In this document: positions 1-64,000 of the stretch, in pieces
How positions within the stretch are numbered: position 1 is the stretch's first letter
Layout of the letters: every line of letters starts with the position of its first letter
NCBI RefSeq assembly: GCF_018304825.1
Contig: NZ_CP072648.1
Span: forward strand, 1,409,501 to 1,473,500
Direction of reading: 5' to 3'
DNA: 64,000 nucleotides
Origin: Chloracidobacterium validum
GTDB taxonomy: Bacteria > Acidobacteriota > Blastocatellia > Chloracidobacteriales > Chloracidobacteriaceae
Program-made: the position numbers and the translations under genes
The notes under the pieces: generated by a model
Told to the model about the DNA's origin: nothing
The model's input: the letters and a program-made list of their open reading frames with translations, nothing else
Databases searched by the model: none

Positions 1-151
1 CGTCAACATTGCGCGACTTTACCTTGGACGTAAAGAAATGGGCGGCACGGCGATCTCGCTCATCCAGGTGGATTCGCCGGTTCCCGACCCGGTGCTGACC
101 AAGCTGGGTGAAATTCCGGCAGTCCTCAAGGCGCGGTGCATTCACCTTTAG
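1..151 (+). CDS. serA: D-3-phosphoglycerate dehydrogenase, C-terminal end (partial)
   Basis: The last 49 codons of a gene that enters from the left edge (frame starting at base 2, stop TAG at 149-151). The peptide contains NIARLYLGRKEMGGTAISL followed by a segment ending in KARCIHL. This matches the C-terminal ACT regulatory domain of long-form SerA, which makes 3-phosphohydroxypyruvate, the first step of serine synthesis; the ACT domain normally binds serine for feedback control. The catalytic part is outside the window. serC, the next pathway step, lies at about 18-19 kb on the other strand, so the pathway is present but not in one operon. Confidence 0.8.
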   Translation, partial: VNIARLYLGRKEMGGTAISLIQVDSPVPDPVLTKLGEIPAVLKARCIHL

Positions 152-179
152 GTTCTGTCCCCAGTTCAGCCCTAAAGGT
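144..179. terminator. Inverted repeat between convergent serA and photolyase genes
   Basis: The arms acctttagg (144-152) and cctaaaggt (171-179) are perfect 9-bp complements around an 18-base loop. They cover both stop codons of two convergent genes. A bidirectional transcription end is plausible from position, but there is no run of T after either arm. Confidence 0.4.
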
Positions 180-1686
180 CTTCCAGTCGGTTCAGGATTT
201 GTTGGGCCCAAGCCAGCGTTGCTTCCCGTTCGGCGGCGCGCATGGTATCCCACGCAGCGTACATCATGCGCATCCGCTGGTTAGGAAACAGCTTTTCCCG
301 ATGGCGGTCGAGAAAATCCCAATAAAGGCTATTGAATGGACAAGCGCCATCGCCGTGCCGCCGCTTTGGGTCATAGGCGCAGCCGGTGCAGTAGTCACTC
401 ATCCGGTTGATGTAGGCAGCGCTGGCGGCGTAAGGCTTGGTCGCCAGAAAACCGCCATCGGCGTAAAGTGACATCCCCAGCACATTTGGTAGCGTGACCC
501 ACTCATAAGCATCCAGGTACGCCAACCAGAACCACGTATTGACCTCTTGTGGATTCACGCCGGCAATCAAAGCAAAGTTGCCTAACACCATCAGCCGCTG
601 AATGTGGTGGGTGTGCCCGGTTTCGATGAGCTGCGTGACCGTTTCTCGCAGACACCGTAGATGCGTCTTGGCATCCCAGTAGTAGTGGGGCAGTGGGCGC
701 GTGTCACCAAAGAAGTTGACCGTCGCAAAGTCCGGCATGCGCAGCCAATAGAGCTGATAGATGAACTCCCGCCAGCCAATGAACTGCCGCACCACACCTT
801 CGACGGAAGTGAGCCGCGCTTTCCCAGCCCGGTAAGCTTTCTCGGCCTGGCGCGCCGCTTCGAGTGGGTCAAGCAACCCAACGTTGACATAGGGCGACGC
901 CAGCGAGTGGTACAGTGCCGACTGTCCGGCGACCATAGCATCCTCATACGGGCCGAACAGGTCCAGGCGATGGTCGAGGAAGTCGCGGTAAAAGTGTTCG
1001 GCATCGGCGCGGGTCGTCGCCCAGTGGAACGGCTCGATGTGACCATACCCATCAGGGAAATCTCGGCGCACCCAATCCATCACCTCGCGCGTGATGGCGT
1101 CTGGTGCGTAGCGGGGCAAGGGTGGAAACGGATGGTGTGGTGGCGGGACCTGGCGGTTGTCTTTGTCGTAGTTCCAGGTGCCACCGGTTGGCTCACCATC
1201 CGGCTCGATCAGAAGTCCGGTTTGTCGCCGCATGCGCCGGTAAAAATGCTCCATCACGAGCGTTTTCTTACCACGTGCCCACGCGGCAAAGGCCTGCCGG
1301 TCGCTCACAAACAGTGTCGTTGGAAGCTGGTGGAGCGTGACTTGCCACGCCGCAGCAAGCTGTTGGAGAAGGTCGGCCACGCCATATTCGGTTGGCTCCA
1401 TCAACCAGATACGGGTCGGCCGATACTGCTGCACATGGGCGGCAAAACCGGCTTCAAAGCTCGGCTGCTCCCGGCGGTAGTCCACCTGCCAGCCCAGCCC
1501 GCGGAGTTCCTCGGCATAGTGGCGCATTGCCGAAAACAGGAAGACCAACTTTTGCTTGTGATAGCGGACTCGCCGGGCATGCGCCGACGATTCGATCATC
1601 AGCACGACCGCATCGCGTGGTGTCAGGCGTTCAAAGGCCGGGTGGCGGAGGGTCAACTGGTCGCCCAAAATCCAAATGGTTTCCAT
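172..1686 (-). CDS. Cryptochrome/photolyase-related protein, Fe-S bacterial type (PhrB-like)
   Basis: A 504-residue protein of the FeS-BCP photolyase class; members repair (6-4) pyrimidine photoproducts using FAD and an antenna chromophore. The N-terminus METIWILGDQLTLRHPAFER is typical of the antenna-binding Rossmann domain. The motif HTHHIQRLMVLGNF (residues 358-371) lies in the FAD/substrate region. Four cysteines at 345, 433, 436 and 449 have the same spacing (88, 3, 13) as the 4Fe-4S ligands of Agrobacterium PhrB (350, 438, 441, 454), so the cluster is probably intact. The gene converges on serA. A perfect 12-bp duplication lies immediately upstream of its ATG. DNA repair by light suits a phototroph exposed to sunlight. 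Confidence 0.9.
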   Translation of the reverse strand: METIWILGDQLTLRHPAFERLTPRDAVVLMIESSAHARRVRYHKQKLVFLFSAMRHYAEELRGLGWQVDYRREQPSFEAGFAAHVQQYRPTRIWLMEPTEYGVADLLQQLAAAWQVTLHQLPTTLFVSDRQAFAAWARGKKTLVMEHFYRRMRRQTGLLIEPDGEPTGGTWNYDKDNRQVPPPHHPFPPLPRYAPDAITREVMDWVRRDFPDGYGHIEPFHWATTRADAEHFYRDFLDHRLDLFGPYEDAMVAGQSALYHSLASPYVNVGLLDPLEAARQAEKAYRAGKARLTSVEGVVRQFIGWREFIYQLYWLRMPDFATVNFFGDTRPLPHYYWDAKTHLRCLRETVTQLIETGHTHHIQRLMVLGNFALIAGVNPQEVNTWFWLAYLDAYEWVTLPNVLGMSLYADGGFLATKPYAASAAYINRMSDYCTGCAYDPKRRHGDGACPFNSLYWDFLDRHREKLFPNQRMRMMYAAWDTMRAAEREATLAWAQQILNRLEDL

Positions 1687-1710
1687 CGTATCTTCTCGCG
1701 TATCTTCTCG
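1687..1710. repeat. 12-bp perfect tandem duplication upstream of the photolyase start
   Basis: Two adjacent copies of cgtatcttctcg, at 1687-1698 and 1699-1710, abut the photolyase ATG (1684-1686) and occupy the place of its ribosome-binding region. This is one of several short duplications in the intergenic DNA of this window. Confidence 0.85.
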
Positions 1711-1800
1711 TCCTAGCGCAGGCTTGACTTTTGGGAGGCTGGATTGGACGTTGGAAGGGAGGTGTGTATTTCAACCGTCTTTACTCTGGAGCGCAATCCC

Positions 1801-2466
1801 ATGGCCCAGTCATACGCCACGGCGCAGGACCGAATTCGCCAGTACTTTGATACCGTCGGCTTTGAAAAGTGGCAGCGTTTCGCGCGCGGCGAAGCGCAAA
1901 ACCGAATCCAGGCCAGCATCGTCGCCGGGCGGGAGCAAACCATGGCTACGATCTTGGACTGGGGCGGCGACTGGCGCGGGCAAAGCGTTCTGGATGCCGG
2001 GTGCGGCACCGGAGCATTTGCCCGGCGACTCGTGGACGCCGGAGCGCGCGTCACAGGGGTGGATATTTCGGCCCGTGAAGTCGCCGCCGCCAAGGAGCGC
2101 GTCCCGGAAGGCATCTTTCGGCAAGCTGACTTCTACGGTGTGTCTGAAACCTTTGACACCATTGTTTGCCTTGACAGCCTGATTTACTACGCCGAAGACG
2201 ACCTTCTACAACTCTTGCAGCACCTTGGCCGGCACATGCGGACCACACTCTATTTCACCTTTACGCCAAGCACGGTTTTTTTTGAGGTCATGCACACCGT
2301 TGGAAAGCTTTTCCCCAAAGGGAATACGTCACCAGCGATTGCACAAATCAAGGCCAAACGACTCTACGAACGACTTGCCACGGAAACGACGCTTCGGCTC
2401 GTGCGCACGACTCACATCAGCTCAAGCTTCTACCAAACAACCCTGGTTGAACTTCGCCAAGCCTAA
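1801..2466 (+). CDS. bchM: Magnesium-protoporphyrin IX methyltransferase
   Basis: A 221-residue SAM-dependent methyltransferase that would methylate Mg-protoporphyrin IX to its monomethyl ester in bacteriochlorophyll synthesis. BchM-type features are the N-terminal YFDTVGFEKWQRFA, the SAM loop SVLDAGCGTGAF (62-73), GVDIS, and a late LYFTFTPSTVFF plus LFPKGNTSPAI segment. Length is normal for BchM. I chose ATG 1801 because ggag lies about 9 bases upstream and family homology starts there; an in-frame TTG at 1744 adds 19 unlikely residues. No other bch gene is seen in this window, so bchM stands apart here, between a photolyase and a phosphatase. Confidence 0.85.
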   Translation: MAQSYATAQDRIRQYFDTVGFEKWQRFARGEAQNRIQASIVAGREQTMATILDWGGDWRGQSVLDAGCGTGAFARRLVDAGARVTGVDISAREVAAAKERVPEGIFRQADFYGVSETFDTIVCLDSLIYYAEDDLLQLLQHLGRHMRTTLYFTFTPSTVFFEVMHTVGKLFPKGNTSPAIAQIKAKRLYERLATETTLRLVRTTHISSSFYQTTLVELRQA

Positions 2467-2487
2467 CCTTGTCCACGGTTAAGCACT

Positions 2488-2522
2488 GAAAACAAAACGG
2501 CGCTCGCTTGCCTGGAGCGCCG
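2488..2522 (-). terminator. Intrinsic terminator for the metallophosphatase gene
   Basis: The arms cggcgctc (2498-2505) and gagcgccg (2515-2522) form a perfect 8-bp stem with a 9-base loop. Read on the minus strand the stem is followed by ttttgtttt, which suits the gene ending at 2559. On the plus strand it may also serve bchM, where the T-run is weaker. Confidence 0.7.
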
Positions 2523-2558
2523 CCGGTGATTTTGTTGTCGGTATGGCTTCTGGACGGA

Positions 2559-3650
2559 CTAGGGCGCAGCCTGCACCATACTGCGCCGGGCTTCTTCGAC
2601 AGCCGCTTTGGCATCTCTGACGATCTTGAGCGCATTTGGTTCGCTGGGCACGGTGGCGTCAAGCAGGATAAACCGGTTGCTGTACGTCCGCTTGCCATCA
2701 TCGGTCACATAGCCGCGCAGTTCGCCGAGTGCCTTTGTCTCGTAGTTATTCACGACTAGAGCCGTGTTGCCTACGGTTTCAAGAGTGAGGAGTGACGGCT
2801 GTGTGTGACCAACTATCATGATGTCCACGCCCTCCAGCTCGGCGGCCAGCGCCCTGGCTTGGTCAAGTGGCAGGTAGGCCAGTACCACAACCACATCCGC
2901 TTGCTTTTGAAGCTGAGGCAACACCTCCTTCAGCGCGGTTGCCGGGTCGCGCCACACATACCCCGTGCCTTCGCTGGGAGCCGGTTCGCACACGCCGGTA
3001 ATGCCAATCCGCAGCTTATGGTTTTTTGGGAGGCGCGGTGACTTGACTTCCTTGACGATAAAGCGCGGCAAGGCAACGTGGGTTTTCTCATTTGCCGCCG
3101 GCATGGCATTGGCGGAAACATACGTCCCAAGGATGGGAAAATCAGCGGCAGCGCGCTTTGCTTCGCCGGTCGAGAAGTACTTGTGCAGGACGCGCAAATC
3201 CTGATAGGTCAGGTTCACGGCGTCAAAGGGATAGGCGCTATAGCCACGCAACGCATAGTCATTTTGCACAACCACGTCTTTGAAAGGCGGATTGAGCAAA
3301 ACACCCTGGTCATTGAAGATGGCCCCGACGCTGAGTTCAAGCAACGGGATTTGGTCGTAGGTTGCGCGAAATGCCTTGGCCATCGTGACGCGCCGGTGCA
3401 GCCCGCCACTGGGGTTGGCCGGACAACCGCAAGTGTCGAGATTGGCCCGCATCTCTCCCGAAAAATGAATGGCAAACGCGGCCTTGTCATCAGTTCCAAG
3501 CAAGTGAGCCGGAACCACTTGGGTCGGGACAGATGGAGACTGCGCCAGGACCGGCCGCCAAACGGAGCTGCCGCTCAACCCGACTGCCAGACAGATTGTC
3601 AAAGAGAGCGTAGCAAACAATAGCGCACGATTTCGCATACTAAACATCAA
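2559..3650 (-). CDS. Secreted metallophosphatase / 5'-nucleotidase-like protein
   Basis: A 363-residue protein with an N-terminal signal sequence (LLFATLSLTICLAVGLSG, cleavage probably after LAQ). The body resembles the calcineurin-like 5'-nucleotidase/UDP-sugar hydrolase superfamily. Visible are NLDTCGCPANPSGGLHRRV near the N-terminus, a middle LGTYVSANAM segment (usual place of the Asn-containing metal motif), VVVLAYLPLDQARALA, and VDIMIVGHTQP (usual GHxH site, here GHTQ). Several canonical metal ligands look altered: the N-terminal DxH is replaced by the CGC segment and the final His by Gln. It may therefore be a divergent or non-catalytic branch. The start could be the first ATG or the fifth codon (MRNRALLF), which gives a cleaner signal peptide. 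Confidence 0.65.
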   Translation of the reverse strand: MMFSMRNRALLFATLSLTICLAVGLSGSSVWRPVLAQSPSVPTQVVPAHLLGTDDKAAFAIHFSGEMRANLDTCGCPANPSGGLHRRVTMAKAFRATYDQIPLLELSVGAIFNDQGVLLNPPFKDVVVQNDYALRGYSAYPFDAVNLTYQDLRVLHKYFSTGEAKRAAADFPILGTYVSANAMPAANEKTHVALPRFIVKEVKSPRLPKNHKLRIGITGVCEPAPSEGTGYVWRDPATALKEVLPQLQKQADVVVVLAYLPLDQARALAAELEGVDIMIVGHTQPSLLTLETVGNTALVVNNYETKALGELRGYVTDDGKRTYSNRFILLDATVPSEPNALKIVRDAKAAVEEARRSMVQAAP

Positions 3651-3794
3651 CCTCGGAAGGCAATTTTGGATTGGAATAGCGCTTAGATGTCTGCCGTGTC
3701 AGTCGGGGCGCTACCTTCGGCAGACCTAACCAGCCAAACACATATCACCAACTGACCGGAGCGACTACTGACTGAAGTGACTGGCACGCTCGAT

Positions 3795-5516
3795 TCAAGG
3801 GTGTCGGACTGAGCGCACGGCGTTGTTCATCAACTGGTCAAGGCCCTGCTCGACGACTCGTTGTAGCTCATCACCAGGGTGGGATTCAGGTGGCTGGCGA
3901 CGCTTATTTCCTGGCGCTTTCATTTCGCGGAGGGGCAGTGGCAGCGTATCAATCCACTCCAGAATCGTCTGCGCCTCTTTGTCAATGTCACTCACCGACG
4001 GGTCGCCATCCCTCACTTGCTTCCCACGATGTCGGTTGAGAACCTCCCGCAGTGTGGCCAATCGCCGATACTTTTCCTGGCAGTTCTGACGCTCGTTGGC
4101 ATAACCAGGACTCTGACTTGCGCGGCGCTCGACTTCTTTGACGCGCTGCTCAACGCTGTTGAGTTTTTTCTCAACATCCTCAAGGAGCGCCCCATCAGCC
4201 CGCCCAATCCCCCCAGAATCATAACCAGCTTCTGCTGGTGGCTTGGTCGGTTGTGGGGTAACTGGGCTGGGTTCTAGCGCTGGGCGACCACCTATCGTCG
4301 GCTCGATGCCAGCAGTCCGCTGCTTCTCAGCGCGCAATTGAAGTACCCACACCATCGAGGCCACACCTGCCAACACGATACCTGCAACGGCAATGAGCGC
4401 AAGCAAGACAAAAAGCCGGCCACCGGTCAACCAGCCTGAGCGCGCCCCAGACGACGTCTCCGCGACCGGCGACGGAGGTGACACCGGCACGGACAGTGGC
4501 TGTTTCGAAGATGTGGCTAAGGCGTCTGGGTTCGCCGGGCGGACCTCTAAACTCTTCGTCGTACCCAAGCCAGAAAGCGTTTGTACGCTTTGCAGTTCCG
4601 TAGTGGCTCGACCACCTGAAATGCGGAGTGTCTCCTCAGCGGTGGTCGCTGAGGTGAGCAGTTGTGTCGAGCGCATGGAATCCTCGGAACCGCTTCCGCT
4701 ACCAACCAGCTTTGCGATGACGATGGTGATGTTGTCTTCGCCACCACGGTCGTTGGCGAGCTTGACCAGGGCTTCCGCTGCATCGTCAAGAGATTCAGCC
4801 GCCATGACATGGGCTAATAGCTCTTGCTCTTCGACCTTGTTTGATAGCCCATCACTACAGAGGAGAAAAATGTCGCCGACTTGAAGTGGCTCGGTGGTGA
4901 TATCGGTATTGACGACTCGCTGTGTACCAAGCGCCTGCAGGATCACGTTGTTCGGGACGTTAGCGACTTGCATGCCAGCTTTTTTGGCGGCATTGGCCCA
5001 GGATTGATCTTCGGTTAGCTGGCGTATCGTCCCGTTACGAATCAGGTAGGCCCGTGAATCACCAACCTGTGAAACCGTGGCCTCTTGACCTGTGATGTGA
5101 AGTGCCGTCAGTGTCGCGCCAAGCCCTCGAATCGCACTGTCACTTTGCGAGCGATCCCAGATGGCCGCATTCGCGCTGTCGGCGGCAATCCGCATTGCGT
5201 CACGCGAGGGGATGCCCGCGCTCACTTGACGGAGCATCTCGCGGGCGATGATTTCCACCGCCATCTCGCTGGCTAATTCTCCAGCCGCGGCGCCCCCCAT
5301 ACCATCACTGACAATCAAGAGTGTCCCGAATGACCCAAGCTGATGGTGTGCCACATCCGGCGACAGGACATCCTCACGATGGCTGAGTCCCAAGCGTTGA
5401 CGGGTCAGGTCAACGACCTGGAGGTTGTCTTCATTGCCAGTCCGTCGCATCCCGACATCGGTTCGCACTGATGCCGAGACCCACATTTCCGGCGTGTTGG
5501 ATACCACAGCAGACAC
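3795..5516 (-). CDS. PP2C-type Ser/Thr protein phosphatase with membrane anchor and coiled coil
   Basis: A 573-residue PPM/PP2C phosphatase that would reverse the work of the Hanks kinases encoded nearby. The catalytic domain spans about residues 10-272. Metal-binding motifs are visible as GNEDN (27-31), DGMGG (71-75), GDSRAYL (152-158), CSDGLSNK (220-227) and GGEDNIT (258-264). A proline/serine-rich linker leads to one transmembrane helix at about 368-393. The extracytoplasmic tail of about 180 residues has charged, heptad-like stretches (DVEKKLNSVEQRVKEVERR) suggesting a coiled coil. This topology resembles PrpC/PstP phosphatases with an added outer sensor-like tail. It lies 83 bases before the FHA gene on the same strand, a classic writer-eraser-reader neighbourhood. 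Confidence 0.9.
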   Translation of the reverse strand: MSAVVSNTPEMWVSASVRTDVGMRRTGNEDNLQVVDLTRQRLGLSHREDVLSPDVAHHQLGSFGTLLIVSDGMGGAAAGELASEMAVEIIAREMLRQVSAGIPSRDAMRIAADSANAAIWDRSQSDSAIRGLGATLTALHITGQEATVSQVGDSRAYLIRNGTIRQLTEDQSWANAAKKAGMQVANVPNNVILQALGTQRVVNTDITTEPLQVGDIFLLCSDGLSNKVEEQELLAHVMAAESLDDAAEALVKLANDRGGEDNITIVIAKLVGSGSGSEDSMRSTQLLTSATTAEETLRISGGRATTELQSVQTLSGLGTTKSLEVRPANPDALATSSKQPLSVPVSPPSPVAETSSGARSGWLTGGRLFVLLALIAVAGIVLAGVASMVWVLQLRAEKQRTAGIEPTIGGRPALEPSPVTPQPTKPPAEAGYDSGGIGRADGALLEDVEKKLNSVEQRVKEVERRASQSPGYANERQNCQEKYRRLATLREVLNRHRGKQVRDGDPSVSDIDKEAQTILEWIDTLPLPLREMKAPGNKRRQPPESHPGDELQRVVEQGLDQLMNNAVRSVRHP

Positions 5517-5599
5517 CGATGCCTCACAATATCAACGAGTATTGTTTGTAGCTCCCCGACCGAAGCCCACCAGGGCTCCTGGCTAACGCCGCTCGCAGC

Positions 5600-6496
5600 C
5601 TATACCTCAAAACGAAACAACTGCTTGCCAATCAACACAATATCGCCAGACTTAAGCGTGACTGGACCATCAATTTTTTTGAATGTGCCATTCCGCGAGT
5701 TGTCATCCTGAAGAATGAACTCATCCCCCTTGCGCACGATGCGGGCGTGGCGGCCCGACATGTAACCGTCGTGGGGAAACTTGATATCGCCCGCGTTCCG
5801 GCCAATTGTCAGCTCGTCTCCCTTGATTTCATAAACATCGCCTTCCCCGCCACCCTCTTGGATCAGGTGGAGCCGCGCCGTCCGCGTTGGCGGACGCTCG
5901 GAAGTGCGCACGATGGTTTTCATCAGTGGCGATGGGAGTGGGGACCCACAACCAGCGCAAAAACTGCTCGAAGCCGGATTCACTTTACCACAGTGATCGC
6001 ATACAACGGTGTCAGCACTCTCTGCCAGCGGCGTACGCGCCACAACCGTCGGGGGGACGGGCGGCACTGCCGGCTGGGCGACAACGGTAGGGGGCACCGC
6101 CGGCTGGGCAAAGACTGTCGGCGGCACCGGCGGGGGTGTAACCGGCTGGGCCACGACGGTCGGTGGCACGACTGGCTGAGCCACGACGGTCGGTGGCACG
6201 ACCGGCTGAGCCACAACCGTCGGCGGAATGGGCGGGACAGACGGGGGAGAAGACCCAACCGGCTGAACCACAACCGTTGGTGGAATAGGCGGCGGCGTAG
6301 ATATGGCCGGCTGCGCCACCATCGTTGGGGGGATGTCGGCTGGATGAACCACTGCCGTCCGCCCACTTGCCGGCCGACCTGAAGCTTGTGGTTCAGACTT
6401 CAACGGAGAGCCACACTGTTGACAATACAGCCAATCGGCGGCATTCGGCGCGCCACACACAGAGCAAGCAATTTCGCCCAAAGTGTTCGATGTCAT
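5600..6496 (-). CDS. FHA-domain protein with two zinc ribbons and a Pro/Val repeat
   Basis: A 298-residue phosphothreonine-reader candidate. A zinc ribbon (CSVCG...CQQCG, 11-29) is followed by a low-complexity linker (about 55-153) made of variants of PPTVVAQPV. A second zinc ribbon (CDHCG...CAGCG, 166-184) precedes an FHA domain (about 207-298). FHA hallmarks are LTIGRNAGD (Gly-Arg 232-233), SGRHARI (247-253) and NSRNGTF (266-272), ending GKQLFRFEV. FHA domains bind phosphothreonine peptides made by Hanks kinases. The PP2C gene follows 83 bases downstream on the same strand, so co-transcription is likely. The repeat is nearly identical at DNA level (about 6154-6213), so its copy number may vary. 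Confidence 0.9.
   Translation of the reverse strand: MTSNTLGEIACSVCGAPNAADWLYCQQCGSPLKSEPQASGRPASGRTAVVHPADIPPTMVAQPAISTPPPIPPTVVVQPVGSSPPSVPPIPPTVVAQPVVPPTVVAQPVVPPTVVAQPVTPPPVPPTVFAQPAVPPTVVAQPAVPPVPPTVVARTPLAESADTVVCDHCGKVNPASSSFCAGCGSPLPSPLMKTIVRTSERPPTRTARLHLIQEGGGEGDVYEIKGDELTIGRNAGDIKFPHDGYMSGRHARIVRKGDEFILQDDNSRNGTFKKIDGPVTLKSGDIVLIGKQLFRFEV
6154..6213 (-). repeat. 30-bp minisatellite within the FHA gene
   Basis: Two almost identical 30-bp units, each centred on cgacggtcggtggcacgac, encode PPTVVAQPVV units in the FHA linker; more diverged units flank them from about 6020 to 6340. The period is a multiple of three, so copy number changes would keep the frame. Confidence 0.75.
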
Positions 6497-6795
6497 CTCG
6501 GTCTCGCTACGTTACAATCTTGCCGCAAACGATTCAGCGGAGAAACTCAAATGTCATTCGCCGTGTAAAGATACATCATCCAGGCCCTAAACCTTAGCCC
6601 ATCGGGGCGCGTTCAATCAAAGACTTGACGGTGAAAAGGAATATATATAGGCCCGAATCGGCAAAACAAGCCGAAATCTACCGCGAACGCTTCGCCCGTG
6701 GCGCAGGACAACTTAGCGTAACACAAGCACCTTAGCCAAGCCGTCTCGTTGAGGTGCGCCCTGGCCAAACCATTCAGGCGGCGGCTTTCGAGTTT
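6497..6795. other. Divergent intergenic region between the FHA gene and tyrS
   Basis: About 300 bases that must hold divergent promoters. An AT-rich patch (aatatatatagg, around 6640-6650) follows ttgacg, a loose promoter-like arrangement with poor spacing. I see no T-box-like tRNA-sensing leader or terminator ahead of tyrS. Confidence 0.4.
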
Positions 6796-8076
6796 ATGAC
6801 CACACTGTTTGACGAGTTGAGATGGCGCGGCTTGATCCAGGATCACACGCCTGCGCTACCACAGCATCTAGCCGAGCATCCGACCCTGACAGTCTATGCG
6901 GGCTTTGACCCAACTGCGCCGAGTTTGCACGTCGGCAACCTCCTGCCCATCCTCACCCTGGTGCGCTTCCAGCGGGCTGGCTGCCGCCCACTGGCGCTTG
7001 CCGGCGGGGGAACTGGGCTCATTGGCGACCCAAGCGGCAAAGCGGCCGAACGCCCACTGCTCGACGCCGAAACCATTCTGACCAACGTTGCAGCGATTGA
7101 GCGCCTACTGTCCCGGTTCCTCGATTTTTCAGGAGCCAATGCCGCCCAAATCGTCAACAACCTTAGTTGGCTGGGTGACTTGTCGCTGCTGACCTTCCTG
7201 CGCGAGACGGGCAAGCACTTTTCTGTCAACACGATGCTCGGCAAGGAATCGGTTCGCCGTCGGTTGGAAACAGGCATTTCCTACACTGAGTTCAGCTACA
7301 TGCTGCTGCAAGCCCGTGACTACCTCGAGCTTTATGATCGCCATCACTGCACGCTACAAATCGGCGGCAGCGACCAGTGGGGGAACATCACGGCCGGGAT
7401 CGAACTCATTCGACGAACGCGCGGATGCGCAACCCATGGCTTGACATTGCCACTCATCACGAAAGCTGACGGCACGAAATTTGGCAAAACCGAACAGGGG
7501 GCAGTTTGGCTAACGGCCGACCGGACGTCGCCGTATGCGTTTTACCAGTTCTGGTTCAACACCGAAGACGCGAGCGTGCTGAGGTATCTCAAAGCGTTTA
7601 CCTTTCTTTCGGCAGATGACATCACCGACCTCGAAGCCAGCCTGGCCAGCCACCCGGAAGACCGCGCAGCACAACGGGCACTGGCCAGCGCGGTTACGGA
7701 GGTCGTCCACGGCGCGGCGGGCCTGCGCACGGCGCTGACCGCCACCGACATCCTCTTTGGCGGCGCGGCTATCGTGGATATTGACGCCGAAACCTTGCTC
7801 GCCATCTTTCACGACGCACCTTCGGCGGAAGTGGCGACCACACTGTTCACCAACGATGGCGTCTCCCTGCCCGACCTGGCCGTGGCGGCGAACGTCGTCG
7901 GCTCAAAAGGTGAGGCGCGGCGCTTGATCGAAGGTGGCGGACTCTATTTCAACAATCGGCGCGTCGAATCGGTTCACGCGCGCGTGACGCGCGAGCAGCT
8001 CATTGGCGGAAGGTATGGCGTCTTGCGCAAGGGCGCGCGTACCTATCATCTCATTCGATTGTCCGATAGCACTTAA
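6796..8076 (+). CDS. tyrS: Tyrosyl-tRNA synthetase
   Basis: A 426-residue class I aminoacyl-tRNA synthetase that charges tRNA-Tyr, close in length to E. coli TyrS (424). The N-terminus MTTLFDELRWRGLIQ, the YAGFDPTAPSLHVGN segment (HIGH-type signature HVGN at 45-48), GGSDQWGNI and the KMSKS-equivalent KFGKT in LPLITKADGTKFGKTEQGA identify it. The C-terminus carries an S4 RNA-binding domain (SKGEARRLIEGGGLYFNNRR). ATG 6796 matches the family start; an upstream in-frame GTG at 6754 adds 14 residues. The methyltransferase gene follows after 20 bases. Confidence 0.95.
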   Translation: MTTLFDELRWRGLIQDHTPALPQHLAEHPTLTVYAGFDPTAPSLHVGNLLPILTLVRFQRAGCRPLALAGGGTGLIGDPSGKAAERPLLDAETILTNVAAIERLLSRFLDFSGANAAQIVNNLSWLGDLSLLTFLRETGKHFSVNTMLGKESVRRRLETGISYTEFSYMLLQARDYLELYDRHHCTLQIGGSDQWGNITAGIELIRRTRGCATHGLTLPLITKADGTKFGKTEQGAVWLTADRTSPYAFYQFWFNTEDASVLRYLKAFTFLSADDITDLEASLASHPEDRAAQRALASAVTEVVHGAAGLRTALTATDILFGGAAIVDIDAETLLAIFHDAPSAEVATTLFTNDGVSLPDLAVAANVVGSKGEARRLIEGGGLYFNNRRVESVHARVTREQLIGGRYGVLRKGARTYHLIRLSDST

Positions 8077-8096
8077 TCATTGTTTCAGCCGCTGCC

Positions 8097-9203
8097 ATGA
8101 CACCCCTTGAACAGATGATCCGCGAGCGGATTCGCCAGCAGGGGCCGCTGACGTTTCGAGACTTCATGGCGACCGCGCTCTACGACCCGGAGCACGGCTA
8201 CTACACCACGCCTGGCAACCGGATTGGCCGCGCCGGTGACTTCTACACGGCGAGCAGTGTCTCCAACCATTTCGGAAGACTGCTTGCCCGACAAGTTCGG
8301 GCCGCTTGGCAGTCCCTTGACCAGCCGGTTGATTTTACCGTCGTCGAGTGCGGCGCAGGAACGGGGCACCTCGCCGCAGACCTACTCACCGAGCTACAAA
8401 CTAGCGAGCCAAGCTGCTTTCGTCAGCTTCGCTATGTCATTTGTGAGTCGAGCGCAGCCATGCGCGCCGAACAAGCGGCGCGGCTCGCCGGCATTTCCGC
8501 CCAAGTCGCATGGAGTGAGTTGGAGGCACTGGCAGACAGGCCCATAACCGGCCTACTGCTGTCAAATGAGCTGGTGGATGCCCTGCCGGTGCATCGCTTG
8601 ACCTATCGAGATGGTCAATGCCTGGAAGCGTTTGTCACGGTTAGCAATAAACGCCTCCAGCTCATCTGGGAAACGCCAACCCAACCCGAGGCGTTTGCCG
8701 ACTATATGACCAAGGGAGCGTTGGCGCTCACACAAGATACGCAGTACGAAGTCGCCCTGGATGCCGTCGCTTGGCTTGAGAAAGCCGCCGCTGCTCTGGC
8801 GCGGGGCTACCTTGTGACCATTGACTATGGCGGCACGGGTGAATACCTCAGCGGACGCCCATCCGGTAGCCTTCGTTGTTTCAGCCATCACCAACTTTCG
8901 GATGATGTCTTTGCCAACATCGGACGGCAAGACATCACTGCCGACGTAAACTTCTCGGCGCTCATCAACTATGGGATGGCGTTCGGGCTGCAAACCGTTC
9001 AGCTCACGCGCCAGACTGACTATCTCATCAAGCTTGGTCTGCTGGACATGCTCCAGGAAACGACGTTGATGGATGACACCCCTGAAAGCCTCAAGAGCCG
9101 CTTGGCGCTCAAGCACTTCCTTGTTCCAGGTGGCTTTGGCGACCGTTTCAAGGTGCTGGTTCAAGTCAAAGGCGAGAACCTGCCGGCACCGTTGCCCCGC
9201 TGA
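8097..9203 (+). CDS. SAM-dependent methyltransferase, MidA/NDUFAF7 (DUF185) family
   Basis: A 368-residue protein of the COG1565/DUF185 family, whose mitochondrial member NDUFAF7 methylates an arginine of a complex I subunit. Signatures are FRDFMATALYDPEHGYYT (N-terminal), GRAGDFYTASSVSNHFGRLL, the SAM-binding VVECGAGTGHLAADLL, SNELVDALPVHRL and TIDYGGTGEYLSG. It starts 20 bases after tyrS and may be co-transcribed with it. The bacterial substrate is not shown by the sequence. It converges on the next gene with only 9 bases between the stops. Confidence 0.88.
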   Translation: MTPLEQMIRERIRQQGPLTFRDFMATALYDPEHGYYTTPGNRIGRAGDFYTASSVSNHFGRLLARQVRAAWQSLDQPVDFTVVECGAGTGHLAADLLTELQTSEPSCFRQLRYVICESSAAMRAEQAARLAGISAQVAWSELEALADRPITGLLLSNELVDALPVHRLTYRDGQCLEAFVTVSNKRLQLIWETPTQPEAFADYMTKGALALTQDTQYEVALDAVAWLEKAAAALARGYLVTIDYGGTGEYLSGRPSGSLRCFSHHQLSDDVFANIGRQDITADVNFSALINYGMAFGLQTVQLTRQTDYLIKLGLLDMLQETTLMDDTPESLKSRLALKHFLVPGGFGDRFKVLVQVKGENLPAPLPR

Positions 9204-9212
9204 GGCTTTACC

Positions 9213-10166
9213 CTACAGGCGAATGGCAAGCTCATCCATTAGCGGGTGGACGACGAGGGTGCGCGCCTCGTCGTCCAAGGTATGCACCAAGCAGTTGGCT
9301 GTCGCCAGTGCCCGATAGAGCGCCTGGTCGGCAGGTGCTTCGTCCTTGTTTTTGAGTAACCGGATGGCTTCATCAAATGGAACAGGCATTCGGCGGAGGG
9401 CTTCGCGCAGCAGCGAAACCAGCGCTGACTCGCCCGTGGGAGCAAGCAGGGCCTCAAAGTTGATTCGCAAGTAAGACGGCAAGCCATAAGCAATTTGAAG
9501 CACTAGGTTGACGGCCGCGGCTTGCCCATTGGTGCGCTCAACAATCAACCCGCCTTCATCCGCACTGACCTCGTAGCGCGCTATCTGGGCAAAGTAGCCG
9601 ACGACATCGTCGGGGTCGAAACGCAGGTCCGCCTCGGTGATATCCAGCCGCGCGACCCGTCCCCGCGCGGCGCGCTTGAAAAGCGGCGGACGCTGGGTGG
9701 ACACCACGAGCTGCATCGGCGGCGGCAAGTCGGCGGCGACTTGTTCAATCAAATGGTTGACTGGTGGTGCATCAGCAACACGCTCGAAGTTATCCAAAAC
9801 CAGTGTTTCAATTCCTAGCTCGCGCATGCCGCTGACAATCAGTTGCACGGCTGGCCGGATGTCACCCGGATTGAGCACTTGGTAGTCAGGCACGATTGGC
9901 AAACGGTAAAGTGCGGCGCAAACATTCGCCGTAAAGGTATTCAGGGCGGCATCTGCGCTATCGAGCGTAAGCCAGCCCACCTGTGCGCTGGGACGATACT
10001 TCACGGCGCTCAACAGCGTGGTTTTGCCATACCCAGCCGGTGCCTCAATCACAACCAGCGGGACATGAAAGTTACTCGCAAGCAGATTGCCGAGATAGGC
10101 CCGGTGATAGGCCCGTGGGTGCGGACGCACCGGGGAACACTTGGATTGAAGCAGTGCTTCGACCAT
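9213..10166 (-). CDS. Orphan MalT/LuxR-like STAND ATPase domain protein
   Basis: A 317-residue ATPase resembling the N-terminal nucleotide-binding part of MalT-type LuxR regulators. It has the arrangement PHPRAYHRAYLGNLLA, a Walker A APAGYGKT (42-49), a WLTLDSADAALNTF segment typical of MalT-like proteins, and a Walker B-like TLVLDNFERV. A winged-helix-like tail ends the protein (LATANCLVHTLDDEARTLVVHPLMDELAIRL). The sensor repeats and the C-terminal DNA-binding helix-turn-helix of full MalT proteins (about 900 residues) are missing, so it cannot act alone as a classical regulator. It lies at the downstream end of the minus-strand block with usp and two kinases. Confidence 0.7.
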   Translation of the reverse strand: MVEALLQSKCSPVRPHPRAYHRAYLGNLLASNFHVPLVVIEAPAGYGKTTLLSAVKYRPSAQVGWLTLDSADAALNTFTANVCAALYRLPIVPDYQVLNPGDIRPAVQLIVSGMRELGIETLVLDNFERVADAPPVNHLIEQVAADLPPPMQLVVSTQRPPLFKRAARGRVARLDITEADLRFDPDDVVGYFAQIARYEVSADEGGLIVERTNGQAAAVNLVLQIAYGLPSYLRINFEALLAPTGESALVSLLREALRRMPVPFDEAIRLLKNKDEAPADQALYRALATANCLVHTLDDEARTLVVHPLMDELAIRL

Positions 10167-10268
10167 CAGTGGATAGCTTTCCCTTGGAGTTACACTTCGT
10201 CCTCACCACTGCCACCGGGGCCGGGCTATCACCAAGCGCTTGATGAGCAAACTTGTAAATGACCAGGT

Positions 10269-10712
10269 TTATTTGATGACAAGGACTGGGCAGTGGGCGC
10301 GATGCACCACCCGGTCGCACACACTCCCCAGCAAAAACGATGCAAGCGGACCACGTCCGCGACTTCCGATGACAATCACATCAAAGCTCTCAGTCTCCGC
10401 CACGGAAACGATGACGGCCGGCGGCGCGCCAATCTCGTAGCGCGAGGAAAAAACGGCGCCGGTGGCTTTGATCACCTCGGCCGTCCGCTCAAGCACGGCG
10501 TGGGCGGATTCCCGTTGGAAACGCTCAACCTTTTCTGGATCAATTCCTAGCTCATACCCTGGCAGACTGATATACGCCATTTCGTTGAATGGCTCCATCA
10601 CAAATAGAAGCGTGATGACACCGTTGACTTTGGCAGCCAAGTCCCCGGCCGCGCGCGCGGCTTTCAGTGCCGTTTCGGAACCATCCGTTGCCAGCAATAT
10701 CTTCTCGAACAT
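10269..10712 (-). CDS. Universal stress protein, UspA family
   Basis: A 147-residue single Usp domain. It begins FEKILLATDGSETALKAA and ends with the ATP-binding signature GSRGRGPLASFLLGSV followed by CPVLVIK, so it belongs to the nucleotide-binding subclass. A good ribosome-binding site (aaggag, 7 bases before ATG) supports the start. It sits 93 bases downstream of the kinase block on the same strand. Usp proteins respond to growth arrest and energy stress; the specific signal is not visible. Confidence 0.92.
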   Translation of the reverse strand: MFEKILLATDGSETALKAARAAGDLAAKVNGVITLLFVMEPFNEMAYISLPGYELGIDPEKVERFQRESAHAVLERTAEVIKATGAVFSSRYEIGAPPAVIVSVAETESFDVIVIGSRGRGPLASFLLGSVCDRVVHRAHCPVLVIK

Positions 10713-10805
10713 GAGTGTCTCCTTACCATACCCGCCATACCAGTTTGACAGCCTCCGCTGGCTCAGGACTGAGGCTGACCGCGCACTGCATCAGCACGCA
10801 ACCTA

Positions 10806-11810
10806 TTAGCGCTTACCAAACACCTTGTTCCATAGTCCGCCCAACCAGCCCTTGCCAGCCGATGGCGGGCCAGTCTCATCCCCACTTGACGCCGCAGACT
10901 GCCCCGCAAAAGCCGCTGAGAGCATCTCTTGTGTTTTCTGCTTGTGCGCGGCTTGCATGGCAAGGAAGAACTCACTGGCTGTGCCATATCGCTGTTCAGG
11001 ATTTGACGCCAAGGCTTTGGCAAACACGGCATCCAGGGCCGACGGAAGCGCTGGTGCGTAAGTTGCAACAGATGGCGGCGGCTTCATTTTCAGCTCCAGC
11101 ATCTTGCGCAGGTCGTCATGCTGGGCGGGCGGCTGCCCCGTAAGCATCTCGTAGGCCATGACTGCCAAACTGTAGAGGTCGGCTTGCGGCGACAGGGTCA
11201 GCCCCATGAGGTGCTCGGGTGCCATGTAAAGCGGCGTGCCAAACACCTGTCCCACCGCTGTCAACTGAGAAACCTGCTCATCTGGCTGTAGGAGCTTGAC
11301 AATGCCAAAATCAAGCAGCTTGACAATTTGGCGTCCGTCAAGTTCACCGACGAGCACATTGGCCGGCTTGAGGTCACGGTGGAGGAGATTCCGTCCGTGG
11401 GCAAGCCCAAGCGCATCGCACAGCGGCTCCAAAATACGCAAACACTCCTCAAGCGAGAGCTTTTCTACGCGGGACAGCCGGGCCGCCAGAGTTTCACCAG
11501 CCACGTACTCCATGACCATGAACAGCAACCCGTCCGGTGTCTTGCCAAAATCCTGGACACGCACAATGTTTGGGTGCGTTAGCTGTCCGCCAACCCGCGC
11601 CTCCCGCTGAAAACGCTTGACGAGGGACTGATCCGAGGTCAGCGCTGGTGACAGCACTTTGACCGCCACCGAACTACCCAGCGTGAGATGTGTTGCGAGG
11701 AAGACCGCGCCCATGCCTCCGCTGCCGATTATCTTCTCGATTCGGTAGTTGTTATTCAGGGTCTGCCCAATCAGTGACTTGTAAAACTCAACCGTGCCAG
11801 ATGTGGCCAT
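10806..11810 (-). CDS. Soluble Hanks-type Ser/Thr protein kinase
   Basis: A 334-residue kinase with the full catalytic set: glycine loop IGSGGMGAVF, VAVKVL (Lys about 51), HRDLKPANVLV (about 144-154), LDFGIVKL and a MAPEHL segment. The catalytic domain fills about residues 22-285. The remaining 50 residues are a short serine/glycine-rich tail ending GWLGGLWNKVFGKR, with no transmembrane helix. I chose the ATG at 11810, which overlaps the stop of the upstream kinase gene as TGATG and has gggagg 6 bases ahead; a GTG one codon earlier is possible. The overlap implies translational coupling with the FGE-fused kinase. Confidence 0.92.
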   Translation of the reverse strand: MATSGTVEFYKSLIGQTLNNNYRIEKIIGSGGMGAVFLATHLTLGSSVAVKVLSPALTSDQSLVKRFQREARVGGQLTHPNIVRVQDFGKTPDGLLFMVMEYVAGETLAARLSRVEKLSLEECLRILEPLCDALGLAHGRNLLHRDLKPANVLVGELDGRQIVKLLDFGIVKLLQPDEQVSQLTAVGQVFGTPLYMAPEHLMGLTLSPQADLYSLAVMAYEMLTGQPPAQHDDLRKMLELKMKPPPSVATYAPALPSALDAVFAKALASNPEQRYGTASEFFLAMQAAHKQKTQEMLSAAFAGQSAASSGDETGPPSAGKGWLGGLWNKVFGKR

Positions 11811-13537
11811 CACTCCCCTCCCACCTTGGGGTCGGACGCCACCCGAAAACCCAGCCGATTATTGGTAAAGTCTGGCTTTTGTGGGAAGCGGAAGGTCACG
11901 CCCTCGTTTGGATTTTCTCGGTCGTCCCGTCCCCGGAAGATGCGTAGCTCAGGATTGGCAGTGAAGCCTTTGCCGCCTGGATAGACGGTCAGACTGTCGG
12001 CCGTCCACTCCAAGAACCCAGCATCCAGCAAATCAACCACGCCCTTCCGGTCGCGCTGACGCGCCAGGTATTCCCACTCAAATTCCTTGATGAGGCGGTA
12101 GCGAAGTCCTGTTTCTTTTGAAAGCCACTGACAATAGGCATCCGCATCATCCCAGCTCACCCCGGTCACCGGCTTGTCCAGATCACTGGCTGGCGGCGAT
12201 GAACCACCCCAAGCCGCCGGAGCGCGGTGCTTGGTTCGTTTGACGAACTCGGCATACTGCCCATTGGTCACAAGCGTTTGAGAAACCCGAAAAGGAAGGA
12301 CGGTCGTTTTGAACTCTGGGACGGATAGCTTGTCCCCACGATTGGTTCCCAGAATGGTTTCACCACCTGGAAGCAAGACCAGCTTGGGTGTGAGCGCGGC
12401 GGAAAGGGCAGTGGCGGATGTCCGGGAGGCCCCACCACCAAGCGCCGTGCTGATTTGTGGATAGAAAAACCATCCCCCAGCCGCGACCGCGATTAACCCA
12501 ACGGCAATCGGTAAAACACCGCCGATGCCCGACGATGGGGTAATCGGTCCAGACTGAAGCGTTGGCAGCACCGGACTCGTCATTCCAGTGACCGGTGAAA
12601 ACCCAGGCGTGGTGGATACCCCACTGGGCGGGGTGGTGCGGTCGCGCAACGCGGCTTCCAGGGTTAGGTTTCGTTCAAAGGCTTCAAGCTCACGCTTCAG
12701 ATCGAGGGCTGAGGATTGGCGCTGCTCCGGCAGTTTTGACAAGCCGCGGCCAATAATTTCATCGAGGGCAACAGGTATGTCCGAACGAATTTTGGAAATG
12801 GGCTTCGGTTCAGCCAAAATCACCGGAACACTGGGCAATGCTCCAGCGAGCATCTCATAAAGCATGAGGTTGATGGCAAAGATGTCCGTGCGCGGATCAA
12901 TCGGCTGACCCAGGATTTGCTCTGGGGCCATGTATTTGGGCGTTCCCGGCGAACCAATGCCCGGACTTTCACGGGTTAGGGTTTCAGATTTTCCACCGGC
13001 TTCTGGCGCGAGCTTCGCAATGCCAAAGTCCAGTACCCGCGCCATGATTGAACCATCGGGGAGGGTCTGGAGCATGACGTTTTCCGGCTTCAAGTCACGG
13101 TGAACAATGCCCTGGGTATGGGCGGTGTGCAGGCCGGCGCAGATTTGGCGCGTCACCTCCAGCGCAAAGTCCAGTGGAACCTGCCCGCTCTCTCGGCAGC
13201 GGTCACGAAGGGTTTCCCCCTCGATGAACTCCATGACGATGTAGGGGAGTTGTTCCTCGCCAATCGCGCCAAAGTCAGTCACCATGACGATGTTTGGATG
13301 ACTGATGCGGGCCAGCACCTCGGCTTCACGCCTAAAACGCGCCAACCGGTTCTGCCGCTCGTCGGCGTCGCGGGCAACATCAAACAACATCACCTTGAGC
13401 GCAAAAGTTTTTTTCAATTGGATGTGGGTGACACGAAAAACCTTCCCCATCCCGCCCTGCCCCAGGAGTGCATCGAGACGGTACTTCCCATCAATCACAG
13501 CGCCGAGTTCGAGCAGGTTCGCAGTTTCGACATTCAT
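11810..13537 (-). CDS. Membrane Ser/Thr kinase fused to an FGE/SUMF1-like domain
   Basis: A 575-residue three-part protein. The cytoplasmic kinase (about 15-290) has LGQGGMGKVF, ALKVM (Lys 48), HRDLKPENVM (146-155), LDFGIAKL (DFG 170-172) and APEQILG. A proline/serine linker leads to one transmembrane helix (about 341-360). The outer part (about 387-570) resembles a formylglycine-generating-enzyme/C-type-lectin-fold domain: LLPGGETILGTNRG, VSQTLVTNGQYAEFV, PVTGVSWDDADAYCQWLSKE, YRLIKEFEWEYLARQ and NRLGFRVA. It is likely a binding or sensing domain rather than an enzyme. Homology starts at ATG 13537; an in-frame extension of 33 residues to 13636 looks non-coding. Confidence 0.88.
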   Translation of the reverse strand: MNVETANLLELGAVIDGKYRLDALLGQGGMGKVFRVTHIQLKKTFALKVMLFDVARDADERQNRLARFRREAEVLARISHPNIVMVTDFGAIGEEQLPYIVMEFIEGETLRDRCRESGQVPLDFALEVTRQICAGLHTAHTQGIVHRDLKPENVMLQTLPDGSIMARVLDFGIAKLAPEAGGKSETLTRESPGIGSPGTPKYMAPEQILGQPIDPRTDIFAINLMLYEMLAGALPSVPVILAEPKPISKIRSDIPVALDEIIGRGLSKLPEQRQSSALDLKRELEAFERNLTLEAALRDRTTPPSGVSTTPGFSPVTGMTSPVLPTLQSGPITPSSGIGGVLPIAVGLIAVAAGGWFFYPQISTALGGGASRTSATALSAALTPKLVLLPGGETILGTNRGDKLSVPEFKTTVLPFRVSQTLVTNGQYAEFVKRTKHRAPAAWGGSSPPASDLDKPVTGVSWDDADAYCQWLSKETGLRYRLIKEFEWEYLARQRDRKGVVDLLDAGFLEWTADSLTVYPGGKGFTANPELRIFRGRDDRENPNEGVTFRFPQKPDFTNNRLGFRVASDPKVGGE

Positions 13538-13683
13538 ACCAGAACAACGCGCCTGGAGCAGCCGAGCCGAGTCAGGGATGTCGCTTGTCGCCCTCAAGCT
13601 TGACAGACTATATTGCACTCCAAGGCTGAAAAACAACGTCTCAACTACACTTCGCGGCCACCCCCCAACTCAAAGGTGGATTT

Positions 13684-15201
13684 ATGTCCCGCTCCCAACG
13701 TGCCCTACCACTGGTGACTTCCCTGTGCGGGATCATCCTTGCCGCGGGCAACCAGATGGTCAGCGCTTGGGCGGCCGGGGCGGGAGTGGACCACCATGCG
13801 GCTCAAAAGCCGTCTTCACTGCGTATCGATCCAACGGCCGAGCGCCCACGTCCTACTTCCCTGCGGATTGATCCAACGATTGGCGCGCGCGCATCAGCGC
13901 TGCGGATTGTGCCGACCGAAGTCAGTCAGAGACGCGGCATCCAGCAAGTTGGCGAGGCAACGGCCCGCACGGAACGGCAGTTTGTTGCGGCCCCGCCAAA
14001 GCGCCAACCCACACTGACCGAACGGGCAGATGCCCTTGCGGCGAAGGGCAAGTACCAAGAAGCCGCACTACTTTATCAGCGAGCTGTGCAAACCAACCCC
14101 AAGGCAACCGATGCCCTCACTGGGTGGGGACATGCCCTGTTAGAGCTTGGTGACGAAACCGCCGCCCGTGACAAACTTCTGGCCGCCCTTGAACTCAACC
14201 CCAGGGATGCAGCTACCCAAGTCAACTTGGGTGTGGCGTATTACCGCGCGGGAGACATCGCGCGCGCGGTTCAGGCTTACCAATCGGCGCTGGACCTGTC
14301 GCCCAAACTGGTCAGCGCTCACTTCAACCTGGCCATGGCGCAGGCGCACCAAGGTCAACTGGAAGCCGCCGCGGCAAGCTATCGAACGGCGACCACGCTC
14401 CAGCCTCAGTTCCGTGAAGCGCACAACAACCTTGGATTGATTTACGAGACGCTGGGCGACATTCCAGCCGCCGAACAGGCATTCCGAGCTGCGCTTGGCA
14501 AAGACAAGGACGGCTACGCGCTGGCGCACTACAACCTGGGGCGTCTGTATGAAAAGCAAGCGGATTATGACCGGGCCATTCAAGAGCTTCAAATTGCCGT
14601 TCGGCAACAACCCGTGTTCCCAGAGGCTTACCTCAACTTAGGCAATGTCCGGTTGGTGCGAAGCCAACTGAAGGAAACCAAGGAGCTTGACGCAGCGATC
14701 AGCGCATTCCGGCAGGCCATTGCGCAACGTCAGGGACTTTATCCGCTCGCTTATGAAAATCTGGCTATCGCGCTTACATTCAAAGGTGACAAAAACGCCG
14801 CCCTGGCCGCCTATCGGATGGCCTTTGAGCAGGGCGAAGCCAGTTCAGCGGACACGTTCGAGAACCTGCTGACGACGCTCAGTGATGAAACGCAGTTCCT
14901 CATTGGCAACGAGCTGTCCCGAAGCGACAATCCCGGCAACTTGCGCTCCGCGGCCGTGCCGGCAACCAAATCGAGCAGCGACCGCCTGGTTGAACTGCTC
15001 GAACAATATGCCGAGTTGCCGGACAGCCTCAAAGATCACCCCGACGTTCGCTACTGCGCCGGACGCGCCTACATCACGATCGGGCAAGCCGAAGCCGCGC
15101 GCGCAGAACTCCGGCGCAGCCTGGAACTATCCAGTGGGCAGGATGAAACAGCCAAGGTCTGGCTCCGCGCACTGGAAGATGAGATGCGAACCCAACCCTG
15201 A
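13684..15201 (+). CDS. Secreted TPR-repeat protein
   Basis: A 505-residue protein with a signal peptide (LVTSLCGIILAAGNQMVSAWA). Then come three short degenerate repeats built on SLRIDPT / ALRIVPT (about 41-77) and at least eight tetratricopeptide repeats. Examples are ALLYQRAVQTNPKATDALTG, AVQAYQSALDLSPKLVSAHF and AHNNLGLIYETLGDIPAAEQ. TPR arrays form protein-binding superhelices, here probably periplasmic. A clear ribosome-binding site (aaaggtgg, about 6 bases before ATG) fixes the start. It is divergent from the kinase block with about 145 bases between starts. No partner can be named from sequence. Confidence 0.88.
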   Translation: MSRSQRALPLVTSLCGIILAAGNQMVSAWAAGAGVDHHAAQKPSSLRIDPTAERPRPTSLRIDPTIGARASALRIVPTEVSQRRGIQQVGEATARTERQFVAAPPKRQPTLTERADALAAKGKYQEAALLYQRAVQTNPKATDALTGWGHALLELGDETAARDKLLAALELNPRDAATQVNLGVAYYRAGDIARAVQAYQSALDLSPKLVSAHFNLAMAQAHQGQLEAAAASYRTATTLQPQFREAHNNLGLIYETLGDIPAAEQAFRAALGKDKDGYALAHYNLGRLYEKQADYDRAIQELQIAVRQQPVFPEAYLNLGNVRLVRSQLKETKELDAAISAFRQAIAQRQGLYPLAYENLAIALTFKGDKNAALAAYRMAFEQGEASSADTFENLLTTLSDETQFLIGNELSRSDNPGNLRSAAVPATKSSSDRLVELLEQYAELPDSLKDHPDVRYCAGRAYITIGQAEAARAELRRSLELSSGQDETAKVWLRALEDEMRTQP

Positions 15202-15373
15202 CCGATGGCAAACCTCGTCCGGCGCATTTGACTCCCAGGCAGGTTGACGCTAAAAGCGCTTCACGCAGGGATACTTTGAGCAGCGACAACGCCCTAAGTT
15301 CAAGTAACCCATCCTCCAACACCGCCGTTGCGACAACGGATGAACCTTTTCAACGCGATTACTTCAAATACGC

Positions 15374-16687
15374 ATGTCAGTCACCATGGAAACTGAGAAA
15401 GTCAGCCAGAGCCGTTCGGCTACACTTTTTGAACAAGCACGCGCCTTCATTCCCGGCGGTGTCAACAGTCCGGTTCGTGCCTTTCGGGGGGTCGGCGGCA
15501 CACCGCTCTTTATCCGTTCAGCGCAGGGGCCGTACATGACCGACGTGGATGGAAAACGCTACGTGGACTACATCGGCTCCTGGGGGCCAATGATCCTGGG
15601 GCACGCCCACCCAGAGGTGCTGGCGGCAATTCGCTCCGTCATCGAGCGTGGCACGTCCTTCGGTGCGCCGACCGAGCTTGAAGTTGAAATCGCTGAACTA
15701 ATCGTCTCCATCGTCCCGTCGGTCGAAAAAGTCCGCATGGTGAGCAGTGGAACGGAAGCCACCATGGCCGCCATCCGCGTGGCACGTGGCTTTACCGGAC
15801 GGCGCAAGATCATCAAGTTCATTGGTTGTTACCACGGCCACGGCGATGCTTTTCTGGTCAAAGCTGGTTCGGGCGTGGCGACGCTCGGTTTGCCGGATAG
15901 TCCGGGCGTGCCACCGGAAATTTCCCAGCAGACGATTACGGTTCCTTACAATGATCTGGCGGCGGTCGAAGCTGCCTTTGCGACGTATCCAGACGACATT
16001 GCGGCCATCATCGTCGAGCCGGTGGTGGGCAACATGGGCTGCGTCATCCCCAAGCCCGGTTATTTGCAGGGATTGCGCGACCTCACCCACAAGCATGGCG
16101 CGGTGCTCATCTTCGATGAGGTCATGACCGGCTTTCGCCTGGCGCGTGGTGGGGCCCAGGAGCTTTATGGCGTAACACCAGACATGACGTGCTTGGGCAA
16201 AGTCATGGGCGGTGGACTGCCCGCGGCCGCCTATGGCGGACGCTCTGACATCATGGATTATGTCGCCCCGGCCGGCCCGGTCTATCAAGCCGGCACGCTG
16301 TCTGGAAATCCCGTGGCCATGACCGCCGGACTCGTTACACTGCGCTTGCTACAGCAACCGGGCGTCTATGAAACACTCAACCGCCAGGCCCAAAAGGTGG
16401 CCGAGGGGTTGCTCAAGCTCATTCACAAAGCTGGTTTTCCGGCCACGCTCAACCGCGTCGGCTCGATGTTTACGATTTTCTTCACGAACGATGAAGTTAC
16501 GGATTGGGATTCGGCTTCCAGGAGCGATACGGAACGCTTCGGCCGATTTTTCCATGCCATGCTTTACGAGGGGGTTTACCTGCCGCCATCCCAGTACGAG
16601 GCTGCCTTCATGGGGCTGGCCCACACGGATGAGGTGGTCGAAGTCACGCTCGCTGCCGCCGAGCGCGCGCTGAGTAAAATCGTCTGA
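15374..16687 (+). CDS. hemL: Glutamate-1-semialdehyde 2,1-aminomutase
   Basis: A 437-residue PLP enzyme that converts glutamate-1-semialdehyde to 5-aminolevulinate in the C5 tetrapyrrole pathway, feeding heme and bacteriochlorophyll. Signatures: [70 protein letters not shown] and the PLP lysine in [17 protein letters not shown] (Lys 276). Length matches the family. The ATG at 15374 has no strong ribosome-binding site; codon 5 (15386) is an alternative. With bchM it points to active tetrapyrrole synthesis. Confidence 0.96.
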
Positions 16688-16757
16688 AACCGTCTTGCGT
16701 GGCGCGGCGATTCCCCGTCACGCAAAGCACCCGGTTGACTGCCCCGGCGAATCGCCA

Positions 16758-17306
16758 ATGTCGCGCTTTTCAGAGTACCTTCGCGCCCATGCGCCCTACA
16801 TTGGACTGGGCGGACTGCTGTTACTGATGATTGTGGGTAGCTTGCTGGCGCCACAGCCAACGGTTCGCCCATCAGTCGGCGCAAACCGGCCGCTGTCGGT
16901 GGAAGGGGATGTGATTCGGCTGCGTTTCGATTACATCAAGAATGCCAACTATGACTTCGATCCACGCGCTGCCGAGCCGGCTCCGCCGCCGCCAGCGCTC
17001 CAGATGATAGATGGCAAGTTGGTTGAAATTGCTGGCTTCGCGCTCCCACTCTACAGCCCAACCGGACAGACTGAGTTCTTGTTGACCCAAGCTGCCAATG
17101 GTTGCTGCTTTGGCTCGCCGCCCATGCTCCAGCATATGATTTTGGTTCGGGCTGGAAACCTCAAGGTCAGTGGTTACGGCGAGCCGGTCATCGTGCGAGG
17201 CGTGTTCTCCGTCGGCCCAGAGCGAGAGGATGGCTACGTCACAAGCTTGTTGCGACTACAAGCCACGTCCATTCACGCTCTGGCCGATGACCGGGACATC
17301 GAATAG
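16758..17306 (+). CDS. Membrane-anchored DUF3299-like protein
   Basis: A 182-residue protein with one N-terminal transmembrane helix or uncleaved signal (YIGLGGLLLLMIVGSLLA). The rest is probably periplasmic. The pattern of KLVEIAGFALPLYSPTG, EFLLTQAANGCCFGSPPM and HMILVRAG, then a GEPVIVRGVFSVG strand region, resembles DUF3299 proteins, which have an OB-like fold and unknown function. The adjacent Cys-Cys is notable. I chose ATG 16758; a 21-residue upstream extension from 16695 lacks a plausible signal. It follows hemL by 70 bases on the same strand and may share its transcript. Confidence 0.65.
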   Translation: MSRFSEYLRAHAPYIGLGGLLLLMIVGSLLAPQPTVRPSVGANRPLSVEGDVIRLRFDYIKNANYDFDPRAAEPAPPPPALQMIDGKLVEIAGFALPLYSPTGQTEFLLTQAANGCCFGSPPMLQHMILVRAGNLKVSGYGEPVIVRGVFSVGPEREDGYVTSLLRLQATSIHALADDRDIE

Positions 17307-17319
17307 CCTACCCCTCGAA

Positions 17320-17760
17320 TCAAGCTGAAGCCGACAGCGCAAAGTGGCACTCGGCGCAATAGCCATACACTTCAAAGGCATGTTTGACGACGGCAAACTG
17401 CTTGCGCAGTGCCTGTGTCATGAGCTTTGTCTCGATTGGGCACCAGTCGAGGCGGATGCTTTTGTGACAGTGCAGGCAAATGGCGTAATGCCGGTGATCA
17501 TTGCCCTGAAACTCAAACCGCGCGACATCTCGGTTTTGAAGATTCGACTGGTGAACGAGTCCGACATCGGTCAAAAGCGTCAGGTTGCGATAGACCGTAT
17601 CCAGACTCACATGTGGATGCGCTTTGGTGATTTCGCGGTGAACTTCCTGCGCAGTTAGCGGCTGCGCGGCATCCATGAGGATGCGCAGTACGGTTGAACG
17701 CTGCGGCGTCATTTTTTGACCGCGCTTCTTCAGTACGCTCAAGGCTTCATCAAACGTCAT
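17320..17760 (-). CDS. Fur-family transcriptional regulator (PerR/Fur-like)
   Basis: A 146-residue regulator with an N-terminal winged helix (GQKMTPQRSTVLRILMD, HVSLDTVYRNLTLLTDVGLV) and a metal-binding dimerisation domain. Structural zinc cysteines form CLHC (95-98) and CAEC (135-138). The regulatory region reads RFEFQGNDHRHYAIC; where PerR has RFD, this protein has RFE, so the sensed metal (Fe, Mn or Zn) cannot be assigned. ATG 17760 has an excellent ribosome-binding site (ggggaga, 4 bases away); a 15-residue upstream extension is less likely. It converges with the DUF3299-like gene (13 bases apart). Confidence 0.93.
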   Translation of the reverse strand: MTFDEALSVLKKRGQKMTPQRSTVLRILMDAAQPLTAQEVHREITKAHPHVSLDTVYRNLTLLTDVGLVHQSNLQNRDVARFEFQGNDHRHYAICLHCHKSIRLDWCPIETKLMTQALRKQFAVVKHAFEVYGYCAECHFALSASA

Positions 17761-17884
17761 CGTTTCTCCCCCGTCCGAGGCAGCGGCGTTATCGCCGAAT
17801 GGCACGGCTCAAATCGGAAAAATCTCAGTTGAGAAGCCTAAACGGTCGGCGGCAAGTAATCAAGGCACAGTGGGTTTCCTGTCT

Positions 17885-17914
17885 CTTTGTCGCTTTGTCG
17901 CTTTGTCGCTTTGT
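17885..17914. repeat. 8-bp tandem repeat downstream of serC
   Basis: About three and a half head-to-tail copies of tttgtcgc lie between the Fur-family start and the serC stop, on the 3' side of serC. An 8-bp unit is prone to slippage. No gene overlaps it. Confidence 0.8.
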
Positions 17915-17920
17915 CAGAGT

Positions 17921-19003
17921 TCATCCGTGGCAACGGGCAAAGTCGCGCATGAAGTCAACGAGCGCGGCGACACTGGCCATTGGCAGCGCGTTGTAGAGCG
18001 AAGCCCGAACCCCACCGACTGACCGATGCCCAGGCAGCCCCTCAAATCCGTTGGCCGAGGCCTCCTTGAGAAACACAGCCTCTAGCCCCGGACTCGGAAG
18101 TCGAAAACACACATTCATCAGTGACCGTGAGTTGCGCTCGGCCGTGCCACGGTAAAACCCACCGCTGTCAATCGCGGCGTAAAGCTTGCCGGCTTTTTCC
18201 GCGTTGGCCGCGGCCACGGCCGCCAGGCCGCCCTGTGCTTCAAGATATTCCAGCACGAGACCGACAACGTAGATTGCAAATACCGGGGGCGTATTATACA
18301 GCGACCGGTGGGTGACATGTGTCCGGTAGTCCAACATCGTCGGCAGCCCATCCGCAATCCGCGACAGCCAATCGTCTCGAATGATGACAATCGTGACCCC
18401 AGCGGGACCGGCGTTTTTCTGTGCGCCGGCATAAATGAGCGCATACCGGCTGACATCCAGTGGACGACTCAAAAAATCTGAGGACGCATCACACACCAGC
18501 GGAACGTTGCCGGTTTCTGGTTCAGTTTGCCACTGCGTGCCAAAAATCGTGTTATTCGACGTGAAGTGAACGTAGGCCGCCTGCGGATCAAGCTGTAGTT
18601 CGTGCGGCTGCGGGATACGGCCGTAATTTTCTTCCCTGGTCGTCGCGGCAATCTTGACCGTTCCAACCTTTCGCGCCTCATCGGCCGCCTTTTCCGACCA
18701 ACTGCCCGTCAGGATGTAGTCGGCAACACCCGATTTGGGCAAAAAGTTGAGTGGCAGCATGCTGAACTGCAAACTTGCGCCACCCTGCAAAAAGAGGATG
18801 TGGTGAGTATCGGGAACGCCCAGCAAACGGCGCAGTCGGTGTTCCGCTTCCGTCAGGATGGATTCAAAGGTTTTTGAGCGGTGGCTGATTTCCAGAACCG
18901 ACATTCCGGCCTCGGGCAAGCACAGCATCTCCTCACGAATCCGTTCGAGTACCGGCACAGGTAGCACAGCCGGACCAGCATTGAAGTTATGAAGACGTTT
19001 CAT
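17921..19003 (-). CDS. serC: Phosphoserine aminotransferase
   Basis: A 360-residue class V PLP aminotransferase converting 3-phosphohydroxypyruvate to O-phosphoserine; it also acts in pyridoxal phosphate synthesis in some bacteria. Signatures: NFNAGPAVLPVPVLERIREE, SVLEISHRSKTFESIL, HILFLQGGASLQFSMLPLNF, TSNNTIFGTQW and the PLP lysine in LIYAGAQKNAGPAGVT (Lys 196). Length matches SerC. The C-terminal GLPGHRSVGGVRASLYNA is also typical. It is the next enzyme after SerA, whose gene ends at the left edge of the window. Confidence 0.96.
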   Translation of the reverse strand: MKRLHNFNAGPAVLPVPVLERIREEMLCLPEAGMSVLEISHRSKTFESILTEAEHRLRRLLGVPDTHHILFLQGGASLQFSMLPLNFLPKSGVADYILTGSWSEKAADEARKVGTVKIAATTREENYGRIPQPHELQLDPQAAYVHFTSNNTIFGTQWQTEPETGNVPLVCDASSDFLSRPLDVSRYALIYAGAQKNAGPAGVTIVIIRDDWLSRIADGLPTMLDYRTHVTHRSLYNTPPVFAIYVVGLVLEYLEAQGGLAAVAAANAEKAGKLYAAIDSGGFYRGTAERNSRSLMNVCFRLPSPGLEAVFLKEASANGFEGLPGHRSVGGVRASLYNALPMASVAALVDFMRDFARCHG

Positions 19004-19071
19004 CGTTTGTTGAAAACTCCCCGCGTTACGCGCATTTGCTTACGGATGACAGCCCGGCCAAGAACGACACG

Positions 19072-19656
19072 TCACCGGAACAACAGACTGATTTGAGCGG
19101 CCGTGGCCGTCAGCCCCAGCGCCGTTCCCGCGACGACTTGCCCCACCGTATGCTTTTGCATCACCACCCGTGACGCGCACACCAGTGGAATCAAGCCAAA
19201 GCACGGTAGCACGGTTGCTCCCAAGTGGTAGTAGAGCGCCACGAGCGGACCGCTGATCCCGGTCGCATGGACGCTAATTTTCCAGTACCGGGTAATCCCC
19301 AAAATCATGACCGTGTTGACCGCATAGCAGAACATCAAGCCCTGGGCTAGCCGGGGGGCATGAAACAGCTTGAGGAAAACAAAGCCGATAGCGTAGCACA
19401 CAATGCCGAGCATAAACGGGCGCGTCCGTTGCTCTCGCTGGTCAATGTTGACGTTGGTGATCAGCCCCCGCCGCTTCATCACCAGCAGGGCGACCAGCGG
19501 CAGCGCCGCTGCAAAGATCACGGCCACAATCGCAACCAGCGTCTTGCTCGCTCCCTGAGTATTGGCATCGGTGACAATGATAATGAGAAACGCCGCCACG
19601 GCATTGACGAGTGGGTTGAAGACATCCGACAGAATCCGCGACACCAAGAGCTTCAT
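19072..19656 (-). CDS. PAP2-like integral membrane phosphatase
   Basis: A 194-residue protein with about five or six transmembrane segments (FNPLVNAVAAFLIIIV, LVAIVAVIFAAALPLVALLV, MLGIVCYAIGFVFLKLF and others). The motifs KISVHATGISGPLVALYYHL and RVVMQKHTVGQVVAGTALG resemble the PAP2 signatures SxxxH and RxxxxxHxxxD, though the final Asp seems to be replaced (HTVGQ). Proteins of this type dephosphorylate lipid or isoprenoid phosphates; this one may be divergent. I chose ATG 19656, where PAP2-like homology begins; an earlier start at 19725 would overlap the upstream peptidase by 25 bases. Probably co-transcribed with that gene. Confidence 0.7.
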   Translation of the reverse strand: MKLLVSRILSDVFNPLVNAVAAFLIIIVTDANTQGASKTLVAIVAVIFAAALPLVALLVMKRRGLITNVNIDQREQRTRPFMLGIVCYAIGFVFLKLFHAPRLAQGLMFCYAVNTVMILGITRYWKISVHATGISGPLVALYYHLGATVLPCFGLIPLVCASRVVMQKHTVGQVVAGTALGLTATAAQISLLFR

Positions 19657-19700
19657 GGAAATTAGATAACCACTCGCGTGTGAACGGGATGTGAAGCGTT

Positions 19701-21851
19701 TCAGCGCAGATATTTTGCTAGCCAAGCATGAACCTCTTGAAACAAATACTTGTTATCCTCACCGCGCAGAATCCAGTGGTTGGCCTCAGGGAACACGACA
19801 AGCCGGCTCGGCACTCGGCGGCGCTGGAGGATCGTCCAGTTTTCGAGCGTTTGGTTGAGTGGCACGCGGAAGTCATTCTCGCCAATCGTAAGCAGAATCG
19901 GCGTCTGAAAATTGGCCGCGTAGCGGATGGGATTTTGCTTGCGCCAGGTTTCATTCTGCTCCCACACGGGACCACCGTTGGCCAGCTCCCGAAAGTAACT
20001 CGTGTCGCTGGTTCCGTACTGCGACTCTGAATTGATCAAACCGGCGTGGCAAATGAGGCACTTGTAGCGCGTCGTCGTGGCTTGCAGCCAGTTGGCCAAA
20101 TGTCCGCCGTAGCTGGCCCCACCGGCGGCCACCCGCTCGCCGTCCACATAGGCAAAGGTTTTGGCAATCTCATCCACCGCTTCGGTGATCTCGCTTCCGC
20201 ATGTGCCAAATGGGTCACCTTGAATATCTTGGGCAAACTTCTCACCAAAACCAGTTGAGCCGGTGTAGTTCGTCAGCACGATCACATAGCCCGGCTGGGC
20301 CAATAGGTGGTAGTTCCAGCGCAGGAAAAACTGATCGCGGAACATGGTGTGCGGACCACCGTGGATGAACGTAAACACCGGGTACCGGCGCGTCGGATCA
20401 AAGTTTGGCGGCAGCACCAGCATGTTGTGAATGCGTTTGCCGGCCCGACTGGTAAACCAAACATGCTGGAGCGGCTGCCAGTCAATCTGCTCGGCCGCCG
20501 TAGTGTTGAACGTGGTGAGTAGCGTATGGCGGCCGGCCGGCAGGTCAATGCGCACGATTTCGGCCGGGTTGACCGCGCTTTCCCAGTTGGCAAAGAGCAG
20601 TGGCGCAGACGCACGCGGCGGTATGGCCAAGTTGACGTAACAACCCAGCTTGACCTCAAAAGCCAACTTAGCTTCACCACCCCGGGCCGGCATGGAGAAA
20701 AGCTTTTCGTGACCGGCTTCCTCGGCTGTGACGTAGATGGTTTGGCTATCCGGGGTTATGCCAAAGGACTCAACTGACCGATCAAAGGTTGGAGCGACCA
20801 GGGCCTCGGCGGACAGCGTACCGTCTTTCCAGTCAAAACGCGCGAGGCGGTCGAGATGATAGACCTTCCCATCCGTCGTTGGGGTACGGAGCGCATACAG
20901 TGTTTGTCCACTGGGCGCAAACGTTGGGCGCGCGTAGCTGTGCCCGGTGTTCGTCAATCGCTGAGGCTCTCCCCCTGACACCCGAACAAGGTACAAATGC
21001 GTTTCTACCGGAGCGTAAGCCGCCGCATTGCGCTCGGTGGTGGCAGTGAAGAGCACGCCGGTTCCATCGGGCGTCCAAACGGCATCAAGTGTGTCGGCGG
21101 CGTTGGTTCCTCGCCCGCCAAACCCAGGTTCAGTAACGAGCTTCGTACCGGCCAGGAGATCGCGCGCCGGTTCAGCGCCTGCCAAGGGCTGCACAAACAA
21201 GTGCGTTTGCGTATCATCGAGCCAGTGATCCCAGCGCCGGATGGGGTAGCCGTCATACGTCCGCGCCTTGTACTTTCGGGCTTTGCGTTCGGCGGCAATC
21301 CGCTGGTTGTCGGCGTCATTCCTGGCGCCCGGAAAGACGACACTCGAAAACAGCAATGTGTTGCCATCGGGACTGAAGCGTGGGGCCATCGCTCCCGTGG
21401 ACAGCGACGTTACCCGCTGGGCTTCGCCGCCCTCTACCACGTCAAGCACGTACACCTGACTGATTTCGTCGCCTTCGCGCTTCGTGACAAAGGCAATGCG
21501 ACGACTATCAGGACTCCAAGTCACATCGCTCTCAGCCGCTTTCGTGGAGGTCAACCGCCGCGGTGGGGCGCTGCCGTCCCCGCGAACCAGCCACAAATCA
21601 CTTGCCTGGTCCTTGGGGTCATAGGCCGGCTCAACGAGGGAAAACACAACGAATTTGCCGTCCGGACTGGGCGCCGGAGCGCCGACCCGCTTCATCAGCC
21701 ACACATCTTCATGCGTGATAGGGCGCTTGGCTTTGGTAGAAGTTTGAGCCGATGTCCCGACCGAGGCAATGGTCGTCACCAACAGCAGGGATAAACAGCG
21801 CCCAAGCACTGTCAGCGCAAGCTTCTTTTTCAGGATGGTTTGTTTTGGCAT
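19701..21851 (-). CDS. S9-family prolyl oligopeptidase-like peptidase, exported
   Basis: A 716-residue serine peptidase of the dipeptidyl/acylaminoacyl peptidase type. A signal peptide (LTVLGRCLSLLLVTTIASVGTS) is followed by a beta-propeller built from WD40-like/Tol-B repeats (PSPDGKFVVFSL, WSPDSRRIAFVT, FSPDGNTLLFSS) and a C-terminal alpha/beta hydrolase. The triad is visible as Ser in GGASYGGHL (about 580), Asp in GENDFRVP (about 660) and His in EANHWIL (about 692). It probably trims peptides in the periplasm or outside the cell. ATG 21851 is preferred over a GTG seven codons earlier because the signal peptide follows directly. Confidence 0.92.
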   Translation of the reverse strand: MPKQTILKKKLALTVLGRCLSLLLVTTIASVGTSAQTSTKAKRPITHEDVWLMKRVGAPAPSPDGKFVVFSLVEPAYDPKDQASDLWLVRGDGSAPPRRLTSTKAAESDVTWSPDSRRIAFVTKREGDEISQVYVLDVVEGGEAQRVTSLSTGAMAPRFSPDGNTLLFSSVVFPGARNDADNQRIAAERKARKYKARTYDGYPIRRWDHWLDDTQTHLFVQPLAGAEPARDLLAGTKLVTEPGFGGRGTNAADTLDAVWTPDGTGVLFTATTERNAAAYAPVETHLYLVRVSGGEPQRLTNTGHSYARPTFAPSGQTLYALRTPTTDGKVYHLDRLARFDWKDGTLSAEALVAPTFDRSVESFGITPDSQTIYVTAEEAGHEKLFSMPARGGEAKLAFEVKLGCYVNLAIPPRASAPLLFANWESAVNPAEIVRIDLPAGRHTLLTTFNTTAAEQIDWQPLQHVWFTSRAGKRIHNMLVLPPNFDPTRRYPVFTFIHGGPHTMFRDQFFLRWNYHLLAQPGYVIVLTNYTGSTGFGEKFAQDIQGDPFGTCGSEITEAVDEIAKTFAYVDGERVAAGGASYGGHLANWLQATTTRYKCLICHAGLINSESQYGTSDTSYFRELANGGPVWEQNETWRKQNPIRYAANFQTPILLTIGENDFRVPLNQTLENWTILQRRRVPSRLVVFPEANHWILRGEDNKYLFQEVHAWLAKYLR

Positions 21852-21941
21852 GGTTTCACGAAGAGGGAGCACATCCGCACGCTACCAGAGCGCGGCAGGT
21901 GGATGAACGCTGTGTTTTTGGGTGTCGAGTCCTTGGCAGTC

Positions 21942-22805
21942 TCATAAAACCAGTGACTTGAGATAAGCCCGGAATTCAGGCCCGAGGTCCGGGCGCTGAA
22001 GCGCGAACTCCACGGTCGCCATGAGGAAGCCAAGCTTGTCACCGGCGTCGTGGCGGATGCCAGAAAACTCATGGGCGTACATGGCTTGCTCCCGCAAGAG
22101 CGCGCGCATGGCATCGGTAAGCTGAATTTCGCCGCCAGCGCCCTTCGGTGTCTTTTCAAGCAGGTCGAAAATTTCGGGCATCAGAATGTAACGACCGATG
22201 ATGGCCAAATTGGAAGGGGCTTCGGCAAAAGGCGGTTTCTCTACCATGTCGCGGATTTTATAGACGCGGTCCTCAATCGGGTCCACCGCCAGCACGCCGA
22301 AGCGGGAAATCGCCTCGCCCTCGACGCGGGCCGTGCCGATGACGGAGCGCCCATAACGTTCATAAATATCAATCATCTGGCGTAGGCAGGGAACCTTTGA
22401 ATCCACGATGTCGTCGCCCAAAATGACGGCAAACGGCTCATCGCCGACGAGTTCGCGCGCAACCAGCACCGCATGCCCCAGTCCGAGCGCCTGTTTTTGC
22501 CGCACATAGGAAACGTTGATCTTTGAGATTTCTTGAACCTGCTCAAGTAAATCAAGCTTCCCTTTTTCACGCAGTAACTGTTCTAGCTCAAACGAGATGT
22601 CGAAATGATCCTCGATGGCGTTCTTGCCGCGCCCGGTCACGATAATGACCTGCTCGATGCCGCTCAGGATGGCTTCCTCAACGCCGTACTGAATGAGTGG
22701 CTTATCCACCAGGGGTAGCATTTCCTTGGGCTGGGCCTTGGTAGCGGGCAAAAAACGGGTACCCAGTCCGGCAGCAGGAAAGATGGCTTTACGGATTTTT
22801 CTCAT
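21942..22805 (-). CDS. galU: UTP-glucose-1-phosphate uridylyltransferase
   Basis: A 287-residue nucleotidyltransferase making UDP-glucose for polysaccharide and lipid glycosylation. It begins RKAIFPAAGLGTRFLPATKA, followed by PKEMLPLVDKPLIQYGVEEA, EQVIIVTGRGKNAIEDHFD, AVILGDDIVDS and GEIQLTDAMRALL, all diagnostic of GalU. Length is normal. I chose ATG 22805 because homology starts with MRKIRKAI; 11 extra codons upstream are not conserved in type. UDP-glucose would serve the surface-polysaccharide genes in this window (GT14-like transferase, O-antigen-ligase-like protein). Confidence 0.95.
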   Translation of the reverse strand: MRKIRKAIFPAAGLGTRFLPATKAQPKEMLPLVDKPLIQYGVEEAILSGIEQVIIVTGRGKNAIEDHFDISFELEQLLREKGKLDLLEQVQEISKINVSYVRQKQALGLGHAVLVARELVGDEPFAVILGDDIVDSKVPCLRQMIDIYERYGRSVIGTARVEGEAISRFGVLAVDPIEDRVYKIRDMVEKPPFAEAPSNLAIIGRYILMPEIFDLLEKTPKGAGGEIQLTDAMRALLREQAMYAHEFSGIRHDAGDKLGFLMATVEFALQRPDLGPEFRAYLKSLVL

Positions 22806-22911
22806 AACGATGTGGTTCCCATCGAGATAGCGAGCCAAGCGCGCGGCACTCCGGCCCTTAGCGATACAACATAAGCGCTAACCGACGATACGCCAACCCC
22901 CCTAGGTGGGG

Positions 22912-22939
22912 CGAGTGAAATAGTACGAGTGAAATGGTA
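22912..22939. repeat. 14-bp tandem duplication upstream of galU
   Basis: Two adjacent copies, cgagtgaaatagta (22912-22925) and cgagtgaaatggta (22926-22939), differ by one base. They lie about 110 bases upstream of the galU start. Confidence 0.85.
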
Positions 22940-23050
22940 AGGGCCGCTAACCGCGAAGGCATCTTCCAGTAACGCCGAACGTTGGCATCGCCTGCCACCC
23001 GGCGACAACCGGAAAACATCTGAACATGCCACAGACTTGGGTTGGTTGAA

Positions 23051-23079
23051 TTGACAGTGCGGCAACGCACTCTTAGTAT
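23051..23079 (+). promoter_or_regulatory. Sigma-70-type promoter for tatA
   Basis: A consensus -35 box TTGACA (23051-23056) is followed by a 17-base spacer and a -10 box TAGTAT (23074-23079), 64 bases before the tatA ATG. The spacer contains the palindrome gtgcg-gcaa-cgcac, which could be an operator, although five-base arms can arise by chance. Confidence 0.65.
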
Positions 23080-23142
23080 GCAACTACTTTAGCTGGCGCT
23101 TCCAATGGGGTGAGCGCCGGCCGCATAGGAGTTGGCCACGTT

Positions 23143-23340
23143 ATGAATCTTGGTATGTGGGAAATCCTCCTTATTGGGCTTGTCGTGGTACTGCTCTTTG
23201 GGACAAAAAAGATTCCAGAACTCTTCAGTGGACTTGGCACTGGCATTCGCAACTTCAAGAAAGCTATCAACGAAGACCCCGAAGAAGCCAAGCGCAAAGA
23301 ATTGGCAGCGCTACCCACCAAGGAAAAAGAGTCCGTTTGA
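23143..23340 (+). CDS. tatA: Twin-arginine translocase subunit TatA/TatE
   Basis: A 65-residue protein: one N-terminal membrane helix ([20 protein letters not shown]), then the TatA hallmark [24 protein letters not shown] and an acidic tail. TatA oligomers let folded proteins with RR signal peptides cross the inner membrane. The FG motif and amphipathic helix are intact. ATG 23143 fits the usual start; ggag is 13 bases upstream, a little far. No tatB or tatC is next to it, so the other subunits lie elsewhere. The Crp/Fnr gene follows in the same direction. Confidence 0.93.
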
Positions 23341-23472
23341 CTTTCCCCCTCCCTTGGTGGTTGTCTAGTCGTCCCCATATTTTGTTCCTTGCTGTTCAGC
23401 ACGTTCACTGGCTAGCGCTGACTATCCAGTGGGGCGGCGTCCATGCTTTACAAACACCTAGGTGGTTTAGCC

Positions 23473-24120
23473 ATGAGCACCATTGACCCGATTGCCGAGT
23501 TCATCCAAGGCCAGCTCAACGAAGTTCGTGTCGTCAGTGGCGAGCGAGAATACAACCGTAACGAAACGATCTACCATCTCGACGACCCGGCTGACCACAT
23601 CTTCTATATTCTCTCCGGGAGCGTCAAAATCACGCGCGTCTCAGACGACGGCAAAGAAAAGATCATCAGCATTCACCGCGCCGGGGAGATTTTCGGTGAG
23701 CTGTGTTTCTGTGAAGTGGATGATCGCCGCAGCGATCAGGCGGTGGCGATGGAGGCGACCCGCGTGCTGGCCATTCGCGTGCATGACTTTCTGGCGATGC
23801 TGCGCGAAAACCCGAAAGCGCTCCTGGACATGCTTTCGTTATTTTGCAAGCGACTGTCTGAAGCGCAGCAGCAAATCGAAACCCTGGCTTTTGACAATAC
23901 GACGCGCCGCCTGGCGCGTGTGCTTCTCAAATCCAGCAGTGACTCAGGACTTGACCGCCTGCGCCTAACCCACGAAGAACTGGCGCAAATGGTCGGAACT
24001 TCCCGCGAAATCATCACCACCATCATGAACCAGTTCCGCGAGGATGGGTTGATTGATTACCGGCGCAGCGAAGTCAGCCCACACGTTGATAAGCTGCGGC
24101 AGTTTCTGGTCACCGTCTAG
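23473..24120 (+). CDS. Crp/Fnr-family transcriptional regulator
   Basis: A 215-residue regulator: an N-terminal cyclic-nucleotide-binding beta-barrel (about 20-125, with GSVKITRVSDDGKEKIISIH and GEIFGELCF) and a C-terminal winged helix (LTHEELAQMVGTSREIITTI, then EDGLIDYRR). The recognition helix includes GTSREIITTIMN, similar to the E..SR pattern of Crp/Fnr helices. There is no N-terminal Cys cluster of the Fnr type; single cysteines occur in ELCFCEVDD and LFCK. The ligand is therefore unassigned. ATG 23473 has taggtgg just upstream and is preferred over 23443. Confidence 0.93.
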   Translation: MSTIDPIAEFIQGQLNEVRVVSGEREYNRNETIYHLDDPADHIFYILSGSVKITRVSDDGKEKIISIHRAGEIFGELCFCEVDDRRSDQAVAMEATRVLAIRVHDFLAMLRENPKALLDMLSLFCKRLSEAQQQIETLAFDNTTRRLARVLLKSSSDSGLDRLRLTHEELAQMVGTSREIITTIMNQFREDGLIDYRRSEVSPHVDKLRQFLVTV

Positions 24121-24172
24121 GGGCAATGGTGTCCAGAAAGATTCAGGATGCGTTGTTTGGGAGCCGGCCTCA

Positions 24173-24624
24173 ATGCTGACTCAACAGGAGTTTGAGAGCA
24201 TCTTAGCTGATGCGAGCAAGCGCATTGACGGCAATATCACTTGGCGTGAAGACCCGGAGCATTCGCCGGCGCGTGAGTTTCGCGTAGAGCTACGCTCGAT
24301 GCCGGATGGCCGGTCTTCGTCGTAGGGCGCTTCAACCGCAATGCGGGCACTTTGACATACGCCCTCATCCACCGCGGTGCTGGACGCATCTATGGACTAG
24401 ACCTCGGCGCCGATCACCATAACCCGACCTGTCAGAGGGTGGGAGAGAAGCACAAACATCGCTGGACAGAAGCGTTCCGTGACAAGGAAGCGTACGTGCC
24501 AGCGGACATCAGCGAACCCTGGCACAAGCTAGTTCAAGTCTGGCGGCAGTTCTGCGCAGAAGCCAAAATCACACATGCGGATGCACTGTTTGAGCCGAAC
24601 ATTCAAGATGAGCTGCCGCTATGA
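24173..24624 (+). pseudogene. Frameshifted small gene of the two-gene accessory module (DUF6978-like)
   Basis: Two adjacent reading frames form one protein if one base is restored near 24300-24310. Frame 1 runs from ATG 24173 (LTQQEFESILADASKRIDG) through EHSPAREFRVELRS and stops at 24323-24325. The continuation, read from about 24301 in the next frame, gives WPVFVVGRFNRNAGTLTYAL, then IHRGAGRIYGLDLGADHHNP and RVGEKHKHRWTEAFRDKE, ending at 24624. The joined product is about 150 residues. From memory it resembles a conserved family possibly called DUF6978; I cannot confirm the name. The final stop overlaps the next ATG (ATGA at 24621-24624), so the two genes form an operon. The shift may be a mutation or a sequencing error. 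Confidence 0.75.
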
Positions 24625-25400
24625 ATGCCCAAGAGCTGTGTGCTGCCCTGCAGGCCGATTGGTCGTCGCTATTTGAATGTAGCCCAGCCCCGAAAGAGGG
24701 TGTGCTGCGGGTGCGTACGCCATTCATGTACCCGGACGGTGGAGTAATCGACGTCTTTGTGCTGCCGCGTGACGGCGGCTTCGAGGTGACCGACTTCGGC
24801 GAGGCGCTGGGGTGGCTGCGTATGCAATCGGTCAGAGGCCATCTCTCTGCGAAGCAATACCGCCTGGTGCAGGACATTTGCCTGACGCTGGGCGTGGAGT
24901 TTTTCCATGGTCAGATTATGCTGCGCTGCGAAAAAAACACGGTGTCGCAGGCGGTGGTGCGCGTCGGGCAGTCCGCGCTGCGGCTCGCTGACCTCTGGTT
25001 CACACTTCGGAGGCGCGCCGTGGAAACCGTCTCGGATGAGGTGGGTGACTGGCTGCAGGAGAAGGTTATTCCGTTTGAGCGCGAAGTTCGCCACGTGGGT
25101 CGATCTGGTCGTTCGTGGACCGTTGACTATCAGACGCGCACGGCACAGAGAACCTGCCTAGTGTTTGTGCTCAGTACCGGCTCGCGCGCGGCGGCGCGAC
25201 GAGTGACCGAACACGTTGTCACCGGGCTGTACGACTTGAGCCACCTGCGCGTCGTACAGCCCGCGCTTTCGTTCGCTTCACTCTTCGACGATACCGAGGA
25301 CGTTTGGCAGGAAGAGGACTTCCGGCTGGTCGAAGGACTGTCAACGATCGTGCACTGGTCACGGCCGGACGAGTTCGAGAACGTTCTCAAAGCCGCGTGA
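24621..25400 (+). CDS. DUF1828/DUF1829-domain protein
   Basis: A 259-residue protein. The N-terminal half has the DUF1828 pattern: RVRTPFMYPDGGVIDVFVL, then PRDGGFEVTDFGEALGWLRM. The C-terminal half resembles DUF1829 (RSWTVDYQTRTAQRTCLVFV, with a following alpha/beta region). No enzymatic motif is evident; the alternating strands and the D-x-G-x3-V-x-D-F-G-E motif look like a nuclease-like or ligand-binding fold, but that is speculation. It overlaps the preceding small gene by four bases. DUF1828 proteins occur patchily in bacteria and in mobile regions, so this pair may be a defence or toxin-antitoxin-like module. No function has been demonstrated here. Confidence 0.75.
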   Translation: MNAQELCAALQADWSSLFECSPAPKEGVLRVRTPFMYPDGGVIDVFVLPRDGGFEVTDFGEALGWLRMQSVRGHLSAKQYRLVQDICLTLGVEFFHGQIMLRCEKNTVSQAVVRVGQSALRLADLWFTLRRRAVETVSDEVGDWLQEKVIPFEREVRHVGRSGRSWTVDYQTRTAQRTCLVFVLSTGSRAAARRVTEHVVTGLYDLSHLRVVQPALSFASLFDDTEDVWQEEDFRLVEGLSTIVHWSRPDEFENVLKAA

Positions 25401-25566
25401 CGTTCAGATACTCCCGCCTGAGAGCGTGCCTGAAAACTCCTAAACGGTGCGCCTTGCTTGTCCCCACCACTGAACACGCCAAGTCACGACCTGGAATGGG
25501 TACGGCAAGCGACCAAGTGAAGAAGGCAGGCGTTCACATCTGTTCTAGCGCCCTAGTTTCGGGCCG

Positions 25567-26961
25567 TTAGAGTCCACCATCCACGGTTTCCCGTGGAACC
25601 CATCCTTCACTGATTGAAGCTGATTTGCGCTGCACCCACTTCTGGGGGCGCACCCGGTAAAACTGCCCACGGATTTCAAGAACATCGGCTTCCGTACCGG
25701 CTGAAAGTTCTCCAATCCAATCGCGGGCGGTGGGATTTTCAAGCGGGGCCGCTTGGACCTTGGTTGGCGTGACGATCTTGACGTGGAAAAGCGGGCGCGC
25801 CGGTGATGCCGCCGCTGGGCGTGGACGCTGCTGCCCGCGGACGGACTCCCGCGCAAACCGATAGAGCGCGACCAAGCTGCCAATAAACAACACAAGGCAG
25901 CCCAGAACGACGCCGACCCCAATCAGTCGCGTTGTCACGGGCGACGGCAGATCAGACCTGAGCAATCCTTCGGAACTAACGGATTTCAGCGCTGCGTCAG
26001 CGTGTCCGTGGTCCGTCGTGGGTAGGGAGACCGTCGCGTTAGGTTCGCCGGTTTTTGAATCCCCAGATACCAACAGCGCCACGGGCGAGACCACTGCGGC
26101 CGCGCGCTCCACATCAGCCCAAAACGCGGCAACACTTGGATAGCGGTCGGTCACGAAACTTGCTGTTGCCTGGTTCAACACCTTGAGAAGTGCGCCGGCG
26201 CTTGGATGCTCCGCCATCCGCGGTGGTAAGGCCGTAATCGGTTGGCCAACCAGCTCCAGTGGTGGCCGACCGGCTAACACGGCATAAAGCGTCTTGGCTA
26301 GAGCGTACCCATCCGTTGCGGCTGAAGGCGGCGCGCACTGCCCAGGCTGACATTCAGGCGGTTGGTAAAGATGTGGCTGGCTGTAACCATTCCACTGGCC
26401 GGCGGCAGGGTCCTCATCACTTGTCGCCGAACCAAAATCGGCCAGCTTGAGGGTTTGGCGATCGGCTGTCAGCAACAAGTTGGCCGGTTCGACATCCCGA
26501 TGAATGACGCCAAGGCTGTGGCAATGGGTCAAGGCGACCACAGCTTGCCGAAACAGATGCAGGGCGTCGGTCAAGGACAGCCCCCCTAGTGATGTGCTGA
26601 ATGAAGCCAGATCCCCACCGGCCAGGTATTCAAGCACGTGATAGTCAAACTGGACGCCGGCCACGTCGCGGGCCGCACCGCCCGCCAAGTACGGCACAAT
26701 GTGCGGGTGGCGCAGATAGTCGAGCCAAATTCCCTCTTGGCGGAAGCGTACGGTGCGCCCATGTTGCCCCTCGGCGGACAACGGCGCGCGCAGCCCAGGG
26801 AAACTGGCGGCCTTGATCACGACGGGCTGCTCGCTGGCTTGATCCAGCGCCAGGAAAATTTCCGCCTGCCTCCCAACGCCGAGGCGCTGCCGAATCAGGT
26901 AGCGCCCGGCCAGCACCGTATTTTCAAGTTGAAGGGATGTCACGCGCTGCCACTGCTCCAC
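25567..26961 (-). CDS. Membrane Ser/Thr kinase-like protein with altered catalytic loop and SH3-like tail
   Basis: A 464-residue kinase-fold protein. The N-lobe has GRYLIRQRLGVGRQAEIFLA and VVIKAA (Lys 50). The catalytic loop reads GVIHRDVEPANLLL: the usual Lys of HRDxKxxN is Glu (158), while His-Arg-Asp and Asn remain. LADFGSAT keeps DFG, and PPECQPG takes the place of APE. A transmembrane helix follows at about 333-353 (LIGVGVVLGCLVLFIGSLVA). The C-terminal 70 residues (GELSAGTEADVLEIRGQFYR, then GWVPRETV) resemble a bacterial SH3 domain, which often binds peptidoglycan. Catalytic activity is therefore doubtful. The start codon is GTG at 26961; a later GTG (codon 7) is possible. Confidence 0.85.
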   Translation of the reverse strand: MEQWQRVTSLQLENTVLAGRYLIRQRLGVGRQAEIFLALDQASEQPVVIKAASFPGLRAPLSAEGQHGRTVRFRQEGIWLDYLRHPHIVPYLAGGAARDVAGVQFDYHVLEYLAGGDLASFSTSLGGLSLTDALHLFRQAVVALTHCHSLGVIHRDVEPANLLLTADRQTLKLADFGSATSDEDPAAGQWNGYSQPHLYQPPECQPGQCAPPSAATDGYALAKTLYAVLAGRPPLELVGQPITALPPRMAEHPSAGALLKVLNQATASFVTDRYPSVAAFWADVERAAAVVSPVALLVSGDSKTGEPNATVSLPTTDHGHADAALKSVSSEGLLRSDLPSPVTTRLIGVGVVLGCLVLFIGSLVALYRFARESVRGQQRPRPAAASPARPLFHVKIVTPTKVQAAPLENPTARDWIGELSAGTEADVLEIRGQFYRVRPQKWVQRKSASISEGWVPRETVDGGL

Positions 26962-27093
26962 AACCCACCGGTTTCGCTCGCGGCAACATTACCGTATCTG
27001 GCGCTCGTGCCAGAAGGAAGGGACGCCCGGAAAGCAATCACCATCAACACCAGTTGCGCTCTTGGTCAAGAGTCCCATGCGCTAAACGCTTAC

Positions 27094-28005
27094 TCATCCA
27101 CGGTTGAGGACTTCGGCACCTAAGCGACGGCGGAGCGGCTCACTCCGCTCAGGGTGAAACTTGCGCGCCCACAATGCATCCGATGTCGTCAGTTGCTCCC
27201 AATGTTCCTCGGTCAGAATGCGCGGATGCCAGTCAGTCACGCCATTCCAGTCAATATAGTGCCAGTTGCGATGCTGTCCGACGAGATGGTTCGCGTTGCC
27301 AAGTATGCTCTGAAAGAGAGTCTCGACTGGGCAGGGCGACTGGGTGCCAGCTTGCGAGTAAGCTTCCAGGTAAAACCGTGTCACCGGATGCTGTGGAATA
27401 TCCGCATCGAGGATGTGGGCAACGGCCTGCGGTCCAAGCAAAAACCAGTCTGAACCGTGAAAAAGCCGGAAGTGTTTCCCAAAGGGAATGACTGACCGTG
27501 GGCGACGAACCCTAATGGGACGCCAGTAAAAGCGCCCACGTCGCGACACGAAAGGGACATGACCAATCGTGCGCTTGGCAACGGCTTCCTCAACGTATCG
27601 GTCAAGTTCCAACCCCGTGGACTGAAAGTCCACCTCACGCATGTCAACGTAGAAATCCGCCGTGAGCTTAGAAAGTTGGGCGACAATTTCACCGGCCGAC
27701 TTAATGGGATAGCAACTCGGCGACAGGGTGGCATACCACCGGGGAGGACGCGGCAAGCGGAACAAACATTCTAGCCCACGTACGATGGCAAACACTTTGC
27801 TGATATGTGACCAGTAAGTACGTCCGACGGGTGGTATCAGTCGCACGCCATAGCGCTTGACCAAGGCAGTATCCACGGCTGACTGGTAGGTGTCGTGGTG
27901 GAGCGCAATGTCAACCTCGCCCAGCTCACGCAGACGGGGAAGGAGTTTTGCCAGTAGCCGCCAGTCTTGGGACCTATGCGAAAGAATGACAAAGCCAATA
28001 GACAT
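27094..28005 (-). CDS. Core-2/I-branching-like glycosyltransferase (GT14-type)
   Basis: A 303-residue enzyme resembling bacterial members of the Core-2/I-branching (GT14) family, which transfer GlcNAc-like or xylose residues. Matching regions are MSIGFVILSHRSQDWRLLAK, VDIALHHDTYQSAVD, YATLSPSCYPIKSAGEIVAQ (acceptor-region Ser-x-x-CYP pattern), FHGSDWFLLGPQAVAHILD and PVETLFQSILGN (a PxETxFQ motif typical of the family). The end LTEEHWEQLTTSDALWARKF fits too. I chose ATG 28005 because homology starts at MSIGFVILSH; 76 extra in-frame codons upstream look non-coding. It is probably used for cell-surface polysaccharide. Confidence 0.8.
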   Translation of the reverse strand: MSIGFVILSHRSQDWRLLAKLLPRLRELGEVDIALHHDTYQSAVDTALVKRYGVRLIPPVGRTYWSHISKVFAIVRGLECLFRLPRPPRWYATLSPSCYPIKSAGEIVAQLSKLTADFYVDMREVDFQSTGLELDRYVEEAVAKRTIGHVPFVSRRGRFYWRPIRVRRPRSVIPFGKHFRLFHGSDWFLLGPQAVAHILDADIPQHPVTRFYLEAYSQAGTQSPCPVETLFQSILGNANHLVGQHRNWHYIDWNGVTDWHPRILTEEHWEQLTTSDALWARKFHPERSEPLRRRLGAEVLNRG

Positions 28006-28373
28006 GACACAAAGAACTTTATCTGAAGCTATATAGCCTGGCTCATCCACAACCGTTCTAGTCGGCGTCAATACCGCAAGCCCATCATCCTGAGCAAGCG
28101 ACTTTCGTGATCGAGCCAGACAAGAGACGGCAATGCAGCTCAACGGAGCACTGAACTGCGGTAAGTCGCCCGTCCCCAACGACTCACCCAATCCGTGCCT
28201 GCCAGAAGTCGGCATAGTCTTTTTAGTTTCCACAGCGTGAAACGTGTGTTACAACACGGAGCATCACCAAAGCTTGGATAACGCACCAGCCCGTCCAGAC
28301 TGGCTTCGCCCCGGTCTTTCGTGGTTGGTGTCTCAAAACAACGTCACACCCCAGAGAGAGGAGTGATCTAGGC
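28006..28373. other. Intergenic region upstream of Oar-like receptor 1
   Basis: About 370 bases between divergent genes. It holds the ribosome-binding site of the receptor (aggag at 28359-28363) and must hold promoters for both genes. I see no clear -35/-10 pair, hairpin or RNA gene. Confidence 0.4.
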
Positions 28374-31300
28374 ATGTCGAAACAACCTGACTACGCTTGT
28401 GCCTGGACGCGATGGGCAGTCCTGCTCTTGGTCTTGCTGGTGGGCAGCTTCACCCCGACGATGGCGCAATCGGGAGCAACGGGCATTGCCGGCACCATTC
28501 GGGACGAGCAAGGGCGCGTCATTGCCGGCGCGACCGTCACCTTGACGGACGCCGACCGGGGCACATCCCGCACACAGTCCACCGACAACAACGGCACGTA
28601 CAGTTTCAGCAACCTGACCACCGGCCGCTATAACCTGACCATCGAGGCCAACGGCTTCAAAAAGAAAGTGATCGAAAACATCCAGGGTCTCGTTGACAAG
28701 ACCACGGATGTTTCGGTCGCGCTCGAAGTCGGTGGTACGGACGAAATCGTGACGGTTTCGGCCAGCTCGCTCGACGCGGTCATCAACACCCAAAACGCCA
28801 GCTTGGGCAACAACTTCGTCGAGCAACAGATCAAACAGTTGCCGCTCGAGGGACGTAACGTCGCCGCGCTGTTGAGCCTGCAACCCGGCGTCACGGCCGA
28901 TGGCTATGTTGCCGGCGGACGCAGCGACCAAGCCAACATCACCCTTGATGGGGTAGATGTCAATGATCAGGTCAACGGCTTCGCCTTCACACCGGTCTTG
29001 CGCGTCACCCCTGATTCGGTGAGCGAATTCCGGGTCACGACGGTCAATGCCGACGCCAACCAGGGGCGCTCTTCTGGGGCGCAAATCTCACTGGTCACGA
29101 AAAGCGGCACGAATGAGTTTCACGGCACGCTGTTTCACTTCCACCGCAATAGCATCACGGCGGCCAACGATTTCTTCAATAACCTGGCCGGTACGCGACG
29201 GCCACAACTGATTCGGAATCAGTTCGGTGGCGCCATTGGCGGGCCCATCGTCAAAGATCGGCTGTTTTTCTTTTTCACCTACGAAGGACTCCGGGAAGCC
29301 AAGGGTACGCCGGTGACCCGCCTCGTGCCACGGCCCACGATGGGACAGGGGACGCTTCGGTTTATCAACCCCGGTGGGGGGATCACAACCCTGACCCGTC
29401 CACAGTTGGAGGCAATTTTCCCGGCCGTTGGTCTCAACCCGGTCACGCTCCAGCTCATGGCGCAGGCCGCACAGCGCTACCCGGTCAACAATGACCAGGT
29501 TGGCGATGGTCTCAACACGGGTGGCTTTACCTTCAACGCGCCGCTGCCGGTCCGCCAAAACACCAGCATTGCGCGCTTTGACTGGAATGTGGATCGCCAA
29601 AGCCGGCATGTCCTTTCAGCGCGTCTCAACTATCAGTTTGACAACAGCGCGCGCGCTGCCCAGCAGTTTCCAGACACGCCCACCCCAACCGCCTGGGAGC
29701 ACCCAACCGGGATGGCGGTCAGCCACACCTGGACCATCTCCAACAATAAAATCAATGTGTTCCGATTTGGCATCACGCGCAATGCGTTTACCCTGGGTGG
29801 CGACTCTAACCAAAACTCGCTCAACCTACGCGACGTGTTCCAGCCATTTGCATTTTCACGGTCACTCTCGCGGGTGTCGCCCGTGTATAACTTCGTCAAT
29901 GACTTCACACTCATCAAAGGCAGCCACTCGTTCCAATTTGGCGGCAACGTGCGCCTGATTCGGAACAAGGTGGACAACTCAGCCCGCTCCTTCGATGCGG
30001 TCATTGCCAACTTCTCGTTTTACCAGCAAAGCGGGGCCGTTCTCTCCAACCCCATTATTGCCGCCGGCTTTCCCATCAGCACCGGCTTTCGCAGCCCGGT
30101 TCAGGTGGCGATGTCGGCACTTATCGGACGGGCATCGCAGTACTCAGCCAACTTCAACTTCACCCGCGATGGCTCGCTGCTCAACAGTGGCGTTCCCATT
30201 CGGCGCGACGTCGCCACCGAAGAATACGAAGGCTACATTCAGGATACGTGGCGGATTCGTCCCAATCTGACCTTCACTTATGGTATCCGCTACAGCGTCA
30301 GTCGTCCGGTCTATGAGCAAAACGGACTGCAAGCGCGGACGACCGTTCCCCTGGGCGAGTACTTTCAGGGACGGTTGCGCGGCATGGAAACCGGTGTGCC
30401 GTTCAATGACCGCATCGTGGTGGACCTGGCCGGGCCGGCAAACGGTAAGCCGGGTAACTACGAAATTGACTGGAACAACTGGCAACCCCGCTTTGCCATT
30501 GCTTGGTCGCCCAGCGCCGAAGGTGGCTTCTGGAAGCGGTTGCTTGGGAATGAGGGTGACACCATCCTGCGTGGTGGCTACGGGCTGATCAACGATTACT
30601 ACGGAACGCAAATTGCTTTCCAGTTCGACAACAACAACACGCTTGGCTTTTCGTCACAGTCGTTGACGCCAGCCAACTCTTTCAACGTCACCACTCGCCC
30701 CGGCCCGTTAATCACCGGTGTCGGTCAACAGGTGCGCGGGCTTCCGCTCATCACGATTCCGGGGCAACTGACCTTCCCCCGCCAGCAGCCGTCGTCATTT
30801 GGGCGCATTCAAGCGATTGAGCAATCCCTCGATGCAACGGTCCGCGCGCCTTACAACCATGTCTTCAACGCGACGATTGGGCGCAAGCTGCCGGCCGGAC
30901 TGTACGTTGAAGCCTCCTACGTCGGACGGATTGGACGCAACCTGCTGGCTACCCGCGATGTGGCGGCACTCAACAACCTGCGCGATCCGCAGTCAGGACA
31001 AGACTGGTACACCGTCGCCGGCATCCTCGCCGACCTGCGCGACCGGAATGCGCCGTTGTCGGCAGTGCCCAACCTAGCTTACTTCACCAATCTTTTCCCT
31101 GGGGTTGACCTGATCGGCGCGCTCGGCGATTTCTTCGTGGGCGATGAGGATGCTTTCCGGGGGCTGACCCCAACCCAGGCGGTCTATGCTTCAATTGCGC
31201 GGATTCCGGTTCCGGGCATTGGCGTCATTGACGGCATTGCTGGGAGCGACTGGACCACGCTCCAGTTGGCCTTTGACTACGCCAACTTCTTCTTCCGCAC

Positions 31301-32168
31301 GGACGGGCGTCCCGGCACGCCAATTTTCTTCCAGCCCCAATACGGAACGCTCGCCGCTTGGGGCAGCATTGCCACATCGGACTACCACGGCTTTACGCTT
31401 TCGGTGCGGCAACGCTACAAAGACCAACTGACTTGGGACTTCAACTACACGCTGTCGAAATCGCTCGACACGGCATCGGGACTCCAGCGCTTCGGGCAGT
31501 TTGGCAGCGCGCTGATCCTCAACCCGATCCGGCCCCAGGATAACCGTTCCTTCTCGGATTTCGACACGCGGCATATCATCAACGTCAACTCGATTTGGGA
31601 CATTCCGGTTGGGCGTGGGCGTGCCTTTGCCTCCGACATCCCCCGCTGGGCGGATGCGTTTATCGGCGGCTGGCAGTTGACGACCATTTTCCGGTGGAAC
31701 TCCGGTCTGCCGGTGGATGCCCCGTTTGACGGGCGGCGCTGGGCGACCAACTGGAACGTGCAAAGCAACGGCGTCCCGGTGCGTCCGATTTCATCATCAC
31801 CAACGCGCAACGGAGCCGGTGGACGCCCCAACTTGTTCCGTGACCCAGCCGCAGCCTCGCAGACCTTCCGTAATCCACGCGCTGGCGAAACCGGTGGGCG
31901 GAATATCCTGCGCGATCCAGGCTTCGTGTCGCTCGACTTTGGGTTGGGCAAGTACTTCCGCATGCCGTGGAGTGAAAAGCAAACCTTGCTTTTCCGGTGG
32001 GAGGTTTTCAACGCCACCAACACGGCTAGGCTGACCGGAGCGCAGACTGTCAACTACCAGCTTCCGCAGGACTCGACCACCAGCACACCAGGGCCGAACT
32101 TCGGACGCTTTACGCTCACCCAAGGACCGCCCCGGATTATGCAGTTTGCCCTGCGTTACACGTTCTAA
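28374..32168 (+). CDS. TonB-dependent receptor 1, Oar-like
   Basis: A 1264-residue outer-membrane protein. A signal peptide (VLLLVLLVGSFTPTMAQS) is followed by a carboxypeptidase-regulatory-like domain (GIAGTIRDEQGRVIAGATVT...). Then comes the plug (IKQLPLEGRNVAALLSLQPG, QANITLDGVDVND, RVTTVNADANQGRSSGAQIS), and a very long beta-barrel ending RIMQFALRYTF with the usual C-terminal aromatic residue for barrel assembly. Oar-like receptors are abundant in Acidobacteriota; substrates are mostly unknown. Start ATG 28374 has aggag 10 bases ahead. A strong terminator follows, so it is a single-gene transcript. Confidence 0.93.
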   Translation: MSKQPDYACAWTRWAVLLLVLLVGSFTPTMAQSGATGIAGTIRDEQGRVIAGATVTLTDADRGTSRTQSTDNNGTYSFSNLTTGRYNLTIEANGFKKKVIENIQGLVDKTTDVSVALEVGGTDEIVTVSASSLDAVINTQNASLGNNFVEQQIKQLPLEGRNVAALLSLQPGVTADGYVAGGRSDQANITLDGVDVNDQVNGFAFTPVLRVTPDSVSEFRVTTVNADANQGRSSGAQISLVTKSGTNEFHGTLFHFHRNSITAANDFFNNLAGTRRPQLIRNQFGGAIGGPIVKDRLFFFFTYEGLREAKGTPVTRLVPRPTMGQGTLRFINPGGGITTLTRPQLEAIFPAVGLNPVTLQLMAQAAQRYPVNNDQVGDGLNTGGFTFNAPLPVRQNTSIARFDWNVDRQSRHVLSARLNYQFDNSARAAQQFPDTPTPTAWEHPTGMAVSHTWTISNNKINVFRFGITRNAFTLGGDSNQNSLNLRDVFQPFAFSRSLSRVSPVYNFVNDFTLIKGSHSFQFGGNVRLIRNKVDNSARSFDAVIANFSFYQQSGAVLSNPIIAAGFPISTGFRSPVQVAMSALIGRASQYSANFNFTRDGSLLNSGVPIRRDVATEEYEGYIQDTWRIRPNLTFTYGIRYSVSRPVYEQNGLQARTTVPLGEYFQGRLRGMETGVPFNDRIVVDLAGPANGKPGNYEIDWNNWQPRFAIAWSPSAEGGFWKRLLGNEGDTILRGGYGLINDYYGTQIAFQFDNNNTLGFSSQSLTPANSFNVTTRPGPLITGVGQQVRGLPLITIPGQLTFPRQQPSSFGRIQAIEQSLDATVRAPYNHVFNATIGRKLPAGLYVEASYVGRIGRNLLATRDVAALNNLRDPQSGQDWYTVAGILADLRDRNAPLSAVPNLAYFTNLFPGVDLIGALGDFFVGDEDAFRGLTPTQAVYASIARIPVPGIGVIDGIAGSDWTTLQLAFDYANFFFRTDGRPGTPIFFQPQYGTLAAWGSIATSDYHGFTLSVRQRYKDQLTWDFNYTLSKSLDTASGLQRFGQFGSALILNPIRPQDNRSFSDFDTRHIINVNSIWDIPVGRGRAFASDIPRWADAFIGGWQLTTIFRWNSGLPVDAPFDGRRWATNWNVQSNGVPVRPISSSPTRNGAGGRPNLFRDPAAASQTFRNPRAGETGGRNILRDPGFVSLDFGLGKYFRMPWSEKQTLLFRWEVFNATNTARLTGAQTVNYQLPQDSTTSTPGPNFGRFTLTQGPPRIMQFALRYTF

Positions 32169-32193
32169 ACCAAAGCAAACAAAGCTTGAAGCC

Positions 32194-32226
32194 AGGCGAT
32201 GGGCCCTCTGCCCATCGCCTTTTTTT
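32194..32226 (+). terminator. Strong intrinsic terminator after Oar-like receptor 1
   Basis: A perfect 11-bp GC-rich stem (aggcgatgggc 32194-32204 with gcccatcgcct 32210-32220), a 5-base loop and a run of seven T (32220-32226), 25 bases after the stop codon. Confidence 0.95.
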
Positions 32227-32313
32227 GGCAACCCGGATTTTGACTTGCTCACCTAAAAAGCGTAACTTCGCAGGGACAATACCCCCTGACCAGGTGCTTC
32301 GCATAGTTTTCCG

Positions 32314-33039
32314 ATGGCTTCGTCAGATACCACCCCAGCCCTACCATCGAGCGCCTTGCCGAGCGCGGCGGTGGATACGCCTGATGCTCTGAAAGACTTG
32401 CCGGCTGAGCAGCACGCCGCCATCGCCGAGCTAGAGGAAATTTCCCAGTCACCGGGCGATACCTCACGGGACCGCGCGGCGGACATCGAGCTGGTGGACC
32501 GCTGCCGCGCCGGTGAAGCGGCGGCTTGGGAGCACCTCGTCCGCCAATACTCCCGACGGGTGTATCACCTGGCCTACAAGTTTGTCGGACGCCACGAGCA
32601 GGCCGAAGACCTGACGCAGGAAGTTTTTCTCAAGATTTACCGTTCACTCGACCAGTACAACCCGGACGTCGGCGACCTCCCCAACTGGCTGCTCCGGCTG
32701 GCGCGCAATTTGATTATTGATGACTATCGTCGCCGGCAACGCCAGCCGGTGGACGGCAGCGAAGATATCGAAGTCCATGTCCACCACTTGCGTAGCAGCA
32801 CGGACCATCCCCACCGCCATATCGAGCGCAAGGAGCAATCCCTGCAAATCATGCAGGCCATCGAGAAACTTTCCCCTGACCTGCGCCAGTGCGTCATCAT
32901 GCGCGACATCGAAGAAATGACCTACCAGGAAATCGTCGAAAAGCTTCAGATTCCCGAAGGCACGGTCAAGTCCCGGATCAATCGCGGACGCATCGAGTTG
33001 GCACGTATCCTGCGCCGAATGAAAGTCATCGGAACGTGA
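32314..33039 (+). CDS. RNA polymerase sigma factor, ECF (sigma-70 family)
   Basis: A 241-residue group 4 sigma factor. Region 2 (about 55-125) includes LVDRCRAGEAAAWEHLVRQY, AEDLTQEVFLKIYRSLDQYN and NWLLRLARNLIIDDYRRRQR. Region 4 (about 165-235) includes LSPDLRQCVIMRDIEEMTYQ and EIVEKLQIPEGTVKSRINRG. An N-terminal extension of about 55 residues rich in Ala, Pro and Asp has no recognised motif. No anti-sigma gene (zinc-binding or membrane) is next to it; lysS follows 63 bases downstream. The regulon is not visible. Confidence 0.93.
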   Translation: MASSDTTPALPSSALPSAAVDTPDALKDLPAEQHAAIAELEEISQSPGDTSRDRAADIELVDRCRAGEAAAWEHLVRQYSRRVYHLAYKFVGRHEQAEDLTQEVFLKIYRSLDQYNPDVGDLPNWLLRLARNLIIDDYRRRQRQPVDGSEDIEVHVHHLRSSTDHPHRHIERKEQSLQIMQAIEKLSPDLRQCVIMRDIEEMTYQEIVEKLQIPEGTVKSRINRGRIELARILRRMKVIGT

Positions 33040-33064
33040 TGTGTTACGGGAAGCCCGACGCTTA

Positions 33065-33094
33065 TTGAGTTCAGTCACGTTGAGTTCAGTCACG
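33065..33094. repeat. 15-bp perfect tandem duplication before lysS
   Basis: Two adjacent copies of ttgagttcagtcacg (33065-33079 and 33080-33094) end 8 bases before the lysS ATG. They occupy the ribosome-binding region; no AGGAGG-like site is present there. Confidence 0.9.
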
Positions 33095-33102
33095 CAACCG
33101 CC

Positions 33103-34647
33103 ATGGAAGACAACGAATATACCCAACAACGCCGCCGGCACTTGGCTGAAATCCAAAAGCTCGGATTGCCGCTCTACCCGGCCGGCTATGCGCGAACCCA
33201 CACGATTGACGCCATCGTGTCCGCCTATGGCGACCTTTCGACCGAGGCGCTGGAAGCTGCGAGTCAGGCAGTGCGCGTCGCCGGACGCATCCAGGCCATC
33301 AATCTCATGGGCAAAGCCGCCTTTCTTCGCTTCACGGACGGCACGGCAACCCTCCAGGCCTACCTGCGGAAAAATGAACTCCCCGAAGACCAGTGGACGC
33401 TCTTCAAGCTGCTCGACCTGGGGGACTTCATTGGCGTCGAAGGCAAGCTCTTTCGGACGCGCACTGGCGAACTCTCCGTCCACACCACCACGCTCACCTT
33501 TCTGACCAAAGCCATCCTACCGCCCCCGGATAAGCATTCCGGGCTTCAGGACATCGAGTTACGTTACCGGCGGCGCTATGCCGACTTGATCGCCAACCGC
33601 GATGTGCGCCTGGTCTTCGTCAAGCGGGCCAAGATCATCCAGGCGATTCGGCGTTTCTTTGACGCGCGGGGCTACCTCGAAGTCGAAACGCCTATGTTGC
33701 ACCCGATTGCCTCCGGCGCGACGGCGCGACCATTTGTGACGCACCATAACGCGCTCGACATGCCCCTTTATGCGCGAATCGCGCCGGAGCTGTACCTGAA
33801 ACGGCTGATTGTGGGCGGTTTTGAAAAGGTTTACGAAATCAACCGCAACTTTCGCAATGAGGGGCTTTCGACGCGCCATAACCCGGAATTCACCATGCTG
33901 GAATTCTATGAAGCCTATGCCACATACGAAGACCTCATGACGCTCACCGAAGACCTCATCACGAACGTCGTGGCCCAAACCTGCGAGACCGAGACGATTC
34001 CATACGGAGAAGCCACGATTTCGTTTGCGCGTCCGTGGCGGCGGCTGACGATGCAGGAGGCCATCGCCACTTACTGGCCGACCGATGACAAACCGCAGCC
34101 GACCGACCTTGCCGACCTTGACGGCGTAACGCGCGCACTCCAGCGTCTCAGCCTACCGATCCCACCAAACGCCGGTTACGGCAAGTGCCTTGGTGAGCTG
34201 TTTGAGCAGGTTGCCGAGCCGCACTTGATTCAACCAACGTTCATCACCCGCTTCCCAACCGAACTCAGCCCGCTCGCGCGCCATGCCGACGATGACCCAA
34301 ACTTCGTGGACCGCTTTGAACTCTTCATTGGTGGGATGGAGTGCGCCAATGCCTTTTCAGAACTCAACGACCCAGACGAACAGCGGCGGCGCTTCGAGCA
34401 ACAACTGGCGGAACGGGCCAAAGGTGACGTCGAAGCCATGCCACTCGACGAAGACTTCATCCGGGCGCTGTCCTACGGGATGCCACCAACAGCCGGCGAA
34501 GGAATCGGCATTGACCGGCTCGTCATGCTGCTGACGAATCAGCGTTCGATTCGGGATGTGATTCTATTTCCGCATCTGCGGCCGGAGGGTTCGGCGGCGC
34601 CAGCGCCCGCAGCGAAAACGCCGCAATGTGACGCGCAACCCGCTTGA
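33103..34647 (+). CDS. lysS: Lysyl-tRNA synthetase, class II
   Basis: A 514-residue class II synthetase. The OB-fold anticodon domain (about 55-150: [20 protein letters not shown]) is followed by the catalytic domain with motif 1 ([20 protein letters not shown]), motif 2 ([20 protein letters not shown]) and motif 3 ([20 protein letters not shown]). Length and motifs match LysS. The last 125 bases, including motif 3, overlap the 3' end of the convergent TetR gene on the other strand. The C-terminus has an extra Ala/Pro-rich tail ([20 protein letters not shown]) beyond the usual LFPxxRP end. Confidence 0.96.
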
Positions 34648-35320
34648 CGAACCGGGGTGTCAAGCTGTTCTCCCGCGCCAGTTGCAAGGTAATCGGACGG
34701 CAAAAGTGCATGTGCAGGCACTGCCCAACGATGCTGAAGGCGTGGAGTGCGACATCGGTTTCCTGTTTCAAGTCGGGCCGCGCGAGCCGGATAAGCGCCT
34801 TGAGAATCTCAAACCGGGGTTCAATGAACTCCCGCACGACGATGTCGAGCGCCCCGGTCGGATGCAGCATTTCATGCGACATCAGCGCCGGAGAGTAGTC
34901 CGTTTCCCCTTGCCGCCCATAGAGATGCGTGACAAATGCCGTAATGAACTGGGCAATCCCCTGCCGGGCGGCTTCGGGTGTGCCGCTGCGCTGTGCTGCG
35001 CGCAGAATCCGCGCGAAGTGTGGCGTGATGTCTTTTGCGCGCCGCATCGCATGGCGCAGCGTTTCGAGGTAAAGCTCTTCCTTACTGCGGAAGTGATAGT
35101 TGACGGCAGCGATGTTGACGCCGGCTTCTGCCGCCAGGTCGCGGATGCTTGTGCACGTAAAGCCACGTTCGGCAAAAAGCCGTTCAGCCACGATGAGCAG
35201 GCGCGTCTTGGCGTCCGCGTCACCATCTACTGCCCGCCGCCGGCGCGGCGATCCGTTCGATTCGTTTGGCGATACCACCGCTGGGGACGGTCCGGTTTCA
35301 AGCGAGGTCGGAGAAGTCAT
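34523..35320 (-). CDS. TetR-family transcriptional regulator of the efflux operon
   Basis: A 265-residue TetR regulator. The helix-turn-helix domain (about 37-90) reads [40 protein letters not shown] and [15 protein letters not shown]. The C-terminal ligand domain ([40 protein letters not shown]) resembles the CecR/YbiH-type C-terminus. The first 35 residues and the last 25 or so are extra compared with typical members. It lies 70 bases after the MFS gene, third in the order TolC-MFS-TetR, so it probably controls that operon in response to an exported compound. Confidence 0.9.
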
Positions 35321-35366
35321 GGGCTACTTGGCTGAGGCCTCCACGTGTTAGAGCGATCCGCTCATT

Positions 35367-35394
35367 CAAGCTGGTTCAAACAAGCTGGTTCAAA
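35367..35394. repeat. 14-bp perfect tandem duplication at the MFS stop codon
   Basis: Two adjacent copies of caagctggttcaaa (35367-35380 and 35381-35394). The second copy contains the stop codon of the MFS gene (complement of 35390-35392); the first lies in the gap before the TetR gene. Confidence 0.9.
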
Positions 35395-36691
35395 CTTGCG
35401 CCGGCAACGGTTCATCCTGGTGGGCAACGCTGGGCGTACCATTGCCGACTTGCCAAGTCAACAAACCATGGCGGACGGCCATGGCCGCGCCGCCCAGCAC
35501 CAAGCAGCAACCGTTGAAAAACAGCGCCTGTGACGCGCCAAACCGGTCGCCAATCCAGCCGACGCCGATTGCAGCGATAGGCTGCAAGCCAAAACCTACC
35601 ATGAGCAGGATGCTCAACAGCCGGCCGCGCATCTGTGGAGGTGCAAGCATCTGCGTCAGCCCGTTGGCGGTGGTGAAAATAAATGGGACGGTCAAGCCCG
35701 TTGCCACGATGCAGGCCATCGCCGTCGGAAGCGTACGACTGAACGAGTTGCAAAGAATCATGGCGCCGGCCCATATCGAGCACCCAACCAGCGCCCACCC
35801 CACACGCGGCAGCGCCCGACTAAGGTGGGTTACCAGCACCGAACCAATGAGGGCGCCGATTCCAGAAGCGCCAAGGAGCCAGCCCAAGGTCCGGGAGTCG
35901 CCACCCAAAACAACCGTCGCCAGTGCCGGATAGATGGTCAAATTCGACAGCACAAAAAACGATGCCAAGGTTGTGAACGCCAGCAAATCGAGGAGGCGCG
36001 GCTGTGCCAACAGGTAGCGAACAGCCTCATCAAAGCCACCTGGTCGGTCATCCGCGCTGACCACGCGCTCGCTCGTGACAACGCGAATGGCCAAAAGGCT
36101 GGCTATTACGGCAAGAAAGCTAACGCCGTTGACCCAAAAGGCCTCTGCAATGCCGATGTGGGCAATGGCCCAGCCGGCCAGCGCCGGCCCGACGGTGCGC
36201 CCAAGCTGTACGATGATGCCGTTGAGGGCCAGGGCCTTGCGTATCTCGGCCATCCCAACCAAGTCACCGATGAAAGCCTGCTGCGCGGGCATCTCGACCG
36301 CCGCCACCACGCCAAGCAGCAATGACAGTCCATAAACGTGCCAAAGTTGAATCAATCCAGTTTGCACCAGTAAGGCCAGCGCAAAGGCCAGCCCCATAGC
36401 CGCAACCTGCGCGACGATGAGGAGTTTCCGGCGGTCGAAACGGTCAGCCGCAGCCCCGGCCCAAGGCGCGAGTAAAACGAGCGGGACAGCCCCCAGAAGC
36501 GCCACAATCCCCTGCGCCCGCATCGAGTGGCTCAACTCCCATACAACCCAGGACTGGGCAGTAATCTGCATCCAGGTACCAAGGAGCGACACCGCCTGAC
36601 CACTGAAATAAAGCCGAAACGCACGCCCCCGGAGTGGCGACCAATCCGCCGCCCACTGACGCATGAAAGAATGGCGAAGCAACGCTTTCAT
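35390..36691 (-). CDS. MFS transporter, EntS/MFS_3-like exporter
   Basis: A 433-residue major facilitator with about 12 membrane helices. The N-terminal RGRAFRLYFSGQAVSLLGTW and the loop GAAADRFDRRKLLIVAQVAA (the conserved D-R-x-x-R-R of MFS loop 2-3) resemble the enterobactin exporter EntS group, which exports small molecules such as siderophores or drugs. I chose ATG 36691, which lies 10 bases after the TolC stop; an upstream start at 36751 would overlap the TolC gene. No membrane-fusion (HlyD-like) gene is present in the operon. Confidence 0.9.
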   Translation of the reverse strand: MKALLRHSFMRQWAADWSPLRGRAFRLYFSGQAVSLLGTWMQITAQSWVVWELSHSMRAQGIVALLGAVPLVLLAPWAGAAADRFDRRKLLIVAQVAAMGLAFALALLVQTGLIQLWHVYGLSLLLGVVAAVEMPAQQAFIGDLVGMAEIRKALALNGIIVQLGRTVGPALAGWAIAHIGIAEAFWVNGVSFLAVIASLLAIRVVTSERVVSADDRPGGFDEAVRYLLAQPRLLDLLAFTTLASFFVLSNLTIYPALATVVLGGDSRTLGWLLGASGIGALIGSVLVTHLSRALPRVGWALVGCSIWAGAMILCNSFSRTLPTAMACIVATGLTVPFIFTTANGLTQMLAPPQMRGRLLSILLMVGFGLQPIAAIGVGWIGDRFGASQALFFNGCCLVLGGAAMAVRHGLLTWQVGNGTPSVAHQDEPLPAQV

Positions 36692-36701
36692 ACACCAAGT
36701 C

Positions 36702-38582
36702 TCATGGATTTGGCTCAACACTTGGCTGAACATCAGCCGGATGCGCGCCATCCGACGCCTTGACCGTCAAGCTGTTGGCGTCGAGCGTCGTGGACATGGC
36801 CCGCTGGAGCGCCACGACGGCTTTGTTGTAGTCGGTCAGCGCGCGAATTTCACGGCCGCGCGCGCCCGACAGCGCATTTTGGCGATCGAGAACCAAAAAG
36901 TTGGTGGACTCGCCCACCTGATAGCGGCGCATCTCGCTGGCGTATTGCGCTTCGGCCGCGACCCGTGAGGCGCGCGCCGACTGCACCCGCCGCAGCGCTG
37001 TTTGTACGGACTGAAGCGCATTCCGCACTTCGCTCTCGATTTGCGTCTCAAACCGCTGGCGCTGAGCATCAATCAACCGATTCTGAGCCAGGGACCGACC
37101 GAGCGCGCCCTGGACCGCTCGGTTGTTGAGCGTAAAGCTCATATTGACGCCAACGCGCACGCCGTAGAAGTTTTTCGTAAAAAGGTTGCTGAGGTTTGTC
37201 CCAAATCCGCCGATAAACACCCCTGGCGTCTGGTTGACAGGCGGTGGGATGACGAGCGGGCCGAGGCCAGCATTGGCCGAAAGCAGGTTGAGGCGGTCGA
37301 GGACGGCCGTGTTGAAGCCTCCAGCAAATGGATTGGTGGTGATGGGCAGCGGCGTCCCGGCCAAGCCTTGCAAGCTGTATGAGCCGACGAAATCCAACTG
37401 CGGACGAAGCTGGTCACGGAAAAATTGGACGTCAATTTCGTTGGAAGCCTTTTGAATGTCGAACTGCTCCATTTCCGGGCGTTTGGTCAAAGCGGCGCGC
37501 ACGGCTTCTTCGAGTGAGATGTTGACCGGTTCAAGATTGACTTGCTCGGTTGGGATAATTGCTTCCTGCCACAGTGCTGACTGGCGCTGATCAACCATTA
37601 GTGACTTGAGTGCGTTTTCCACCCGCGTCAAGTTCTCCAGTGACAAGAGAAACTCTTCCTGGCGCTGTTCAAGCTGGGCTTCGACTGAGACGATGTCCAC
37701 GGGCGCGGCCGTGCCGGCTTCGACGAAACGGCGGTTTTGTTCGAGCTGGATGCGCGCCAGCGCCACCGCTTCGGCCCGGATTTCGACCTCACGCCGGGCA
37801 AAGACCAAATCCCAGTAAGCCGACTGAACCTGCGCCACAATGTCAATGACGCGCTGCCGAAACTGCGAATCCGACAGCGTCAGGCGCTTTTTCGCCAGCT
37901 CGATCTGGCGCCGCGACTCATCCGTCCGAAGGTTGCGAAATAGTGGCTGCGTGAACGTAAACGTCACTTGGGAGGTAAAGAGCGGGTTCACGCCGGCAAA
38001 GATATTGGTGGTGTCCTGGCGCGCCAGGGTGACTTCCGCACCAACGCGACCGCCAGTCATCAACGGCTTCGTGAAGGCAAAGGCATTCTGCGCGGTGCGC
38101 AGCTCGACCGCGCCATTTTCATCCGCGCCGGCAAAGGGATTGACCGCTGGATTGCGGAGCGCCGCGTACGAAAACTGATTGGTCAACGTGATGTCGTAAA
38201 AACCCTTGGTGCGTGTCACATCAAAGGCCGCCTGCTGGACGGCAATCCGCTGAATTTCAACTTCTGGATTGGCGCGCAAGGCCATCAAGATGGCATCGCG
38301 CAAGGCCAGCGGACGGCTCAATCCGGGTGTCACGCCGACTCGTGGTTCGAGCGCTGCCTGGCGGCGGGCTTGCTCGGTGAGGTCTTGCTCCGGCGGCGCG
38401 GGCGATTGGTTCACGTCCGTCTCCACCGGACGAACGATTCCGGCGACCAGACGCTGGGTCACTGGGGTGGTCTCTGGCGGGCCAGCTTCCGGGGAACGTT
38501 CCTGTGCCGATACGGCTGTTTGCGCCAGTCCGACGGCAACCAGCGCGATCCAGGCCCATGTGCTGTGACGATGCATGTTCAT
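36702..38582 (-). CDS. TolC-family outer membrane efflux protein
   Basis: A 626-residue outer-membrane channel component. A signal peptide (WIALVAVGLAQTAVSAQ) precedes a Pro/Glu-rich segment and two OEP domains with long heptad helices (QFRQRVIDIVAQVQSAYWDL, ALARIQLEQNRRFVEAGTAA, ETQIESEVRNALQSVQTALR, RRYQVGESTNFLVLDRQNAL). The tail GREIRALTDYNKAVVALQRA is typical for TolC. It heads the TolC-MFS-TetR operon. An insert of unusual length between the two repeats (about 400-460) makes the protein longer than E. coli TolC (about 490 residues). Confidence 0.92.
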   Translation of the reverse strand: MNMHRHSTWAWIALVAVGLAQTAVSAQERSPEAGPPETTPVTQRLVAGIVRPVETDVNQSPAPPEQDLTEQARRQAALEPRVGVTPGLSRPLALRDAILMALRANPEVEIQRIAVQQAAFDVTRTKGFYDITLTNQFSYAALRNPAVNPFAGADENGAVELRTAQNAFAFTKPLMTGGRVGAEVTLARQDTTNIFAGVNPLFTSQVTFTFTQPLFRNLRTDESRRQIELAKKRLTLSDSQFRQRVIDIVAQVQSAYWDLVFARREVEIRAEAVALARIQLEQNRRFVEAGTAAPVDIVSVEAQLEQRQEEFLLSLENLTRVENALKSLMVDQRQSALWQEAIIPTEQVNLEPVNISLEEAVRAALTKRPEMEQFDIQKASNEIDVQFFRDQLRPQLDFVGSYSLQGLAGTPLPITTNPFAGGFNTAVLDRLNLLSANAGLGPLVIPPPVNQTPGVFIGGFGTNLSNLFTKNFYGVRVGVNMSFTLNNRAVQGALGRSLAQNRLIDAQRQRFETQIESEVRNALQSVQTALRRVQSARASRVAAEAQYASEMRRYQVGESTNFLVLDRQNALSGARGREIRALTDYNKAVVALQRAMSTTLDANSLTVKASDGAHPADVQPSVEPNP

Positions 38583-38923
38583 AAACTCACCATTTCAATC
38601 GTTTGATTGAAACACTTGTTTGAGACATTTTCTATGCTTCCTGGTTGCTCCCGTCAAGTGTGATTCCCCACTCGACCGGCAACGGTCGTTGGCGGCGAGC
38701 ACAGCCTCTCAACCAAGCGCAGCCTCTCAACCAAGCACAGCCTCTCAACCGAGCGCCCACTGGCGTGTTACGTCCGAAACAGTCGCTCTCTCAACGCAGG
38801 CGTGTTCTATGTTACCCTTTGGTTTACTTGCCTAAACGTTTACTGATTGAGACTGCATTCCAGCCACGTCTCAAAACTTTCCACGCGACCCAGACGTACT
38901 TGTGAGCAAAGGAGAGCAGCATC
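38583..38923. other. Divergent intergenic region between the tolC-like and nfeD-like genes
   Basis: About 340 bases holding an 18-bp triple tandem repeat (38698-38751) and the nfeD ribosome-binding site (aaaggag at 38908-38914). Promoters are not clear by eye. Confidence 0.5.
38698..38751. repeat. 18-bp triple tandem repeat
   Basis: Three head-to-tail copies of agc(a/g)cagcctctcaacc(a/g), at 38698-38715, 38716-38733 and 38734-38751, differing at two positions. It lies between divergent genes, about 115 bases from the tolC-like start and 170 from the nfeD-like start. Confidence 0.92.
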
Positions 38924-39430
38924 ATGCAGGATATCGCCGAGTATCTATGGATGGCCTGGCTCATCCTGGCGGCCGTGTTTGCCGTGGCCGAAATCTCGAC
39001 GGTGAGCTTCATTGCGCTGTGGTTTGGGATTGGCGCCGGGGCAGCCGCTTTGGTTGCGGCCCTTGGTTTCAGCCTTCCCATCCAACTGCTTACATTTGTT
39101 GGGGCTTCAACCGCCCTGACGCTGAGCACGCGACGCATTTTCCTGCGCTGGCTCAACCAATCCACCGCGCCCGTCTCCCCACCTGACGAAGTAGGTCTGA
39201 TTGGGAAACGAGGCTTGGTGGTGACGGGAAGTAGGGGTTCGCGGAGCGCAGCCGAGGTTGAACTCGACGGCACAGTATGGACGGCGCTTCCGGTAACCGG
39301 AGATCAGCTCACGCTGGGCGAAGAGTGTGAGGTCGTCCGCATCGAGGGCAACCAGCTTCACGTGCGACCGGTTCAGCAAACACCAGATTGGAAAGCCCTC
39401 AAGCAAACCAATGAGAGACAAGTCAGTTAG
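38924..39430 (+). CDS. NfeD-family membrane protein
   Basis: A 168-residue protein of the short NfeD type: two or three N-terminal membrane helices (MAWLILAAVFAVAEISTVSF, IGAGAAALVAALGF, IQLLTFVGASTALTL) and a C-terminal OB-fold (GLIGKRGLVVTGS, AEVELDGTVWTALPV, GEECEVVRIEGNQLHVRPV). NfeD partners an SPFH protein in membrane microdomains and membrane-protein quality control. The SPFH gene follows after 67 bases, the usual pair. The ribosome-binding site aaaggag sits 9 bases before ATG. Confidence 0.93.
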   Translation: MQDIAEYLWMAWLILAAVFAVAEISTVSFIALWFGIGAGAAALVAALGFSLPIQLLTFVGASTALTLSTRRIFLRWLNQSTAPVSPPDEVGLIGKRGLVVTGSRGSRSAAEVELDGTVWTALPVTGDQLTLGEECEVVRIEGNQLHVRPVQQTPDWKALKQTNERQVS

Positions 39431-39497
39431 CGGAAACCAGTTGGAAGTAGCGTACCCGTTGTTAGCCAAACTTGGCGGGATAACTTAGGAGGTTGTC

Positions 39498-40547
39498 ATG
39501 GAAGGCTTTCTGTTGCTTTTTGGTATCTTCATCACCATTGTGGTTTTGATTTTTCTGGCAAGTGCCGTTCGGATCGTACCGCAGATGCAGGTTTTGGTCC
39601 TGGAGCGACTTGGTAAGTATGCGGGGATTCTCGGCAGCGGCCCACACCTTATCGTGCCATTCATTGACGCGCCGCGAAGTGTCACCTGGACAGGCTTTCC
39701 ATTTGGCATGAAGTACATTGACCTCCGCGAGCAATACACCGACCTTCCAATGCAACCAGTCATTACCAAGGACAACGTCACGGTTGGGGTAGATTCCGTC
39801 ATCTACTGGCAGATTACCGATCCCTATAAAGCGGTGTACGAAGTCTCTGATCTGTCGGGTGGCATCATCCAGTTGACCATCACGGCCATGCGGAGCGTGA
39901 TGGGTGAAATGGACCTAGATGAAACACTCTCGTCGCGTGATGTCATCAACAGCAAGCTGCGGATGGTTATGGATGGCGCGACCAACAAATGGGGTGTCAA
40001 GGTCACGCGCGTCGAAGTTCGTAACATCAACCCGCCGGAAGATGTACGGGTCACGATGGAAAAGCAGATGACGGCCGAACGCAACCGCCGCGCCCTCGTG
40101 CTTCAGGCCGAAGGCGAAAAGCAGGCCGCGATCACCCGCGCCGAAGGTGAGCGCGAAGCGGCCATTGCCCGCGCCGAAGGCGAACGCCAGATGCAAATTC
40201 TGCGCGCCGATGGCGCGGCCCAGGCTCGGCTTCGGGCGGCTGATGCCGAAGCTAAATCCATTCAAATGATTGCCCAGTCGCTCGCCGGCGCCGGCAACCC
40301 AGCCCATTACTTGATTATGGGGCGCTACATCGAGTCCCTGCGTGACATGGCCCAGAGCCAAAACAGCAAAGTCGTGTTCATGCCGGTCGAAGCGTCCAAC
40401 GTGCTGTCATCGGTTGGCATGTTCAAGGAAATGTTCACGGACAACACAGCGAATGCCACCCCTCCGAACCAGCTTCCGCCGCAGGCGCCTGCCCCGGCGC
40501 GGACAGCGATCCCAACGTCGCCACCCCCGCAGTACGTACAACGCTAA
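39498..40547 (+). CDS. SPFH/band-7 protein, paraslipin/QmcA-like
   Basis: A 349-residue stomatin-like membrane protein. One N-terminal helix (LLLFGIFITIVVLIFLASAV) precedes the band-7 domain (RIVPQMQVLVLERLGKYAGI, TKDNVTVGVDSVIYWQITDP, RDVINSKLRMVMDGATNKWG). A coiled-coil region rich in Ala-Glu-Gly-Glu repeats (about 195-260) supports oligomerisation, and the tail is Pro-rich. A perfect aggagg 5 bases before ATG gives strong translation. With the preceding NfeD gene it forms a membrane-raft pair, as in QmcA/YbbK. Confidence 0.95.
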   Translation: MEGFLLLFGIFITIVVLIFLASAVRIVPQMQVLVLERLGKYAGILGSGPHLIVPFIDAPRSVTWTGFPFGMKYIDLREQYTDLPMQPVITKDNVTVGVDSVIYWQITDPYKAVYEVSDLSGGIIQLTITAMRSVMGEMDLDETLSSRDVINSKLRMVMDGATNKWGVKVTRVEVRNINPPEDVRVTMEKQMTAERNRRALVLQAEGEKQAAITRAEGEREAAIARAEGERQMQILRADGAAQARLRAADAEAKSIQMIAQSLAGAGNPAHYLIMGRYIESLRDMAQSQNSKVVFMPVEASNVLSSVGMFKEMFTDNTANATPPNQLPPQAPAPARTAIPTSPPPQYVQR

Positions 40548-40575
40548 CCAAAACCTATCGGGAGGTTACGCGCCG

Positions 40576-42135
40576 ATGGCTGACCGGCTCCCCGCTCCTG
40601 AGAATCCATTGGTGCAGATGAGCGCTGGCGACCTCGTCCGACGACTCGCGTTGGGCGAGGTCACGGCCCAGGCGGTTGTCGAGGCACACATCGAACGGAT
40701 TGAGGCCGTCAACCCACAGCTCAACGCGGTTGTGGTGACTTGCTTCGAGGAAGCCCGGCAAGCCGCTGCCGAAGCTGACGCCCGGCGGGCACGGGGAGAC
40801 GCCATTGGGCGACTGCACGGCTTGCCGATCACCATCAAGGAATCCTTTGATGTCGCCAACACACCCACGACCCTGGGACTCGTGCAACGCGCATGCAGCC
40901 GGGCAGCTCAGGACGCGCCGCTGGTTACCCGCCTGCGCCAGGCCGGGGCAATCATTCTGGGCAAAACCAACCTGCCACAAATCGCCATGGCGAACGAGTG
41001 TGAAAACCCCCTCTATGGACGGACAACCCATCCTCTGGATGCTCGGCGCACGCCTGGCGGAAGCAGTGGTGGCGAAGCTGCCATCATTGCCGCTTTTGGT
41101 TCACCGCTTGGTTTGGGCAGTGACATCGGCGGGAGCCTGCGGCTCCCGGCACACGCCTGCGGCATTGCTTCGCTCAAGCCAACGGCTAACCGCTTGACCA
41201 TGCAGGGTCATGCGGAGGTGTTTCCAGGCATGGAAGCCATTGTGTGCCAACCGGGCCCAATGGCGCGCCGGGTTGCCGATTTGGGGCTGGCAATGCAGGT
41301 TTTGACCGCAGCCGAGACGCCGATACCGCCCGATCCAAGCGTACCGCCGGTGCCGTGGGTCGAACCGGAGCACGCGCCGATCGGTCAGGGATTGCGCGTC
41401 GCTTACTACCTCGACAACGGGTTGTTTTCGCCGTCGCCGGCCATCCGGCGGGCCGTGCGGGAAGCGGCCGATGCGCTCGAACGGCGTGGCGCGGACGTCA
41501 TCCCCTGGACGCCACCCGATGTAACGGAAGCCTTCGGATTGTTCATCGGCATCCTCTTTGCCGACAATCTGCGCTATGCGCGTGACCTGCTTTATGCGGA
41601 GCCAATCTGGACTCCGCTCTGGCCGTTCCTTGTTTTGAGCGGACTGCCCAATGTCGTCCGTGACTGGCTGGCGCGATTGGCCGATGTGACCGGACAGCGC
41701 GCCACAGCCCGGCTTTTACGCGCGGCCCGGTCGCGCACGGCCGGCGGTTACTGGCAGCTTGTCGAGGCCCAGAAGCGCTACCGGGAGCGTTTTCTCGCCC
41801 GGCTCGATGAGCAGCGGTGCGATGTCATTCTCTGCCCCGCGGACGGACTACCGGCGCTTACCCACGGCGCGAGCACCTATACGGCCGAGGCGGCCAGCTA
41901 CACGGCGCTGTACAACGTGCTGGGGATGCCGGCTGGGGTGGTGCCGTGGACGGTGGTTAGACCCGGCGAGGAAAGTGACCGCCCGGATGTGCTCGACCTT
42001 GCGCGACGAACGGCCAGAGAGGTCGAACGCGAGAGTGCCGGCCTACCGGTTGGTGTCCAGGTTGTGGCGCGTCCCTGGCGTGAAGACCTAGTGCTGCGCG
42101 TCATGCAGGCGCTTGAAGACGGTCGTGCCGGCTAA
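40576..42135 (+). CDS. Amidase, amidase-signature family
   Basis: A 519-residue hydrolase with the amidase-signature triad: Lys 88 in LPITIKESFD, cis-Ser 163-164 in RRTPGGSSGGEAAIIA, and nucleophile Ser 187 in GSDIGGSLRLPA. Family features also include the opening SAGDLVRRLALGEVTAQAVV and a C-terminal GMPAGVVPWTVV. The large middle region suggests a fatty-acid-amide-hydrolase-like or general amidase rather than GatA, because no gatB or gatC is near. ATG 40576 has gggagg about 11 bases upstream; the frame is open earlier but overlaps the SPFH gene in another frame. It may be co-transcribed with the NfeD-SPFH pair. Confidence 0.92.
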   Translation: MADRLPAPENPLVQMSAGDLVRRLALGEVTAQAVVEAHIERIEAVNPQLNAVVVTCFEEARQAAAEADARRARGDAIGRLHGLPITIKESFDVANTPTTLGLVQRACSRAAQDAPLVTRLRQAGAIILGKTNLPQIAMANECENPLYGRTTHPLDARRTPGGSSGGEAAIIAAFGSPLGLGSDIGGSLRLPAHACGIASLKPTANRLTMQGHAEVFPGMEAIVCQPGPMARRVADLGLAMQVLTAAETPIPPDPSVPPVPWVEPEHAPIGQGLRVAYYLDNGLFSPSPAIRRAVREAADALERRGADVIPWTPPDVTEAFGLFIGILFADNLRYARDLLYAEPIWTPLWPFLVLSGLPNVVRDWLARLADVTGQRATARLLRAARSRTAGGYWQLVEAQKRYRERFLARLDEQRCDVILCPADGLPALTHGASTYTAEAASYTALYNVLGMPAGVVPWTVVRPGEESDRPDVLDLARRTAREVERESAGLPVGVQVVARPWREDLVLRVMQALEDGRAG

Positions 42136-42205
42136 GGCGCGCGTCTGACCGGGCTTGCGCGGCCGGGGCCAATTCACTCACCATGCCCAGTGCCTTGAAG
42201 CCAGT

Positions 42206-42231
42206 GCGGTGGAGGTGAGGGACTCCACCGC
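42206..42231. terminator. Hairpin between convergent amidase and Oar-like receptor 2
   Basis: The arms gcggtggag (42206-42214) and ctccaccgc (42223-42231) are perfect complements around an 8-base loop. The position between two convergent stops suggests a shared termination structure, but no T-run follows on either strand. Confidence 0.45.
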
Positions 42232-42265
42232 GCGGCATCCATCTTCCTTGAGTAAACAATGACGT

Positions 42266-45241
42266 TTAGAACGTAAAACGCACGCCGAGTTGCACCTGCC
42301 GCGGGCCGCCAAATCGCGCGGTTGAAGGCGCGCTGAATGGCAAGAACCCGGCCGGGTTGAGTGCCGCCGTCGAAAGCGTGCCATTGGCAAGTGGACGGGG
42401 GCCTTCGACGACGGCAATGGCGTCAACGTCGTAGTTTTTGTTGGTATTGCGCGTCACGTTGAAAAACTCGGCCAGGAAGTCGAGACGTTTGGTTTCACCA
42501 AAACGAAAACCTTTCACCACGCGCAGGTCGAGATTGAAGAAGTTTGGCTGGCGAAAACTATTCCGCCCCACAACCACCCCGTTGATGATAGCCCGGTCGT
42601 TGTCGTTGCCGTCATTGTTGACATCGTCGCCAATAATGGCCGTGTAGGGTAAACCAGACCGCGCCACGATAATCGCGCTTACGATGAAACCGTAGGGTAA
42701 GTCCACCAACCCACTGAGGTTGAAGTTGTGGCGGATGTCCTGCTTGGACAGCCCGCGTTCCAACTTGAGGTTGAAAGGATTGATGGCGAACTCTTGATTG
42801 AAATTGCGCTCGTTTGAGTCATCGTCCATGGTCCGGGAAAAGGTGTAGTTGGCTGTGAGCTGAAAGCGGTTGGCGTAGCGCCGGGTGACGGTCAGCGTTC
42901 CACCGTTGTAGCTCGAATGCGCGGATGACTCGTTGATGAGAATGGGTCCGTAGTTGCGTCCGTTCAACACCTGAATCGGACGGAAGGCGGTATTGAAAAA
43001 GACATAGCCGGAGTTGCCCACGACGATGTGGCCGGGGCTGCCCGGAGCTGGTAAGTTCCGGTTGACGCGGCGCTGCAAATCCCAGGTCGAGTTGCGGATG
43101 AAGCCGACTGTCACGGCCCAGTTCTTCGACAGTTGGCGCTCAATCGTCAGCGAAGCCTGGAAGGAACGCGGATTTTGGAAGTCCCGCGCAAAGCCGTAGA
43201 TGCGCTGCGGAAAGTCAATCGGCGCAAAGCCGGCCGGGAGCGTGGGCAAGGCGCGTGGAAACGATGGGAAGATAGCTGCCAACAAGGCGTTGCGCCGCGC
43301 TCCAGATGGAATGTTGTTGGTATCAATGGCCAGGTTCACAATGCCGTTTTCCGTATTGACGCGCTGAAAAAGCGTTGCCGGGGTACGCGCAGTGAAGAGT
43401 CCGGCCGAAGCGCGCACCACAGTCTTCTTGTCGCCGTTCACATTCCACGCTAGCCCCAGGCGTGGCTGCCACTGCTCCAAGTCATTGGGAATCTCTTGCG
43501 TTTCGGGTATATCTGGGTTGGGCGAAATCGGTTGCGGATTGAACTGCCCTTCCCAGCGGAGACCCAAGGTGATGGTCAGCGTCGGTAGCACTCGAATCTT
43601 GTCAGTGATAAAGGCCGAAATCTCTTGCTGGACGCCACGAAAGGTGGCCGGTTCCTGCGGTGTTCCCGGCAGAAAGCCGCGATAACGATTGATGGTGTTC
43701 ACCCCCGTCAGCGCGCGGGTGTAGTTGAGCAAGGCGCTCCCGCCTGTGAAGCCATACCGACCCTGGATCGCGGCGGCTCGTTGCTGCTGGACACGGTTGA
43801 AGTTCAAATCAAAACCGAAGCGCAACTGGTGACGCCCACCCGTAAAGCTGACGTTGTCGGAGAGCTGGAAACGGCGCGTACGGAAGGTGCGTGGACGACC
43901 GTTGTCGCCGCCCACTGTGCCAACGCCAGAAATGTCAATCTGTGAGTCAAGTGAGTTCGGCACCTCATCGCGGTCGTCCCCGGCAATCTGCCCGCGCAGC
44001 TCATTCACGAAGCGATCCGTCACGACCGTCACTAAGCTGGTCTTGAAGCCATGGCTGCGGTTTTGGCGGGAATAGTTGACTGATTCTGCCGCCGTTTGAC
44101 GCGCATTTTCAAAGTTGAAGTTATCGCCGCGCAGCCGGGTGTAATTGTACTGCGTGTTGAGGGTATTGCGACCGTTGAGAATATAATCGCCGCGCACAAA
44201 CAACGCCGTCGGATTATTCGTGCCGCGCTTTTCGCCTTCGAGGTCGCGCAAGACCTGGGGCAGGGTTTGTCCGGTCGGAACGTTGAAGCTCACGACAAAC
44301 GGGACGCGCAGAAAGTTTTGTTCGATAGCGGCAAAGAAAAAGACCCGGTCACGCTTGATGGGGCCGCCGATGCTTCCGCCAAACTGGTTTTGAAGATTGT
44401 CCAGATCGCGCCCAAAGGCATCCGGTGACGTGAGAAAGCGATTGCGATTGAAGTAAAAGGCCTCCCCGTGAAACTCATTGGTGCCACTCTTGGTGACGAC
44501 ATTGAGAAAGCCGGCATTGGTGCGTCCGATCTCAGCACTGGCGCCGGCGCGGACAACTTGAAACTCACGGACGGCCGATTGTGGAAAGAAGAAAACGGCT
44601 TCATTGCCGCCGCGCTGATTGCCCTGGAGTGGGTCGTTGAAGTCAGCGCCATCGACCGCCACGTTGGAGTTGATCGAGCGTTGACCGGCCACGACCAGCC
44701 CACTTCGATCCTGCTCTTGCATCACACCGGGCTGGAGTTGGAAAAATTCAGCAAAGTTACGTCCACGCACCGGCAGTTCCCGAATCGCCCGTTCGCTGAT
44801 ATTGAGACCGGACGCCGACTCTTGAACGTCCACAATGCCTTGGTCGGCCGTAACTTCAATCACTTCGTTGATCCCTTCGGTTTCAAGGGTCAAATCCACC
44901 CGTTCGGTGTTGCCAACCGTCAACTTGACCAGTTGCCGTCCTGGCTGACTACCTGATAAAACAGCTTCGATTTCGTATAGGCCAACGGGAAGCACTCCGG
45001 CGGCATAGCGCCCGTTGGCGTCTGTGGTCACAGTTCGGATGTAACCAGTTTCTTTACTCTTGATGGTAATGGTGGCCCCGGCGACGGCCGCACCGGACTG
45101 CGCCGTGACAACCCCCTCGATGCCAGCATTGCCAGACTCAGACTGGGCGCTGACAACCAAAAATCCATTCAGGAGCATCCCAATCAGCCAGAGGCATTTG
45201 GGCACGCACAAACCCCGGGATGAACGCTTGAGAAACCACAT
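42266..45241 (-). CDS. TonB-dependent receptor 2, Oar-like
   Basis: A 991-residue outer-membrane receptor. A signal peptide (LWLIGMLLNGFLVVSAQS) precedes a carboxypeptidase-regulatory-like domain (AGIEGVVTAQSGAAVAGATI, TVTTDANGRYAAGVLPVG). Then come the plug (VDVQESASGLNISERAIREL, PVRGRNFAEFFQLQPGVMQE) and a long barrel ending RQVQLGVRFTF. It is a distant paralogue of the receptor at 28.4-32.2 kb and about 270 residues shorter. The second ATG (45241) is chosen because aaagga lies 7 bases upstream; the first ATG (45256) encloses that site. The substrate is unknown. Confidence 0.93.
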   Translation of the reverse strand: MWFLKRSSRGLCVPKCLWLIGMLLNGFLVVSAQSESGNAGIEGVVTAQSGAAVAGATITIKSKETGYIRTVTTDANGRYAAGVLPVGLYEIEAVLSGSQPGRQLVKLTVGNTERVDLTLETEGINEVIEVTADQGIVDVQESASGLNISERAIRELPVRGRNFAEFFQLQPGVMQEQDRSGLVVAGQRSINSNVAVDGADFNDPLQGNQRGGNEAVFFFPQSAVREFQVVRAGASAEIGRTNAGFLNVVTKSGTNEFHGEAFYFNRNRFLTSPDAFGRDLDNLQNQFGGSIGGPIKRDRVFFFAAIEQNFLRVPFVVSFNVPTGQTLPQVLRDLEGEKRGTNNPTALFVRGDYILNGRNTLNTQYNYTRLRGDNFNFENARQTAAESVNYSRQNRSHGFKTSLVTVVTDRFVNELRGQIAGDDRDEVPNSLDSQIDISGVGTVGGDNGRPRTFRTRRFQLSDNVSFTGGRHQLRFGFDLNFNRVQQQRAAAIQGRYGFTGGSALLNYTRALTGVNTINRYRGFLPGTPQEPATFRGVQQEISAFITDKIRVLPTLTITLGLRWEGQFNPQPISPNPDIPETQEIPNDLEQWQPRLGLAWNVNGDKKTVVRASAGLFTARTPATLFQRVNTENGIVNLAIDTNNIPSGARRNALLAAIFPSFPRALPTLPAGFAPIDFPQRIYGFARDFQNPRSFQASLTIERQLSKNWAVTVGFIRNSTWDLQRRVNRNLPAPGSPGHIVVGNSGYVFFNTAFRPIQVLNGRNYGPILINESSAHSSYNGGTLTVTRRYANRFQLTANYTFSRTMDDDSNERNFNQEFAINPFNLKLERGLSKQDIRHNFNLSGLVDLPYGFIVSAIIVARSGLPYTAIIGDDVNNDGNDNDRAIINGVVVGRNSFRQPNFFNLDLRVVKGFRFGETKRLDFLAEFFNVTRNTNKNYDVDAIAVVEGPRPLANGTLSTAALNPAGFLPFSAPSTARFGGPRQVQLGVRFTF

Positions 45242-45358
45242 AGGCGTTCCTTTCATATTTTAGTTTACCAATAAGCCAAGGAACAAAGCACCTATATGAG
45301 ACCAAAGCCTTACACCCATGTAACATCCATCTTAAGAACACTGCTCGACGCCCTAACG

Positions 45359-46342
45359 ATGGACAAGCTTGCGCTGGGCATCCTGATCTTTGGGCTACTT
45401 TCGGGGCTTCCAGTCTGGGCGCAAGGTACCCTGCCTGAACCTGCTGCGCCAAACGACATCAAGCCACTTCACATCCGATGGTCTCCCAGCGACACATCTT
45501 CATCTCCATCCGAGGACACGCCACCGGATTCCTTGCTCAACCGCTCATTCATCCAACCGGCACGCCTTGTCATCCGCCCAGCCGATGCCTCGGCTTGGGG
45601 TGAGCGGGCATGGTTACCGCCCTCGAATCGTGTCAACCCAGCGCCGGTTGCCGGTTCAGACGCCAAGGCAACAGACGACCAGGAAGCTTCGTCACAGGGC
45701 GATAGCTCGCCATCACAGCGTTTTCAGTGGGGTGAGGCCTTGCGCCAATCAGCACTTTTCAACAGCTTGCAACACGCACTCCGGTTCGCCACCGAGGATG
45801 GCACGCGCAAGGAAATCAAGGGTCCGTTTTTCCGCGATTGGTTCCAGTCCGTTCGCAACTTGCGCGGCTGGCGGGATGGCGACCCTTTCCTCGTCAACTA
45901 TATCGGGCACCCAATCATGGGTGCGGCGTCCGGCTACATTCAGATTCAAAATGATCCACGTGGTCGCTACCTAGAGTTTGAACCAACCAAGAAAGCTTAT
46001 TGGAAGAGCCGGATGAAAGCGATGGCTTGGTCGGCGGCCTACAGTACGCAGTTTGAATTGGGTCCTATCAGCGAAGCCTCGCTCGGCAACGTAGGGCGCA
46101 CGCCCCGCCCCGATGGCAAAAGTCCAATGTCTTACGTGGATTTGGTCATCACACCCACAGTTGGGACGCTGTGGCTGATTGGGGAAGATGCACTGGACAA
46201 GCACCTTATCCAACGCTTTGAAAACCGCGTTCGGAACCGGTTCTGGCGCGGGATGGTACGTAGCTTTCTCAACCCTGGACGCAGCATTGCCAACGCGATG
46301 CGGTTCAAAGGTCCGTGGTACCGCGACCGCCGCCCGCTTTAG
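45359..46342 (+). CDS. Secreted protein of unknown function
   Basis: A 327-residue protein with a signal peptide (LALGILIFGLLSGLPVWAQ). After a Pro/Ser/Asp-rich stretch comes a conserved-looking core: FRDWFQSVRNLRGWRDGD, FLVNYIGHPIMGAASGYIQI, SRMKAMAWSAAYSTQFELGP, MSYVDLVITPTVGTLWLIGE and a basic C-terminus (FENRVRNRFWRGMVRSFLNP, YRDRRPL). The NYIGHPIMGA and VITPTVGT segments suggest buried small-residue helices or membrane-embedded turns. I do not recognise a named family with confidence. It is divergent from receptor 2 and 37 bases before a second secreted protein, so the two may act together. Confidence 0.75.
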   Translation: MDKLALGILIFGLLSGLPVWAQGTLPEPAAPNDIKPLHIRWSPSDTSSSPSEDTPPDSLLNRSFIQPARLVIRPADASAWGERAWLPPSNRVNPAPVAGSDAKATDDQEASSQGDSSPSQRFQWGEALRQSALFNSLQHALRFATEDGTRKEIKGPFFRDWFQSVRNLRGWRDGDPFLVNYIGHPIMGAASGYIQIQNDPRGRYLEFEPTKKAYWKSRMKAMAWSAAYSTQFELGPISEASLGNVGRTPRPDGKSPMSYVDLVITPTVGTLWLIGEDALDKHLIQRFENRVRNRFWRGMVRSFLNPGRSIANAMRFKGPWYRDRRPL

Positions 46343-46379
46343 CGAAAAACACTTAGGCGGAAGAATCAACGATAAGACC

Positions 46380-46901
46380 ATGCCCAAAACTCGACGATAC
46401 GCCAGGATACTCGTTAGTTTGGCCGCGCTGGGCTGGCTATGGGGACTCGTTCCAACCCCAATAGTTGCCCAAGACCTGCCCCAAGCTCGCTTCCAGACCT
46501 ACACTAACACGCGCTTCGGCTACCACATCCTTTACCCGGCAGATTTCACGGCGCAGGGTGAATCTGACAATGGGGATGGCCAAGCGTTCACAAACTCAGA
46601 TGGCGCGGTCCTAAGCGTCTGGGGCGGGTACAACGTGCTGGGAGAGAAACCCGCTGAAGCCTTACGCAGGGAACTCCAACGCTGTGCCCAAAGTCGGCGG
46701 CAGATTACTTACCGGCGTACCGGCAAAACGTTCTTGGTCATATCGGGGTATGAAGCCGATGGACAGCAGATTTTTTACCTCAAAAAACTGATGCGCTCGG
46801 ATGTCCAAATCGGCTTTGAGTTGGTTTATCCGATTGCACACCGCGCCCGTTATGACCGGGAAGTGGTCACGATAGCTAATTCACTCCGATTACATTCCTG
46901 A
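46380..46901 (+). CDS. Secreted protein of unknown function
   Basis: A 173-residue protein with a signal peptide (ILVSLAALGWLWGLVPTPIVAQ) followed by about 145 residues with alternating strands: NTRFGYHILYPADFTAQGES, DGAVLSVWGGYN, RQITYRRTGKTFLVISGYEA, GQQIFYLKKLMRSDVQIGFE and YDREVVTIANSLRL. The pattern (a FGYxIxYPxxF opening and a final VxxIxxSL helix) resembles PsbP/DUF-type small periplasmic proteins that begin 'YGYSIEYP'; no activity is implied. I chose ATG 46380 because the signal peptide follows directly. No clear ribosome-binding site is seen. Confidence 0.75.
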   Translation: MPKTRRYARILVSLAALGWLWGLVPTPIVAQDLPQARFQTYTNTRFGYHILYPADFTAQGESDNGDGQAFTNSDGAVLSVWGGYNVLGEKPAEALRRELQRCAQSRRQITYRRTGKTFLVISGYEADGQQIFYLKKLMRSDVQIGFELVYPIAHRARYDREVVTIANSLRLHS

Positions 46902-46946
46902 AACTGAAGCTAACGACCTATTCGCGCACATTTGAAGAGCCCCGAA

Positions 46947-46976
46947 GTTGACATGGGCACAGTTGACATAGGCACT
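46947..46976. repeat. 15-bp imperfect tandem duplication
   Basis: Two adjacent copies, gttgacatgggcaca (46947-46961) and gttgacataggcact (46962-46976), match at 13 of 15 positions. They lie in the 269-base gap before the Uma2 gene. Each contains TTGACA, but neither has a -10 box at proper spacing. Confidence 0.8.
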
Positions 46977-47170
46977 TAGCATGCTTTCACGGCTTAGTGC
47001 TCAGCCTTGAGTTTTCAACATTGGCTTACCGAGTACCAAAAACTCGGTGCTTTGCGCTCCACCTGTTTTTTTATTTCTTCCGCCTTGCGGCCAGTTGGTT
47101 GTCTCCGGCACACTGGTTTGCGCTGGCGTTCGCGCCCAAGTCGTTGCTCGTTTTGGGAGGACTCCGCCCG

Positions 47171-48085
47171 ATGTCCGCACCCGTTGCCCTTGCCCCACCC
47201 CACCGATTGACCGTCGAGGCATTCCTTGACTACGGTGAGCCAGACCGCCGCTACGAGCTGGTCCGAGGGATTCCGGTCGAGATGCCCCCGCCCGCCGAAC
47301 GTCATCAAGTCATCATTGCTGCCTTGTTCCACCTGTTTTGTCGCGCCATTGCCGAGCGCGGGCTGCCCTACGAAGTTCTCCAGCTTGGGTTGCAGACCGA
47401 AGTGGATACGGTGCGGATACCGGACGGGCTGGTGTATCGGAAGGCAGACGGACGGGGTGGGAGCGATGAGCGGCGGAGTGGGGTGGTGTGGCTGGAGGAA
47501 GAGACGGTGGTGGTGGCGGTGGAAGTGGTGAGCGCGAATCGGCGGGACGACTACGTGGTGAAGTTGGAGGAGTATGCGCGGCGTGGGATTGGGGAGTATG
47601 TGATTGTGGACGTGAAGCAGGGGCAGGTTGTGGTGCATCGGCATCCGGTGGTGGCGGATGGGGTGTATGGGGAGGTCAGGGTCTACCGGCGCGGGGAGGC
47701 GTTTGTGTTGGAGGGGTTGGGTGGGGCGGCGTTTGAGGTTGGGCCGCTTCTGGATGGGAAGACGGCGGGCGAGTTGGCGCGGGAGGACGTGGAGCGGTTG
47801 CGGGCGGAGGCGGCGGCCCGGCGCAACGCCGAAGTCCGCGCCGAAGCTGAGCGCCAGGCGAAACTCGATGCCGAAGCCCGCGCCGAAGCTGAACGCCGGG
47901 CGAAACTCGATGCTGAAGCCCGCGCTGAAGCCGAACGCCAAGCTAAAGAAGCCGAGCGTCAGGCGCGGCTTGAAGCTGAGGCTCGTGCCGAAGCCGAACG
48001 CCAAGCCCGCGCCCAACTCGAAGCCGAACTCGCCCGGCTGCGCGCCCAAGTCCAGGCATCGCCAGACGATACATCTACATCTTGA
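47171..48085 (+). CDS. Uma2-family (DUF820) protein with C-terminal charged helix
   Basis: A 304-residue protein. The N-terminal domain (about 10-200) fits the Uma2/DUF820 restriction-endonuclease-like fold: [73 protein letters not shown] and [20 protein letters not shown]. The nuclease motif D-x(n)-E-V-V with Tyr/Lys in the next strand is present (PDG, then VEVVSxxRRxDYVVKxEEYA). The C-terminal 100 residues are repeats of about 8-12 residues such as [13 protein letters not shown], a single long alpha-helix or coiled coil. ATG 47171 has gggagg 10 bases ahead. Uma2 genes are abundant in some bacteria and their role is unsettled. Confidence 0.9.
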
Positions 48086-48419
48086 GAGCGTGTTTGAAAG
48101 GTCTCCAATGTGACCTAGGCAGGCCTGCCTGTGGTTCACTGGTTTCAACCAGTGTCGGTGCTTCGCGCTTGGAACAAAAGTAGCCCACAGCGGTGGCAGG
48201 TGGTTTGACCAGTAGCTCGGGATGGCTTTTTCACTTAGAGCCATCCCATCAGCCGCATCACGACTGGTCAGACCTGGCTTTTCAGACTCACTCCCCACCA
48301 GAATAAGGTTGAACTGAAAGCATCCATGCAACAATATCCCTGCAATAAACAACGCTAGACATGCGGCAAGTAGCTACCTATGCTGCCTGTACTGCTTTAT
48401 TTCTCCTTCGGATGGCGCC
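48086..48419. other. Intergenic region with several inverted repeats
   Basis: About 330 bases between the Uma2 gene and the WD40 kinase. It contains a 14-bp palindrome aggcaggcctgcct (48117-48130), a hairpin cactggtt/aaccagtg (48137-48154) and a perfect 9-bp stem gggatggct/agccatccc with an 11-base loop (48219-48247). None is followed by a T-run. They may be regulatory or transcription-ending structures, or debris of an old insertion. No gene or RNA is recognised. Confidence 0.5.
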
Positions 48420-50330
48420 ATGCGATATTGCCCGATCTGTAAGCAGTGCTATGACGACACGGAACTGCGCTGTACGAAGGACGGACTCTATCTCGTTGAA
48501 GCTTTTCCAGGGACGCGCATCATTAGCGGCAAGTATCGTCTCGATGCGCTCATCGGCCAGGGTGGCATGGGGTCAGTCTATCGGGCAACCCACCTTGAAC
48601 TCGACCGGACGATTGCGCTGAAGATTGTCCTACCAGACTTCGTTTCCAACAATGAAACCCTGGAACGCTTTCGCCAGGAAGCCCGCGCGGCGGCCCGGCT
48701 CAATCACCCAAGCGTCATCAGCGTGTATGACTTCGGCGTGTTGCCGACGGGGCAGGCCTACTTGGCCATGGAGTTACTCACCGGACACTCTCTGCGCGAG
48801 GAGCTTGAACGGCACACGACCTTGTCACCGCAGCGCGTGCTTACGATTCTGCGTCCGGTTTGTCAGGCCATTCACGCTGCCCATGAGGCTGGCGTCGTCC
48901 ACCGTGACCTCAAGCCCGACAACATCATCCTGCTTGGCCCAAATGAGTCTGGGGAGGAAATCATCAAGGTCGTGGACTTCGGTATTGCCAAGCTCAAGGA
49001 ACGAACCGGCACGGTCTCGAACCTGACCGAGCCAGGGCTGGTCATGGGGACGCCACATTACATGTCGCCGGAGCAGTGCCGCGGCGAGGAGCTAGACCGA
49101 ACTTCGGATATTTACTCGCTTGGCGTCACGCTTTATGAGCTACTGGTCGGACACGTCCCCTTCGACGCGCCAACGCCTTCGGCCGTTATCATCCAGCACG
49201 CTGTTGACCCACCGCCCCTCCTGCGCCGGCTGCGACCAGACATACCGGAGGAGGTTGAGCGGGTCGTACTCAAGTCCCTCTCAAAAGCTCGTGAACGCCG
49301 ACAGGCGACGGCGCTATCCCTCTACGCCGAATTCGAGCACGCTCTTCAGGAGGCCGAAGCCACCGCTGCGGCGCTCAATCTCACCAAGATCTCAGCCAGC
49401 TTTCCAACGCTTGATCTCTCGCAGCTCAAGGCGGCTGAACTGACGCTGGGAGCGACATTGACCGGACACGAGCATGTCGTCAAAAGCTTGGCCTACCACG
49501 GAACTGGCAACTGGCTGGCATCTGCCAGTGGGGACGGCACCATCCGCCTCTGGGATGTGACTACCAATCGTGAAATTGCCATTTTCAGCGGCCATGAGTA
49601 CTCGGTAAACGCCGTGGCGATTACGCCAGACGGACTCCGCTTGGCAAGCGGTGGAGCAGATGGCACGGCGCGGCTCTGGACACTTCGGGATGCCGTCGAG
49701 ATTGGCTCTCTGGGGCATCGCACCGCCGTGCGCGCCGTTTTGTTTGCCTCCAGTGGGCGCTGGCTCATCACAGCCTGTGATACGGAGGTCAAGATTTGGG
49801 ATGCCCTACGACAGCGCCAGATTGCTTCCTTTCTCGGCCATGTCAAAACAATTGACGCGCTGGCACTTTCACCCGATGGACATACCCTCGCGTCCGGCGG
49901 AGTGGACGACACCATCTACTTGTGGGACCTCATTTCAAAGACGGAACAGGCCCTGCTGCGCCTGCCCGGACATGCTCCAACGTCATTGGTTTACCTGCCG
50001 ACCCAAACCCTGATCTCCGGTGGGCGAGATGGGCGGCTATGCCTCTGGCAGCCGGATAAAGCCAATCCGGTTCGGATGATTGAAGCCCATACGGAGGCAA
50101 TCCGCGCCCTGGCGGTATCGCCAAGCGGCGGCTGGCTAGCTTCAGCCGATTGGGATGGACGGATCAAACTCTGGACTACCGACGACCTTACCAATGTTGC
50201 TACGGTCGAGGCGCACGATGGAGCAGCCCAGTCACTTGCCTTTGCGCCAGACGGTCTGCGCTTGGCGTCAGGCGGCGCGGATGCCCTGGTTAAGCTTTGG
50301 CAACTCACCACCGGAACAATACCAAGTTAA
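48420..50330 (+). CDS. Ser/Thr protein kinase with zinc ribbon and WD40 propeller
   Basis: A 636-residue protein. A short N-terminal zinc-ribbon-like segment (RYCPICKQCYDDTELRCTKD) precedes a complete Hanks kinase (about 35-310): LIGQGGMGSVYRA, ALKIVLP (Lys 68), HRDLKPDNIILLG (161-173), VVDFGIAKL (DFG 186-188) and MSPEQCRGEEL. The C-terminal 300 residues form about seven WD40 repeats, seen in blocks such as LASASGDGTIRLWDVTT, LASGGADGTARLWTLRD and LASGGVDDTIYLWDLIS. No transmembrane helix is visible, so it is probably soluble; WD40 repeats would recruit partners or substrates. Kinase-WD40 fusions occur in cyanobacteria, Planctomycetes and Acidobacteriota. Confidence 0.94.
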   Translation: MRYCPICKQCYDDTELRCTKDGLYLVEAFPGTRIISGKYRLDALIGQGGMGSVYRATHLELDRTIALKIVLPDFVSNNETLERFRQEARAAARLNHPSVISVYDFGVLPTGQAYLAMELLTGHSLREELERHTTLSPQRVLTILRPVCQAIHAAHEAGVVHRDLKPDNIILLGPNESGEEIIKVVDFGIAKLKERTGTVSNLTEPGLVMGTPHYMSPEQCRGEELDRTSDIYSLGVTLYELLVGHVPFDAPTPSAVIIQHAVDPPPLLRRLRPDIPEEVERVVLKSLSKARERRQATALSLYAEFEHALQEAEATAAALNLTKISASFPTLDLSQLKAAELTLGATLTGHEHVVKSLAYHGTGNWLASASGDGTIRLWDVTTNREIAIFSGHEYSVNAVAITPDGLRLASGGADGTARLWTLRDAVEIGSLGHRTAVRAVLFASSGRWLITACDTEVKIWDALRQRQIASFLGHVKTIDALALSPDGHTLASGGVDDTIYLWDLISKTEQALLRLPGHAPTSLVYLPTQTLISGGRDGRLCLWQPDKANPVRMIEAHTEAIRALAVSPSGGWLASADWDGRIKLWTTDDLTNVATVEAHDGAAQSLAFAPDGLRLASGGADALVKLWQLTTGTIPS

Positions 50331-50412
50331 ACGCCCTAACGGTTGGCGAGCGGACAAAGCATAGCGCGCAGTGCAGTGTGTTAACCTCGTGCAGTCAATG
50401 TTTTTCAGGCAC

Positions 50413-52521
50413 TCATGGGCAGCGTTCAAGCGGCTCGATGTCCACCAGAGCATCGTAAAACGTTGCGCCGGCGCCCAAGTCGGTAAGCGCCTGCCCAGTC
50501 ACGGCATTGACGTTGCGCCCATCCGGGCTGAACTTTGCCCACCAAATGCCTGGGGCGTAAGCAACACCCGGACGGATTCGCTCAGACAGCCTGGCGCGCA
50601 CTTGAAACTCCCCCCGGTCATTGAACACCCGCACCATCTGACCATCCAGAATGCCGCGTGGCAGGGCATCGGTCGGGTGCAGCTCAACGATGGGTTCTTT
50701 TTCAACTCGGCGGAGTGAGTCCTGATTGACAAATGTTGAGTTGAGAAAGTTGTGCGCTGGTGGCGAGATCAACGCCAGTGGGTAGATAGCGGCTCGCTCT
50801 GGATTGCTCAGTCGGTTCTCACGTGGCGGAAGATAGGTCGGCAGCGGGTCCAGCCCCTGCCGGGACAAGCTTTCCGAGTAGAACTCACACTTGCCTGAAG
50901 GTGTGAAAAACCCACCTTCCGCAAATGGCGCAAATGGTGTCGGGACATTCAGCCGCACGTGGCCTTCAGCGCGCAGCCGCTCGAAGGTTATGCCTTCCAT
51001 CCACGGGTGACGCACATCCAGCACGGCCCGGATGAGTTGCTCATCGCTTTCATAAAGCGCCGGCTCTTCATACCCCATGGCTTGGGCAAGCAGCCGAAAC
51101 ACATCGGAATTCGACTTTGCCTCACCCAACGGAGCAATCGCCGGCTCGTTGAACATCAGCGACAGATGCCCATATGGCTTGACAATATCCATGTGCTCGA
51201 GCTGCGTGGTCGCCGGCAGCACGATGTCGGCGTAATCCGTCGTATCCGTAAAAAACTGTTCATGCACGACCGTGAACAGGTCTTCGCGCCGCAACCCGGC
51301 CAGTACTTGATTTTGATCGGGCGCAATGGCCGCTGGGTTTGAATTATAGACGTAAAGCCCCATCACTGGTGGATCGAATCCGGCTGGGCGACCCGCCTCA
51401 TCCCGATTCGTCAACGCTTCGCCCAAGCGCGTCATGTTGATGGTGCGCGTCCCCGGCGGAATCCAGTCAGGTCGCTCCAGAGCGGCGTAGTTGAGCGGAA
51501 AAGTTCCCGAGGTTGAGAGCAAAATCCCACCGGCCGGATGTCGCCAGGCACCGACCAACGCCGGCAAGCAAGCAATAGCACGCACGGCCATGCCACCTCC
51601 GGCATGACGCTGTAATCCATAGTTGACACGGATGGCACTCGGCTGTGTCTGGGCATATTCACGCGCCAACCGAACGATTGCCGCCTCATCCAATCCGACA
51701 ATGGGCGCCACGGTGGACGGAGCATAGGACTCCAGGCGCTCGCGCAGTGCATCGAAGCCAAGCGTGTAGCGGTCAACATAATCCGTGTCGTGCCATCCCG
51801 CGTCCACGATGACGCGCATCATTGCCAGCGCCAACGCGGCATCCGTGCCCGGTATGATGGCCAAGTGTTCATCCGAGGCAGCGGCCGTTCGGGTGCGGTA
51901 CGGGTCAATCGTCACTACGCGCGCACCGCGCTTTTTGGCCTCCAGCACGTAGCGCCATAAGTGAACGTTTGAAGTTACTGGATTGCTTCCCCAAATGAGG
52001 ATGAGCTTGGCTTCAGCAAAATGACGCGCCTCGATCCCAATGCTTGCGCCAATGGTCGCCTTGTAGCCGGCGGCCCCGGCCGTAGCGCAAATGGTTCGTG
52101 CCAACTGCGACGCTCCCAAGTAGTGAAAAAACCGCCGGTCCATCCCCTGCCCCTGAACCAGTCCCATGGTGCCGGCGTAGCTATACGGCAAAATACAGGT
52201 TGGACCGTAGCGCTCAATGAGCGTTTTCCAGCGGGAAGTGATGTCGGCAATCGCTTCATCCCAGGTGATCCGGGCAAATTTCGCCTCACCTTTCTGCCCG
52301 ATGCGCCGCAGCGGATAGAGCACTCGGCGGGGGTCATACACCCGCTCAAGGTACTTTGACACTTTCGCGCACAAAAACCCGGCAGTGTCGGCATGTTCGG
52401 CACTGCCTTCTACCTTAATGGCGCGCCGCTCTGGCCCGTTGCCATCCACCGTCACGGCTATGGCACACGTATCCGGGCAATCGTGCGGACAAGCCGCGTG
52501 AATCACGTTCAAAGCTTTCAT
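50413..52521 (-). CDS. Molybdopterin-dependent oxidoreductase, 4Fe-4S type
   Basis: A 702-residue large subunit of the DMSO-reductase superfamily. A 4Fe-4S site is formed by Cys 11, 15, 19 (ACPHDCPDTC) and 51 (GFLCAKV). Cofactor-binding features follow: YSYAGTMGLVQGQGMDRRFF, ICATAGAAGYKATIG, LILIWGSNPVTSNVHLW, GARVVTIDPYRTRTAAASDE and GTDAALALAMMRVIVDAGWH. The C-terminal molybdopterin-dinucleotide domain (LALISPPAHNFLNSTFVNQD, VRVFNDRGEFQVRARLSERI) is complete. No twin-arginine signal is present, so it appears cytoplasmic. No electron-transfer or membrane subunit is adjacent, so its redox partner and substrate cannot be named. Confidence 0.9.
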   Translation of the reverse strand: MKALNVIHAACPHDCPDTCAIAVTVDGNGPERRAIKVEGSAEHADTAGFLCAKVSKYLERVYDPRRVLYPLRRIGQKGEAKFARITWDEAIADITSRWKTLIERYGPTCILPYSYAGTMGLVQGQGMDRRFFHYLGASQLARTICATAGAAGYKATIGASIGIEARHFAEAKLILIWGSNPVTSNVHLWRYVLEAKKRGARVVTIDPYRTRTAAASDEHLAIIPGTDAALALAMMRVIVDAGWHDTDYVDRYTLGFDALRERLESYAPSTVAPIVGLDEAAIVRLAREYAQTQPSAIRVNYGLQRHAGGGMAVRAIACLPALVGAWRHPAGGILLSTSGTFPLNYAALERPDWIPPGTRTINMTRLGEALTNRDEAGRPAGFDPPVMGLYVYNSNPAAIAPDQNQVLAGLRREDLFTVVHEQFFTDTTDYADIVLPATTQLEHMDIVKPYGHLSLMFNEPAIAPLGEAKSNSDVFRLLAQAMGYEEPALYESDEQLIRAVLDVRHPWMEGITFERLRAEGHVRLNVPTPFAPFAEGGFFTPSGKCEFYSESLSRQGLDPLPTYLPPRENRLSNPERAAIYPLALISPPAHNFLNSTFVNQDSLRRVEKEPIVELHPTDALPRGILDGQMVRVFNDRGEFQVRARLSERIRPGVAYAPGIWWAKFSPDGRNVNAVTGQALTDLGAGATFYDALVDIEPLERCP

Positions 52522-52647
52522 CTGGCTGCCTCTGCTCCACTTGCCACGCTCATCTCAGGAGAAAGTCCATACTCGGAGTGACGCAACTTCGCTATAGTTG
52601 GCTTATACTTTCGGAAACCAGTCATTTCGTCCAGCGTCGGAGTTGCC

Positions 52648-53331
52648 ATGAAGCATAAAGCCGTCTTTTCAAAAGTGCGCAAACTTATCAATGAACGGGA
52701 ACTGGCCGATGACAATCTCGACCAAGCCGAAGATACCTTGGCTGCCTTGTTGGAAAAAGATCGGCAGTGTGACTGGGCTTATGGACTTCTCGCCGAAATC
52801 TACTACTGGCGAGGAGAAACAGCCCCGGCCAGAGATAAGCTCGCCCTCTTCAAGCAGGGTGTCGAGTATGGGGAAGAGGCGACTGCCATCAACCCGAATG
52901 CCCTCGAAGGCAACTTCTGGCTGGCTGTCAACTACGGGATGTATGGCAACGAAAAAGGTATCTTGAAAAGCCTGTCACTCATCAAGCCAATTCAACGCTG
53001 TGCCGAGCGCGTCATTGAAATTGACGAGTCATACTTCTATGGCGGCCCCTGGCGGGTGCTGGGTCGCATCTATGACAAAGTGCCGGGCTGGCCGGTCTCA
53101 ATTGGCGACAAACGCAAGGCCATCGAGTGCTTTGAAGCTGCCCTCGAATTCGGCCCGAAGTTTTATCTCAACCATATGTATATTGCCGAGTGTTATCTCT
53201 CACTGGGCGACAAGAAAAAAGCAAAACACCATATTCAGTGGATTCTGGACGCTCCACTTTCCAAGCACCATGAACGGGAGGACGAGGGTTACAAACGCGA
53301 AGCCAGTGCCCTGCTCAAGAAGCTTGGATAG
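52648..53331 (+). CDS. TPR-like protein resembling TRAP-associated TatT
   Basis: A 227-residue alpha-helical repeat protein: DQAEDTLAALLEKDRQCDWA, YGLLAEIYYWRGETAPARDK, AINPNALEGNFWLAVNYGMY, GPWRVLGRIYDKVPGWPVSI and NHMYIAECYLSLGDKKKAKH. The EGNFWLAVNYG and WPVSIGDKRKAIE segments resemble the TatT component associated with some TRAP transporters, although no transporter gene is near. There is no signal peptide, so it may be cytoplasmic. A good ribosome-binding site (ggag, 6 bases before ATG) supports the start. It converges with the next gene with only 2 bases between the stops. Confidence 0.75.
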   Translation: MKHKAVFSKVRKLINERELADDNLDQAEDTLAALLEKDRQCDWAYGLLAEIYYWRGETAPARDKLALFKQGVEYGEEATAINPNALEGNFWLAVNYGMYGNEKGILKSLSLIKPIQRCAERVIEIDESYFYGGPWRVLGRIYDKVPGWPVSIGDKRKAIECFEAALEFGPKFYLNHMYIAECYLSLGDKKKAKHHIQWILDAPLSKHHEREDEGYKREASALLKKLG

Positions 53332-53333
53332 TG

Positions 53334-54857
53334 CTACAGCTCGATGACCTGGCCGGGCACGAGCAGTTTCTGGGCAATGAGTTCTTGGACAAGTAGGAGG
53401 GTTTCCAGATCGTCACGCAGCTCATCACAGCACTGGTCAAGGGTCCGGGAGCCGTCGAAAAGCTGGCGGACGCGCTCGATGTTGGCGGCAAACTCCCCTT
53501 CCTGGGCGATTTGGTCAGCTACCTCCGGGGCCCGGTCAAAGGCATCGCCACAGATGAAGGTCTGGTCACGGGCGGGCAACTCAGCAATGATATGCTCGAC
53601 TTCGTCAAACCGCCGAAAGGCTTCCATCAGCAACTGCTGCGGATTCAGGCTCATGACCGGCTCGCGGTTCACGGCAACCGAGCGGAAGGTGAAGTTGCCC
53701 GTTGTCCAACCCACCAAGCGAAAGAACGCCCGTTCAGCGCGTGCCGCCCCGTATTCCACATCCAGAATCGAACCGTCCCGAAAATACAGCTTGGCTTCTT
53801 CCGATTGGTGAGTCAGTAGTAGAAGCCCAGTCCGGCGGCCGGTTTCAAGCATCTGCACAACTTCCGGCAAACTGACCTGTGACAGCTTGCCCTGCAAATC
53901 CACCGGTGGACGCACTCGCTTCAACAAACGCTTGACACGGTGCCGCACCTCCATCGGTCGGAAGGGCTTTGACCAGTAATCCTCAACCCCCATGTCAAAG
54001 GCCGCCATGCGCTCGGCTTCGCTGTCGGCGGAGGAAAGGCACACAAAGGGAACGTGCATGTGGTCAGGCTGTGAGCGAAGCCACTCAAAAAGCTGGCTGC
54101 CATCCATTTCCGGCATGTTGAGGTCGCTGATGATGATTGCCGGTTGATGCGCCTTGATCAGGTCACAGGCAATCCGCCCATTAGCCGCCGTGAGAATCTG
54201 ACATCCCAGCGCCCGTAAACTCGTCTCCAAAACATTCAGAATGCCCGGCTCGTCATCCACAATCAGTATGGTCAGCTCTGGGAAATACTCATCTGGATCA
54301 CGAACCGTGGCCTGTTTGCGCTGCCAAGTTCCAGAGACTGACCCAACCGTGGCAATGTTGTCAGCTTCGAGTCCCACCAGAAGCTTTATTTCGCGCCGAT
54401 AGAGAATGTCTTTTTGTCCAAGCTCGGGCATCGCATTGACAAAATCAACGGCCCGCGCTGAATCGCCCAGTTCCATCAGGTGTTCAACAATCTGCCTTGC
54501 GCGTCCAAACGCTTCCTCATACCGGCGTAGGCGGTAGTTGATGTCAAAGAGCTTGCGCCAAACGTCGAGGCGCATTTCGCCCGAAGCAATCCGCTCGGCT
54601 TTGCGATAACACAGCAGGGCCTGCTCGAAGTCCTGCCGGTCGAGATACACCGCGGCGGAGCGACACATGGCTTCGCAAGCCTTGTGTGGCTCACCGCGCT
54701 CTTGATAGAGCAAGCTCAGTTCCTGGAGCGCCGCCAAGTTGCGTGGTTCATTCATCAACTCGCGCTCATGACGCTCGATGACGCTATTGAGCTTGGCGCT
54801 GTCAAGCAAGTTGGCAACCTGGGTTCGAGCATTGAGAATACGATCAAATAATCCCAT
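53334..54857 (-). CDS. Response regulator with TPR-like N-terminus and DUF4388/PATAN-like C-terminus (copy 1)
   Basis: A 507-residue protein in three parts. The N-terminal 165 residues are TPR-like (RNLAALQELSLLYQERGEPH, EQALLCYRKAERIASGEMRL). A receiver domain occupies about 195-315: LTILIVDDEPGILNV (acidic pair 201-202), phospho-acceptor Asp 245 in IISDLNMPEMDGSQLF, and Lys 297 in YWSKPFRP. The C-terminal part (about 318-507) begins DLQGKLSQVSLPEVVQMLET and GRRTGLLLLTHQSEEAKLYF, the DUF4388/PATAN type often found in motility and signalling proteins of Myxococcota and Cyanobacteria. No DNA-binding domain. A paralogue follows 157 bases away on the same strand. Confidence 0.9.
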   Translation of the reverse strand: MGLFDRILNARTQVANLLDSAKLNSVIERHERELMNEPRNLAALQELSLLYQERGEPHKACEAMCRSAAVYLDRQDFEQALLCYRKAERIASGEMRLDVWRKLFDINYRLRRYEEAFGRARQIVEHLMELGDSARAVDFVNAMPELGQKDILYRREIKLLVGLEADNIATVGSVSGTWQRKQATVRDPDEYFPELTILIVDDEPGILNVLETSLRALGCQILTAANGRIACDLIKAHQPAIIISDLNMPEMDGSQLFEWLRSQPDHMHVPFVCLSSADSEAERMAAFDMGVEDYWSKPFRPMEVRHRVKRLLKRVRPPVDLQGKLSQVSLPEVVQMLETGRRTGLLLLTHQSEEAKLYFRDGSILDVEYGAARAERAFFRLVGWTTGNFTFRSVAVNREPVMSLNPQQLLMEAFRRFDEVEHIIAELPARDQTFICGDAFDRAPEVADQIAQEGEFAANIERVRQLFDGSRTLDQCCDELRDDLETLLLVQELIAQKLLVPGQVIEL

Positions 54858-55014
54858 GGCCGGTCGTCACTGCGTGCCAGTCCAGAACGCGCCGCCGGAG
54901 CGGACTGGACTGGAAGGCGAAGCTCCCTTCATCAAGCATTTGGAGGGTGTCCCCAACATAGCATGCCCTGGCTCCCCTCAAAATAGCCTCACCTCAGGGC
55001 AAGGCTCGCCAGCA

Positions 55015-56529
55015 CTACGGACGGACCGGCACGAGCAATCCACGGTCAATCAGTCCACGCACCAGAAGTAGTGTTTCAAGGTCGTCGCGCAAGCTGCGGC
55101 AGCAGGCTTCCAGCGTTTGGGTGCCGTCAAAGAGTCGGCGGATGGCTTCTAGGCTGGCAACGAACTCCCCGCCCTGCGCCAACTGTTCGGCGACCTCTGG
55201 AGCTTGTGTAAAATTAGACCCGCAGATAAACCGCTCGTCCTTGTGCGGCATCTCGGCCAACAGGCGTTCCACCTCGTCGAACCGCCGAAAGGCTTCCATC
55301 AATAGCGCCTGTGGCGAAAGCTGAATGACTTTCTCACGAAACATGGGCATGGCACAAAAGGCAAAATCACCACTGGTCCAACCCACGATATGAAACACGG
55401 CCCGCTCCCCGGAACGTGGCCCGACTTCCGCGTTGAGAATCAAGCCATCCCGAAAATACAGGTACGCTTGTTCCGTGTCGGACTCGATGGTGAGCAAGCC
55501 GGTCCGGCGTCCAGATTCCAGAATCTGCACAATCTCAGCCAAGTTGACTTGTGACAGCTTGCCCTGGAAATCCACCGGCCGCCGAATCCGCCGCAGCAAA
55601 TGCTTGACGCGATAGCGAATCTCAGTGGGATGAAAAGGTTTCGTCCAGTAGTCCTCCACGCCCATTTCAAAGGCCGCCACCCGTTCAACCTCAGAACCAA
55701 CCGCCGACAGGCACACAAAGGGCACGCGGGCAAACTCAGGCTGCGACCTGACCCACTCAAAAAACTGACTGCCATCCATACCCGGCATGGCGAGGTCGCT
55801 GATGATGAGCGATGGTGTGTATTTCTTGACCTTTTCGCAAGCAACGTGGCCGTTGGAAGCCGTGATGATGCGCGCCCCCAACGTCCGCAGGGACGCTTCA
55901 AGAATGCTGAGTAACTCTGGCTCATCATCTACAATCAAAATGGTTTGTCCAGGAAAGTATTCATCTGCGCTGCGTACCGTCGCTGTCGCCCGACGCCAGG
56001 TTCCAGCGGCCGGTTCACTGCTCCCGGACTGCCGGGGAACAACCCCTGCCAATCCCTCCAAATACTGCCGATACTCGGTGTCTTTCGCGCCCAAGTCGGG
56101 CAAGGTGGTGAGGAAGTTGGTTGCCCGCTTGACAGCCCCGCGTTCAACCAGGGTTTCGACGATTTGCTTGGCACGCTCGAAAGCCTCGTCGTAGCGACGC
56201 AGCTTGTAGCTCAACGTGAAAAGCTTATGCCAGAGGTCAAGCCGCAAGTCGCCTGCGGCAAAACGCTCGGCCTTGCGATAGTTCATCAGTGCCTGCTCAG
56301 TTTGCCCCTGTGCCGTGGCAATCTCTCCAGCCTGACAAAAAATGCTGCACGCCTTTTGGTTTTGCCCCTGTTCTTGGTAAAGCCGCCCTAGCTCTTGCAA
56401 GGTCGGGAGATGGTTGGGATCGCTTTGCAGGATTCGCTCACACTGTTCAACGGCGGCCCCCAGAATCGTGGCATCCTGAACATTGGATACCTGCTCACGA
56501 GTGCTTCGGATTTGGTCAAACAAGCCCAT
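55015..56529 (-). CDS. Response regulator with TPR-like N-terminus and DUF4388/PATAN-like C-terminus (copy 2)
   Basis: A 504-residue paralogue of the neighbouring gene, collinear over the full length. Landmarks sit at the same residue numbers: GLFDQIRSTREQVSN at the N-terminus, FPGQTILIVDDEPELLSILE, Asp 245 in LIISDLAMPGMDGSQFF and the conserved Lys in EDYWTKPFHPTEIRYRVKHL. The C-terminal domain starts DFQGKLSQVNLAEIVQILES and GRRTGLLTIESDTEQAYLYF. The two proteins differ mainly in the linker before the receiver and in the tail. Tandem duplication is the simplest origin. No histidine kinase gene is next to the pair. Confidence 0.9.
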   Translation of the reverse strand: MGLFDQIRSTREQVSNVQDATILGAAVEQCERILQSDPNHLPTLQELGRLYQEQGQNQKACSIFCQAGEIATAQGQTEQALMNYRKAERFAAGDLRLDLWHKLFTLSYKLRRYDEAFERAKQIVETLVERGAVKRATNFLTTLPDLGAKDTEYRQYLEGLAGVVPRQSGSSEPAAGTWRRATATVRSADEYFPGQTILIVDDEPELLSILEASLRTLGARIITASNGHVACEKVKKYTPSLIISDLAMPGMDGSQFFEWVRSQPEFARVPFVCLSAVGSEVERVAAFEMGVEDYWTKPFHPTEIRYRVKHLLRRIRRPVDFQGKLSQVNLAEIVQILESGRRTGLLTIESDTEQAYLYFRDGLILNAEVGPRSGERAVFHIVGWTSGDFAFCAMPMFREKVIQLSPQALLMEAFRRFDEVERLLAEMPHKDERFICGSNFTQAPEVAEQLAQGGEFVASLEAIRRLFDGTQTLEACCRSLRDDLETLLLVRGLIDRGLLVPVRP

Positions 56530-56605
56530 ACTTGCTCAAGTGACTTGAAACATGCGGAGATAAATCGTCCAACGGGGGCGTGATGGCCAATCTTGAGCGC
56601 CATCG

Positions 56606-58321
56606 TCAGTGGCGCGCCCGAACGACTCGAAACCCACCGTTGAACCAGTAGTTCAAGGTCGGATCAAAACGAAACCGCGAGGTTGTCCGACACGGAACGG
56701 TACTAAAATACCATGAACAACCGCGCAGCACCTTGTGCGTTCCGCGGGGCAGTCCCTTCGGGTTGGTTTGCGGCTCGGTCGGGTAAGGTCCATACCAATC
56801 GGCGCACCACTCCCACACATTGCCCATGAGGTCATAGATGCCCAGCGCATTCGGGACGCTGGTGCCGACTTCATGCGGAGCACCCCCACTATTGTAGCTA
56901 TCCCAGCCAATCGGGCTATCGCGGGCCACATATTCCCATTCGGCTTCGGTGGGAAGGCGGTACAAATCACCAGTCTGCTCGCTCAACCACACACAATAGG
57001 CATTGGCGTCGTCCCAACTGACCCGAACGACCGGATGGGTTGGGTAATCCAGAAAGTAGTTGCGCAACTTGGCAAAGTTTGGCTCTTCTGGGTAGGGGCG
57101 GCGAGTGGCATCGCAAAAGGCCTTGTACTGGGCGTTGGTCACCTCGTACTTACCAATCTCAAAGTCGGACAAGGTGACCCGCCGCACCGGCTGCTCATCC
57201 GGCTGCCCATCCAGGCTGCCCATCTCAAATGTGCCGCCCTTAACGGCCACGAGCGGCGGACGGGCAGCGCTGATGTCGTCTGGCGCCACCGTCGGGACAA
57301 GCTTGGGACGATTCGCCATTTCGGCCTCCCGCCGGATGGCCTCGATATTGGGACGGGTCGCCGCGCCCTGCCCCCCGCCCAGGAAAAACTTCTCAACGAT
57401 GCGGTAGGTCACGAGGCTCACGACCAGCAGCAGCAAACCGCTTACGCCAGCTAAAAAAAACCGAAATCCCTTGCCAGTCGGGCGCTCGCCGGTGCCACTC
57501 AAGTCAGCAAATGCCTGGGCCAAGCCCTCCACCAAGGTGGATGGTGCAGATGGGGTGGGGGCGTCAGCTTTCAGCGTGGCTTCATTCATGACAAAACCGG
57601 TCCGCTCAGAGACCACAGGCAAGGCCCGCCTTGCCAGCGTCACCTTGGCTTCACGCCGCGCCGGCGGCTCGTTCCCAGACGGAGCAGCAGGTTCGGCTGA
57701 CGACGCCGGTAGTGACAACGACGGCCTTGCCGCAGGGGCTTCGATGTCAGGTTTTGTTTCAGCTTGGGCATCGAGCAGTTCTAGCAGCTCACCAATCCGT
57801 TTTGCTTGGCTTTGCGCATCACGGGCTGTTGCCTTGGCCACGAGACGCGCAATCTCAAGCGAGACGGCAGGATGCGCAGTACGTGGGTCAGGCACCGGTG
57901 GCAAGTCTGAAGCTTCATCGAAATCAGTGCGAAAGTTATAGGTCGAACGACGCTCCGGCGCAGGTTGTCCAGTCGCCAAGTGATACAAAATCGCGCCAAG
58001 TTGGTGAATATCGCGGCGGATGCCTCGTTCGACTTCATCCGGTGTCGGCGATGTTGCCGCCAAGCGCGACTGCGGGATGCCACAATCCAGAACCCGGAGT
58101 GGTTGCTCGTTGCTCAAAATGATGTTTTCGACACGCAACTCGCTTCCATAAAAAGCAAACTGCTCATGCATGCCATTGACGACCTTGGCAATACCAAGAA
58201 ATAGGGCAAGCGTATCCTGGGTTGGTAATGGCCCGCCGTATTCCCTGAGGTAATCACCAAGTTTTTTGTTCATAGCTGAGGTATCGAGCGTGGCCGGAGG
58301 TGGGTCAAGCGCAGTAGGCAT
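56606..58321 (-). CDS. Degenerate-kinase / FGE-like (SUMF1) fusion protein
   Basis: A 571-residue protein. The N-terminal 230 residues look like a kinase C-lobe without N-lobe: NKKLGDYLREYGGPLPTQDT, then ELRVENIILSN where HRDLKPxNIIL is expected, and RVLDCGIPQ in place of DFG, then DIHQLGAILYHLATGQPAPE. Catalytic Asp, Lys and the DFG Asp-Phe-Gly are not all present, so it is probably a pseudokinase. A membrane helix (FFLAGVSGLLLLVVSLVTYR) follows. The C-terminal 200 residues are a good FGE/SUMF1 domain: VAVKGGTFEMGSLDGQPD, KYEVTNAQYKAFC, VVRVSWDDANAYCVWLSEQT, YRLPTEAEWEYVAR, YDLMGNVWEWCADWYGPY and WFNGGFRVVRARH. ATG 58321 is chosen; an upstream TTG (58516) would add 65 unlikely residues. Confidence 0.85.
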   Translation of the reverse strand: MPTALDPPPATLDTSAMNKKLGDYLREYGGPLPTQDTLALFLGIAKVVNGMHEQFAFYGSELRVENIILSNEQPLRVLDCGIPQSRLAATSPTPDEVERGIRRDIHQLGAILYHLATGQPAPERRSTYNFRTDFDEASDLPPVPDPRTAHPAVSLEIARLVAKATARDAQSQAKRIGELLELLDAQAETKPDIEAPAARPSLSLPASSAEPAAPSGNEPPARREAKVTLARRALPVVSERTGFVMNEATLKADAPTPSAPSTLVEGLAQAFADLSGTGERPTGKGFRFFLAGVSGLLLLVVSLVTYRIVEKFFLGGGQGAATRPNIEAIRREAEMANRPKLVPTVAPDDISAARPPLVAVKGGTFEMGSLDGQPDEQPVRRVTLSDFEIGKYEVTNAQYKAFCDATRRPYPEEPNFAKLRNYFLDYPTHPVVRVSWDDANAYCVWLSEQTGDLYRLPTEAEWEYVARDSPIGWDSYNSGGAPHEVGTSVPNALGIYDLMGNVWEWCADWYGPYPTEPQTNPKGLPRGTHKVLRGCSWYFSTVPCRTTSRFRFDPTLNYWFNGGFRVVRARH

Positions 58322-58512
58322 AAGTAGCTCAACAGAGGGGAAGCTTTGGGGAGGACGTACTTCCAATCTACGCCCCAAGCCGAACGTACTCAAGCATACA
58401 TATCTCCTCGGGGTGTTGGGTCGCGCCCGGCCAAATTCTCGCTCAAATGCCCAGCCATCCGATGCCGGGGCGAAACGTATCGGGCGCGCGACACTTACAC
58501 TTGACGGACGCT

Positions 58513-59616
58513 TCAACTGTCCTTCCGTGGTTGGGCTGACGGCTCACTTTCGTCAGCCTTTTCAGCTTCAACGAGCACGTTGCGGTAGGGATCGGCAAGA
58601 CGGATGAGCGCCTTGGCGCGCAGATCGCGCAAATACGCCTTGATTTTGGCATCGGCGCGCTGCTGCGCGATCATTCGCTTGACCAGTTCACGGACTTCTG
58701 AAAAAGGCTTGACCTGTGGCGGCCGGCGCGCGTCGAGCCGCAGGATTTGATAGGCCTTCTCCAGCTTCAAGATGGGTGTCATCTCACCAGGCTTGAGCTT
58801 GTCGAGTTCCGCCTTGAACTCCTCGGCTAACTGATCATCTTTATAGGGTGGAAGCTTACCGCCGGTTGCCCGCGAAGCGCGCTTTTCATCCGAGAAGGCT
58901 TGCGCCACATCTGCAAAGGGCTTACCGGCCTTGAGTTCGCTGTAGGCCTGTCGCGCCCGCGCTTCAGCCGCCGCCTGTAGCTCTGGCGTGAAAGCAATGT
59001 AGATTTCACTGATTTCAATCTCTCCCGCTTCGGTGAAATCCGTAGCGTGCGCGCGGTAATACTCCTCGGCCTCACGATTGGTGATTTGCTCAACCAACAC
59101 GCTGTACACATCTTGCCCATACACCGCCTGCCGCATGAACTGGCCACGGTAGCTCGAGCGAATATCCTCCATGGTCAATCCCTGACGCTCCATAGCGGCG
59201 CGGCAAGCGTCGAGGTTTTCGAGGTTGTTTTGCTTGCAGAGTTCGAGAATCGTGGCGTTGATCTGGGCCTCGATCTCCGGCATCACGCCCATTTCTTCGG
59301 CGCGCTGTGCAATGAGGCGCTCGTCAATCAAGCTGACGAGCAGACGCGGCTGCAACCGCGCAAAGACTTCTTCTTGCTTGGCAGGGTCATTTGGGAATTG
59401 TTCCTGAAGATCACGCCGCAGGGCATTTTCAGCGCGGCGCAGCATCGAACGGGTGATCAGTTCCTTGTTGACGCTGGCGAGCGTTTCATCTATGACGACG
59501 GCTTCCTGGGCAAACACCAACACCGCCTGGTTGATGGCCGGCCCAGGAAAAAAACTCACACCGACCAACAACGTGACACTTGCGGTCAAACCCCGCAGGA
59601 GCGATAGGACCTTCAC
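58513..59616 (-). CDS. SurA-like periplasmic peptidyl-prolyl isomerase/chaperone
   Basis: A 367-residue exported folding factor. A signal peptide (LLRGLTASVTLLVGVSFFPG) precedes a SurA-N-like domain (VVIDETLASVNKELITRSML, LLVSLIDERLIAQRAEEMGV) and one parvulin-type rotamase domain (EISEIYIAFTPELQAAAEAR, FADVAQAFSDEKRASRATGG, KLKPGEMTPILKLEKAYQIL). The short C-terminal helix (KAYLRDLRAKALIRLAD) is typical. It probably helps outer-membrane proteins fold, including the Oar-like receptors. The start is a GTG at 59616 with a good ggag site 8 bases upstream; a longer frame to 59790 would overlap the upstream gene and lacks a signal. Confidence 0.9.
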   Translation of the reverse strand: MKVLSLLRGLTASVTLLVGVSFFPGPAINQAVLVFAQEAVVIDETLASVNKELITRSMLRRAENALRRDLQEQFPNDPAKQEEVFARLQPRLLVSLIDERLIAQRAEEMGVMPEIEAQINATILELCKQNNLENLDACRAAMERQGLTMEDIRSSYRGQFMRQAVYGQDVYSVLVEQITNREAEEYYRAHATDFTEAGEIEISEIYIAFTPELQAAAEARARQAYSELKAGKPFADVAQAFSDEKRASRATGGKLPPYKDDQLAEEFKAELDKLKPGEMTPILKLEKAYQILRLDARRPPQVKPFSEVRELVKRMIAQQRADAKIKAYLRDLRAKALIRLADPYRNVLVEAEKADESEPSAQPRKDS

Positions 59617-59689
59617 ACGCAAAGCTCCAATATCAAAAAATGTTTTGGCGCAACTGCACCCAGCAGATAGGCGTTCGCCATCGGGCATC

Positions 59690-61213
59690 CTATGTGAAAC
59701 GTTTGCCGGATGGAACTGTTCCATCCACTTCTGTTGGCAGTGGGACAGCCGTCGTGGCCACCGCATCGCGTGGCCCGAGCGCCAAACCAAGGACGAACCA
59801 TAGCATCATGGCGACTTCGCCATCGCCGAGATTGAAATGGGCGATGCCGCTGGCGGCAAAGCCAGCCAGTGCGCCAAGCGCGCCGAGCGCAATGCCATCA
59901 CGGACGCGCTGAATGAGCTGACTGAAATAGGTCAGCAGCAACCAGATGTAGGCGGCCAGCGCCGGAAGTCCGTACCACACGGCCACCTGCAAATACGTGT
60001 TGTGAAAATGACCTGGCGGCAAATCGCCTGCGGCATACAGTCCCCACTCGGCGGCGTGAAGCTTGTCGCTGTGGCGTCCAATGCCAAACCAAGGATGCCG
60101 GGCCACAAGCTCGACACCTTCCTGCCAAACCACGAGTCGCCAGAACAGGCTTCCCTCACGGGCGTCCACCACCGCCATCCGGCGGATGGCGTAAGCATAG
60201 GCTAGGGCGCTCGACACCAGGATGCCGGCAATGACCACCCCCACCACGACCCGCTGCGTACCGAGCGTTCCTTCGCGCCAGAGCAAGTACAGCACAACGC
60301 CCACGCTGACAATCAAGCCACCGGTCGGCCCACGGGAGAGCGTCAGCCACAGCGCCAGCGCCAGCAGCCCGGCCATGCCAACCAACCACCAGCGCCAGCG
60401 GCCGGCCGTACGCCAGGCCATACCAACCGCCAGCGAAATGAGAATCTGGAGTACTTCGGCATAGGTGACATAGTGCGAGAAAAAGCCACTAGCCCGGAAA
60501 TCACGCGCCGGGGCGCTGGCTTGAATACCCAATCCCGCCACGCCAGATGATTCAAGCCGTCTTTGGAGGGCAAGCCGGTCAAGCCGCGCGGTCAGCGGCA
60601 ACTCCACCCGCCGCCCAGTGACGAGGACTGGAACATCTGGTCGAAGTTGGTCACGACGCACCTGACGGGCGATGTCCTCCGGCGTGCGCACCAGTTGTCC
60701 GTCCACCCGTAAGACCACGTCTCCGGGTTGAAAATACGGGTGAAGCGGTGAGTCTGGGGTGAGTTCGACCAGGCGCACCCCAACGCCTCTGGCGAATTGA
60801 TACGCGGTGTACAGCAACCCAACTTGCGCCGACAGCAGCAAAAGGCAGGCCAGTCGCCACGCTTGCCCACGGGATGTCACCCAGTGGGCCACGACGCCAC
60901 AGGTTGCCAGAAACGCGAGACTGCGCAGCCCGTCCAGGCTGGCCCAAACTTCATAGGAGGTAAGCGCTGACGCGCAGCAGAGTGTGAAAAAGACGCCAAG
61001 TGGGAGCCACCACTCAGCGCCATGCGATCCACTGCCATATTGCAAGGCGCGGGGGTCGGTCTTGGGCAGGCAATACGTTGCCAGCCAAAGGAGCGCCAAG
61101 CCCAAAGCGCTCCCCTGCGCACCGGCAATCGAGTGCGGCGCCGCTACCGCGAAGAGCAGGAGCAAACCATCGGAGGTCAGATGCAGCGTTCGCCGAATGG
61201 ATTCGTACGCCAT
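59690..61213 (-). CDS. O-antigen ligase-like membrane protein with PDZ-like insertion
   Basis: A 507-residue polytopic membrane protein with about 10-12 helices. The C-terminal half resembles the Wzy/WaaL O-antigen ligase-polymerase family: LALWLTLSRGPTGGLIVSVG (Arg-Gly-Pro/S motif), LVARHPWFGIGRHSDKLH and GHFHNTYLQVAVWYGLPALA, the conserved His-Asn-x-Tyr/Phe of the large periplasmic loop. Unusually, residues about 143-212 look like a PDZ domain: RLVELTPDSPLHPYFQPGDV, VLRVDGQLVRTPEDIARQVR and VLVTGRRVELPLTARL. ATG 61213 is chosen over 61282. It lies 73 bases before the surA-like gene on the same strand. Confidence 0.85.
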   Translation of the reverse strand: MAYESIRRTLHLTSDGLLLLFAVAAPHSIAGAQGSALGLALLWLATYCLPKTDPRALQYGSGSHGAEWWLPLGVFFTLCCASALTSYEVWASLDGLRSLAFLATCGVVAHWVTSRGQAWRLACLLLLSAQVGLLYTAYQFARGVGVRLVELTPDSPLHPYFQPGDVVLRVDGQLVRTPEDIARQVRRDQLRPDVPVLVTGRRVELPLTARLDRLALQRRLESSGVAGLGIQASAPARDFRASGFFSHYVTYAEVLQILISLAVGMAWRTAGRWRWWLVGMAGLLALALWLTLSRGPTGGLIVSVGVVLYLLWREGTLGTQRVVVGVVIAGILVSSALAYAYAIRRMAVVDAREGSLFWRLVVWQEGVELVARHPWFGIGRHSDKLHAAEWGLYAAGDLPPGHFHNTYLQVAVWYGLPALAAYIWLLLTYFSQLIQRVRDGIALGALGALAGFAASGIAHFNLGDGEVAMMLWFVLGLALGPRDAVATTAVPLPTEVDGTVPSGKRFT

Positions 61214-61388
61214 GGTTGCCGGGGCGGTGACAGTCCAGTGTTCCACTCGCTTGAAACAGTTGCCGGTCATCCCGCTGCGCACCTATCGGAGCAGCGGTTG
61301 TGTCCGTGGCAACGAGATACTATGTTGCCGCGCAACAGAAAAACACTCTCTTCGGCACACGCTCTTCAGCGGCTGGTAGTGGGAAGCC

Positions 61389-62699
61389 ATGAATTTCGTT
61401 TTTACAGCACGGTTCATCCTGGCTTTCACCGGTGGCTTGGTCGTGTTTTCGCTGGGCTGGGTCAACCCAGCCTTGCTCTGGGCCGGACTCTGCTTCGATC
61501 TTGCCCTCATTGGGGCAGCGCTGGTTGACGCAGCACGCACGCCGCTGCGGGGGAGCTTCACGGTTCGGCGGACCTGCGCTGAACGCTTCGCGCTTGGCAG
61601 CGGCAACACCGTGACCATTGAAGTCAAAAGTCACTCTCCATTGCCGCTGACGCTATGGCTCAAGGACGAACACCCGCCGGAAATGGAAGTTCAGGGCCGT
61701 GAAGGGCAGTTTGTCCTCCCAGCGCGTGGAACGGCTGCCCTGGCGTATGAACTGACGACGCCGGCGCGTGGGCGGTTTCAATTCGGGGACATCGCCGTTC
61801 GGCTGCTCAGCCCCTGGGGACTGGTCTGGCGGCAGACTTCAGTGCCGGCGGCCGAGTCGGTCAAGGTGTACCCTGACTTCCGCGCAGCCCAGCGCCAAGT
61901 CATCGAAGCCTATCGGGTGGGTCGCCAAGGTGAACGACGGCAACGCTTGCGCGGGCAGGGGCGCGAGTTTGAATCACTCCGGGAGTTTGTGACGGGTGAC
62001 GAACTGCGCCATGTGGCCTGGGCCGCTTCGGCGCGGCGCGGCAAGCTTGTCACCCGGCAGTATCAAATCGAGCGTAGCCAAAGCATCATCCTCATGGTTG
62101 ATTGTGGGCGACTGATGACCGCTCGCATCGGCAACTTCACCAAGCTCGATTATGCGGTCAATGCCGCACTGGCCGTGGCTTATGTCGCCGTCGCCGGCGG
62201 CGACCAGGCCGGGCTACTGACCTTCACCAGACGGGTGGACGATTTTTTACCTCCCAAACCGGGCGCCGGACAGCTCGGTACGATTCTGGAGTTGCTCCAC
62301 GATGTGCAACCGCAGATGCTCGAACCGAGCTATGCGCGGGCATTTGCCCACATCAACCGCTATTGCCGAAGGCGCTCGCTGGTCATCCTGCTGACCGATG
62401 TGGTTGACGCCGACGCCTCGTCCGACTTGCTCGCGCACACGGCGTCGCTCATCCCACGCCACTTGCCGTTGATTGTCACCATCGGCGACCGTGACTTGCG
62501 GGCGTTCGTCAAGCCAAGACCAGCCTCGCTCGATGACGTTTACGCCCAGTCGGTGGCGGAAGAACTCCTTGCCCAGCGTGAACAGGCATTGAACCGAATC
62601 ACTGAACTCGGTGGGCTGGCGCTCGATGTTCCGACCGGGCAGCTTTCACCGGCGCTGGTCAACCGTTACCTTGAGGTCAAAACCCGCGGCCTCATTTGA
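61389..62699 (+). CDS. DUF58-domain protein
   Basis: A 436-residue protein. Two N-terminal membrane helices (FILAFTGGLVVFSLGWV, LLWAGLCFDLALIGAALVDA) are followed by a beta-sandwich-like region (SFTVRRTCAERFALGSGNTV, ELTTPARGRFQFGDIAVRLL) and the DUF58 core GREFESLREFVTGDELRHVA, WAASARRGKLVTRQYQIERS. A von Willebrand A-like fold follows (IILMVDCGRLMTARI, YAVNAALAVAYVAVAGGDQA, VILLTDVVDADASS). DUF58 proteins usually partner MoxR AAA ATPases in metal insertion or complex assembly; no moxR gene is in this window. Confidence 0.92.
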   Translation: MNFVFTARFILAFTGGLVVFSLGWVNPALLWAGLCFDLALIGAALVDAARTPLRGSFTVRRTCAERFALGSGNTVTIEVKSHSPLPLTLWLKDEHPPEMEVQGREGQFVLPARGTAALAYELTTPARGRFQFGDIAVRLLSPWGLVWRQTSVPAAESVKVYPDFRAAQRQVIEAYRVGRQGERRQRLRGQGREFESLREFVTGDELRHVAWAASARRGKLVTRQYQIERSQSIILMVDCGRLMTARIGNFTKLDYAVNAALAVAYVAVAGGDQAGLLTFTRRVDDFLPPKPGAGQLGTILELLHDVQPQMLEPSYARAFAHINRYCRRRSLVILLTDVVDADASSDLLAHTASLIPRHLPLIVTIGDRDLRAFVKPRPASLDDVYAQSVAEELLAQREQALNRITELGGLALDVPTGQLSPALVNRYLEVKTRGLI

Positions 62700-62735
62700 A
62701 GCCCGTGGCCTCGTTGCCGGACGCGGGAAACCGTT

Positions 62736-63434
62736 TCACCCGCGCACCACCCGGTACTTACTGTAATCCACCTTGAAGCTGCCTTCTGGAATCGCTTGCA
62801 GACGAATATTCGTCAGCAGGATCAGCGTGTAGTCACTGCGCGTGTGAAGGATTTGCTTGATCGGGAGCCAAGTCTGGTGAGAGATCCAAACCTCAAGTCG
62901 AGTGTACTGGCTTTTTCCCTTTGGACGGAGCAGGAGTTTCGTCGTAAGGTGTCCGTCAAGCGTCTCTTCACCTTCCAGGGATGCATCGAAGTTTTCAGAG
63001 AGTTGACGCGCATCGGTCAGGACGGTGAGCAAACTCGTCGAAGCCGTTTTCTTGGCGATCTCACTTGTCGAACTCACAAATGCCTGATTGAGTGCCGGCT
63101 CAATCAAGATGGCTTCATTCCCATTGACCACGACCGTCTTGGATTGCGGCTCCGTGTAGTCAATACGTAAGCGACGAACCTTGCCCCGGGTGCTGAAACG
63201 GAGCGTTCCAACCTGGCGTGGCTCGCGCACCCCTAACTGTGAGTTGGTGCGCTGGTGCGTCACCGTCGCCTGTAGTCCGCTCAACCGCTGGCTGGCGCCC
63301 TGTAGGTTCTTGATCACCGTCTGTAAGTCAACACCTCCGGCGTGAGCACCACCAGGAAGGCCCACCAGGGCAGCCGCTGCCAAGCCCAGAAACCCGCCAA
63401 CCATCCACTGCCGCCGTCCATACTTCATCATCAT
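62736..63434 (-). CDS. LolA-like outer membrane lipoprotein carrier
   Basis: A 232-residue periplasmic protein with a signal peptide (WMVGGFLGLAAAALVGLPGGAHA) and an open-barrel LolA/LolB-like domain: LQTVIKNLQGASQRLSGLQA, QVGTLRFSTRGKVRRLRIDY, SKTVVVNGNEAILIEPALNQ, SQYTRLEVWISHQTWLPIKQ and LILLTNIRLQ. LolA-type proteins carry lipoproteins to the outer membrane. The gene follows the ABC ATPase and a small membrane protein in the same direction, which would fit a Lol-like operon. The start is one of three consecutive ATG codons (63426-63434) after a gcagga site. Confidence 0.85.
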   Translation of the reverse strand: MMMKYGRRQWMVGGFLGLAAAALVGLPGGAHAGGVDLQTVIKNLQGASQRLSGLQATVTHQRTNSQLGVREPRQVGTLRFSTRGKVRRLRIDYTEPQSKTVVVNGNEAILIEPALNQAFVSSTSEIAKKTASTSLLTVLTDARQLSENFDASLEGEETLDGHLTTKLLLRPKGKSQYTRLEVWISHQTWLPIKQILHTRSDYTLILLTNIRLQAIPEGSFKVDYSKYRVVRG

Positions 63435-63477
63435 TCCTGCTCCGTCTCACTGAGTCGTTACTAAACACTTGACGCTT

Positions 63478-63837
63478 TTATTCAAACCAAACGTGATAGC
63501 CAGCAATTTGCTGCCCCGATACGTCGTTTACATACTCGAAATGGCGCACGCGAACCGGACGTCGCAACCGGGCTTCACCCACTTTTTCAAGTGCTGCCTG
63601 CAACGTCCTGGTCGGGGCGGCTTGCCCTAGTTCAGCCATGCTGATGAACTCTGGGGAACCAATGTTGCCTAACTGTGATGCCGCCTTCCGCCGTGCAGCC
63701 GGACGCTCATCAAACCAGCTTGATGGAATCAAAAAAATGAAGGCCAGGATCAACACGCATAAAACATCATATTGCCACGAGTTGCGCTCGTAGTTCCACA
63801 AAACAGCAGCTTTGATGGCACGAAAGAGTTGGTTCAT
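63478..63837 (-). CDS. Small single-pass membrane protein
   Basis: A 119-residue protein with one transmembrane helix ([20 protein letters not shown], about 23-42), a basic segment ([11 protein letters not shown]) and a C-terminal domain ([40 protein letters not shown]). No family is recognised. Its ATG overlaps the stop of the upstream ABC ATPase as ATGA (63834-63837), so translation is coupled. The gene order ATPase, membrane protein, LolA-like carrier suggests it is a partner of lipoprotein or envelope transport. Confidence 0.75.
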
Positions 63838-64000
63838 GACGTACGACTTGGGTGGTCCGCGATGATTTTGCCGTCGCGCATCGAAATAATCCGCGAGCCA
63901 ACCGCGGCGGCTTCCGGGTTATGCGTAATCATGATCACCGTTTGCCGTAGTTCTTTATTCAGGCGCTGGAGCATGCCCAGGACAATCTGCGAGTTTTCGC
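63834..64000 (-). CDS. ABC transporter ATP-binding protein, C-terminal end (partial)
   Basis: The last 55 codons or so of a gene that runs off the right edge. The peptide contains [20 protein letters not shown] (the H-loop His after the D-loop) and [20 protein letters not shown], ending HPSRTS. This is the end of a LolD/MacB-type ABC ATPase. The Walker and signature motifs lie outside the window. Its stop overlaps the start of the small membrane protein by four bases, showing an operon. Confidence 0.88.

Follow-up and report, generated by a model that had tools for sequence, protein, structure and literature searches.

An inserted DUF6978-DUF1828 gene pair with a broken first gene in Chloracidobacterium validum, and the frequent placement of its relatives in restriction-modification loci

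The stretch of the Chloracidobacterium validum genome analysed here (64,000 nucleotides, hereafter the window) carries a two-gene pair of the PADLOC candidate PDC-M24, in which a DUF6978 gene (gene A) broken by a frame change is followed by an intact DUF1828 gene (gene B). The pair is inserted between two genes that directly adjoin elsewhere in the genus, and many of its relatives lie in or beside restriction-modification (R-M) operons. We consider it about an even chance (roughly 50%) that the window holds an inactivated, inserted orphan copy of a module in which A would be toxin-like and B its neutraliser, with coupling to R-M genes in relatives. The window locus is modest in itself; the interest lies in the R-M linkage of the family and in the asymmetry of its lesions. 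With its R-M placement and a loss that recurs for A but not for B, a bare candidate becomes a concrete hypothesis: an R-M-coupled toxin and neutraliser.

An inserted gene pair with a split first gene

The first-pass annotation described two genes overlapping as ATGA, the first split near positions 24300-24310 and the second of a DUF1828/DUF1829 type. The overlap, formed by the stop of A and the start of B, is real in the sequence (Table 1), and an identical 4-bp A-B overlap occurs in six relatives (L023, L024, L030, L032, L037, and L052). DUF6978 and DUF1828, which the annotation had named for an HMM search, were matched by the second piece of A and by B, respectively. The DUF1829 half of its label did not hold, since Pfam gave no DUF1829 match in the window B at E up to 1; window-type B proteins nevertheless align with DUF1828-DUF1829 proteins over 227 columns (hhalign, 98.9%). 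Pfam reported no DUF3037 in the window B.

Table 1. Features of the inserted pair, in window coordinates
Feature	Position	Strand	Basis
Extra segment relative to the other six genus genomes (edges approximate; some ordinary intergenic sequence included)	24115..25570	.	blastn of Crp-gene loci G001-G006 and junction alignment
Gene A overall	24173-24624	+	DUF6978 / PDC-M24A; split by frame change
Gene A, piece 1	24173..24325	+	PADLOC PDC-M24A PDLC04533, profile 1-44, E 3e-14
Frame-change zone in A	24290..24304	+	three-frame comparison with intact relatives
Gene A, piece 2, DUF6978 core to stop	24304..24624	+	PDC-M24A profile 52-143, E 1.2e-41; DUF6978 8.3e-11
HxH of A	24451..24459	+	relatives' alignment and window sequence
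ATGA overlap, A stop / B start	24621..24624	+	sequence
Gene B, 259 aa, intact	24621..25400	+	DUF1828 8.1e-10; PADLOC PDC-M24B PDLC04540 1.4e-86
B residues 1-132, type III secretion chaperone-like modelled domain	24621..25016	+	structure comparison
B residues 134-259, PD-(D/E)XK-like modelled fold without (D/E)xK on strand 3	25020..25397	+	structure comparison

Searched apart, the two pieces of A match a single PADLOC model (PDC-M24A) in order and from different frames; the split of A is therefore not a chance arrangement. Piece 1 searched alone had no Pfam match, and DUF6978 was the only Pfam family found in the pieces or in the intact A of L023, without a HipA-type kinase match. The frame of piece 1 ends at a TAG finishing at 24325, its homology to intact A stops at about 24300, and the frame-1 LDAGWPVF of the window pairs with SDPGWPLF of the intact L023 protein. 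Because intact relatives start the second-half reading a few codons before the WPVFV join, the frame change falls at ~24290-24304, a refinement of the position first proposed. The interval 24281-24325 is free of homopolymers of 3 or more. Downstream of the lesion, the two histidines of an HxH motif (H94 and H96 of L023) are the only invariant columns of A across 18 relatives with intact A.

Identities of the window proteins to those of intact relatives run in step for the two genes (L023: A 68%, B 67%; L025: A 69%, B 64%), but with A below B for L024 (A 59%, B 65%); A thus shows a single lesion and is otherwise not clearly decayed. The earlier suggestion of a decaying module is accordingly supported by that lesion and not by the divergence of A, which does not clearly exceed that of B. 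On sequence grounds, a single-lesion A otherwise in step with B could reflect either an error in sequencing or a loss that happened recently.

The pair sits between a Crp-type gene (before A) and a kinase gene (after B). The Crp-type gene is present in 7/7 genus genomes and B in 1/7, the window's own, in keeping with the patchy distribution that had been surmised. All six other genomes have an empty site at which the Crp-type and kinase genes directly adjoin: the kinase homologue starts ~90-190 bp after the Crp-type gene in five of them (blastn), and the junction is visible in the alignment of the sixth (L050). The A-B pair is therefore an extra segment of ~1.4 kb. Repeats at the insertion were limited to short, chance-like ones, and the GC content of the module is 0.596, against 0.586 for the window. 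A promoter scan of the locus found none, and its one terminator-like site is below the chance expectation. In a tree of B proteins, the window groups with two Chloroflexota metagenome-assembled genomes (MAGs) and a MAG titled Deltaproteobacteria, not with other Acidobacteriota, at a support (88/88) that is not strong and with taxon labels that are no proof of transfer. The pair may have arrived by horizontal transfer.

The window's genome also has two HSDR_N matches, both elsewhere. Near one HSDR_N match, an N6_Mtase match (G000:C2:239715-240350, L098) is read through one TGA; the methyltransferase gene of a possible second R-M locus may be broken.

Lesions and genomic neighbours in relatives

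A survey of the phylum covered 396 genomes and found 21 places, distributed over 18 of them. Gene A was intact in ten of the places (L005, L006, L008, L010, L015, L017, L018, L020, L021, and L022), broken in five (the window, L003, L004, L012, and L013), not recognisable in four (L007, L009, L014, and L016), and cut by a contig end in one (L011); the remaining place (L019) did not hold a B gene. A scan of GTDB contigs added 22 loci (L023-L044), all titled MAGs. Both genes were intact in ten (L023, L024, L025, L027, L030, L032, L035, L036, L039, and L040), whereas A was broken in five: L026, L028 = L029, L031 (a repeat of L003), and L033 (a repeat of L004). L037 has an intact A and an in-frame stop in B, L038 an intact A and a B that runs off its contig, and L034 an intact B and no A; the last four (L041-L044) hold B fragments without A. 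A and B recur as a pair in relatives, which supports the module proposed in the first-pass annotation; its pairing of a disabled A with an intact B was confirmed and is also seen in relatives. The breaks in A are of three kinds: a frame change in the window, L003, L013, and L028 = L029, an in-frame stop in L026, and loss of the N-terminal part in L004 and L012.

Duplicates were counted once (L028/L029, with the same B and A; L031 = L003; L033 = L004), L011 and the loci without A were left out, and L019 was dropped as not B. Across the resulting 29 independent loci with recognisable A and B, A is broken in 7/29 and B in 1/29, counts that come from loci found through B, so that A-only loci and broken B genes may be under-counted. 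By gene length alone (150 versus 259 codons), a 7-versus-1 split has a probability of 0.0048. This is moderate evidence that lesions fall more often in A than in B, graded so because L026 and L037, one on each side, have ~3-5x coverage according to their titles and because the surveys ran through B.

B without A was seen in L007, L009, L014, L016, and L034; the B of L016 is short (137 aa). A DUF6978 match at the end of G094:C114 (L054) and a DUF1828 gene with the C-terminus of A at the end of G094:C4 (L011) belong to the same genome and may be one pair split by assembly. On plasmid pAOF1 (L104:5690-5966), A appears to be whole, with 98% coverage in a single tblastn piece; the annotation breaks it into short "prophage protein" fragments.

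These counts bear on whether the frame change in the window is a sequencing or assembly error, with A intact in the organism and the pair functional. We regard this as rather unlikely. It would account for a lesion that is the only one in a gene otherwise keeping pace with B (L023 and L025), but the comparison with L024 is reversed, the site has no homopolymer, the assembly consists of 2 contigs at a completeness of 99.95, and A is broken in six other independent loci.

A new result is that type I R-M operons often contain or adjoin close relatives of the pair, in some cases with overlaps of 4 bp. In tblastn searches for hsdR, hsdM, and hsdS, hsd genes were detected in 11/21 independent scan loci and in 0/17 control regions (Fisher P 0.0003), where 3 of the 11 positive loci (L041-L043) hold B fragments only, the scan loci extended up to 6 kb on each side (less where the contig ends), and the controls, of ~16.5 kb each, were hand-picked at round coordinates in 12 Acidobacteriota genomes not matched to those of the scan loci. 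The six hsd queries, identified by PADLOC/Pfam, were drawn from five of the counted loci (L023, L024, L027, L030, and L032). Neighbouring genes were named by PADLOC and Pfam, with 100/107 neighbour ORFs searched and, for the controls, 79/125 ORFs (those of 300 aa or longer). PADLOC returned many type II methyltransferase models for the controls and no type I/III R-M among 25 of 30 families listed.

Several of these placements are tight. L023 has the order hsdS-A-B-hsdR, with overlaps of 4 bp each at hsdS/A and A/B and a 14-bp gap between B and hsdR; hsdM/A and A/B likewise overlap by 4 bp each in L030 and L032. The gap to hsdR is larger in L027 (419 bp) and L024 (342 bp). The order in L052, which came from a DUF6978 survey, is hsdS-A-B. 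Two hsd clusters hold other defence candidates: a PDC-S65 protein that weakly matches SIR2-type models (L029:3779-5524) and a HerA-type ATPase (L027:3463-5262).

The linkage is frequent, not universal, given the hsd-less loci, the phage loci, and a window without R-M genes. The other 10/21 scan loci, including two whose contigs are shorter than 4 kb, showed no hsd gene nearby, and neither did the window pair. Near two of the hsd-less loci are a type IIG enzyme (L036) and a type II methyltransferase (L038), and a scan of the single or paired neighbours of L033, L034, and L039 found nothing. Among distant relatives, hsd matches were present in 3/17 regions: L063, L067, and L070 (~6 kb away). Type III mod and res genes stand behind B in L064 and L066, HmaB and HmaC genes are found in L072, and AbiEi and AbiEii genes in L065, the latter two loci without a recognisable A; the PADLOC search of this distant family covered 9 proteins from 4 of the 17 regions. 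At L065:7786-10654 (L009), the DUF1828 gene is followed by the AbiEi and AbiEii genes and preceded by an unrelated 191-aa gene without a Pfam match, possibly another partner. At L072:4973-11786 (L016), the short DUF1828-type gene lies between HmaB and an oppositely oriented HmaC.

The idea of a defence-type pair, put forward in the first-pass annotation, therefore stands for the family, as a PADLOC candidate often in or beside R-M genes, but the window copy lies outside any defence island, with the Crp-type and kinase genes as neighbours and no adjoining R-M gene. The same neighbourhoods would suit a non-toxic accessory that serves R-M in its assembly or regulation or through anti-anti-restriction, or else a pair carried along as a passenger in defence islands and prophages: within hsd operons it takes several positions, its other neighbours include genes of type III R-M, Hma, and AbiE systems, and in phages it lies in the lysogeny module. 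Against a passenger speak the conservation of the pair, its translational overlap, and the invariant HxH, and the lesion asymmetry is unexpected for two equal accessory parts. We hold this explanation to be doubtful.

Predicted structures and a possible mode of action

The model of A was built from the intact L023 sequence with an 18-row alignment (pLDDT 92.9, pTM 0.87). It is mostly beta and had no convincing match among solved structures (best Foldseek E 0.54; best VIA-align Z 5.1), which does not imply a new fold; one viral model matches it (E 1.6e-4), from an uncharacterised protein of Siphoviridae sp. ctRg81. A sequence search of the PDB returned nothing for A and two weak, unrelated entries for B. 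The model of B (27-row alignment; pLDDT 89.3) has a pTM of 0.54, so the arrangement of its domains is unsure. For residues 1-132, the structures matched include 8q8o_B (Z 10.5, rmsd 3.3, 122 aligned) and Spa15, a secretion chaperone (2xga_A; Z 9.0, rmsd 3.0, 109 aligned). Residues 134-259 resemble Cdn1 (8z4i_B; Z 10.7, rmsd 3.1, 117 aligned) and Can2 (7bdv_C; Z 10.4, rmsd 3.2, 118 aligned); across several PD-(D/E)XK nucleases, the Z scores of this modelled domain range from 9.5 to 10.7 over 107-118 residues. These likenesses between predicted and known folds are no proof of function. A (D/E)xK on the third core strand was absent from 27/27 aligned sequences of B, and D169 is kept in 26/27.

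Such a fold raises the alternative that B is an effector nuclease acting with R-M and that A is its adaptor or sensor. The PD-(D/E)XK-like domain, the retained D169, and the five loci with B and no A all point that way, but the missing (D/E)xK and the more frequent breakage of A than of B make this improbable. Production of A by programmed frameshifting or as a phase-variable gene, the latter raised in the first-pass annotation, has hardly any claim left and was rejected: A is split in several loci, but the sites and kinds of lesion differ between them, A has an uninterrupted frame in 12 close relatives, and the site has no homopolymer.

In the toxin-neutraliser reading that we prefer, A of the window copy was probably inactivated by one recent lesion, and the lone B that remains would be inert. 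In intact relatives, A would most likely be a toxin-like effector and B would most likely restrain it, the chaperone-like N-terminal domain clamping A and the catalytically bare nuclease-fold C-terminal domain docking on DNA or on the R-M complex. Coupling to an R-M operon would then allow phage attack on R-M to release A, and intact pairs would serve in defence. A wider proposal is possible but more tentative, namely, that DUF6978-DUF1828 is a mobile R-M guard module, carried by prophages and by R-M loci of type I, type III, and other kinds, in which a beta-rich HxH toxin would be clamped by a chaperone-like/dead-nuclease protein that senses R-M failure.

Comparison with known systems

The window A and B match both PADLOC models of PDC-M24 in the same order; relative to those models, the window pair differs in its broken A. 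The term "phage defence candidate" is used in the available text of PMC11514479. A literature search that left aside supplements and most subscription papers found no study of PDC-M24, and the accessible parts of PMC10821479, PMC13210130, and PMC7970244 mention DUF1828 and DUF6978 in passing only. Pairs of DUF6978-DUF1828-DUF1829 type with the family order of the window occur in Staphylococcus phage 37, Lactobacillus prophage Lj965, and plasmid pRSB223. They are distant in sequence from the window pair, and those of phage 37 and Lj965 lie between repressor and integrase, unlike the window copy. The window B had no match in phage and plasmid records at 1e-5 and none in viral contigs.

Parallels with HipAD, PDC-M66, and PrrC suggest, by analogy, that B is likelier the neutraliser and A likelier the toxin. 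In the validated DS-6/HipAD system, as presented in the sections available of PMC13092281, a DUF3037-DUF1829 protein partners HipA, and the authors suggest a toxin-antitoxin system. PDC-M66 (HipA-DUF3037) behaved like a toxin with its neutraliser: deletion of the DUF3037 gene is toxic and HipA is needed for defence, according to the accessible portion of PMC12548924. Insofar as these texts describe them, both systems resemble the window pair in their two-gene layout, and the DS-6 partner also in a DUF1829-type region. HipAD differs in that A is not a HipA kinase and B is a DUF1828 protein without a reported DUF3037; what the HipAD partner has in common with B is limited to the DUF1829-type region, for which the window B gave no Pfam match.

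PrrC offers a precedent for a toxin tied to type I R-M, its gene lying within the hsd operon of EcoprrI (PMC3874165, in part). According to the available passages of PMC3506569, PrrC is a single protein, an anticodon nuclease that carries an ABC NTPase domain, and the R-M complex holds it. A and B, in contrast, are two small proteins of other families, and the window copy lies outside any R-M operon and has no R-M neighbour. Many A-B relatives, like PrrC, lie inside hsd operons. If the reading proposed here is true, the pair may be a further case of the coupling of immunity and suicide that the same passages of PMC3506569 propose for prokaryotes.
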